A stretch of 35,102 nt of DNA from a virus. The notes beneath the pieces are model-generated. The model did no database searches. It had not been told where the DNA came from and was given only the letters and a program-made list of their open reading frames with translations. This document shows positions 1 through 35,102 of this stretch, piece by piece; the stretch's first letter is position 1; every line of letters starts with the position of its first letter. Where the stretch lies: positions 1 to 35,102 of IMG/VR virus record IMGVR_UViG_3300049893_002375; one strand, 5' to 3'. Made by a program: the position numbers and the translations under genes.

Positions 1-188
1 ATAAGGTACTTTCACGCTATTAGGGGTTAGTTTTACTTCTCTTGTCGTATAGTTCAAACTCAGAGTACACAAAGAATCATCGGGGGTTGTCCAACCATGC
101 GGATCAACACAATAAGCACCCATTTTTTGTACCGGATCGGTTAAATCGCGTACATTTACAAAAATTTCACCATGGGTAGTATGTGAAA
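1..188. repeat. Left copy of the 188-bp terminal overlap
   Basis: Bases 1-188 recur at 34915-35102 with a single difference (C at 61, T at 34975). The overlap lies inside the tail fibre gene, and the difference is a synonymous Leu codon on the minus strand. The simplest reading is a circular or circularly permuted genome of about 34,914 bp whose assembly overlaps itself. The alternative, a true short direct terminal repeat, is less likely because the repeat lies inside a coding frame that stays open and in register across the join. Confidence 0.95.
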
Positions 189-765
189 CATTCACAAAAC
201 CTATTAGAATATGGTCATATAAATTGCTAGGTTTTGTTGTTGTTATATCTCCGTTATTTGTACTCAACCAAACCTTATCGCCTTCATTATAAAGGTGAGT
301 ATCTAAATCCCTCACTAACCCATATTCTGTAATCAAACCCTCTTGGTTGTTTAAAATTCCATTTTTAATAGTACATAATCCAATTGTAGATTGAGCCGCA
401 TCATGATTAGATGCCGAAGCTAAGGCAATTGTTGGTCTGTTTCCTTGCGCTCCATAAATATAAACAGCTTTTCCGTTTGCTACAGTAAAACCCAATTTAT
501 TAACAACCGGGGTTGTTATTTCTTGACCCCATGAAACCCAAGTGCCATCATATTTTGAGCTGCAAACCAAAGTACCATCATGCGGATCATAAACAACAAC
601 ACCCTCGCGCCATGGTGATAATGTTGGAATGCCTGATATATTATCAAAATAAATTCCCTCATCTCCAATTATTGCCGGATTCATAAGGTCGGCTAATGTG
701 TATATATCGCCGGAAACAACAGCCCCGTCATCGAAAGTTATTTCCCTAATTCTTCCTATAGCCAT
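1..765 (-). CDS. Tail fibre/structural protein, N-terminal part (gene runs off the left edge)
   Basis: This is the 5' portion of a tail protein that continues at the right end of the window. The ATG at 765-763 follows a GAGG ribosome site and lies 11 bases after the stop of the hub gene. It encodes about 255 residues before the edge, starting MAIGRIREITFDDGAVVSGD. It includes a segment ending GLVRDLDTHLYNEGDKVWLS, a style common in phage tail-tip and fibre proteins that list time- or value-like parameters. After circular closure the protein is 835 residues. The position directly after the hub and before two collar-domain proteins supports a tail fibre or tail-tip role. The assignment rests on context and general sequence style, not on a named domain. 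Confidence 0.8.
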   Translation of the reverse strand, partial: MAIGRIREITFDDGAVVSGDIYTLADLMNPAIIGDEGIYFDNISGIPTLSPWREGVVVYDPHDGTLVCSSKYDGTWVSWGQEITTPVVNKLGFTVANGKAVYIYGAQGNRPTIALASASNHDAAQSTIGLCTIKNGILNNQEGLITEYGLVRDLDTHLYNEGDKVWLSTNNGDITTTKPSNLYDHILIGFVNVSHTTHGEIFVNVRDLTDPVQKMGAYCVDPHGWTTPDDSLCTLSLNYTTREVKLTPNSVKVPY

Positions 766-776
766 ATTTTTTTACC

Positions 777-3110
777 TCATAATTCCGGGAATATATTTTC
801 TATCGCAGTAATTTCACAACCCTGTAACGATTTATTTACACCTATTACAAACAACTCATATTGTTTTGGATGCCCAAGCCATTTCTGAGATATGGTAAAG
901 TTTGTATTTATTTTATCACCTAATTCTATCTCATAACCATTGCTAATTACGCTAAAGCTAAACTTTCTAATAGCATTCGAGTAAAATTCATATTTGCGGT
1001 TAAATACCTTCGTATTATAGATTCCCATATCTTCTATGTAAAATCTTTCTTCTTTCGCTATATCACCATGCAACATAACTTTATTTTGATCGGCATAATC
1101 TAGCCTAAAGTTAGAATTATTAGAGAGCGGTGAAATTGACGTTAATCTAGTGTATATGTTAGATACATCAAAATCAGAAGAAATGGAGCCATTTACCATA
1201 TCATCTTCAGACAGATAAAATGTTTTATGATTATATGGGTTTTTCTCGAATAATCTTACCCCTATTTTTCCTTCTGAATTAATATACAAAAATCCAAATA
1301 TGCTAGACAACATCATCTCTAGCCCGTCTAGGTATGTATCAAACATTCCACTATGTAGCGCAAAATATGTTTGTATTTTACTATCCAAATCCTTAAAACT
1401 GCTAGTGGGATTTGTTAGCAACAAACCATCACCACCATCAGTTTCAAGCCCAGCGCATTTTATTGTTCTATGGATAATAGAGCCTAAACTTAGGTTTGTT
1501 GTCGGTGTGATAAAATTTACAAATAAATTTGATGATTTTAGCTCTGATGTTGAATTATTTTGGTATTGACTTTCTGTAGACTGATCTGTTTCATTTATTT
1601 TGTGAGCTAATGCGCCTCCGGTCAAAACTTCAGAATTATTGCTATCTAAATAATGATACCCTAGCGCTCCGTTTCCTATGCCATATCTAGCAATTTCAAA
1701 CTTATGCGTAAATGTCCCATCATAATTTGTTGATGTGTGTTTAACACACCCTAAAGGCAGAAAATAAACAGGTTTATTATTATCAATTTCAAAAATAGAG
1801 AATTGAGAAAAAAATGCATAATAAACATCATTATACGGCGATTTAGTTACAAGGCTCGTTACCCTAGATGATTTTGTTATAGATATTTTGTTGTTTTGAA
1901 TATCAACATATGAAACAACGCATAACATATCATTAACTGAATAATTGTTAATCGGAAAATCACCGGGATATAGTGGGGAAAAATCAACTAATTGCCCAAC
2001 ATAATACTTTGATGCATCAGGAACAGGGAATTCAATTTCTAGCCCATAATTTGAACCATCGCTATAATTTGGCTGTTTATCAATAACACTATTTCTATTT
2101 ATTGTTAAATAAGTATGAGAAAATAAATTATTTATTGACCTGCAACCGTAAAACTTTCTACTACGAACATTATATGAAGAAACGGCAACTCCCGGCCTTG
2201 TATAATATGTCACTGTTATATTTTGTTCGCTTATAGATATCAACTCAATATTGCCATCTTTAGATGTGTCATATACTGAACTATATTGTGATGCCCCAAC
2301 ATATTCTTGATCTTGTTTAGAATATAAAATAGAAGCTTTTGGTGTCCAATCAATCGCTAAATTACACCGCCTTCCTAATAGAAAAGGTATCTCTTTACCA
2401 TAATATTCATTCTTTAAAACTATCTCGGCCTTAAACTCTGATTCTAGCTCTGTATATTTCGCAATGCTCAATAATTTTTTATTTGAATCCCTAGCGTCTA
2501 AAACCATCTCTTTTGTTTTAAACGATGCTGATTCTACCATTCCGACAAAAGCGACAATATTATTTGATGGAGTGTTGTAGTAAAGGTTTACTATTATCTC
2601 ACTATTCTTGAAAGTTACATTGTCATCTGCTAGAGGCTGATAATAACCATCAACATTTATTAACGTGATAGATGTGCTATTTATCCCTAGTTTTCCGTTT
2701 GAAATATCCTCTATATTTTGAGCGAATGATGTTTCTAACATCCTTCCATCAAATAAAACCAAATCAGAGTTTACATCATTTAAGTCTATATGAAGCGGCT
2801 CTGTTTCCCCGGTTTTAAAAAAGAATCCGAAGGTAACAACCAATTGTTCGCTAGGGTTAAGAGTATAATAATATAAAACCCCCGCATCTCTATCGTGATA
2901 AAATTGATTTTCGCTAACTAATTCGGATATAGAGCCAACCTTTTCCGTAGTATATCCAACACCCTTGTAAATTGATTTGACGTAATATGAGAAGTCAATT
3001 TTTAATATGTTTGTTGAGTGAACGGTAGACATATTAATAAACTTTTTCGGATATACCTTACAGATAAACCCCTTTGCGTTTGCGGCTCTTTTTATGTTAG
3101 CTAAACTCAT
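777..3110 (-). CDS. Tail hub / baseplate-like protein (Tal-type)
   Basis: The protein has 777 residues. Its ATG at 3110 follows AAAGGAATATT, a clear ribosome site, and overlaps the end of the upstream gene by 14 bases. It lies after the tape measure and distal tail genes and before the fibre gene, the usual place of the siphovirus tail-tip hub. The C-terminal third (around GLEMMLSSIFGFLYINSEGK and DFDVSNIYTRLTSISPLSNN) looks like the hub domain of tail proteins that form the central trimer at the tail tip. The rest is long and beta-rich. No hydrolase motif is recognised. The hub assignment is by position, length and C-terminal style. Confidence 0.7.
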   Translation of the reverse strand: MSLANIKRAANAKGFICKVYPKKFINMSTVHSTNILKIDFSYYVKSIYKGVGYTTEKVGSISELVSENQFYHDRDAGVLYYYTLNPSEQLVVTFGFFFKTGETEPLHIDLNDVNSDLVLFDGRMLETSFAQNIEDISNGKLGINSTSITLINVDGYYQPLADDNVTFKNSEIIVNLYYNTPSNNIVAFVGMVESASFKTKEMVLDARDSNKKLLSIAKYTELESEFKAEIVLKNEYYGKEIPFLLGRRCNLAIDWTPKASILYSKQDQEYVGASQYSSVYDTSKDGNIELISISEQNITVTYYTRPGVAVSSYNVRSRKFYGCRSINNLFSHTYLTINRNSVIDKQPNYSDGSNYGLEIEFPVPDASKYYVGQLVDFSPLYPGDFPINNYSVNDMLCVVSYVDIQNNKISITKSSRVTSLVTKSPYNDVYYAFFSQFSIFEIDNNKPVYFLPLGCVKHTSTNYDGTFTHKFEIARYGIGNGALGYHYLDSNNSEVLTGGALAHKINETDQSTESQYQNNSTSELKSSNLFVNFITPTTNLSLGSIIHRTIKCAGLETDGGDGLLLTNPTSSFKDLDSKIQTYFALHSGMFDTYLDGLEMMLSSIFGFLYINSEGKIGVRLFEKNPYNHKTFYLSEDDMVNGSISSDFDVSNIYTRLTSISPLSNNSNFRLDYADQNKVMLHGDIAKEERFYIEDMGIYNTKVFNRKYEFYSNAIRKFSFSVISNGYEIELGDKINTNFTISQKWLGHPKQYELFVIGVNKSLQGCEITAIENIFPEL

Positions 3111-3576
3111 AATATTCCTTTTTCATAAATAGCTCGCAAGCAAACCTAAGATTGTTTAGCGGGTTATCATCTCCGCTATGCTGATTTACAGGAAAATTAT
3201 AGTCTAAAGAATACCCAAAAAAGCTATTATCATCCATTGCTCCGGCGCTTTCTTGGAAAATTGATAATTGATATTCTATTCCATTTCTTATTGCGATATC
3301 GTCAAAATCAAACCTAACTAGAGAATGATAAAAATCTAAATCTATTCCGATATCATCATAATTTACCCAGTTTGATTCAGAAATCACAACATCCGAGCCA
3401 ACATGTCTTAGAATTATTTTTGCGCGACCGCCTCCAATATAATTTTTTTTGACAATCTTTAGCCTAGCATTGCAGAGATAACCCTTAAATGAAGGAAAAA
3501 CCCTTAATATATCGGTTTCAGTATCATTAACCAAATCAACAACAAATTGATGTTTAGGATATTGCCTAATACTCAT
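3097..3576 (-). CDS. Small tail-tip protein, unrecognised
   Basis: The protein has 159 residues. Its ATG overlaps the stop of the distal-tail gene as ATGA, so it is probably coupled to it. It is predicted to be beta-rich, with alternating hydrophobic strands and no signal peptide or membrane segment. Its place between the distal tail protein and the hub suggests a tail-tip component, for example a small accessory of the Dit/hub complex. I do not recognise the family. Confidence 0.6.
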   Translation of the reverse strand: MSIRQYPKHQFVVDLVNDTETDILRVFPSFKGYLCNARLKIVKKNYIGGGRAKIILRHVGSDVVISESNWVNYDDIGIDLDFYHSLVRFDFDDIAIRNGIEYQLSIFQESAGAMDDNSFFGYSLDYNFPVNQHSGDDNPLNNLRFACELFMKKEYYEFS

Positions 3577-4709
3577 CAGTCACCCCTAAAAGTAAAGCTT
3601 GCATTATAATAGACCGGCGCAATGTGTTCGATATTTGGGTCGGAATCAAATACACCGAAAAAGCATAAATCTGAAACATTTTGATTTAAATTACCACTAT
3701 CTAGGCTTATGTAAAAATGTTGAGATATCCCCAAATCAAACCACATTTGCTGTAGTAATAACATTTGTTGTTTGTTTAGATATGATAGTTTTAAACTAGA
3801 AAGATATGGATATTTTGCATATTTTTCAAAAAATAGCGCTCCGCTTACTGATTCAGTCTTTACCGATCTGTCGTTATAGACAAGCGAAAATCCGTTATCT
3901 ATTGTTCTGTTTTCAAAGTAATTAAAACCGCCTAAAAATATTTGTGAAAAAGCGATATACTCAGATAAGTTATCATCATCAAATACAGACAACCAAAAAT
4001 ATCTATAATGGGGAAATGGGTCGCCGGGTATTATACCATCCAAAAAGGCAAATGCCCCATTAATTGACGGCTCTATGTTAATATTTATCGGAGCGCTAGC
4101 AAAATCATTAATGTTTGAAAGTCTTATGTTTATTATTGCCGTAGCGGATAGGCTAAATGTTTTGTTACGCTCACCCAATAAAGCAAAGAAACCAGCCGGA
4201 GCGCTACCGCCTAAATCGTATTGTATATAAATGCCCGTGTTTCTGCGTGAAACATCAGCATAAACCCAATTATTAGCTGAATCACCAACAACGCTATTTG
4301 AAGTAAATCCGATAGTTTGCCAAAAATTCACATCAGAATCAGCATATAAAACAAATGAATTGGCTGTATTTGTTACTCTGAATTTTTTTGTTGTCGTGTT
4401 GTATTCTACAGAAAAACCATTACCCATTTTCGTCTGAATTTCCGTAGCTAGAGCCGCCCCCTCATATTCTCCATTTGATAGATAAACCATATAATCAGCG
4501 CCCGGTGAAACCATCACTCTAAACTGATTATTTGTGTTATCAATTTTGAAGATATCTTTTGGGATATATAATTGTGTGCGCGAATGATAAGGCAAACTAT
4601 CAACAGTAAACCCTTCCTTGTTTGGCGTAGAATAAATTACCTGCGCCACATTCAGAGAATTTTGGTACATGAATCGTGTTTCGTTTCTCAGTCCTAAATA
4701 TTGTACCAT
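3576..4709 (-). CDS. Distal tail protein-like
   Basis: The protein has 377 residues and follows the tape measure gene through a TAATG overlap, the standard position of the distal tail protein (Dit) that connects the tube to the tip. Residues about 75-150 (from MVYLSNGEYEGAALATEIQT through WQTIGFTSNS) resemble a beta-domain also present in the tail tube protein at 8060, with the pattern of a strand, an 'ELA..I' helix, a 'GKF.I' strand and 'IGF'. The C-terminal end (YYNASFTFRGD) is typical of a terminal strand in tail proteins. Dit identity is by position; direct sequence recognition is weak. Confidence 0.62.
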   Translation of the reverse strand: MVQYLGLRNETRFMYQNSLNVAQVIYSTPNKEGFTVDSLPYHSRTQLYIPKDIFKIDNTNNQFRVMVSPGADYMVYLSNGEYEGAALATEIQTKMGNGFSVEYNTTTKKFRVTNTANSFVLYADSDVNFWQTIGFTSNSVVGDSANNWVYADVSRRNTGIYIQYDLGGSAPAGFFALLGERNKTFSLSATAIINIRLSNINDFASAPININIEPSINGAFAFLDGIIPGDPFPHYRYFWLSVFDDDNLSEYIAFSQIFLGGFNYFENRTIDNGFSLVYNDRSVKTESVSGALFFEKYAKYPYLSSLKLSYLNKQQMLLLQQMWFDLGISQHFYISLDSGNLNQNVSDLCFFGVFDSDPNIEHIAPVYYNASFTFRGD

Positions 4710-7447
4710 TATGCAAGTCTCCTATTATCTTGATTCAGTGACAATATTGCTTTAGCTAGTTGGTTTTTATCAAGATAAATCGATATTTCTTTTTGTTGAT
4801 TTGCTATCAGATTGATTAATTCGCGCAATAGACTGTTTGTTTCTGCATTTCCTGATGCATTATTTTGGTTTTGATTGCCACCATATGCAAGGTTATCAAT
4901 AAGGCTAAAAAGTGAATCTGTGGTTTTTGGCCTTACTACCATTTCCCCTGATGTTAGCATTGCGGGATATTTATCATTAGGATAACCTTGCGGAACAACG
5001 CCACCCTCTGCCATACCAAATATTTTTTTGACACTTACTTTTTTTGCACCACCAAACATCCTATTAAACCATGCGGCTATATCTTCAAATGGTTTAAATA
5101 TTATATCTCTTAATGCTTGCCCAAATTTTGTAAGCATATCAGAAGAAAAAAACCCTTTAAAAGCGCTCCCTATTTCGCTTACCCAGCCCCATAATCTGCT
5201 CCAAATACTTTGTAAATAAAAACCTAGCCCATCAAAAAATCTACCTATCCAACCGACTAAACCGGTCATTATCCCGTCAATTATATTAGGAATAGCTTTT
5301 GTAATTAATATTACAATAACATTAACTAAAGCCCTCGCTAATGCGGCTATAACATCAGGTAGAGCTTCCATTAATGCAATAATTATAACGTCTAAATTTT
5401 CAGCTAGAGCCTCAATAATTATTGGTATGTTTTCAGCTATACTTATGATTATTTTAGGCAAGTATTCTGCTAAAGTAATAAATATTTTTGGCAGCCCCTC
5501 AGCTAATGCTTGAAATAATACTGGGATCATGTCCAAAATGCCTTGCAATATAACGGGAAGCGCCTCAACAATACCGTTGATAAGAATAGGAATATTGCTG
5601 ATGATTGCTTGAATAATGTCTGGTATTGCTTTAATAAAAGCGTCAATAAATTCTTTTAATTTTTCTCCACTACTAAGTGTATCAAAGAATCCTTTAATCA
5701 TAGAACCAAAGGCGTTACCTGTTCCGAATATTTTATCGACAACACCACCAACCGCACCCATTGTGTCACTTATTGCCGCTTTTGCCCCCTCGCTTCCTTT
5801 TGCTATGTTAGTAATAACAGCATTAACCGCCGTTGTTGCTACTTTGTTTATTCCTTCGGAAAAAGCGCTTTTTGTATTATCAGCAATTTTAGTTACAACT
5901 GAACCTATTTTTTCCCCGATATCATATGCGGTAAATTTTCCTTCCTGCGATAAACCGCGCTCAATCGGATCATTTTTTACAGCCTTCCATGATTTTTCAA
6001 ATAATGGATTTTTTAAATCTTGAAATTCCCTTATCATCCAATCGACACCGTACATAAAACCTTCGGCAATACTTTCCGTTAAAATTTCTTGCCATGTTTT
6101 TGGATTCTCTGGTTTATCTGTAGGCTCTCGCTCTTTTTTTGATCTTTCTTTTTTCTCTGTTTTACTTTCTTTTTCTGTAACATCAGAAATTTTATCTTGT
6201 AAGTCGCTAACATCAATTGCCGGTGTTATATCTATAGGAATTGGTTTTTTGCTTGCTGCGTTTACAATCCTATCAAGTGAAGCATTTATAGCTTTTTCAT
6301 CTATTTTGAACGTATCTTTAAAAACGTCCTTAAAACCTATAGCCAATTCATCTGATCGCTTTGCTATCCTATCAATAGCTTCTGACATTTGCTTAAAACT
6401 AATCTTTGAAAGATCGGTTCCAAGGGTTAATATCCCTTTAAAACCCATCTCTAAAGCGCGGATTGCATCCATTAAATTCATGAATGATTTAACTAGAAAT
6501 TCTACCGCATAACCTACGGCCTTGAAGGTGCTAGCGATTGTATTTAAAAAAGGTATTAACGAGCGAATGCCATTTATCAGGGTAATTATCCCATTATTTA
6601 CAAAGCTTATATGCCCATCTTTTGACTTTTCTACCTCACCAGTTAAATAACTAAACGCGTTACCTATCTCTTTTATTAGCTGAACCATAACCGGTGATTG
6701 TGTTATTGCCGATCCTAGCGAAGCGAAAAAATTACCTGTTACATTTCTTAATTTGGACATAGCCCCGGCGAAAGTATTTAATTCGTTTTCAGCAGCCCCG
6801 GCAAACTTCTTTGCCACAAGGTCAATAGCTCCCCCTGCTATTAAAGCTTCCTTGCTTAATCCTCTTATTTCCGGGATTGTTTCCGATAATTTACCAGCCG
6901 TACCATCCAATGATTTGCCTAAAATTTCTACAGCCGTACCTAAATCAATTTTCATAGCTGCGGAAAGATTTGCTGCGGCTGACACTAGCTTTTGTGCGGT
7001 TTCTGCATTTTTTGTAAAGTTTAACGCTATACCTAATTGGCCGTTTATTACATCATCATCGATTGTAGATAGATTCATCATTTCAGAGGCGAATTTTGAC
7101 ATATTGGCAGCCGCTTCGGTGCCAGCTAAACCAGCCCTTGAAAGCGCCCCGCTTAACAAATTCATATTGTTTTCAGCGTCTACAGCCTCATCAATTATGG
7201 TGTCGAAAAACCCCTTTATAGCTCCAACCGAGAATGCGGCAATAACAGCCGTACCAACCAGCTTTATTTTTGACGATACTGATTCCAAAGATGCATTAAT
7301 CTTTGATGTGTCTATGTCTAGCTTCGCCTTAGATGTTTTTTCTAGGGTTTTATTAAGGTTATCGGCTGATGATTCTACCTTGTCTATGCCAGAAACAGCG
7401 CCTTTAGTATCGACATTTATTGTTAAGTCTACATTATTTCCTGCCAC
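4709..7447 (-). CDS. Tail tape measure protein
   Basis: The protein has 912 residues. It starts with GTG (7447-7445) after an AGGGG ribosome site, overlapping the T-domain ORF by 14 bases. The N-terminal third is helical and Ala/Ser-rich. A charged Lys/Glu linker sits around residues 415-450. Residues roughly 600-740 contain a run of amphipathic hydrophobic repeats built on 'I..ALPVII..I' units, as expected for the tape measure's membrane-active and coiled region. The C-terminus has the familiar AEGGVVPQGYP...MLTSGEMVVRP segment seen at the ends of many tape measure proteins. It sets tail length and is threaded inside the tube. If the usual 1.5 angstroms per residue holds, the tail would be about 135 nm long. 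Confidence 0.92.
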   Translation of the reverse strand: MAGNNVDLTINVDTKGAVSGIDKVESSADNLNKTLEKTSKAKLDIDTSKINASLESVSSKIKLVGTAVIAAFSVGAIKGFFDTIIDEAVDAENNMNLLSGALSRAGLAGTEAAANMSKFASEMMNLSTIDDDVINGQLGIALNFTKNAETAQKLVSAAANLSAAMKIDLGTAVEILGKSLDGTAGKLSETIPEIRGLSKEALIAGGAIDLVAKKFAGAAENELNTFAGAMSKLRNVTGNFFASLGSAITQSPVMVQLIKEIGNAFSYLTGEVEKSKDGHISFVNNGIITLINGIRSLIPFLNTIASTFKAVGYAVEFLVKSFMNLMDAIRALEMGFKGILTLGTDLSKISFKQMSEAIDRIAKRSDELAIGFKDVFKDTFKIDEKAINASLDRIVNAASKKPIPIDITPAIDVSDLQDKISDVTEKESKTEKKERSKKEREPTDKPENPKTWQEILTESIAEGFMYGVDWMIREFQDLKNPLFEKSWKAVKNDPIERGLSQEGKFTAYDIGEKIGSVVTKIADNTKSAFSEGINKVATTAVNAVITNIAKGSEGAKAAISDTMGAVGGVVDKIFGTGNAFGSMIKGFFDTLSSGEKLKEFIDAFIKAIPDIIQAIISNIPILINGIVEALPVILQGILDMIPVLFQALAEGLPKIFITLAEYLPKIIISIAENIPIIIEALAENLDVIIIALMEALPDVIAALARALVNVIVILITKAIPNIIDGIMTGLVGWIGRFFDGLGFYLQSIWSRLWGWVSEIGSAFKGFFSSDMLTKFGQALRDIIFKPFEDIAAWFNRMFGGAKKVSVKKIFGMAEGGVVPQGYPNDKYPAMLTSGEMVVRPKTTDSLFSLIDNLAYGGNQNQNNASGNAETNSLLRELINLIANQQKEISIYLDKNQLAKAILSLNQDNRRLA

Positions 7448-7694
7448 GTTTAGCCCCTTTTGACTTTCTTTGCTTCTCTAGCTCATCATTCTCTTGTTTT
7501 TTTAGTTCGCTTTCAATGGCTATGAGGCATGTTGCTGTATATGCGTCTAATTCATCGCAGCTTGAAACATAACCTAGACCGTTTAAAACTTTCCTATCAA
7601 CATATAGCATTAAAAAAGGCATATCATCAGGGTTAACCCCATCATGTATGCCTTTGTACCAACATTTAACTGAAAATCTTAAACGGTCATAATC
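7434..7694 (-). CDS. Tail assembly chaperone, T domain, made by -1 frameshift from the upstream gene
   Basis: This frame has no convincing start of its own: the first in-frame ATG is at 7622, after several conserved-looking residues. It is open from the slippery site A AAA AAG at 7700-7694. Slipping by -1 there fuses 109 residues of the upstream chaperone to 86 residues starting DYDRLRFSVKCWYKGIHDGV, giving a 195-residue product. The T part ends in a Lys/Arg-rich tail and overlaps the tape measure start by 14 bases. This is the gpG/gpGT layout of lambda and many siphoviruses, in which the fusion recruits the tape measure to the tube subunits. Confidence 0.8.
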   Translation of the reverse strand, partial: DYDRLRFSVKCWYKGIHDGVNPDDMPFLMLYVDRKVLNGLGYVSSCDELDAYTATCLIAIESELKKQENDELEKQRKSKGAKRGRK

Positions 7695-8020
7695 TTTTTT
7701 GGTACAAAACCATCCCTAAGAATCCCAGCCATCCAAGCGATAACTATTTCCGCATCAACAAATGATGTCAAATCATCAAATGAATCTATAATTGAATCGG
7801 GGTCATCAAAAGATATGCAGTGAACCTTAGAAACAAATGATTCTAATAGCTCTATGATTTTCATTTCATCCTTTGCCACTTCTGTCATTTGTTCTTTTAT
7901 TTTTATCTTTTCTTTAAAACCCGGTATTCTCATCTCAATATATGATTCATCAGTAAAACACTGATCCGCTTTGCGCCCTTCGCTTTCAATATCCTTTAAA
8001 TAAAATTTTCTTTTAATCAT
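7679..8020 (-). CDS. Tail assembly chaperone (gpG-like)
   Basis: The protein has 113 residues and lies between the tail tube and tape measure genes, where tail assembly chaperones sit. The ATG at 8020 follows the leader ACACACGAAAGGATA. Near its end the mRNA reads CCA AAA AAG, giving the classical -1 slippery heptamer A AAA AAG four codons before the stop, so a fraction of ribosomes should make the longer GT form (see 7434-7694). The body is acidic and helical. Identity rests on synteny plus the frameshift signal. Confidence 0.78.
   Translation of the reverse strand: MIKRKFYLKDIESEGRKADQCFTDESYIEMRIPGFKEKIKIKEQMTEVAKDEMKIIELLESFVSKVHCISFDDPDSIIDSFDDLTSFVDAEIVIAWMAGILRDGFVPKKIMTV
7694..7700 (-). 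promoter_or_regulatory. Programmed -1 ribosomal frameshift site (A AAA AAG)
   Basis: The heptamer is read in the zero frame as A AAA AAG and followed by ATT ATG ACC GTT TAA. The -1 frame is open for 86 codons beyond it. It is the same heptamer as the strongest bacterial slippery site (as in dnaX) and sits exactly between the two chaperone frames. I did not confirm a stimulatory stem-loop downstream. Confidence 0.82.
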
Positions 8021-8059
8021 TTTTTATCCTTTCGTGTGTTTAAAAGAACCGGGATTTGC

Positions 8060-9568
8060 TTACACAAATCCCATGAATACTTCCAAAGAGCCATCATCCG
8101 GGACAAACGCGCTTACTTCAAATTCTACGGTCGTTAAACTATCATCATCACCGACCGTATAGCTATCAACCGAACAATAAGGCATGTAAAAGCTAAAACA
8201 CTTACCCGGTGTCCAATTACCGCCTGTTTTTGTTCCACCAACATACATAAATCGGCAATCTTTGTTTTGCAAAAGTCTATCGATTTTGTCTGAATCATAT
8301 TTATTAAGCAAACCAGTCACCGCGGCTGTAACAGTGCGCCCCGTAATTACCGAGCCTGATCGACCGCTTTCAGAGCAAATATTGTCAATGGTTTTTCTCT
8401 CGTTAGAAACGGTAATTTCCACGCTAGATGCCCCAAAACAAACATTGTCCTCTTGATCGCCAAAATAAACCAAATGTCCTTTTGCAGAAATTGGGTCGCT
8501 ATCATCAAATGTTGGTGTGAATGGAGCTGAAAGAACTTGCGCGTTATCACCTTCATAAGATGTTGCCCCGGTATCATCAGCGCCGGTATCAAAACCAATA
8601 ACTAAACCAATTGATGTTGCGGCATTCGCGCCCGTAATCCAAGGCAAGCTAAGTAATGCTGACGTACTTGTGGCAATGGTAAATTTTCCGGTTTGATTGG
8701 AGTATTTTACTGTGATGGTTTGCGTTGTCGCATTAGAAATGGCCGTTTCTATCGCTGAAGCTAACTCTTGTGGTGTCTTGTACCACCCCGAAGCAACAAC
8801 CGCGCTAGAAACCCCATCATCATCTTCAAAATCGATTGTGTTTGTGCTAGCTTCAATTTTAATGGGATTCCAATAATATTCAAGCGCCTCTAGCGAAAAA
8901 CTACCGTTAATTAATTGACCAGCTTCCGCAGTAAATGACATCTCAGTCACTTTAGCGCCGCGAACCATATCAATTGCCCCATCACCTCCAATATATCTCC
9001 AAAGTGTTAGCGAAGGATGGTTAGCGGTATTAATCGGGTAAAATGTTACAGACTTACCAAGTGAAACAGCCGCAGCCGGAGCTACATTGATTTTAAAACC
9101 GAGCGTTAGCGTATCTAGTAAGGTATCTATTGCATGAATAACACCGATAGAATAGCCATTTGTTGCATCCTTAATTAAAATTGTATCGCCTATCGAAAAT
9201 AATGATGCATCAGCTACTTTTATCGCCGTTGTTGTTGACCCTGCCACGGTGGCTAGCTCACTACCAGCAACCCTTTGACCGCCAAAAATACTCTTAATGA
9301 GCGGAGAATAGGCCGGGGCTTGCCCTTCAACTCCACTATGCTTGATATAGTGCGAAAAGCTAGCCGTTGGATTTTCCGCGCCCGTGATTTTTTTGGCCAT
9401 ACCAAGGGAATTTTTCAATTCCTCATTATCGAGTTTTTCAACTTCGGGTGCCATTTCTAGGTCGCTTTGAATAGGGATAAAACAGGTGCCAGAATCCGGC
9501 TCAATAATCGATCCCTCAGTTACCTCTGTTTTAATTGCAAATGTTGTTGCTTTATTAGAAATAGGCAT
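8060..9568 (-). CDS. Major tail tube protein
   Basis: The protein has 502 residues. Its ATG follows AAAGGAAAAAAAACC. It lies just before the assembly chaperones. The N-terminus (PISNKATTFAIKTEVTEGS) and C-terminus (VEFEVSAFVPDDGSLEVF) are styles typical of large siphovirus tube proteins. Residues about 238-345 look like an inserted beta-domain (NTIDF...PQELASAIETAI...TGKFTIA...SIGLVIGFDTGADDTGA), often found in phage tail and surface proteins. A related unit occurs in the distal tail protein at 3576. The insertion probably decorates the outside of the tube and explains the length. Confidence 0.85.
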   Translation of the reverse strand: MPISNKATTFAIKTEVTEGSIIEPDSGTCFIPIQSDLEMAPEVEKLDNEELKNSLGMAKKITGAENPTASFSHYIKHSGVEGQAPAYSPLIKSIFGGQRVAGSELATVAGSTTTAIKVADASLFSIGDTILIKDATNGYSIGVIHAIDTLLDTLTLGFKINVAPAAAVSLGKSVTFYPINTANHPSLTLWRYIGGDGAIDMVRGAKVTEMSFTAEAGQLINGSFSLEALEYYWNPIKIEASTNTIDFEDDDGVSSAVVASGWYKTPQELASAIETAISNATTQTITVKYSNQTGKFTIATSTSALLSLPWITGANAATSIGLVIGFDTGADDTGATSYEGDNAQVLSAPFTPTFDDSDPISAKGHLVYFGDQEDNVCFGASSVEITVSNERKTIDNICSESGRSGSVITGRTVTAAVTGLLNKYDSDKIDRLLQNKDCRFMYVGGTKTGGNWTPGKCFSFYMPYCSVDSYTVGDDDSLTTVEFEVSAFVPDDGSLEVFMGFV

Positions 9569-9584
9569 GGTTTTTTTTCCTTTC

Positions 9585-10040
9585 TTAATACCCTATGAAT
9601 GTTTCTAGTGAAATCGTCAATTCTGACATAACTATTTTTTTATTGCCTGATGTTATCGGTATTATTCCGCTATCACCAACAATTGCAGCTATCGCATTTC
9701 CCCCAGCTATACCCAAATATTGATCGTTTTCTATAGCTATTACAACAGAACTAACAGCCTCTAGCAATTTCTTTATGCTATCATCATATGAAATTTCATC
9801 AGATTCAGTTCCGAACACCTCAACAGAAATAGTTAAAACATAATTTCTTCTATAGCTATTTATCTTGCATAGATTTCTATCGGTGTTTGCCGATGATTCA
9901 GCTATTAGCGACCATCCCTCTCTTAAAAAAAGATCGAAATTTTGGCTAGTATCATTCGGATTTGTTAATCGATAAAATGTTGGAAGTGTTACCTTGATTA
10001 AGGAAACAAGCGCATCATATGATGTTGAATGTATTGTCAT
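9585..10040 (-). CDS. Tail terminator-like protein
   Basis: The protein has 151 residues. Its start overlaps the stop of the 278-residue connector gene as ATGA, and it lies directly before the tail tube. Size and position match the tail terminator or minor tail protein that caps the tube and joins it to the head. The fold looks mixed, with N-terminal helix and strands (LCKINSYRRNYVLTISVEVF) and a C-terminal strand. The call is by synteny. Confidence 0.6.
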   Translation of the reverse strand: MTIHSTSYDALVSLIKVTLPTFYRLTNPNDTSQNFDLFLREGWSLIAESSANTDRNLCKINSYRRNYVLTISVEVFGTESDEISYDDSIKKLLEAVSSVVIAIENDQYLGIAGGNAIAAIVGDSGIIPITSGNKKIVMSELTISLETFIGY

Positions 10041-10873
10041 CTATAAAAACCCGTTTCGCTTCTATCATATGTTTTTTGTGTTTTAACAATACGCGCGCTA
10101 TTATCAATCCCAAATTTAGATGTGGCAAGAGATTGACAAAATGCCTTATTTGCAATTTGCGCCTCATCTTTTAGCCTACCAAGCCCCTTATAAATCAATT
10201 CGGCTGTTTTATGTAGGCAAGGCTCTTTTAATAGCCTCCAATCTAAAAATTGTTCTCCGGTTCTAACCATTCCGCGCATTATTAACTCTGATATAACCCT
10301 ATCCGAAGCTATTATTCTTTGCTCTTCCCAAGTAACCTTATCAGAAGAAAAAGCGCGCATATAAGATGTTGCTTTTAAATCCGGGTATTCGGTAAATAGA
10401 GCCGCATCAGACTCGACAAACAATTGACCAATATATGCTAGATTAATTTCATCTATATCCACTGAAACAGTTAATCTCGTCCAATACAAATCATAATAAC
10501 CATCTATATTTTGTAGCTCTGAAATATATTTGGATGACTGTGAACAAGGAAATTTTGTATCACTTGCTATAAGATTTATTATTCCGCTTTTACCTAGAGT
10601 AGCCCCATCAAAAGATGTTCCATCAATAATATGCTCAAAATCAACAAATTCGGTAGCGTCTAAATAGGCTACACCTAGTGTTGATACAATGGCATTTGTT
10701 AGCGAAGGAATCCGAATAAATATCGAATTAAAAGGTAAAGGCGTTCCGATATAAATAGCGTCCGTAGATTTTAATGTCAAAAATTTACCATCATTATTTA
10801 TATCGGTTACTAAAGATGAAATGTCTGTTATTACGCCGGATATTTTAGACAAAACAACGCTTTGATTTATCAT
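10037..10873 (-). CDS. Head-tail connector/adaptor-like protein
   Basis: The protein has 278 residues, between the decoration-like gene and the tail terminator-like gene. The C-terminal half is helical (ISELIMRGMVRTGEQFLDWR, then a helix with KTAELIYKGLGRLKDEAQIA), as expected for a head-tail adaptor, while the N-terminal half is beta-rich. The ATG at 10873 has a weak ribosome site (AGGTTGAAAG). No named family is recognised. The role is inferred from position. Confidence 0.52.
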   Translation of the reverse strand: MINQSVVLSKISGVITDISSLVTDINNDGKFLTLKSTDAIYIGTPLPFNSIFIRIPSLTNAIVSTLGVAYLDATEFVDFEHIIDGTSFDGATLGKSGIINLIASDTKFPCSQSSKYISELQNIDGYYDLYWTRLTVSVDIDEINLAYIGQLFVESDAALFTEYPDLKATSYMRAFSSDKVTWEEQRIIASDRVISELIMRGMVRTGEQFLDWRLLKEPCLHKTAELIYKGLGRLKDEAQIANKAFCQSLATSKFGIDNSARIVKTQKTYDRSETGFYR

Positions 10874-10893
10874 CTTTCAACCTATAAAATGAA

Positions 10894-10923
10894 GTGTTAA
10901 GCGATTCTTTAACCGCTTAACAC
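10894..10923 (-). terminator. Perfect 10-bp hairpin between capsid and connector genes
   Basis: GTGTTAAGCG (10894-10903) and CGCTTAACAC (10914-10923) form a perfect stem with a 10-base loop. On the minus-strand transcript it lies after the decoration-like gene and before the connector gene. The following U-tract is weak (TTCATTTTAT), so it may be a partial terminator or an mRNA-stabilising or processing element that lets capsid genes be expressed more than those downstream. Confidence 0.6.
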
Positions 10924-10961
10924 ACACACACGAAAGGATAATGGTTATGTAAAAGCGGTTT

Positions 10962-11384
10962 TTATGCCGCCCTTGCATCTTTGTAAACAACTTCAACAAC
11001 CAACACACCTGCGGTAAGGTCGGCTGTTCCAATCGTCATAACGATTTGCTTCCCATCAGCCAAAACCATCGGTACAGCGGTTGCTTCAATGGTAGCAACT
11101 TCGCCAGCTTCCAAGTCGCCCTTTGCTTCGGCGCTTACAAAAGCGGTAGCGCTATCAGTATGACCAACTGAAATAGTCGCGGCTCCGGCGCTAGTAACCG
11201 ATGTTGTAGCTCTGACAAAAACTTTTTCGATTAAAACAGAACCTTCCATAGTACCCAAAACATAGGTGTTACCGCTATAAGCACCGCCGTCTTTAGAAAA
11301 ATCGTAAACTAAACCGGCTCTTTTTCTTTCGCCAGTAAAACCACCCTCTAAAACTTTCGCGCCTTTGCAAGTAATAGTAGCCAT
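10962..11384 (-). CDS. Head decoration-like protein
   Basis: The protein has 140 residues, starting after a strong AAGGAGATTAAAAT ribosome site. It is rich in Ala, Thr, Val and Gly with repeated beta-strand patterns (VLIEKVFVRATTSVTSAGAATISVG). It has low charge and ends VVYKDARAA. It sits two genes after the major capsid protein and is followed by a stable hairpin, which suits an abundant small capsid protein that decorates or stabilises the shell. The function is inferred from composition and context. Confidence 0.6.
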   Translation of the reverse strand: MATITCKGAKVLEGGFTGERKRAGLVYDFSKDGGAYSGNTYVLGTMEGSVLIEKVFVRATTSVTSAGAATISVGHTDSATAFVSAEAKGDLEAGEVATIEATAVPMVLADGKQIVMTIGTADLTAGVLVVEVVYKDARAA

Positions 11385-11387
11385 ATT

Positions 11388-11576
11388 TTAATCTCCTTTT
11401 TTGCTTGATTTGTTCTTTTGTAAATTTATCCCCTCTTTAGGTAGATAAAAAATAACAAAATGGGTCATTTTTGGGACAATAGAGATAATTTCATCTATTG
11501 CCCCGCTTCTTATGAAGTCATTTAATTCTTTTTCTGAATAAAACAACTTCACTTCACTTTTTGAAAATTTAAGCAT
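11388..11576 (-). CDS. Small protein after the major capsid gene, unknown
   Basis: The protein has 62 residues. Its ATG overlaps the capsid stop as TAATG, so it is translated by coupling. It ends in a Lys-rich tail (LQKNKSSKKGD), and the middle has a strand-like hydrophobic segment (THFVIFYLP). The Lys-rich end recalls the small proteins after capsid genes that match a head-surface or connector role, but I do not recognise it. Confidence 0.6.
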   Translation of the reverse strand: MLKFSKSEVKLFYSEKELNDFIRSGAIDEIISIVPKMTHFVIFYLPKEGINLQKNKSSKKGD

Positions 11577-12451
11577 TAGCTCGGATCAACCCAAGATGAA
11601 TTATAAACGAGATAATGCAAATCATCGCCCGCATATTGGTTTTTAGCAGCGCCACCAACAATTTGGCAGCTCAACAATACGCCATTTTTCTTGGTGGCGT
11701 GTAGGTCGCTAATTTTCCACGTTGGAGCTGTTTGCTGAACATAGTATAGCCATTCGCGATGCATAAAAAACCCTTGCTTAGAACCAAGCGAATTATCTTC
11801 GGTTGTGTTGAAATCAAGAAGTTTTCTAAAGCTACTTTGAGCCGCGATTGGTGTTTCGCCAACAAAGTCAACACTTGCCAGTGTGCTATCGACACTGATA
11901 TCGCCCCAATATTCCGGGTCAAGAAAAGCAAACCAATTGCCATCCTTCGGCCATTTTTTCTTACCGCCAAAAACTCTAGCGCCACGAAATTCTGTTTTAG
12001 ACAGAGTAGCAACGCCCGAATCAACAGTAACCCCATCGGTTAGCGTGGTTTTTCTGAAACCATAGAGATATGCGCTAATTTTGTCGGCAAGTGCTTGGGT
12101 CATGCTCTCGCGAAGCTTCATATCACCACTATCAAGAAGCGATTGCAATTGAACCAAATCTTCCAATTCAACGGCAACCGAAAAAAGCTTGTCGGCTTTA
12201 ATGGCAGTGCGCGTCATTTGAACTTTTTGAGTGTCAAAAGTATCAGCGTCAACTCCAGCCGTTCTTACTTCGGCGGTCATAGGGTTAATCACGTTCACAT
12301 AAACGGTGTCACCTTTACGCGACAATTGCCCTTCATAATTACGGTTAACCACGTTTAGATACGGGTTAGATTGAACAAGCTGGCTAGCCGATAGAGGCGA
12401 CCAGAATTTTTGCATTTGATCTTGCACATCATTGTAACCAGTTAAGCCCAT
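11576..12451 (-). CDS. Major capsid protein (HK97 fold, coat-protein type)
   Basis: The protein has 291 residues, behind a textbook GGAGG ribosome site. The order scaffold then capsid and the sequence style (NPYLNVVNRNYEGQLSRKGD, then VNVINPMTAEVRTAG and MTRTAIKADKLFSVAVELED, typical of the N-arm and E-loop region of P22-type coat proteins) support the major capsid protein. It is shorter than P22 coat (430 residues). No protease gene is visible, so the shell probably forms without proteolytic processing and with a separate scaffold. Confidence 0.88.
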   Translation of the reverse strand: MGLTGYNDVQDQMQKFWSPLSASQLVQSNPYLNVVNRNYEGQLSRKGDTVYVNVINPMTAEVRTAGVDADTFDTQKVQMTRTAIKADKLFSVAVELEDLVQLQSLLDSGDMKLRESMTQALADKISAYLYGFRKTTLTDGVTVDSGVATLSKTEFRGARVFGGKKKWPKDGNWFAFLDPEYWGDISVDSTLASVDFVGETPIAAQSSFRKLLDFNTTEDNSLGSKQGFFMHREWLYYVQQTAPTWKISDLHATKKNGVLLSCQIVGGAAKNQYAGDDLHYLVYNSSWVDPS

Positions 12452-12466
12452 TTGAAAACCTCCAAA

Positions 12467-13102
12467 TTATTTTAATTTCACATCTTTCATACGCCTATTT
12501 TTTTCAGCATATGGAAGCTTTAGCCAAGCATCATAGGTTAGCGATTTATCACCATTCTGATTATCGCCGCCACTTTCACCCATCATTTTGGTGTTACCCG
12601 TCTTTTTTAGTGTTTCTGGATATTTTGATTTATACCCATCAACAACTTTAATAACAGATAATTCGTCTATATCATTTGTTTCCGGGTTTATTTTAACCTC
12701 ATCTAAGTCAATCAACCCGAAATATTTAGAATCTAACGAACCGCCTAATTTTGACAACACTTTGCCTAGTTTTTTGGATTCTATTACCTGTTCATTTAAC
12801 CCATCATACCTAGACTTTATATCGCCTATTTGAGATTCTAATTCCTTAATTTTCGATTCTCTTGAATCTAGTAAACCCTTCCAATCGCCATCGGTTTTCA
12901 TCTTTTCTTGGATAATTTTACTTTGATTATCCTCTAATTCTTTCAATTTGGCTTTTGTCTTTTTAATTTCGTCAATAGCTTTTGTGTATGTTTCATAAGA
13001 AACACCACTACCACCATTTTTATTATCGCCATTTTGATTTTCGTTAGCAGCGCCGCCGCTTCCGTTTTCCCCGCCGGGGTTTTGATTTGAACCGTCTGTC
13101 AT
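12467..13102 (-). CDS. Capsid scaffolding protein
   Basis: The protein has 211 residues. The N-terminus is a disordered Gly/Asn/Gln-rich stretch. Residues about 35-110 are a highly charged coiled coil (KTKAKLKELEDNQSKIIQEK). The C-terminus is basic and helical (YAEKNRRMKDVKLK). The gene lies directly before the major capsid gene. This combination of acidic coiled coil and basic C-terminal capsid-binding helix is characteristic of scaffolding proteins. Confidence 0.85.
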   Translation of the reverse strand: MTDGSNQNPGGENGSGGAANENQNGDNKNGGSGVSYETYTKAIDEIKKTKAKLKELEDNQSKIIQEKMKTDGDWKGLLDSRESKIKELESQIGDIKSRYDGLNEQVIESKKLGKVLSKLGGSLDSKYFGLIDLDEVKINPETNDIDELSVIKVVDGYKSKYPETLKKTGNTKMMGESGGDNQNGDKSLTYDAWLKLPYAEKNRRMKDVKLK

Positions 13103-13120
13103 TGTGTTTACCCTTTCATG

Positions 13121-13630
13121 TTAAACTAATTTTTTATTTTTTAGCAAGTCAGAAAAATTTCTGAGCCAAAAAATTCTAGCCTGTTTCACTTCTTGGATAC
13201 TTAATCTTAAATATATTCTACCCATATCTTCTTGGTATTCTGTTTTATCCTCATTACTAATACCATTCCTATCAAAACCATCAGCGCCTATAGTTATGCT
13301 ATTTCTGTCGATATTTTTTACTTTTAGAGAATCAAGCATAGAGCCGGATAATGTTAAATTTGATTTTGTTGGTGTCGTTAAACTAGACAGCTCACCAAGC
13401 CCCCTAAATTTCTTTCTTAACAAAACATATTTTTCTGATAAACTATTTAGCCTTGATTTATTGTCTAGGTTATTGGTAACGCCGCTACCAAGCCTTGTCC
13501 TTATCCTGATTTTCTCAACTAAAAACTCTCCGAGTTTGCTTAATTGGTTTCTATCGGTTAATTCCTCTATGGATTCCCTTAGATTTCCGACAAATTTCTG
13601 TAAATCAGAATTAGACACTTTAATCCTCAT
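13121..13630 (-). CDS. Morphogenesis protein related in layout to the preceding gene
   Basis: The protein has 169 residues, and its start overlaps the end of the 181-residue gene by 11 bases. It has an N-terminal helix (LQKFVGNLRESIEELTDRNQL), then LSEKYVLLRKKFRG, 'LTLSGSMLDSLKV' and 'ITIGADGF'. That order matches the neighbouring gene (SKDYMNSL, LTQTGDMLADISV, KLTIGFEKGS). Both resemble the gpG/tail-completion (Phage_tail_S or HK97 gp10-like) fold. It is probably a diverged duplicate acting at the head-tail junction. Confidence 0.55.
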   Translation of the reverse strand: MRIKVSNSDLQKFVGNLRESIEELTDRNQLSKLGEFLVEKIRIRTRLGSGVTNNLDNKSRLNSLSEKYVLLRKKFRGLGELSSLTTPTKSNLTLSGSMLDSLKVKNIDRNSITIGADGFDRNGISNEDKTEYQEDMGRIYLRLSIQEVKQARIFWLRNFSDLLKNKKLV

Positions 13631-14165
13631 CTCTCAATAGATTGACAAATCCCTCATTATTCTTTTTGGCTTTTCTTACATCTAACGCAGATATAAAAGC
13701 AGTTACTAACCTTTCTTCGTTTTCTTCTTTTATATCATCAGAAAACTTGTCTATGATGTTTTTAAGTTTGCTTTTTTCTGAGCCAACAAACCCTAAGAAC
13801 GGCCTTTTAGTTTTAGACCTACCTTGCCATCCTGTTATATGACCATCAGCCTTATCATTTGAATCGCTTCCCTTTTCAAATCCTATCGTCAATTTGCCGT
13901 TTGACATAGATAAAACACTGATATCTGCTAGCATGTCTCCCGTTTGTGTTAGGTTAACTTTAGATGATTTACCGGCAATTTTAAAATCTAAACTATTCAT
14001 ATAGTCTTTTGAATACCTAGGAAAAGCACCGCCTCTGTTGTCCTTTCCTGATTCTGTTCTTTTTCTGATATATTCAATAATTTGCTCACCAAGCGCTAAC
14101 TGGTCTTTTTTGTCCTTAATCTTTTTCGGTATTTTTACATCAAATTTTTGCCAGTCAGCGCCCAT
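13620..14165 (-). CDS. Phage virion morphogenesis (gpG/tail-completion-like) protein
   Basis: The protein has 181 residues, with a GAGG ribosome site at good spacing. Key features in order are an N-terminal helix ending in 'IIEYIRKRT', the segment 'NRGGAFPRYSKDYMNSLDF', 'LTQTGDMLADISV', 'KLTIGFEKGS' and 'KRPFLGFVGSEK'. This series is typical of virion morphogenesis/tail completion proteins, in which a basic N-terminal part is followed by a beta-hairpin domain and a final 'RPF.G' motif. Placement after the portal and before scaffold and capsid is like Mu-type head modules. Confidence 0.65.
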   Translation of the reverse strand: MGADWQKFDVKIPKKIKDKKDQLALGEQIIEYIRKRTESGKDNRGGAFPRYSKDYMNSLDFKIAGKSSKVNLTQTGDMLADISVLSMSNGKLTIGFEKGSDSNDKADGHITGWQGRSKTKRPFLGFVGSEKSKLKNIIDKFSDDIKEENEERLVTAFISALDVRKAKKNNEGFVNLLRDED

Positions 14166-14168
14166 TTG

Positions 14169-15566
14169 TTAAACCTCGCCTTGTTCTTTATTTTCAGATT
14201 GCGGTTTTTGTTTTTCGCCTTCTATCTCTAAAATCAATTCCATTATTTCATTGTCTGACATAGTGGGATTAACCCGCTTTATAGCTCTCTTTTTCGATGT
14301 TATATTTGCGGCTAATTCCTCTTTAACTTCGGCGATTATTTCAGCTCTTGTTTTGATCGGCTCTGATTTGGGGAATGTTGTTTCTACATAACAACCCGGC
14401 GTAAATGATGCGCTTGGAATTTCTGGATTTTGATTTTTCCATATCTCATGCCCATGATACATGATGAAATCAAACATTCTTTTTTCAGCTTCTCTATAGA
14501 TTTCTTGATTTGTAGTGATTATTCCAGAAACATCAGCCTCATCAATCATTTTTGAAATTCCACTTGAAAAGCTACCGCTCGCCGTAGCTATTAGGCTAGA
14601 GTTTATTCCCCTAGACGATAGCCATAATCCCAATTGAATCATAATTCCGTCTAATACTTCTTTTATATCGATTTCCGGTTTAATAGCTCCAATTTCCGGT
14701 ACTACTTGGCTTGAATCATCCTGTGGTAATAGATTTAAAAATGAATTTGGGGCGCGTTCAATCAATTGTTCTTTTACGTTTCTCCCCCATATCATGGCGT
14801 AAGACATATATTTTATCGCGTAATTTATATCACCAAGAAGCACAGGGAATAGCGTACCAACATTAACCATTGATTTATCGGGATAAGGCATAACAGAATT
14901 TGAGCTATTGCAACCATAGATATATGACAGCTTGTTATAAATGTTGATTCCATCAGGATTACCTATATATGCCATTTCTGATTGAATTAGCTCACCATTA
15001 ACATTTTGAAACCAAATTTCGTCATCAGTTTGACAAAGTAGTATCTCTTGCTTGTCCTTATCTAATCCCCAAAATTCCGCGATTATATCAACGCTAGCCT
15101 CGTTTTGCCTGTCTGTTGATAGTGCGATATACCTAAATGGGTCGATTAGTTTAACAGCCGGTAGCCCTGTTTTTTCGTTAAAATAAAACTTAGCATTAAA
15201 TTCTTTATAATTGTTGAAATTCTTGTCAATCTTTTGTCCAAGCACATTAAAGTCAATTGTATTTAGATACCAACCAAACATATCTAAATCAGTGCTATTA
15301 CCACCAACTAGGGTACGGGTAGGCTTGTCATTATAAGCCTTTGATAGCTTCTTGACTATTCGACTAACTAGCTGTAAATCAAGTGTTCTAGCTTTTATTT
15401 CATTTCTTTGCTTCTCGCTTTTGAACTCTTTATTAATTCTCTGTTCAACGTGATATAAAACATTTCCTTCATATAAGTCTGACAATATTTGTGCATATTT
15501 CATGCGCTCGTTAGGGTCGCCCTGCCATACTTTTCCTATTATTTTTCTTGTTACTTCGCTAATCAT
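14169..15566 (-). CDS. Portal protein
   Basis: The protein has 465 residues, follows the large terminase with an 8-base overlap, and has an AAGACGGAGAG ribosome site. It has the usual portal size. A long helical C-terminal region contains 'SSLIATASGSFSSGISKMID' and a stretch resembling portal clip and crown helices, then a charged Lys/Glu/Gln tail. It forms the dodecameric ring at the packaging vertex. The call combines size, synteny and sequence style. Confidence 0.87.
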   Translation of the reverse strand: MISEVTRKIIGKVWQGDPNERMKYAQILSDLYEGNVLYHVEQRINKEFKSEKQRNEIKARTLDLQLVSRIVKKLSKAYNDKPTRTLVGGNSTDLDMFGWYLNTIDFNVLGQKIDKNFNNYKEFNAKFYFNEKTGLPAVKLIDPFRYIALSTDRQNEASVDIIAEFWGLDKDKQEILLCQTDDEIWFQNVNGELIQSEMAYIGNPDGINIYNKLSYIYGCNSSNSVMPYPDKSMVNVGTLFPVLLGDINYAIKYMSYAMIWGRNVKEQLIERAPNSFLNLLPQDDSSQVVPEIGAIKPEIDIKEVLDGIMIQLGLWLSSRGINSSLIATASGSFSSGISKMIDEADVSGIITTNQEIYREAEKRMFDFIMYHGHEIWKNQNPEIPSASFTPGCYVETTFPKSEPIKTRAEIIAEVKEELAANITSKKRAIKRVNPTMSDNEIMELILEIEGEKQKPQSENKEQGEV

Positions 15567-17028
15567 ATTCTCTCCGTCTTCTTAGTGATTCATTTAGCTC
15601 TTTTTCATTATTATAAAATTTTTCAGCCGCAATAACCCCATAACCTAGCGCCGTGGTAACATGCTGATAATCATTACTATCATCTTCAATCAATGCCGAT
15701 TTATCTTTTAATTTTGTAAGTCTTAAACCCTTATCTAACACTTTACACTTTTGATAGATAAAAAGCATTACCTCACCTAGTGAATTTTTGCATAAAGAAT
15801 TGACTTTATTATGCCTTGTTCTTATGGGCGGGTTTGCCGGTGGTACTCTTTTTATTATGTTTAACTTGCCGCCATCTTTCCTCTGATAGTTACTAAAAAA
15901 ACCCATTATTATGTCATAATCAGTTTTTTTTGATCTCGTATCGTTATGACTACCGGCTGAATCGCCATGAATAAAAAAACTATCGCCATAATTATCAAGA
16001 TAGCCTTTTTCTGCTATTTCTTCACACGCGTCTAGCGTTCGCATACCCTCAATAACTACCTCATCAAAAAAGTCATAGGCGTATTTATCGCCAAAATCCC
16101 TTACTTGAAATAAAGCGCATGAAAGCGGTTTACCGATACCTATGTTAAAATCGAATGAAATATGTATTGGCCTTGTTTTGTCTATTTCATAATCATAGTC
16201 TATTTTATTGTGATTTCCGTATTCATAATAAATGATCTCACTTCGCAGCTCTAGCCATCTACCAAAAATCATACGCAATACCTGCTTTGAATCTAAATCG
16301 CGCATAATCCCTACAATGTATGATTTTGGAAGGAATGGATTGTCAAAAGTTAGCGAATAATAAACATGCCTATTTTCATGCTTCTTTTGCCCATCAATAT
16401 AATAATCATAAATCCAATGGCTCGGATCATCCGGGTTTGTTGCCCCAATTAAAAGATTTTCTTTCACATGAGGCAAGCGACCTAGCCTGTTTCTGACTTC
16501 CTTAACTGCCTGTTCGTGTTTACCGTAAAATTCTACAAATTCTTCAAAAACTGCCATAGATAGGCGCAATGATCTTACTTTGGTATATTTACCATCATGA
16601 AATGATTTACAAACAATAGAGCTACCATTTGAAAATGATACTTGGCAACGCGTTCTATTTATCTTGTAGTGTTTACCCTCTTTTAAATTTTCTGATTCTA
16701 AATGGTCTGTTATGTCCTTAAAAATTGTATCCCTTAAATCAGGGAACGCCATTCTAAACACACCAACACAAGCGCCCGAATAGATAATACAATGCGATAT
16801 AATTAGATGTGCTAGAAACAAGCTTTTAGCCGATCCGACCGATCCGGTTAACAATACCTCATGCAAACCTATGCCATAATCAAATCGCGTTCTAATATCT
16901 AAAAGCGCTTGTTTTTGCCATGGTATAACAGGTTTAAATGTCTCTATTGTTATTCCAGAATTAGTCGAAATTGACTCGCGCCGTTTCCAATATTCGTCAA
17001 TATTTGGAATTTCATAAGCGGTTTTCAA
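15559..17028 (-). CDS. terL: Terminase large subunit
   Basis: The protein has 489 residues and packages DNA into proheads using ATP. Visible motifs are Walker A GSVGSAKS (about 62-69), Walker B MAVFEE (about 158-163), coupling motif IGATNPDD (about 194-201), and RNase H-like nuclease acidic residues in SFDFN (about D293), HGDSAG (about D356) and DSNDYQHVTTALGY (about D453). The start is TTG (17028-17026); no in-frame ATG occurs before the Walker A region, and the ribosome site is weak (ACGAGT). It begins 6 bases after the small subunit stop, so translational coupling is likely. Confidence 0.95.
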   Translation of the reverse strand: MKTAYEIPNIDEYWKRRESISTNSGITIETFKPVIPWQKQALLDIRTRFDYGIGLHEVLLTGSVGSAKSLFLAHLIISHCIIYSGACVGVFRMAFPDLRDTIFKDITDHLESENLKEGKHYKINRTRCQVSFSNGSSIVCKSFHDGKYTKVRSLRLSMAVFEEFVEFYGKHEQAVKEVRNRLGRLPHVKENLLIGATNPDDPSHWIYDYYIDGQKKHENRHVYYSLTFDNPFLPKSYIVGIMRDLDSKQVLRMIFGRWLELRSEIIYYEYGNHNKIDYDYEIDKTRPIHISFDFNIGIGKPLSCALFQVRDFGDKYAYDFFDEVVIEGMRTLDACEEIAEKGYLDNYGDSFFIHGDSAGSHNDTRSKKTDYDIIMGFFSNYQRKDGGKLNIIKRVPPANPPIRTRHNKVNSLCKNSLGEVMLFIYQKCKVLDKGLRLTKLKDKSALIEDDSNDYQHVTTALGYGVIAAEKFYNNEKELNESLRRRREYD

Positions 17029-17034
17029 TTTATT

Positions 17035-17427
17035 TTACTCGTTTAAGGCATAACAAAATTTAATCGGTTGATCCGTTAAAAGGTCGATTTTTTGTTCATC
17101 TTTCATGTCTAAATACTGTTTTGATAGCCAAATAGCCATTATGGGGTTTGGCCTTGATTCATGGGTAGCCATTTGATACATCCTGCGGCGCAATGATGCC
17201 TTTCCGCTCCCTGAATATCTTTTGAACCAAGACGAAAAATCTAGCCCGTACCTCTCTTTAATATTCAAAACAAGAGTTTCTTCTGACATTTTAAGAAAAG
17301 AGGCGATTTCATCGCGGGTGCATTGCATATTTGCCAATTCTTTTGCTGTGTTCCACTGTTCTGTAGTGAGTATTTTTCGCGGCCTTCCTGCCTTTTTTTT
17401 CACTTTGATTGGTTTGGTATCATCCAT
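17035..17427 (-). CDS. terS: Terminase small subunit
   Basis: The protein has 130 residues. The N-terminus is basic with an AT-hook-like KKKAGRPRK. It is followed by a helix-turn-helix (TAKELANMQCTRDEIASFLKMSEETL) that would recognise the packaging site, then a helical region for oligomerisation (ASLRRRMYQMATHESRPNPIMAIWLSKQYLDMKD), which is the common small terminase arrangement. It sits immediately before the large subunit. The ATG has an AAAGGATATC ribosome site. Confidence 0.9.
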   Translation of the reverse strand: MDDTKPIKVKKKAGRPRKILTTEQWNTAKELANMQCTRDEIASFLKMSEETLVLNIKERYGLDFSSWFKRYSGSGKASLRRRMYQMATHESRPNPIMAIWLSKQYLDMKDEQKIDLLTDQPIKFCYALNE

Positions 17428-17507
17428 TTTATTGATATCCTTTTTTTTTGTGTGATATACCTTAAATATAACATAAATCTAAAAATGTTAATATGTTGGG
17501 GTTATAA

Positions 17508-17747
17508 ATGTATTCTTTTAGGGAATATTTGGTAAAAGGTGATTGCCCGTATTGTGGTGTTGCCTTTTCTGATATAATAAACAAACCCCAAATAAAATAT
17601 ATAAGACGGTGTAAAAACAAATCGTGTGGCAGAGGGTTGACTATAACCTGTGAGCATGGGTTTGGATTTGTCGAAATGGGTTTGCCTTGCCAGCTAAAAA
17701 TAACTGTAGACCAAATATATAAAGGATGCGCTAGCTGTGGTGATTAA
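17508..17747 (+). CDS. Zinc-ribbon protein next to HNH nuclease
   Basis: The protein has 79 residues. Cysteines are arranged as CPYC (13-16), C35 and C40, and a C-terminal CASC (74-77), consistent with one or two zinc-binding sites. The ATG follows a GGGG ribosome site. The stop overlaps the HNH start by 11 bases. It is transcribed away from the terminase, in the opposite direction. It may assist the HNH protein or act as a small DNA-binding factor. No family is assigned. Confidence 0.65.
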   Translation: MYSFREYLVKGDCPYCGVAFSDIINKPQIKYIRRCKNKSCGRGLTITCEHGFGFVEMGLPCQLKITVDQIYKGCASCGD

Positions 17748-18057
17748 TCGCATAAAATACTTTTTACAGGATCGCTCGCCAAAATGGCAAAAGTTTAGAA
17801 ATGATTTTATAAAGGATAACCCTTATTGCGCGTGTTGTTTATCAACAAAGAAGCTTGAGGCGCATCATATAATACCCTATGCAGTTAATAGGATGTTAGA
17901 GCTAGAGAGTGTTAACCTAATAACACTTTGTAGCTATTGTCATTTTGTGATTGGCCATTTTCGGAATTGGAGTTTATACAACCCAAATGTTGCGGCATGG
18001 TCTGAAAACTATCGAAAAAACTACTTAGATGCGGTAATTAGATTCAGAATTTCCTAG
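17737..18057 (+). CDS. HNH endonuclease
   Basis: The protein has 106 residues and starts with GTG (17737 or 17740). HNH/beta-beta-alpha-metal residues in order are CACC (31-34), AHHIIP (about 42-47, catalytic His), the Asn region LITLCSYCH (61-69), then a later His. The two Cys pairs bind zinc. HNH genes beside terminases often cooperate in DNA packaging or cos cleavage; the opposite orientation here leaves a homing-type mobile gene possible. Confidence 0.85.
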   Translation: MVINRIKYFLQDRSPKWQKFRNDFIKDNPYCACCLSTKKLEAHHIIPYAVNRMLELESVNLITLCSYCHFVIGHFRNWSLYNPNVAAWSENYRKNYLDAVIRFRIS

Positions 18058-18059
18058 AA

Positions 18060-18284
18060 CTATCTTATCATTTTATTGAAAAGCCTACATTTTTTAAACA
18101 ACGGTGATGATCCGTTTTCAAAAAAATCATAATTAAATTCTAGGCATTCAGACTTAAACGCTGCATTTTCTGATTCATTTACCTGATGGTATTTATCACA
18201 ATAATAACAACTATCCGCATCTAATAAGTCTGGTTTGTTATTTTTGACCAATTCATCTGATGTTGGCATTTCAAATTTTTCCAT
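18060..18284 (-). CDS. Cys-rich small protein, unknown
   Basis: The protein has 74 residues, starting MEKFEM after a GGAG ribosome site at 7-base spacing; an upstream in-frame ATG at 18305 has no such site. It contains CYYC followed by C residues further on (SECLEF, KKCRLF). It is the last gene of the small minus-strand operon and overlaps the preceding gene by 14 bases. No function is recognised. The CxxC suggests a small zinc-binding or redox site. Confidence 0.6.
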   Translation of the reverse strand: MEKFEMPTSDELVKNNKPDLLDADSCYYCDKYHQVNESENAAFKSECLEFNYDFFENGSSPLFKKCRLFNKMIR

Positions 18285-18600
18285 GTTTATGCTCCAGTGC
18301 TTCAACCATTGTTTTTGCTATTTCATTCGGCCTAACATTTATCGTTTTAGAAACAAATTCTATAACTTCGGTTGTTGATGAAAAAATTATAGAGTAAATA
18401 ATTTCCTCAGAAACATTTTTTTCCTTTAAATCGCTGATAAATGACGCGATTGGATCAAGCATTTTAATAGTCAATTGCCGCGTTGATGCGAACAAATCTT
18501 CGCTTGTCATTTTTGACTGTTCCACTTTTTCTAAAAAAATCTTGTGTCCTTTTTCCTTATTTACTTTGTATCTATATCTATTCTTAAATGATTCAAACAT
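18271..18600 (-). CDS. Helical small protein, unknown
   Basis: The protein has 109 residues and starts MFESFKNRYRYKVNKEKGHK. It is basic at the N-terminus and mostly helical, with no membrane segment or known motif. Its ribosome site is GGAG. It sits in the tightly packed minus-strand early operon, 4 bases after the small membrane peptide gene. Confidence 0.6.
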   Translation of the reverse strand: MFESFKNRYRYKVNKEKGHKIFLEKVEQSKMTSEDLFASTRQLTIKMLDPIASFISDLKEKNVSEEIIYSIIFSSTTEVIEFVSKTINVRPNEIAKTMVEALEHKHGKI

Positions 18601-18604
18601 TTAG

Positions 18605-18697
18605 CTAATCTCCAACAATCATCATGGTTACTATTCCCGCCAAAAACCCAAAAGAAACCAAAAAGGCTACTATCAAAATAGCCGCTAATTTAGTCAT
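18605..18697 (-). CDS. Tiny single-span membrane peptide
   Basis: The ATG overlaps the stop of the HTH gene as ATGA (18697-18694), giving a 30-residue peptide starting MTKLAAILIVAFLVSFGF. An alternative ATG at 18721 would give 38 residues (MDNRRIDSM added). Almost the whole sequence is one transmembrane helix, with a short end GIVTMMIVGD. Such peptides in phages can be holin-like, immunity or membrane-anchored regulators. No direct evidence for any of these. Confidence 0.55.
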   Translation of the reverse strand: MTKLAAILIVAFLVSFGFLAGIVTMMIVGD

Positions 18698-18867
18698 AGA
18701 ATCAATTCGCCTGTTATCCATTTGATTAATTTACCCCTATTTTTGTTTCTAATTTTTGTCTCTTTTTTAACCCATCTAAAAACTGTTGTGCGAGACACCC
18801 CCAAACCTTCGGCAAGCGCGGCTATTGACCCAGCTTTTTTAAGCGCCTTTTTAAGCAGTGTATCCAT
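18694..18867 (-). CDS. Cro/YdaS-like HTH DNA-binding protein
   Basis: The protein has 57 residues. The sequence LLKKALKKAGSIAALAEGLG followed by VSRTTVFRWVKK is a textbook helix-turn-helix of the YdaS/Cro type (Ala-Leu-Ala..Gly-Val-Ser..Val..Trp-Val). It overlaps the end of the 101-residue gene by 17 bases and is followed by a coupled membrane peptide. It probably acts as a small transcriptional regulator of early genes. Confidence 0.75.
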   Translation of the reverse strand: MDTLLKKALKKAGSIAALAEGLGVSRTTVFRWVKKETKIRNKNRGKLIKWITGELIL

Positions 18868-19156
18868 TCACCCCCCTTGGAACAGCGACCGCCCGCATAT
18901 AAGTACCATGTTTATCATCCCTAGAGACTGGTGTGGCGATAATATCAATTCCATACGGTATTCCCATAGTATCTGCCATTGATGGATGATTTGTGCCAAA
19001 TGCGTGATCATTTGATGACATTTGTACGCCGTTTATCTTGATTAATGCTAGGAAATTTAGCCGCTTTGAACTATCAGTTATTTTTTGGCTAGTAATTTCA
19101 TTTTTCCCCGGTGATATTGCTAATAAATAAACATCAGAATTAACATCGACAATCAT
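18851..19156 (-). CDS. Hypothetical protein of the small early operon
   Basis: The protein has 101 residues. Its ATG at 19156 overlaps the stop of the 42-residue membrane gene as ATGA, with an AGAGG ribosome site. It appears mainly beta-rich, with a distinctive segment FGTNHPSMADTMGIPYGIDI and an end RAVAVPRGVNGYTA. I do not recognise it. No catalytic motif or signal peptide is visible. Confidence 0.55.
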   Translation of the reverse strand: MIVDVNSDVYLLAISPGKNEITSQKITDSSKRLNFLALIKINGVQMSSNDHAFGTNHPSMADTMGIPYGIDIIATPVSRDDKHGTYMRAVAVPRGVNGYTA

Positions 19157-19281
19157 TTTTCTAACACCTCTTTTTTCCGGCATTTTCCGACAATAAACAA
19201 AACACACGCCAAAATAAGCGCTCCCCAAACCATCCCATTAATCATGCCAAAAGTATAAATTCCCAAGTCAAAATCACACAT
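19153..19281 (-). CDS. Small membrane protein (42 residues)
   Basis: The ATG at 19281 overlaps the TGA of the preceding gene (TGATG), with a strong GAAAGGGGGTTTTG ribosome site. The protein has one membrane helix (FGMINGMVWGALILACVLFI) and a basic cytoplasmic-type end (GKCRKKEVLEK). The stop overlaps the next ATG. Size and layout are consistent with a small holin, a membrane anchor or an immunity peptide, but context alone cannot decide. Confidence 0.65.
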   Translation of the reverse strand: MCDFDLGIYTFGMINGMVWGALILACVLFIVGKCRKKEVLEK

Positions 19282-19457
19282 CAAAACCCCCTTTCGTCAA
19301 AAGATACCGCGACCCTTTTTTTGCAAAAAATACATACATGAATAGCGTACTTTTTTCCGCATATTGTCGCGGTTTGGTTAAACGCATACTTATGCGGACA
19401 AAAAAAACGCCATATTTCTAACCCTATTTTTTCCAGTAATTTTTTAAATTCCTTCAT
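19281..19457 (-). CDS. Small Cys/His protein, first gene of the early operon
   Basis: The protein has 58 residues, starting MKEFKKLLEKIGLEIWRF. Cysteines and histidines are spaced as C20-H22, C33 and H40-C42 plus CIFC (42-45), so one zinc site is possible. The stop (TGA) overlaps the next gene start. It is the first gene of the seven-gene minus-strand operon. Its promoter should lie within 19458-19530, where the minus strand carries TTGACA and TTGCAT-type -35 sequences. Confidence 0.62.
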   Translation of the reverse strand: MKEFKKLLEKIGLEIWRFFCPHKYAFNQTATICGKKYAIHVCIFCKKRVAVSFDERGF

Positions 19458-19529
19458 TTGGAGTTTGCCTTTTGTGTCAATACATGGTTTATTTACGAAA
19501 CATACACGAATGCAACACCGGATGCAACA

Positions 19530-19982
19530 ATGTTTTATGAAATGTTGGAAAGGATAATGGTACTACAGATTATGAAAACAATGGCACATTCAAAAGCAGA
19601 GGAACAAAGGGAAATGCTAGATGTTATCTTAGATGGTGGTGATAGGGTTGTAAAAACTATTGCAAACATCCGAGCTATAGAACAGCAAAAAGGTCATGTT
19701 ATAGATACAAAACCGCTAGCTCGTTATGAGCCAGCTTTTTACATTGAACAAAATGAAAGGATTTTTAACATGGAAAAACCAACACCGCCCCGCCCGATAA
19801 TCCCGCCAAAAACCAATGAACAAAGCGCTATGCAATCTATTTATTCAGAAATTTTGCTGATAAGGAAAAAGATACAATCCTATGAGAATGCCGGATTGTG
19901 TGGCGCGGCTGAATTAAATGAATTGGATGGTGACATCTATAGCGTACTTATCAAAATTTATAACAGTATAAATAAGGTATAA
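19530..19982 (+). CDS. Hypothetical protein with Pro-rich linker
   Basis: The start is uncertain. The first in-frame ATG (19530) has no good ribosome site, the ATG at 19557 has GGAAAGGATA very close to it, and a TTG at 19458 would extend the frame to 174 residues. From 19530 it has 150 residues: a helical N-terminal half, a proline-rich linker (PTPPRPIIPPKT) and a helical C-terminal half (EILLIRKKIQSYEN). It is divergent from the small minus-strand operon and ends before a strong hairpin. Function unknown. Confidence 0.55.
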   Translation: MFYEMLERIMVLQIMKTMAHSKAEEQREMLDVILDGGDRVVKTIANIRAIEQQKGHVIDTKPLARYEPAFYIEQNERIFNMEKPTPPRPIIPPKTNEQSAMQSIYSEILLIRKKIQSYENAGLCGAAELNELDGDIYSVLIKIYNSINKV

Positions 19983-19988
19983 AAAATA

Positions 19989-20013
19989 GGGGCGTGTTTT
20001 TTTTACACGCCCC
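19989..20013 (-). terminator. Rho-independent terminator, best for minus-strand reading
   Basis: GGGGCGTGT (19989-19997) and ACACGCCCC (20005-20013) form a perfect 9-bp stem with an 8-base T/A loop. On the minus transcript it is followed by a U-rich tail (TATTTTTTATACC), so it ends the transcript of the two paralogues at 20052-20721. It may also stop plus-strand reading from the gene ending at 19982. Confidence 0.75.
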
Positions 20014-20051
20014 ATAGGCCAATTATGAACCTTACCCACACAGTGCTTGTC

Positions 20052-20357
20052 TTATTTCGTTTGTACTTGTCTCAAAATTTCAACCAACAAAGCGCTATTA
20101 GCAGCTACTTGACCAGAATCTAGCCCGCCTTTTCCGAGCCAAAAGCTTTGACTAGCCGGATCAATGCTAGTTACAGCGCGGTTTTCTTCAACGTCAAACT
20201 CACTAACGCGCTTGTCAAGAACTTGACCGCAACGCGAGTGAATCGCATTAGAGCCGCTCATAGTAGTAATGAAAGAAGAATTGAAAATTCTGCTTTGCAA
20301 TGCTACATCATTAGCGATTTGCGTACTCATTAATTCAGACACATCGATTTCTGCCAT
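20052..20357 (-). CDS. Tandem paralogue B of unknown function
   Basis: The protein has 101 residues and starts after an AGGGAG ribosome site. It aligns without gaps to the neighbour at 20410-20721 at roughly 60% identity by my hand count. Shared blocks are HSRCGQV.DKR, 'RAVTS.DPA.QS' and EILRQVQ/EVLRQVQ. The N-terminal half is helical. There is no membrane segment or known motif, and one conserved Cys is in HSRCGQV. It is the second gene of a strong-promoter unit that ends at the terminator at 19989. Confidence 0.62.
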   Translation of the reverse strand: MAEIDVSELMSTQIANDVALQSRIFNSSFITTMSGSNAIHSRCGQVLDKRVSEFDVEENRAVTSIDPASQSFWLGKGGLDSGQVAANSALLVEILRQVQTK

Positions 20358-20409
20358 GGCTTAAACTCCCTGTATTATGTGTTATTTGATCGCAATCAAC
20401 TAAAAGCTT

Positions 20410-20721
20410 TTATTTTTTCCCGCCCTGTACTTGCCGTAAAACCTCGATCAATGTTGAAGTAGACATAGCTACTTGCCCAGCGTCTAAACCTGCCTTCGAT
20501 AATAGATAGGATTGTGTAGCGGGATCGACACTGGTTACAGCCCTAACCTCTTCAATATCGTATTCAGCAATGCGCTTATCCATAACTTGACCACAACGCG
20601 AATGGACAGCCATACTTCCAGACATATTGGTTATAAACGCGCTATTTGCGATTCTAGCCTGTAACACAACATCATTTGCCACTTGCGCCATCAGCATGGA
20701 ATACATATTAATTTCTGACAT
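20410..20721 (-). CDS. Tandem paralogue A of unknown function
   Basis: The protein has 103 residues, with a good AGAGGTAG ribosome site. It is first in the unit and a near-full-length paralogue of the gene at 20052-20357. It has a helical profile and a conserved HSRCGQVMDKR, with the two copies differing mostly by conservative changes (I/V, F/Y, S/A). The tandem retention suggests both are used, perhaps as a hetero-oligomer. The strong upstream promoter suggests high expression. I do not recognise the family. Confidence 0.65.
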   Translation of the reverse strand: MSEINMYSMLMAQVANDVVLQARIANSAFITNMSGSMAVHSRCGQVMDKRIAEYDIEEVRAVTSVDPATQSYLLSKAGLDAGQVAMSTSTLIEVLRQVQGGKK

Positions 20722-20759
20722 TTTACTACCTCTTTTTTTTAGATTTTATGGTCAAAGTC

Positions 20760-20789
20760 ATGATATAAAACATCATACATGTATGTCAA
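20760..20789 (-). promoter_or_regulatory. Promoter for the tandem paralogues, with palindrome
   Basis: Minus-strand -35 TTGACA (20789-20784), with -10 candidates TATATC (16-base spacer) or TATCAT (18-base spacer). The spacer includes the perfect 12-base palindrome CATACATGTATG (20774-20785), a possible repressor site. It lies between the divergent genes at 20721 and 20817. Confidence 0.6.
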
Positions 20790-20816
20790 TTTTATATTTT
20801 TTGGGAGTAAATAAAC

Positions 20817-21359
20817 ATGGAATTTGGCAAATTATACACAAGAATACCGCGCAAAGTGTATGCATTGAAATGGACACCTCACAGCTTATTGCCGGGTGTT
20901 GAGGAAATATCTATCGAAGTACCCGAACAACCGCCAAAAGTAGAAAACTTTGATCCGCGCGAGATATTAGCCGGGTCGCAAATGCACAACTATTATACTC
21001 AGCCGCAAAAATTAATTAGGGTTGTCATAAAAGGTCAAGTCTTAATAAATGGCGCATTGTTGAATGTTATGCCTACGGATTTTGTGCTTTATTGTGAAAA
21101 AACAAAAGAGCCTATCGGCGTATTGAATGAAAAAGACTTTTTAGAACTATACACAGATAAATTTGAATTATGTGGCATGTGTTCGTCAAAAGCGGAGTTT
21201 ATAAAAAACGGTGGTAGGCTCCCTACAATTGATGATTTTGTCAAATTGTTACAGGAAGGAAAAGAGATTAAACTAGAGAATGGCGTTATCTTGAAAAGCA
21301 TTGCCGATTTGCGCGATTTTGCCGCCAAACATGGCATTAACCTTCTCACCCCAAAATAA
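20817..21359 (+). CDS. PGDYG-like phage protein
   Basis: The protein has 180 residues, with a GGGAGT ribosome site. It has the pattern of small phage proteins with 'K..P..Y.A..W' near the start (IPRKVYALKWTPHSLLPG) and a later 'GQVLINGALLNVMPTDFVLY...PIGVLNEKDFLELY', like the 'PGD(W/Y)' domain of unknown function found in many phages. The C-terminal part is helical and acidic. It is divergent from the paralogue unit and convergent with the recombination operon. The domain assignment is moderate and no biochemical role is known. Confidence 0.5.
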   Translation: MEFGKLYTRIPRKVYALKWTPHSLLPGVEEISIEVPEQPPKVENFDPREILAGSQMHNYYTQPQKLIRVVIKGQVLINGALLNVMPTDFVLYCEKTKEPIGVLNEKDFLELYTDKFELCGMCSSKAEFIKNGGRLPTIDDFVKLLQEGKEIKLENGVILKSIADLRDFAAKHGINLLTPK

Positions 21360-21362
21360 AAA

Positions 21363-21387
21363 TGGCGCTAGATTTTTTCTAGCACCA
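21363..21387. terminator. Hairpin between convergent genes
   Basis: A 10-position stem (TGGCGCTAGA with TCTAGCACCA, one mismatch) and a T-rich loop. On the minus transcript it is followed by ATTTTTATTTT, so it terminates the recombination operon ending at 21518. It may also act after the plus-strand gene ending at 21359. The 21388-21517 stretch holds no supported gene, only an imperfect repeat AATGCG/CGCATT. Confidence 0.6.
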
Positions 21388-21517
21388 ATAAATAGGAGTA
21401 GATGTTTATTATCTATAAAAACAAAATGCGCCGATAAAATCAACGCATTTCAGGAAACGAATGAATGAACAATAGTTTTTACTATCACCATTATCCTATT
21501 TTTTAAAGTTAAAATTT

Positions 21518-22522
21518 TTATTTCTTACCTTTTTCTAGCTCCGTAAAAACAGAATAAATCCTATTCAATTCACCAATATCTGTTGAAGCATCGGCTTTTG
21601 CCGCTAAATCAACAACCATTTGATACTCTGCATTGTCTGCGGTTTGGCTCATCTTTTTAGCTGATAACAAAATAGAGGCTTTTAATTGCTTGATTTCATC
21701 TTCTATGCCTTGCTGTTTAAAAAATTCCGGCGCATCTACCTTAAAAAATTCTTCGGCGCTAGCTACTCCATCTCTAATCGATGTGTAAATTTGTTTTAGT
21801 TCTAAAAGCTGGGTGTCGGTCGCGTATTGGATAGCGTCAACATTTAAGAATTTTTTCAACTGGTCATTAGTTACGCCAATCGCTTCAAATGCGGCTAAAA
21901 TTTTCTTGCTCTGGTCAATCTTGTTAGATTTTATTTGACCGCGCATAGTGGTTTTAACCTCTAAAATAGCCGCTTCGATTATATCCGGCGGGATAAGCGA
22001 TAAAATGCATTGCCTCATGCGTCTAGCCCCATAATTTGCTATCAACTCATATATATCGCGCTCGCTAGTCAGTGGTTTTTGTCCCTTTTTAGTGTCTCTT
22101 ATGTGTAACACTTCAAACACTGTTCGGCGCTTTACGTTTGTTTGATAATCCCAGCAATAAGCCTCAACAATCGATTTATTTCCGCTTCGCTCTATTTCCC
22201 GAATGCCAAAATCAAGATTTCCATAGGCTCTAGCCATTGCTTCAGCTAATCGAATTGATGCCCCTTCGACCGTTTGCCCAGCCCGTTCATATCGGTACAT
22301 AGCCCGCTCTGCAAATGATGGTCTTTTGCATGTTTCTATCACGCTATTATATGCCGCCAATTCATCGCGCCTATGCGCTCTAGCGACAATAAGGCTCGCT
22401 TCAACTTCCCTAACAGCTTTTGCTATCTCAACCGCAGCTCCATGATTCTGAGCCGAAGCGGTCATAGCTCTAGCCGCAAAATCCATTGATACCGATTGAT
22501 TTTGTTCTATTAATTGGTTCAT
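21518..22522 (-). CDS. Probable single-strand annealing protein (recombination module)
   Basis: The protein has 334 residues and starts with ATGA overlap on the Gp157-like gene. The N-terminal two thirds match a widespread phage family with blocks 'HRRDELAAYNSVIETCKRPS FAERAMYRYERAGQ' (split here by spacing), 'SIRLAEAMARAYGNLDFGI', 'AYCWDYQTNVKRRTVFEV' and 'DIYELIANYGARRMRQCILS', which I associate with single-strand annealing/recombination proteins next to Gp157 in phage genomes. The C-terminal part is helical. It would pair with phage replication or recombination intermediates. RecT or Erf identity is not claimed; the family assignment is from memory. Confidence 0.55.
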   Translation of the reverse strand: MNQLIEQNQSVSMDFAARAMTASAQNHGAAVEIAKAVREVEASLIVARAHRRDELAAYNSVIETCKRPSFAERAMYRYERAGQTVEGASIRLAEAMARAYGNLDFGIREIERSGNKSIVEAYCWDYQTNVKRRTVFEVLHIRDTKKGQKPLTSERDIYELIANYGARRMRQCILSLIPPDIIEAAILEVKTTMRGQIKSNKIDQSKKILAAFEAIGVTNDQLKKFLNVDAIQYATDTQLLELKQIYTSIRDGVASAEEFFKVDAPEFFKQQGIEDEIKQLKASILLSAKKMSQTADNAEYQMVVDLAAKADASTDIGELNRIYSVFTELEKGKK

Positions 22523-23007
22523 TTCCTCACCCCCACTTTAATTGATTGTGTGTTAACTATTCTTGCAATATCTGAGTATTTTTCGATATTTTGCTTTATA
22601 TGTGTTTTATCCCAAACAAATTCTCGTTTGATAGCCTCTGAATATTTCGCATAAATTTGAGGCGTTATATCGTCTGAATGCATTGAAATATCAAGTTTTT
22701 GGTGTGTCGTAATTGATACATGATATTTATTGCCAAATTCTTTAGTTATTCCGAAATTCTGCATTGAAAACAAAACCCATTTTTTTAGCCGTTCCCAGCT
22801 ATTTTCTAGCTGTTTCGCTATTTCTGAGTGTTCTTTTGCGGCATTTTTATGCCGTTCAATTCTCGATTCAATATCAGCCCTTACCTCTACTATTGCATCA
22901 ATTTTAGCTCTCAATTCGTCAATAGTTTTAGCATATTCTAACGCATCATACTCAACTATTTCCTCATCCCATTTTTTAATTTTCTCAAGAATTTCATTTA
23001 GATTCAT
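22519..23007 (-). CDS. Siphovirus Gp157-like protein
   Basis: The protein has 162 residues. The N-terminal ~100 residues are a charged coiled coil (IDAIVEVRADIESRIERHKN), followed by a strand-rich end beginning KKWVLFSMQNFGI and a final VNTQSIKVGVRK. The size, coiled coil and this ending fit the Gp157 family, commonly encoded next to phage annealing proteins. Ribosome site AAAGGG. It is translationally coupled to the next gene (ATGA). Confidence 0.7.
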   Translation of the reverse strand: MNLNEILEKIKKWDEEIVEYDALEYAKTIDELRAKIDAIVEVRADIESRIERHKNAAKEHSEIAKQLENSWERLKKWVLFSMQNFGITKEFGNKYHVSITTHQKLDISMHSDDITPQIYAKYSEAIKREFVWDKTHIKQNIEKYSDIARIVNTQSIKVGVRK

Positions 23008-23017
23008 AATCAGCCCT

Positions 23018-23045
23018 TTACGTTTATATATTTACGCAAACGTAA
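23018..23045. promoter_or_regulatory. Promoter/operator region upstream of the recombination genes
   Basis: TTACGTTT (23018-23025) and AAACGTAA (23038-23045) form perfect 8-bp arms 12 bases apart, overlapping the minus-strand -10 TATAAA with a TTGTGT -35 (16-base spacer). A second perfect inverted repeat, TTGATTTTTTAATCAA, lies at 23051-23066. Bases 23067-23175 hold TTGTATTGAC at 23074-23083 and no supported gene. The arms suggest repressor control of the recombination operon. Confidence 0.5.
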
Positions 23046-23175
23046 CACAATTGATTTTTTAATCAAGAAATTTTTGTATTGACGTTTTGCGTCCTTTTGT
23101 CATTACATGATTAATTTTTGAACATATCGTTTGTGGTGTGTCTAAAATCTGATTTGATCGATTTTTATGGATTGC

Positions 23176-24087
23176 CTATATCTCGGTATTGCTTCCATCA
23201 GAATCATCGCCCTTTGTGCCGTTTTTCGATCCCAGAAACGATTCTATCTCGCCGATGATTCTTGCCGGATTGTAAAGCCACCTATGCCCGCCTGATTCTT
23301 CAAACTTTTCCGCGAAAAAGTCTAATAAATCTTGTTTGTTGTATTTGCTTTTGAGTAAATCACCAAATTTTTTGATAGTCGCCTTCGGTACAAAAGTTCC
23401 ATTTTGATCCTTATTAGATAGATAATTAGATAAATATAGTCTACCTAATGTGTAGCGCGCTTGCCGCGCGTTAGTCGAGTCGCGCAAGCGATCTCGACCT
23501 TCTTTTTCGATCTTTGTATCTAAATCGCGCCCGCGCGCTCGCACCCCCGCGTTACGCGCTCCTTGCGGAGCGCTACACATGAAATTAAGCATTGTTTTTG
23601 TTTTATTAATATTCTTCTTATTTCTTACATCTATACAAAGAACACCCCCGGATTGTGCGGAAAATCGTGTGGTAAACGCAACACCGCCTTGTGCGGTAAA
23701 TGCATCACTAACATCATTTATGTTGCTGTTATCACTGTTAAAACAATCATCATCATTTGTGCGGCTAAAGTTTTTTTTATTGTGCGGAAAATCGTGTGAC
23801 AAATGCAACAAAGATGATTCGTCAATAATTTCATACACGTTTATTTTATTTTGTATTGACACCAGATTGATTGCCTTGACATCAATGAGAGCCTTCAAAC
23901 AATCCCTAATTTGCCATTTTGTCAATCCGGTATTGGTAGAAATGTCCGATATTGACACACCAATAATATGGCCATTGCCTAATTTATTGGCATTAGATGC
24001 AAGATATGCGTATGTTATAATGACATTGGGATTTAATGCAGAAAATAACTCGACAATCTTATGCGGCATTTTGAACCATCCGGCCAT
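23176..24087 (-). CDS. Winged-helix replication initiator-like protein containing a candidate origin
   Basis: The protein has 303 residues, using the ATG at 24087 after GGACAATAAT (a TTG at 24099 is the alternative). The N-terminal ~95 residues are a winged helix-turn-helix (VSISDISTNTGLTKWQIRDC), as in phage replisome organisers. The middle is low-complexity (Asn/Asp/Ser then an Arg-rich stretch), and the C-terminal ~80 residues are helical (KKFGDLLKSKYNKQDLLDFF). The iteron-like repeats and the GC-rich island lie inside this gene, as the lambda origin lies inside gene O. No helicase, primase or polymerase gene is present, so it probably recruits host replication proteins. Confidence 0.68.
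   Translation of the reverse strand: MAGWFKMPHKIVELFSALNPNVIITYAYLASNANKLGNGHIIGVSISDISTNTGLTKWQIRDCLKALIDVKAINLVSIQNKINVYEIIDESSLLHLSHDFPHNKKNFSRTNDDDCFNSDNSNINDVSDAFTAQGGVAFTTRFSAQSGGVLCIDVRNKKNINKTKTMLNFMCSAPQGARNAGVRARGRDLDTKIEKEGRDRLRDSTNARQARYTLGRLYLSNYLSNKDQNGTFVPKATIKKFGDLLKSKYNKQDLLDFFAEKFEESGGHRWLYNPARIIGEIESFLGSKNGTKGDDSDGSNTEI
23448..23580. other. GC-rich dyad island inside the initiator gene (origin candidate part)
   Basis: A short GC-rich island in AT-rich DNA. It is bounded by a perfect 11-bp inverted repeat (ATGTGTAGCGC at 23448-23458 and GCGCTACACAT at 23570-23580). Inside it is GTCGAG/CTCGAC (23474-23479, 23493-23498) and a 7-bp stem hairpin (GCGCTCC TTGC GGAGCGC, 23556-23573). 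Directly to its left, bases 23411-23447 are AT-rich with two TTAGATA units, suitable for unwinding. Confidence 0.5.
23652..23810. repeat. Iteron-like repeats inside the initiator gene
   Basis: Two 32-base copies (23652-23683 and 23779-23810) share TTGTGCGGAAAATCGTGTG and end in AACGCAACA/AATGCAACA. Two shorter copies of TTGTGCGG-x-AAA lie at 23689 and 23757. The repeated core is TTGTGCGG (CCGCACAA on the gene strand). Such spaced direct repeats inside an initiator gene are typical binding sites for that initiator. Confidence 0.6.
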
Positions 24088-24123
24088 ATTATTGTCCAAA
24101 AAAAATGTTGATGTGTGGGTAAA

Positions 24124-24141
24124 TCATGATATATATCATGA
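24124..24141. promoter_or_regulatory. Perfect 18-bp palindrome between RHH and initiator genes
   Basis: TCATGATATATATCATGA is a perfect palindrome. It lies between the initiator start (24087) and the RHH gene end (24197), where the initiator promoter should be (minus-strand TATATAT-like -10). An RHH or HTH dimer could bind here. A TCATGATAT half-site also lies near 20758. Confidence 0.55.
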
Positions 24142-24163
24142 CAATCGGCTATGTTATTATTTA

Positions 24164-24193
24164 AAACCGGGTCAAAAAAAAATGGCTCGGTTT
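24164..24193. terminator. Hairpin terminator between RHH gene and initiator promoter
   Basis: AAACCGGGTC (24164-24173) pairs with GGCTCGGTTT (24184-24193) allowing GU pairs, and a T-run follows on the plus strand (24191-24198). On the minus strand the stem AAACCG/CGGTTT is flanked by T residues and would end the RHH transcript. It may work both ways. Confidence 0.5.
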
Positions 24194-24196
24194 TTT

Positions 24197-24373
24197 TTAT
24201 TTCGATTCTTCTCTTTTGTCTTTTTTGCGCGCATTTGTGCGCTCAATATACGCGCGAATAGCCGCCGAACGATTGCCATCAGGCACAACGCTAGCCAGCC
24301 GCTCCCAACTATCACTATCAACCCATAAAGTGACTCTTTTTAATGATTCATTTTTGTAAATTAGCTTTGCCAT
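24197..24373 (-). CDS. Ribbon-helix-helix DNA-binding regulator
   Basis: The protein has 58 residues, starting MAKLIYKNES after a GGGGG ribosome site (an upstream in-frame Met at 24427 has none). The sequence KRVTLWVDSDSWERLASVV followed by NRSAAIRAYIE is a strand then two helices, the MetJ/Arc/CopG-type pattern. It ends in a basic tail (ARKKDKREESK). Its start is 60 bases from the divergent 76-residue gene, so it may control that promoter as well as its own. Confidence 0.78.
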   Translation of the reverse strand: MAKLIYKNESLKRVTLWVDSDSWERLASVVPDGNRSAAIRAYIERTNARKKDKREESK

Positions 24374-24433
24374 ATAACCCCCGATGATATAGTTTGTATG
24401 TCTAAATACTACACACGAAAGGAACAAAAAAAA

Positions 24434-24664
24434 ATGAATAATCCATTCACAGAACTAAGCAATGACATCGATTGCGAACAATCTGAAATTGAAACACCCG
24501 AAGAATCAAGCCGCAAATCGTCTTTTTATGTGGCAACAGTGCAACATGTTTTTTCGACAAAAAAAGAACTAAAGGCATATCTTGCAAACTCCGATGATTT
24601 TACATCGACAATCATTCGCGGCTCTGAATTAGTACCACAAAAGAAAGTAATCTATGACATTTAG
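24434..24664 (+). CDS. Hypothetical acidic protein
   Basis: The protein has 76 residues (MNNPFTELSN start) after a CGAAAGGAAC ribosome site; a Met 12 codons upstream is less likely. It has an acidic N-terminal segment, a central hydrophobic strand (SFYVATVQHVFSTKKELKAY) and a polar end. No known family. It is the first plus-strand gene after the RHH regulator and is followed by a strong terminator at 24705. Confidence 0.6.
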   Translation: MNNPFTELSNDIDCEQSEIETPEESSRKSSFYVATVQHVFSTKKELKAYLANSDDFTSTIIRGSELVPQKKVIYDI

Positions 24665-24672
24665 TAAGCTTG

Positions 24673-24703
24673 TATTGACATAATTGTCAATATGAAATAA
24701 TTT
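24673..24703 (+). promoter_or_regulatory. Promoter overlapping a palindromic operator
   Basis: TTGACA (24675-24680), a 17-base spacer and TAATTT (24698-24703) form a sigma70-like promoter. The palindrome TATTGAC-ATAATT-GTCAATA (24673-24692) covers the -35 and spacer. The terminator at 24705 lies at the expected transcript start, so the site may instead fire minus-strand (TTGACA occurs there too) or act as a regulated element. The same arms occur at 25883. Confidence 0.5.
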
Positions 24704-24704
24704 G

Positions 24705-24728
24705 GGCGCTCATGGTAGCGCCTTTTTT
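24705..24728 (+). terminator. Strong rho-independent terminator
   Basis: GGCGCT (24705-24710) and AGCGCC (24717-24722) form a perfect 6-bp stem followed by TTTTTT. It separates the 76-residue gene from the collagen-like lipoprotein gene. Confidence 0.8.
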
Positions 24729-24751
24729 ATTGACTAATTTATGGGGGTTTT

Positions 24752-25291
24752 ATGATTAAAATTTTGGACAAATACATAATAATTGTGATTATGGGGTTAT
24801 ATTTTTCCGCATGTGGAAACGGCCTTGATCGGGTTGATACAATCCAAGGCGAACCCGGCGTTAATGGGGATAAAGGAGACAAGGGAGATAAAGGAGACAA
24901 GGGAGATAAAGGAGACAAGGGAGATAAAGGAGACAAGGGAGATAACCAACCGCAGCCACCTACAACACAACTTCCAACCGGCCAAAATTATCCTATGCCG
25001 ACACCGTACCCATATTATTACCCGCTCCCTATTCCTAACACGCAGCCGCAGCCAATTCCGCAGCCGCAGCCAATTCCGCAGCCGCAGCCAATTCCGCAGC
25101 CGCAGCCCGATTGCTACAACTATGGTTATGAGGATTCTTTTTTGCTTTGCGGAAATCATCAACAACAACAACAAAAAAACAAATCGGGTTGTGTGTATAT
25201 TTGCGCTTGCGTAAATGATACATGGCAAACTCTTTATGTTAACATTCATGATGTTCCTAAGTATAAAATCAAATGGCATGGAAGGTGTTAA
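24752..25291 (+). CDS. Collagen-like/proline-rich Cys-rich lipoprotein
   Basis: The protein has 179 residues. A signal of about 20 residues ends in YFSA-C (lipobox Cys21), so the protein is predicted to be lipidated and anchored to a membrane. Residues about 32-66 begin with GEP-GVN and contain eight GDK triplets in a row, a collagen-like stretch. Then comes a proline-rich segment with PQPIPQP units, and a Cys-rich C-terminal part (LLCGNHQQQQQ, VYICACVND, WHGRC). The GDK part (24867-24946) and the PQP part (25040-25109) are each built of 18-base tandem units. The ATG follows GGGGGTTTT. Proline-rich lipoproteins occur among outer-membrane spanins, but this one is larger and no inner-membrane partner is obvious. 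The next gene starts 1 base later. Confidence 0.72.
   Translation: MIKILDKYIIIVIMGLYFSACGNGLDRVDTIQGEPGVNGDKGDKGDKGDKGDKGDKGDKGDKGDNQPQPPTTQLPTGQNYPMPTPYPYYYPLPIPNTQPQPIPQPQPIPQPQPIPQPQPDCYNYGYEDSFLLCGNHQQQQQKNKSGCVYICACVNDTWQTLYVNIHDVPKYKIKWHGRC
24867..24946 (+). repeat. 18-bp tandem repeat encoding Gly-Asp-Lys
   Basis: GGAGATAAAGGAGACAAG-type units repeat about four times. Each unit encodes two GDK triplets, so copy changes keep the frame. Confidence 0.85.
25040..25109 (+). repeat. 18-bp tandem repeat encoding Pro-Gln-Pro units
   Basis: Units of CCGCAGCCGCAGCCAATT repeat about four times and encode PQPQPI. This is a second independent in-frame repeat in the same gene. Confidence 0.85.
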
Positions 25292-25292
25292 G

Positions 25293-25838
25293 ATGAATAA
25301 TTTAATTCTAACAACTATGATTGTTTTTGCTGTTAATGGCTATTCCCAAGATATGTCAAAGGCTAGCCAAAATGCAGTTATAACCGTTTCTAAGGAATCA
25401 GTAAAAAACGAGTATGATTGTGTTGAGAAGAAAACTTGCGAGAAAAAACTATCTGAATTAGAGGCGGAGAATGAATTTTTAGTTAAAGAAATAGAAAAAC
25501 TACGCAAGAAACTAGCTACAACAAAAACAAAGACGAACACCGTCTATGTAAAAGCACCCCCAGAAATAAAAACAGAGATTAAAACAGAAACAAAAACTAT
25601 TGTTAAATATCGAGACATGTTTCCAACCGGATCAATAAAGCTTTATTTGGGTTATGGTCAAAATGGTTTAGAAACCGAGCCGCAGAGGGTTGACCACGTT
25701 CATTATGCCCAAACATATGAGACAATACTAGCCGGGTTAGGATATACATGGTTTTTTAGGGATAATCTAGGTTTGGGAATTACCGCCTTTTCAAACAAAA
25801 GCATAATGATTAATGGAGATTATTTGCTATATAATTAG
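25293..25838 (+). CDS. Exported coiled-coil protein with C-terminal beta-strand domain
   Basis: The protein has 181 residues from the ATG at 25293 (after GGAAGGTGTTAAG, 1 base after the lipoprotein stop). Residues 1-19 look like a signal peptide (NNLILTTMIVFAVNGYS). Residues about 50-85 are a coiled coil (KKLSELEAENEFLVKEIEKL), then a Lys/Thr-rich linker, and the last ~70 residues show alternating strand patterns (SIKLYLGYGQNGLE; ILAGLGYTWFFRDNLGLGIT; SIMINGDYLLYN). A coiled coil followed by about four strands is the layout of trimeric outer-membrane anchors such as YadA, an inference from layout only. It is co-transcribed with the lipoprotein and ends in the hairpin at 25837. Confidence 0.65.
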   Translation: MNNLILTTMIVFAVNGYSQDMSKASQNAVITVSKESVKNEYDCVEKKTCEKKLSELEAENEFLVKEIEKLRKKLATTKTKTNTVYVKAPPEIKTEIKTETKTIVKYRDMFPTGSIKLYLGYGQNGLETEPQRVDHVHYAQTYETILAGLGYTWFFRDNLGLGITAFSNKSIMINGDYLLYN

Positions 25839-25859
25839 CCTATATATTTAGGCTTTTTT
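25837..25859 (+). terminator. Rho-independent terminator after the exported pair
   Basis: AGCCTA (25837-25842) and TAGGCT (25849-25854) form a perfect stem followed by TTTTT. It overlaps the stop codon TAG of the preceding gene. Confidence 0.85.
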
Positions 25860-25882
25860 GTTTTTCAATATTTTTTTTATTT

Positions 25883-25918
25883 TCTTGTATTGACAATCTC
25901 GTCAATACAAGATAGATT
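25883..25918 (+). promoter_or_regulatory. Promoter with long palindromic operator
   Basis: TTGACA (25890-25895), a 17-base spacer and TAGATT (25913-25918) form a sigma70-like promoter. TCTTGTATTGAC (25883-25894) and GTCAATACAAGA (25901-25912) are perfect 12-bp arms separated by six bases, covering the -35 and spacer. A repressor dimer bound here would block the promoter of the gene at 25957. Confidence 0.65.
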
Positions 25919-25956
25919 CCTTTTTGTCGAAACAAAACGAATGAAAGGATTTTAAA

Positions 25957-26310
25957 ATGCAAAAAATGCCGATTATAGACACAACAAAAATTATCGCTGA
26001 TGACGTTGAAATGGAAATAATAAACGAATGCATCAACCGTGGCAGACTTCGCGCCACAAAACCGCCAAAAAAAGGTGACGCGGCTTATGTTTGGCGAATG
26101 GCGGCATTCTATTTATCACCAAATAGAAACCACCAATGTTTTCCTATTACCGCTCAATTTTATGTGGCAGATATTTGGTGGGAATCAAGACGATCTGAAC
26201 TTAATACTCACCTTGGTTGGTTAAACTCTGTAGCTGATAAAATCGTAAACTCAGTACCTAGAAACGATCAATACGGCGTTAATAGATGGTCAAAAGCTTT
26301 TGGGGGTTGA
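25957..26310 (+). CDS. Hypothetical protein, operator-controlled
   Basis: The protein has 117 residues, with a good AAAGGATTTTAAA ribosome site. It has a central block RATKPPKKGDAAYVWRMAAF and FYLSPNRNHQCFPITAQFYV that appears specific but is not a motif I can name; it may be shared by several phages. It has no signal peptide or membrane segment. It is first in a three-gene unit behind the palindromic promoter at 25883. Confidence 0.6.
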   Translation: MQKMPIIDTTKIIADDVEMEIINECINRGRLRATKPPKKGDAAYVWRMAAFYLSPNRNHQCFPITAQFYVADIWWESRRSELNTHLGWLNSVADKIVNSVPRNDQYGVNRWSKAFGG

Positions 26311-26521
26311 AATTACAGATAAATATTTTTTAATAAACATAGATTTTGATGTTGATGTTTGCCCATACTCGCGCGGCGATGGGTGTGATCATCCTAAAAT
26401 GTTTAAATATTACAACTGCTTGGGGGTAGAAAAGCCGGTAATTTGCCCATTGATAAAATTAACGGCGGTTCAATATCTAATTACAAACACACCACACAAA
26501 CAATTATGGGTTGAAGAATGA
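26300..26521 (+). CDS. Hypothetical Cys-containing protein, atypical start codon
   Basis: The protein has up to 73 residues. There is no in-frame ATG or GTG at the start, only TTG (26300) or ATT (26312). The ATT follows GGGGGTTGAA, exactly the leader used by the metalloprotease ATG (29092), so it may be the true start. Cysteines lie in VDVCPYSRGDGCDHP, YNCLGVEKP and VICPLIKL, a pattern of a possible small zinc site. Overlaps the preceding stop region; function unknown. Confidence 0.5.
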   Translation: MGVEITDKYFLINIDFDVDVCPYSRGDGCDHPKMFKYYNCLGVEKPVICPLIKLTAVQYLITNTPHKQLWVEE

Positions 26522-26748
26522 ACGAAAAAAATACAGTAATCATAACTAGCAAGATATGGGATTTAGCAAACGCATTTGATAAGCAGATTCTTTGCGCCAT
26601 GAGCGAAGAAACATATAATAAGTTTATTTCATCTGTGCTAGCTAGATGCAAAAGAACAGAGTTTGGAACAATTAGAATGGATTCAATCGATTTGGCTTAT
26701 TATTCGGCGCTAAAAGATCATGTAAATAAATTGACTTCACAGCTATAA
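26518..26748 (+). CDS. Hypothetical helical protein
   Basis: The protein has 76 residues. Its ATGA overlaps the preceding stop. It appears to be all helix (SKIWDLANAFDKQILCAMSE; NKFISSVLARCKR). No motif is recognised. It is last in the operator-controlled plus-strand unit. Confidence 0.55.
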   Translation: MNEKNTVIITSKIWDLANAFDKQILCAMSEETYNKFISSVLARCKRTEFGTIRMDSIDLAYYSALKDHVNKLTSQL

Positions 26749-26770
26749 CACTGTTATTTATTTAATTCAA

Positions 26771-26881
26771 AAAATCTAGCTCACATCAATATTCTTCAGA
26801 TTATCACACCAAAAACAATCAATTATCACATCAAAAAAACACCAAAAACCAGCTAGATTTTAAAAAACCTAGCCGGTGTTT
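26771..26881. terminator. Convergent terminator region with two alternative folds
   Basis: On the minus strand AAACACC...GGTGTTTTTTT with an inner GCTAG/CTAGC stem (26837-26881) makes a terminator for the fibre gene. A second perfect 11-bp pair, AAAATCTAGCT (26771-26781) with AGCTAGATTTT (26851-26861), would compete with it. No gene is supported in 26749-26887. Confidence 0.6.
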
Positions 26882-26887
26882 GATTGC

Positions 26888-28705
26888 TTATGGTGTTTGG
26901 GTAAAAGTTAGGTTAGCAACATCAACGTATGGTTGATCCGGTATAACCGTATAACCAATTAGGTAGGTTTTATAAGCCCCATTTTCAAAAACCTTTATCT
27001 CAAATTTCAATTTGTCACCTAGCGTAGCGGTTTCCAAAGTCTCAAACTCAAAACGGCCATCATTCCTTACCGAGATAGTTTTAGATGACGGTGAAACGAG
27101 ATAAGGCGGCCTTTGCGCTGGCAATGCCTGTGATACTATGATTGAACATTTAGACGGGGATAAAAAGCCAACATCCCTTACATTTCCATAAACCGAAACA
27201 TTTCCGGTAGGCTCAGGGATTGGAAAATAAAACGAATAATTATACTCATAAGAATCTATTTCCGGCGATGTTTGGCCATCAGAAACAAAAACGGCAATTA
27301 CCCTCACATCTTCGCCCCCAGCAATATCTAATGAATCTAAATTACCAGCAAAATCAGCTAAGGTGTTGCTATCAAGCGCGGTAAGCGAATTAGACCATGC
27401 TAAACCATCCCAATACTTATTAATTCCTGATAGCTCTAGTATAAATCTAATTTCATTTCCCACGCCTTGGATAATAGTCGATACAAAATCAGATAAATCG
27501 TCAGCCAAAAGACTTGTTTTAGGTTTAATAGTCGGCAAGTCTACTGGATACCATTCCCCGGTATATCCTACCGATGTTGACGAGACTGAGCTAGCCACGT
27601 CCTGAGTTGGTGTTATGCATTTTATGGTTAAAGTGTCTGACGGTGTTAATGTTGATATATTAGCATTTATAACCTCTTTTGTATTTGCCTGTGAATATGT
27701 GTTATTACTATTTACCCAGCTATTCCCGTCAAAGTATTTATTGTTAAGTGTGAATTTTGGTGTATCAGTTATTGAAGCTGCGAAAGAATTAAATGATTCT
27801 AAAATTCCATTTCCAGAATAGATATGGCTAGGGAACGTGATTTGATCTGATATATAAATATTTTCAATTAGTGTTGTCGCATTTAATTCCGGCGTATAAT
27901 TTGCGGTATGTTTTATTGAATTGAATATAAGTAATTTAGAGAATGAACCGTTTACAGCGTTGGCTGTATATGAGCCGAACCCAAAATAATCTGGTGTACC
28001 CCTAGTAAATGGCGCGACATATTGGTCAATTTTTTCAACACCGTCAACGTACATCAAGATTCTTCCGGTCGAAGAATCAACCGCTAATTCTATTTCGTAA
28101 TTTGTGCCAGATATAGGAGAGAATACCCCTGCCCCATTTATTTGGGCGGCAATATTTCCATTTATATCATACACAGTAAGGCGTAAAATTCTTGAGGTTG
28201 AATGGATAAGCAAAACGCCATTATTTAGGTTTCCGTTTCCTCTGCAAAAAAATATATCTTTATTGCTGTTTGGTAAGTCGGTGTAATTTGGTTTATATAA
28301 AAATCTTACTGTAAAAATGCTATCAGGAAAATTACCCGATCCGTTATACTGACAAGCCGAATTGTTTGCGTTAGGCATATCAATTTCTTTATTTACAGCA
28401 TCATAGACAGCCGTTCCTGATAACGTACCTACTTTGCTTGATCCCCAAAGTAAATTCACATTATTTGCCATGGAAGCTTGTGAAAAAATCGGGTCACTAC
28501 CTTCAAACTGAGCTAATGCCGTTATTATGCCGCCTGATACATTTGTTTTTTTTGTGTCATATGTATATCCGCTTGTCGGGTGTGAAAAAAATTGTCCGGG
28601 ATTACTTACTAGCTTTAATCTAGCTCCATTCAATACTTCTATTTTATTTGCATCAAAATCAAAATCATTAGAATCATCAAATGTTACGGTATTTTTTGTA
28701 GTCAT
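26888..28705 (-). CDS. Tail fibre-like protein with LamG/concanavalin-like lectin domain
   Basis: The protein has 605 residues from the ATG at 28705, 2 bases after the stop of the membrane gene (a TTG at 28711 is the alternative start). Residues about 95-275 look like a LamG/concanavalin A-type jelly roll (beta strands with DSIFTVRFLYKPNY, GTNYEIELAVDSSTGRILMY, VDGVEKIDQY). The rest is strand-rich, with a repeated 'KYWDGLAWSNS / KYFDGNSWVNSNN' element and a C-terminal Ig-like part (GRFEFETLETATLGDKLKFE). It suits a carbohydrate-binding fibre or surface adhesin. It stands apart from the main tail operon. Confidence 0.65.
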   Translation of the reverse strand: MTTKNTVTFDDSNDFDFDANKIEVLNGARLKLVSNPGQFFSHPTSGYTYDTKKTNVSGGIITALAQFEGSDPIFSQASMANNVNLLWGSSKVGTLSGTAVYDAVNKEIDMPNANNSACQYNGSGNFPDSIFTVRFLYKPNYTDLPNSNKDIFFCRGNGNLNNGVLLIHSTSRILRLTVYDINGNIAAQINGAGVFSPISGTNYEIELAVDSSTGRILMYVDGVEKIDQYVAPFTRGTPDYFGFGSYTANAVNGSFSKLLIFNSIKHTANYTPELNATTLIENIYISDQITFPSHIYSGNGILESFNSFAASITDTPKFTLNNKYFDGNSWVNSNNTYSQANTKEVINANISTLTPSDTLTIKCITPTQDVASSVSSTSVGYTGEWYPVDLPTIKPKTSLLADDLSDFVSTIIQGVGNEIRFILELSGINKYWDGLAWSNSLTALDSNTLADFAGNLDSLDIAGGEDVRVIAVFVSDGQTSPEIDSYEYNYSFYFPIPEPTGNVSVYGNVRDVGFLSPSKCSIIVSQALPAQRPPYLVSPSSKTISVRNDGRFEFETLETATLGDKLKFEIKVFENGAYKTYLIGYTVIPDQPYVDVANLTFTQTP

Positions 28706-28707
28706 TT

Positions 28708-28974
28708 TCAAATTTCCTTTTGTAAATTACTGCATTTCCAACATCTTTTCTTAATTGTTTCTATCTCACATTGCATATAATCTATTTTAGTACCTTTAAC
28801 GGCTAGGGATTCCCTTACCTCGCCTATTTCGTTTACGAATTTATCCAATTTATTCAACATTTGGGTCATAAAAGAATCTAAATTTTTTCTAATGGATGAA
28901 ATTAAATAATATCCTATTGTTGATAAACTCCCAGCCGAAGCGACAATTAACCCTACTATAGCTTCATCAGTCAT
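28708..28974 (-). CDS. Membrane-anchored coiled-coil protein (holin- or spanin-like)
   Basis: The protein has 88 residues, starting MTDEAIVGLIVASAGSLSTI; a TTG at 28986 would add four. One transmembrane helix (about 5-27) is followed by a coiled coil (SFMTQMLNKLDKFVNEIGEV) and a final CWKCSNLQKEI. The layout recalls XhlA-type and inner-membrane spanin-like proteins, and it is the best visible candidate for a lysis membrane component. Close to the fibre gene with a 2-base gap. Confidence 0.55.
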   Translation of the reverse strand: MTDEAIVGLIVASAGSLSTIGYYLISSIRKNLDSFMTQMLNKLDKFVNEIGEVRESLAVKGTKIDYMQCEIETIKKRCWKCSNLQKEI

Positions 28975-29000
28975 AGCTAACCCCAAAAATTAATGGTTAT

Positions 29001-29038
29001 GATTTGATTTTAAAAGATTATTTGTAACAAATCAAATC
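29001..29038. promoter_or_regulatory. Inverted repeat at the metalloprotease promoter
   Basis: GATTTGATTT (29001-29010) and AAATCAAATC (29029-29038) are perfect 10-bp arms with 18 bases between. They overlap the plus-strand promoter candidate TTGTAA (29022-29027) with TAGAAT (29046-29051, 18-base spacer). The intergene to 28975 is divergent, so both genes may share control. Confidence 0.5.
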
Positions 29039-29091
29039 ACCATGATAGAATCAGTTTACATTCTTTAACAAAGCAATAACCGGGGGTTGAA

Positions 29092-29952
29092 ATGAAGGCT
29101 TTCTTATTTCTATTGTCTCTTTTAGTTTTATCATGCGGTTCTCACTCAAAAGGCGGCAAAGATGAATCAGGATTTAAAAAATCTTTCATGCCAGAAAATA
29201 ACTTGCATTTATATGATGATAATAGCGCCGCAAATATGAGCGAAGAAACATTTAATAGGATAATTGACCATGCTTATCAAATTTACGCGCCCATTGTCCA
29301 AAATCTTGGTGGTAATCTCGTTTTTGAACGTAATTATAATGATCCTATTGTTAATGCTTATGCTAGCCGTTCTGGAAATGACTGGAAAGTATCGTTATTT
29401 GGTGGATTAGCAAAAAGAAAAGAAGTTACTGAAGACGGATTTGCTTTAGTTATTTGTCATGAATTAGGACATCATCTAAATGGCTGGGTATTTTATCCAA
29501 ATTCATGGGCGGCAAGTGAAGGTAGCTCAGATTATTATTCTACCGCTTCTTGTTCAAAAAAACTATTTGCAGCTATCGAAACAGACACCACAAAAGTACC
29601 AAAATGTCCATTTGCCCCTGATGCAAGCGATTATGATTACACACCATGCAAAGGGTTTGCTTTTGCGGCTGATAAAGAATCATGCCAGCGCTCACTAGAT
29701 GCCGCTCTGAGTCTATCAAAGCTTTTATCCGCATTAGGTAGACAACCAACACCTAGCCTATCAACTCCCGACAAAACAATCGTTAGAACAACGCAAACAA
29801 CTCACCCAAACGCACAATGTAGACTTGACACAATGGCGGCGGGTGTGATGTGTGAAAAACAATGGAATGATACAATCATTCCACAAGATAAGCCAACCAT
29901 GCAAGAAGTCGCATGTGAGAAAACTTTTCCTAAATGTTGGTACGCCGGGTAA
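29092..29952 (+). CDS. Lipoprotein zinc metalloprotease
   Basis: The protein has 286 residues. The signal ends in LVLS-C (lipobox Cys15), so it should be lipid-anchored in the envelope. The zinc-binding motif HELGHH (123-128) gives two His ligands and catalytic Glu124, and EGSSDYYST (from about 143) supplies the likely third ligand, as in gluzincin-type families. Nine further Cys follow the lipid Cys, which suggests an oxidised extracytoplasmic fold. The ATG follows GGGGGTTGAA. It overlaps the convergent minus-strand gene by 23 bases. Such secreted metalloproteases are common in predatory bacteria, so host-derived capture is plausible. Role could be envelope remodelling or lysis. Unusual cargo for a phage. 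Confidence 0.78.
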   Translation: MKAFLFLLSLLVLSCGSHSKGGKDESGFKKSFMPENNLHLYDDNSAANMSEETFNRIIDHAYQIYAPIVQNLGGNLVFERNYNDPIVNAYASRSGNDWKVSLFGGLAKRKEVTEDGFALVICHELGHHLNGWVFYPNSWAASEGSSDYYSTASCSKKLFAAIETDTTKVPKCPFAPDASDYDYTPCKGFAFAADKESCQRSLDAALSLSKLLSALGRQPTPSLSTPDKTIVRTTQTTHPNAQCRLDTMAAGVMCEKQWNDTIIPQDKPTMQEVACEKTFPKCWYAG

Positions 29953-30271
29953 TTTTCTTGCATCTATTTTTTCCATAAAATTTAGCCCCCGCGATTCTTA
30001 CCGCATAATAATTGCGGTAAGCTTGTGCGGTATACCAAGCCCGCTTGTGTATGGCCATTTTTTTGGTTTCTTCTAACATCATATGCAAGAAAATTTCATC
30101 TGATTTTTTTCTAGTATTTATACAAATATGGTAGTTATAATCATGCGTGTTTCCGGCCTTATAGAATATATGGCTAGATGGTAATGCATGTAATATTTTG
30201 GTTAAAATTTTAGTGTCACTAGCTCCAACACCGTTGAATTTTTCACCGCAAAAAGGACATTTTTCTAGCAT
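29930..30271 (-). CDS. Phospholipase A2-like (DUF1353-type) small protein
   Basis: The protein has 113 residues from the ATG at 30271 (GGGGG leader); an upstream Met at 30304 lacks one. It has CPFCGEKF near the start and the key THDYNYHIC, which fits the phospholipase A2 active site pattern H-D-x-x-Y-x-x-C. It is followed by 'KSDEIFLHMM' and 'AYRNYYAVRIAGAKFY', the end seen in phage DUF1353/PLA2-like proteins (AD..F...Y.AVR..G). It sits last in the tail-fibre operon. Might aid envelope crossing or lysis. The call is moderate; the calcium loop is not clear. Confidence 0.5.
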   Translation of the reverse strand: MLEKCPFCGEKFNGVGASDTKILTKILHALPSSHIFYKAGNTHDYNYHICINTRKKSDEIFLHMMLEETKKMAIHKRAWYTAQAYRNYYAVRIAGAKFYGKNRCKKITRRTNI

Positions 30272-30294
30272 AAAACCCCCATATTTTGCTAAAA

Positions 30295-32358
30295 TTACAC
30301 GCAATTACCAAAAAACGACCCCGCATAATGATGTTTGGTAATGCCCGTTGTATCACCAAAATCACTTAAATAAAGCCATTCAGAATTAAAAGATATTCCG
30401 CCCGGCAATAAATAAAGCCTATGATTTTCCGGTGAATAACAAGCTCCATAGATTGTATTACTTATTGTTTGGTGTGTGTAAGCTACAATGTTTCCAGTGT
30501 TACAATCGAGATAATGCCAATAAACACTGGTTGAAGCTTGCGCCGGTATAAAATAAACCCTATTAGTTGTTGGCATGTAAAAAGCACCCTGATAACCATC
30601 ACCAACAATAGCGCCCATACCATGAGCATATGGAACAACTAAACCAGTATTGCAATCAATATAATGCCATGTTGCTTGATTTGATTGTTTCCATGGAGCT
30701 AGATAAATCCTGTTTTGTGTCGGTGAATAACAGCCGCCATAATATGCGCCATCAACACACGAAGCGCCATGAGCATAGGCAATATGCGCGCCTGTATTGC
30801 AATCAATATAATGCCAATATGTTTGGTCGGCTTGATATGATGGTACAAAATAAATCCTATTATCCCGTGGTGAATAAACCGCCCCGGCATAAGCATATTG
30901 CGCCGGCGGGTTAGCTCCAACCGAATAGCTTTGAATTGAGCCTAAAGTACAATCCCAATAGTGTTGAATAGATTGCCCGGCCTGTCCGCTTGGTGCAAAA
31001 TAAATCCTGTTTTGTGTTGGTGAATAACAGCCACCAAAATATGCGTTTGCTTGTACACTTGCGCTATGAGTATATGCAACAACCGCCCCGGTATCACAAT
31101 CAATATAATGCCATTGCGATTGACTAGATTGAGCATCAGGAATAAGAATTATTTTGTTTTCAGTCGGTGAATAAACCGCACCAACATAAGCATATAATTG
31201 ACATGTTGCCCCATGAGTATAGGCAACAACCGCCCCGGTATCACAATCAATATAGTGCCATTGCGATTGATTTCCTTGCGCCCATGGAGCTAGATAAATC
31301 CTGTTTTGTGTTGGTGAATAACAGCCACCCTTATATGCATTATAACCAAGGGTAAATGCATGGCTATATTTTTTAGTGAAATGACCCACATTTTTATTTT
31401 TTATATGTAATTGTAAAAGCGGTTTCATCCACTGGTCAACATCTTGAGCGCCCGTTAACGCTGGCATTTCATTTTTAATCAAAGAATTTCCGTAATGAGT
31501 TTTTATGCCAGAAAAATCTTGATTTTCCGTTGTTACTATTCCCGGTACAATTTGGCTAGCAGCTTGAATATATAATTCAGCCGGTGTATTGTTATCGTAA
31601 ATTCTAATTATATAGTTTACACCTACATTTTGCGGCCTTGTTTCATTGTCTCCGTTTCCTAAAGATACGTTCGGAGTAACACTTAAATTGAAACCATGGC
31701 CGTGTCCACTACCTGATGTGTTAATAGATGCATAACCGGTGCCAATTCCCGCATAACTATTTGCTACGTTTGTTGGAGAACCATTGCCACTTGATGACCC
31801 AGCTAAGGAAGCCGAACCGCCCGCATCAGGTAATAAGAAATTATGACCATGGCCATTATCTCCGTGTGTGTGCGTTCCATCAGTACCTCCAACCGTACCA
31901 CCTACGGCGCTAGAGCTAGCTGATATAGCCAAACCTCTTTTTGCGGTTTTGTCTTGCTGAAATTCACCAAGCGCTGTATTTTGAGTAACCCTAGAAACAT
32001 TTCCCGCGCCTCTCAAAAAAGAGCCTCTTAAATCAGGTATGCGAAAATTATTTGTCGTATTTGATACACTTCGCGCATTTCCTGTTAGTGGGTTTGCTTC
32101 TGTATTCCATGATAAAGCTACTCTATTTGATAAATCTTGAAATGATGATTTTGAGACAATAGCACCGTTGCACCATGCCCAGCCGTTTTTTACATAAATA
32201 TGTGTAGCATCATTTTCGCCGCCTGTTTCAGCTACAGCAATTTGTGTCCATTGTGTTACATCATCAGAGGTGGCAACAATAGCTCCCGCCATTTGTATTG
32301 ATTCTCTTGAATATGGTACGGTTATAATTCCGGTTGTTTTACCAATTTCTATGGTCAT
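30295..32358 (-). CDS. Tail collar protein with seven-repeat beta-propeller C-terminus
   Basis: The protein has 687 residues, with an AGGGGT ribosome site. The N-terminal ~260 residues hold a phage tail collar domain (WAWCNGAIVSKSSFQDLS; FRIPDLRGSFLRGAGN), with His/Gly-rich THTHGDNGHGHN and GHGHG stretches likely to bind metal along a fibre. From about residue 345 to the end seven repeats of about 48 residues occur, each of the form 'GGCYSPTQNRIYLAP' then 'WHYIDCDTGAVVAYTH'. Seven such repeats suggest a seven-bladed propeller, an unusual receptor-binding head. The gene follows the 62-residue gene in the fibre operon. Confidence 0.8.
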   Translation of the reverse strand: MTIEIGKTTGIITVPYSRESIQMAGAIVATSDDVTQWTQIAVAETGGENDATHIYVKNGWAWCNGAIVSKSSFQDLSNRVALSWNTEANPLTGNARSVSNTTNNFRIPDLRGSFLRGAGNVSRVTQNTALGEFQQDKTAKRGLAISASSSAVGGTVGGTDGTHTHGDNGHGHNFLLPDAGGSASLAGSSSGNGSPTNVANSYAGIGTGYASINTSGSGHGHGFNLSVTPNVSLGNGDNETRPQNVGVNYIIRIYDNNTPAELYIQAASQIVPGIVTTENQDFSGIKTHYGNSLIKNEMPALTGAQDVDQWMKPLLQLHIKNKNVGHFTKKYSHAFTLGYNAYKGGCYSPTQNRIYLAPWAQGNQSQWHYIDCDTGAVVAYTHGATCQLYAYVGAVYSPTENKIILIPDAQSSQSQWHYIDCDTGAVVAYTHSASVQANAYFGGCYSPTQNRIYFAPSGQAGQSIQHYWDCTLGSIQSYSVGANPPAQYAYAGAVYSPRDNRIYFVPSYQADQTYWHYIDCNTGAHIAYAHGASCVDGAYYGGCYSPTQNRIYLAPWKQSNQATWHYIDCNTGLVVPYAHGMGAIVGDGYQGAFYMPTTNRVYFIPAQASTSVYWHYLDCNTGNIVAYTHQTISNTIYGACYSPENHRLYLLPGGISFNSEWLYLSDFGDTTGITKHHYAGSFFGNCV

Positions 32359-32393
32359 TTTTTACCCCTAAATCATCATTCAAAATATTTCCA

Positions 32394-32582
32394 TTATTCT
32401 GGAATAACAAACCCGCGATTATCTCTAGCCTCTTGAATTATAGGTAATATTCTGTCATAAACTTCTTGCGTTACCTCAATTTCTTTTCCTTCAGATAAAA
32501 CTAACGCTATTCCACATTCATTAAAAATGTGATATCCGTCTTCACTCCAATCATTATCCCCAGAATATAAAACTAAATTCAT
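32394..32582 (-). CDS. Small protein between collar genes, unknown
   Basis: The protein has 62 residues, starting MNLVLYSGDNDW after GAGG at 6-base spacing; a Met at 32594 would overlap that site. It is acidic (SEGKEIEVTQEVYDRILPII). It may be a fibre assembly chaperone, judged only by position between two fibre genes. Confidence 0.55.
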   Translation of the reverse strand: MNLVLYSGDNDWSEDGYHIFNECGIALVLSEGKEIEVTQEVYDRILPIIQEARDNRGFVIPE

Positions 32583-32590
32583 GAAAAACC

Positions 32591-33172
32591 TCAAAATTTA
32601 ATTATGTAATTAGCAGTTTGATGCGCCGGAATAGTTTCAGTATCCGAACTAGAAATTGTTTGAGCGGAAGCCGTCCCACTTAACGATACGCTATTAGCTG
32701 TGGCTTGTGGCCCAGAACCACCACCCCTTATTCCGCTAACCCATCCCCCAGTAACATCAGATTGGACAGTGCCATCTTGCCATCTAGCCGCCCCTCCGAA
32801 AATTTGGTCTGATAAAGTGTGGCTGTGGTCTGGGATGGTAACACTGCTATTACTATTAACTAGATTATTCTTTGCCGTCTTATCCCTAACTTTTGTCCCT
32901 AATGCATCTCCGCTTGGTGTATAACCAGTTTTACCACCATAATTAGCGGTGCCATTTGTTCCTACACCACGAATAAAAACACCTCTATAATCAGGCAAAT
33001 TAAAAGATGTTGACCCATCTCCGCTCCCATATGTTGTTCCTAATATAGAAAATAGCTTTGCATATATAGTGCGAGATATGGCTGAACCATTGCAAAGAAG
33101 CCAACCGCTTGGAGCCGTAGCCCCCGCAAATTGAAAAACAACACCTACCGGGCAAAAGCTTAAAAAACTCAT
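32591..33172 (-). CDS. Phage tail collar domain protein
   Basis: The protein has 193 residues from the ATG at 33172, which overlaps the stop of the fibre gene (TAATG, with GGGAGG upstream). The collar pattern is clear: GATAPSGWLLCNGSAISRTI, then FSILGTTYGSGDGSTSFNLP and DYRGVFIRGVG. The end is Gly/Ser-rich with HTLSDQIF and 'TIPAHQTANYIIKF'. It is a short fibre or tip protein of the collar family. Confidence 0.88.
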   Translation of the reverse strand: MSFLSFCPVGVVFQFAGATAPSGWLLCNGSAISRTIYAKLFSILGTTYGSGDGSTSFNLPDYRGVFIRGVGTNGTANYGGKTGYTPSGDALGTKVRDKTAKNNLVNSNSSVTIPDHSHTLSDQIFGGAARWQDGTVQSDVTGGWVSGIRGGGSGPQATANSVSLSGTASAQTISSSDTETIPAHQTANYIIKF

Positions 33173-35102
33173 TAAATAACCTCCCAATTAGCCCCGTTTG
33201 AGATAACTTGCAATGATTCAAACCGAGATAAAATAACACTTGTTAAACCGTCAATTGTCTGACTACTTGTCGTATTAATAGTTAGCAAAATTCCCGCATT
33301 CATATTGCTTTTTATAGTATAAACAAGCCCCCTAATACCTACCGCATTAGGTAGTGTTACAGCATAACCAGCCGAGCCGGAGCATGAGCTATAAGGATAG
33401 CTTATGGATTTTGCCGATGTTATCAATTCAACGCCTAAAGATAGAGGCAAATTTGGTAAAACTATGTTGTTATCATCAGTATCAAGACAAAAAAGATTGG
33501 TTGAAATATAGCAAAACTCAACCCATGTTTCTGATTTGTATATTTTTACAGAAGTATCAACCGCACCCTTATAATAAAATTGATCGCTACCTACTCTATT
33601 TATTATCGCCCTATAATCAACAGAGTAATTTTTTACGACTGATATTCTAAAGACAACTTCAGAGGCGGCGCTTGGAGCGTTAAAACTAACATCCCCAGTA
33701 GCCCCAGACATATCTACAATATAATGCTTTCCGGTTTCCAAGTTAACAATGCTTGGCGTTGTTCCCGATACTGTTATAGTTACCGGAGATAACCCACCCC
33801 CAGCCTCTTTTAGTTCTGTTCCATTATCGTAAAGAACTTTTTTAATATCTGTAGCATAGTAAACCTTACCAGCCGACCTAGCCATTGCCAAAAGGTTTGC
33901 ATAAGTAGTGTACGGCAAAAGCATTGATGCGCTAGTATTTTGCGCGTTACCTCCCGTACCAACAAAACCAGCCATAACCTCCGAATATTTAGACACTGGC
34001 AAATGATAATAATCGTTTACATTCCCGCCCTGTATTCCTGATAGACTATTATGATTTGATGCGCTTTGACCAGCTACTGGGTTAAGGCTAGATGTGCGCC
34101 AATCTATGAAATAAACCCCAGTATCAACGCTAACGATTCTTGATTTAGATAGGTTTGAATATGAGTTTGATGTTTGATAGATAAACGTAGCTACCGCTCT
34201 GTACTCTTCAGCTACTAAACCGGCCATTATCAAATTTGATAATTCTGTTCTAGCCGCTAACCTTGCTGATGTTGGGTTTCCGTAATAATCATTACCAACA
34301 ATCACGGCAAACTCATTGTTATGCATTGCAAATAAATGACATAAAATAAAATTATTGTTTGGGGTTTCAGATAAATTACCAGCTATTGGGTTATAAGCAG
34401 CCCTTCCCGTTCCTGTATTTAAAACACCACTAGCTGAATCATTACCGAGCAATCTTCGCCATACACCGGCATTTGTCCTATAATATTTGTAAATGTTTCC
34501 TGATTCCAATTTTTGAGCAATTGAAATAGGTATATCCTCATCAGCTATAGAGCCGCTTGTCACACTAAATCTAGCATGAGAATCTAGCGCCCCGCTTGCA
34601 TCAGGATTAGAAACAGTCGGATTCAACCCTGATTCATACTGGGTTGATAAATACTTATGCTTGTAAAGCCAATCGCGCTTCAAAAACCTAGTCGAATGGC
34701 GCTCATTTGCCATTATTACGGCATTACCCAAATCATCAATTAGAACAAAAGCAACATAAATATGGGTATCTATTAGCTCTGCAATTGGTAATGATCCGGC
34801 AAATTCTGCAAACTGTTTTGTTGTGCAATTAAAACAAACAAAATGTTTCCCTGCGATTGGTGGTACTGTAAAGCTTATTGTCGATTCTAAAAACTTTAAT
34901 TCTCCCTTATGATAATAAGGTACTTTCACGCTATTAGGGGTTAGTTTTACTTCTCTTGTCGTATAGTTCAAACTTAGAGTACACAAAGAATCATCGGGGG
35001 TTGTCCAACCATGCGGATCAACACAATAAGCACCCATTTTTTGTACCGGATCGGTTAAATCGCGTACATTTACAAAAATTTCACCATGGGTAGTATGTGA
35101 AA
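33172..35102 (-). CDS. Tail fibre/structural protein, C-terminal part (continues from the left edge)
   Basis: This is the continuation of the gene that begins at 765 on the minus strand; the frame is open to the right edge. An internal Met codon at 35037 could be mistaken for the start. The C-terminal part carries a fibre-like motif, NHNSLSGIQGG followed by DYYHL, which is typical of phage tail fibres and head-binding fibres. It also has Gly/Ser-rich beta segments and a C-terminal region resembling fibre shafts (SQTIDGLTSVILSRFESLQV). The stop TAA (33174-33172) overlaps the ATG of the next collar gene as TAATG, so the two are translationally coupled. Likely role: tail fibre or tail-tip component contacting the host. 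Confidence in a tail role is high; the precise part is uncertain. Confidence 0.82.
   Translation of the reverse strand, partial: SHTTHGEIFVNVRDLTDPVQKMGAYCVDPHGWTTPDDSLCTLSLNYTTREVKLTPNSVKVPYYHKGELKFLESTISFTVPPIAGKHFVCFNCTTKQFAEFAGSLPIAELIDTHIYVAFVLIDDLGNAVIMANERHSTRFLKRDWLYKHKYLSTQYESGLNPTVSNPDASGALDSHARFSVTSGSIADEDIPISIAQKLESGNIYKYYRTNAGVWRRLLGNDSASGVLNTGTGRAAYNPIAGNLSETPNNNFILCHLFAMHNNEFAVIVGNDYYGNPTSARLAARTELSNLIMAGLVAEEYRAVATFIYQTSNSYSNLSKSRIVSVDTGVYFIDWRTSSLNPVAGQSASNHNSLSGIQGGNVNDYYHLPVSKYSEVMAGFVGTGGNAQNTSASMLLPYTTYANLLAMARSAGKVYYATDIKKVLYDNGTELKEAGGGLSPVTITVSGTTPSIVNLETGKHYIVDMSGATGDVSFNAPSAASEVVFRISVVKNYSVDYRAIINRVGSDQFYYKGAVDTSVKIYKSETWVEFCYISTNLFCLDTDDNNIVLPNLPLSLGVELITSAKSISYPYSSCSGSAGYAVTLPNAVGIRGLVYTIKSNMNAGILLTINTTSSQTIDGLTSVILSRFESLQVISNGANWEVI
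34915..35102. repeat. Right copy of the 188-bp terminal overlap
   Basis: This is the same sequence as bases 1-188 except T34975 in place of C61. Joining base 34914 to base 1 gives a gene of 2508 nt that is exactly in frame. Confidence 0.95.

Follow-up and report, generated by a model that had tools for sequence, protein, structure and literature searches.

YcaL and LoiP are outer-membrane lipoproteins of E. coli that belong to the M48 metalloproteases, a family throughout which an HPx4R motif is conserved and in which H246 of the member BepA was found to coordinate zinc (PMC7950410). A gene with a comparable predicted product was found in the window, i.e., the whole stretch of DNA analyzed here, which is a virus record from IMG/VR with a length of 35,102 nt. 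This ORF (29092–29952 on the plus strand; ATG at 29092, end of the stop codon at 29952) is predicted to encode an M48-like zinc metalloprotease lipoprotein of 286 aa, and homologues at the same locus were detected in three related phages (G001, G007, and G011). The product can be likened by description to YcaL and LoiP as an M48-type protease that is, in this case by prediction, exported and lipid-anchored, and differs from them in being encoded by a phage and in the spacing of its motifs.

Motifs and family assignment of the protease

Inspection of the N-terminus revealed a signal peptide with a lipobox, VLSC followed by Gly (29092–29136, plus strand), in which Cys15 is the predicted lipidated residue. 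A lipobox-like stretch with a Cys was also present in the copies of the three related phages. Gly at position +2 is no inner-membrane retention signal according to a rule that is known for E. coli and not for this host. Besides Cys15, the protein contains exactly nine Cys (residues 122, 154, 172, 186, 198, 243, 254, 275, and 282), and eight of the Cys were nearly invariant across the family alignment. We infer export and membrane anchoring of the protease from its lipobox together with the numerous conserved Cys.

Conservation was assessed in an alignment of 84 relatives, of which 82 were full-length. The zinc-binding and catalytic motif HELGH (residues 123–127; 29458–29472), which opens the stretch HELGHH, was found with H123, E124, and H127 in all 84 rows, a conservation that is partly by construction, because HExGHH was included in the search patterns. 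EGxxD was absent from the genome search pattern, and the motif EGSSD (29518–29532), the beginning of EGSSDYYST at residue 143, was equally invariant at E143 and D147 (84/84); by its motif, E143 is the probable third zinc ligand. The stretch HPNAQCR (residues 238–244; 29803–29823), which corresponds to the M48-type HPx4R active-site plug motif, was found in 82 of the 82 full-length rows. The 110 residues between HExxH and HPx4R lie within the M48 pattern HExxH-x(30-140)-HPx4R, a signature that appeared in only 5 of 200,000 shuffles of the protein. With this signature, phage homologues at 42–48% identity and hundreds of bacterial homologues, sequence comparison indicates that the ORF is more than a product of chance.

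Pfam M48 (PF01435) matched the window protein with 23.5 bits (cut-off 20.3) over residues 83–131 only, and recognized 32 of the 84 family members (E ≤ 0.01). An earlier note, made from the DNA letters, had described a phage-carried gluzincin-type metalloprotease lipoprotein and had pointed to HELGHH, EGSSDYYST, a lipobox and nine further Cys, all of which are present in the ORF. The HMM search of gluzincin families proposed there gave the Pfam M48 match above its cut-off, and the residues of the zinc-ligand motifs (HExxH, E143, and D147) are kept in all 84 relatives, a loss of zinc ligands having been named there as counter-evidence, so that the Pfam match and the invariant ligand motifs support this description at the level of sequence.

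Profile comparison of the family with ordinary M48 proteins gave a probability of 86% and an E-value of 5.5e-6 in a single comparison, in which the M48 ExxAD was aligned near residue 190 and not at E143. The region NAYA...GGLA of the protease aligns with the NAFA...GL strand of M48. The order of motifs in the family is HExxH, EGx[SA]D after 13–36 residues and then HPxAQCR, whereas ordinary M48 proteins from the same bacteria show HExxH, ExxAD after 51–82 residues and then HPx4R. The distance from ExxxD to HPx4R is about 95 residues in the window protein compared to 42–59 in those ordinary M48 proteins, and the eight conserved Cys further set the family apart from M48, with which it shares HExxH, HPx4R and, probably, the ExxxD motif.

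No fitting NCBIfam model was found, and the family has no dedicated model in either Pfam or NCBIfam; some members gave weak matches to M6 and M12B. The protease had no match in annotated phages, in PHROGs or, by sequence, in the PDB, where a profile search gave only weak and evidently chance matches, mostly to ribosomal proteins. Searches of viral and genome contigs with the single sequence likewise returned nothing, and relatives were recovered only by motif and alignment searches.

The AlphaFold2 model of the protease (mean pLDDT 87.9) placed HExxH within a predicted helix at residues 114–129. Foldseek gave no significant match of this model in the PDB (best E 0.11). The structural matches in the VIA-align list were led by neprilysin/Zmp1 and BepA (Z 8.6 over 137 residues), which scored similarly, a result that is in favour of a gluzincin fold and singles out no particular family. 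The minigluzincins jannalysin and selecase, which are much smaller proteins, matched with Z 5.7–6.7 over about 104 residues and share a compact zincin fold, a comparison at the level of the fold only. Judged by its sequence, the protease is very probably an M48-like enzyme, and we regard the family, whose members are predicted zinc proteases, as an M48-like variant that has diverged.

Distribution of the family and probable host

One and the same family emerged from viral contigs searched by motif and from bacterial genomes searched by alignment, and 389 genome stretches were found to encode relatives of the protease. The best 79 loci were mostly from Bdellovibrionota, with a few from Pseudoalteromonas, Lysobacteraceae, and others. 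At E ≤ 1e-20, the family profile matched 249 of 369 Bdellovibrionota genomes; among the 398 Pseudomonadota genomes sampled, it matched only 1, which was the search seed itself. Since the family is nearly restricted to Bdellovibrionota, the host of the phage is probably a member of this group, and the protease thereby ties the phage lineage to bacteria whose phages are poorly known. A contig from a Bdellovibrionota genome (G179:C299) encodes a terminase at 49% identity; it has only three genes in common with the window and gave no protease match, and for these reasons it is weak evidence of a host and may be mis-binned. Outside Bdellovibrionota, the relatives from Pseudoalteromonas (L037, L039, and L041) possibly reflect horizontal transfer; each of the two Pseudoalteromonas genomes checked contained one copy.

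The probably secreted M48-like proteases of Bdellovibrionota belong to the same family by full-length similarity (about 35–44% identity). The phage copies of the window lineage differ from them in forming a clade of their own and in carrying a lipobox, whereas many bacterial copies have ordinary-looking or ambiguous signal peptides. In a smaller search, 6–11 matches were obtained in each of five Bdellovibrionota genomes, although a few of the matches were fragments of a single split gene. The bacterial family, for which no dedicated model exists and which reaches 11 matches in a genome, appears to comprise uncharacterized, probably secreted proteases that are worth studying in predation.

This multiplicity bears on what the phage gene may do. 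The phage copy might add to the hydrolases that Bdellovibrionota secrete against prey or polymers, and so aid the host or the escape of virions from prey remnants. In phages with a relative of the protease, genes for papain-like proteases and for a GH5 cellulase-like protein were also found. In B. bacteriovorus, the different, serine-type protease Bd2269 promotes exit from the prey and can lyse E. coli cells from the inside (PMC12546842), a precedent showing only that proteases can act in this way in these bacteria. The copies of the window lineage, however, carry a predicted lipid anchor and would not be freely secreted. Help in predation is thus viable in view of the digestive enzymes of the likely hosts, and we consider it rather improbable.

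The gene in the phage lineage

The two ends of the window (1–188 and 34915–35102) share an overlap of 188 nt that contains one mismatch, which fits a genome of about 34.9 kb in full length; the genome is probably complete. At the window ends, a large tail-fibre gene is interrupted. Terminase, major head, tape measure and tail collar proteins are encoded, and no integrase or repressor was recognized in the window. A tandem of two genes on the minus strand (20052–20357 and 20410–20721) encodes small proteins that resemble each other, measure about 100 aa and have no Pfam match; the pair was also found in the three related phages.

Seven IMG/VR contigs had terminases with 65–71% identity to that of the window. 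The long relatives G001 and G007 encode the protease at 42 and 48% identity, and G011, as a fourth contig, also carries it. All four phages showed the same gene order, i.e., a DUF1353-like gene, the protease gene on the other strand and a small gene whose product has a hydrophobic N-terminus. The protease has diverged to about the same extent as its neighbours (tail fibre 43–50%, DUF1353-like protein 34–36%, small protein 33–42%), and the four phage copies formed one clade (support 99/83). Its GC content was 0.388 compared to a phage mean of 0.373 ± 0.039, its GC3 was 0.258 compared to 0.307, and its codon use was ordinary for the phage. The protease is thus a stable and long-standing part of the phage lineage. 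The captured cargo proposed from the sequence in the earlier note is not supported if a recently acquired or dispensable passenger is meant; recent capture was rejected, because the locus is fixed in four phages, the copies form one clade and the composition is phage-like; an older origin of the phage gene from the bacterial family is possible. The lineage thus retains a predicted protease, presumably directed to the envelope, of a family nearly restricted to Bdellovibrionota.

Upstream of the gene, an operator-like inverted repeat was detected at 29000–29039, with arms TGATTTGATTT (29000–29010) and AAATCAAATCA (29029–29039) that match at 11 of 11 positions around a spacer of 18 nt. A similar 13-bp repeat (92%) was found in G007, and no clear inverted repeat was found in G001 and G011. 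A suggestive extended -10-like motif of the TGRTANNWT type, TGATAGAAT (29043–29051, plus strand), lies 40 nt before the ATG, and similar motifs, chosen post hoc, were found 30–40 nt 5′ of the protease start in all four phages. Matches to consensus promoters in the upstream stretch numbered 10 compared to 7.3 ± 2.6 in shuffles, which is no clear excess. The repeat that had been reported together with a promoter was thus recovered in full, while the promoter itself stands on weaker ground; a promoter belonging to the protease gene is plausible.

Neighbouring genes and possible roles

The protease gene lies on the plus strand and the neighbouring virion genes on the minus strand, as had been described before, and it is therefore outside the late operon. 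On its own strand, the next genes in all four phages encode an exported-looking protein with a coiled coil (25215–25838 in the window) and then a lipoprotein with a match to collagen repeats (24752–25291), in the same order. Cys were observed in the C-terminal part of this collagen-like lipoprotein. The three exported-looking products, sharing a strand opposite to the virion genes and a conserved order, could alter the surface of infected or carrier cells, e.g., by trimming receptors, and thereby block superinfection. The operator-like repeat upstream of the protease gene and a weak HTH match of the Cro/C1 type next to the gene for the collagen-like protein in G001 speak for this reading. On the other side, no integrase or repressor that would point to a carrier state was recognized in the window, and the genes that adjoin relatives of the protease in other phages (G014/G022 and G008) are those for an amidase, papain-like proteases, and SNase. 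Surface modification is kept viable by the strand of the gene and by its exported neighbours; all in all we regard it as possible, although unlikely.

A different picture emerges from the genes that directly flank the protease gene. The DUF1353/group XIV phospholipase-A2-like gene (29930–30304, minus strand; probable start 30271), conserved beside the protease gene in the four phages, overlaps it tail to tail. Its DUF1353 match was below the cut-off (E 0.0044), and the top structural matches of its low-confidence model (pLDDT 69.9) were bacterial and fungal PLA2s (Z 6–7.3). A His-Asp and a later Asp were invariant. The DUF1353 protein TtaP is reportedly a PLA2, according to a study that also mentions DUF1353 proteins from prophages (PMC11525133). 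On the other side, a divergently oriented gene (28708–28986, minus strand), also conserved in the four phages, encodes a protein of 92 aa with a hydrophobic N-terminus and a helical tail, for which no family match was found. No endolysin was recognized among the window genes tested, a part of which were compared with Pfam, and the window may encode an endolysin of unrecognized type.

In G014/G022, the relative of the protease is preceded by an Amidase_2 gene and a papain-family lipoprotein gene and followed by an SNase gene (L117 in G014, 5387–10062). In G008, the order is papain-like protease, protease relative, SNase, and a second protease relative that retains HExxH and EGQAD (L114, 2–3631), and in G017 the relative is followed by SNase beside tail collar genes. 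Based on the constant PLA2-like neighbour, the degradative neighbours in other phages and the lack of a recognized endolysin, we tentatively favour, at somewhat below even probability, an exported, lipid-anchored and disulfide-rich M48-like endopeptidase that helps in envelope breakdown and exit from the infected cell. Such a role is weakened by the strand of the gene, which is opposite to that of the virion genes and shared with the genes for the collagen-like lipoprotein and the exported protein, an arrangement that also fits surface modification. M48 enzymes moreover cleave proteins and not peptidoglycan, which counts against a function in lysis. The earlier note had suggested damage to the envelope from its outer side or a benefit to host fitness; of the two, envelope attack is favoured by the neighbouring genes, on whichever side of the membrane the protease may act.

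As judged from the motifs and known families, the protease would be exported by Sec, lipidated at Cys15 and anchored in the outer membrane, where H123, H127, and E143 would hold the zinc, E124 would activate water, and H238 of the HPx4R plug would regulate access to the active site. For envelope breakdown, it would be made in the infected cell and cleave envelope proteins, and the adjacent PLA2-like enzyme and the small putative membrane protein would act with it to weaken the envelope, leading to breakdown of the cell and release of virions. That these three products form a module replacing a recognizable endolysin/spanin set is doubtful; such an envelope-breaking module, if real, might have arisen as an adaptation to a host that lives within the cells of its prey. 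If the lysis role is true, the locus would provide a testable case in which lysis or exit relies on enzymes that cut lipids and proteins and replace the standard set.

The motif set and the lipoprotein form are also those of the E. coli M48 lipoproteins (PMC7950410), and a quality-control protease similar to YcaL or LoiP might clear stalled outer-membrane proteins or phage envelope proteins during infection. We consider this very improbable, as the spacing of the motifs and the disulfide-type Cys differ, and relatives in other phages neighbour degradative enzymes. Some of the relatives in other phages, at 8279–9085 in G017 (L118) and at G019:C1:37369-38192, were found to be broken by in-frame stops or frame changes, which may reflect decay of the gene in some phages or errors in the assemblies.
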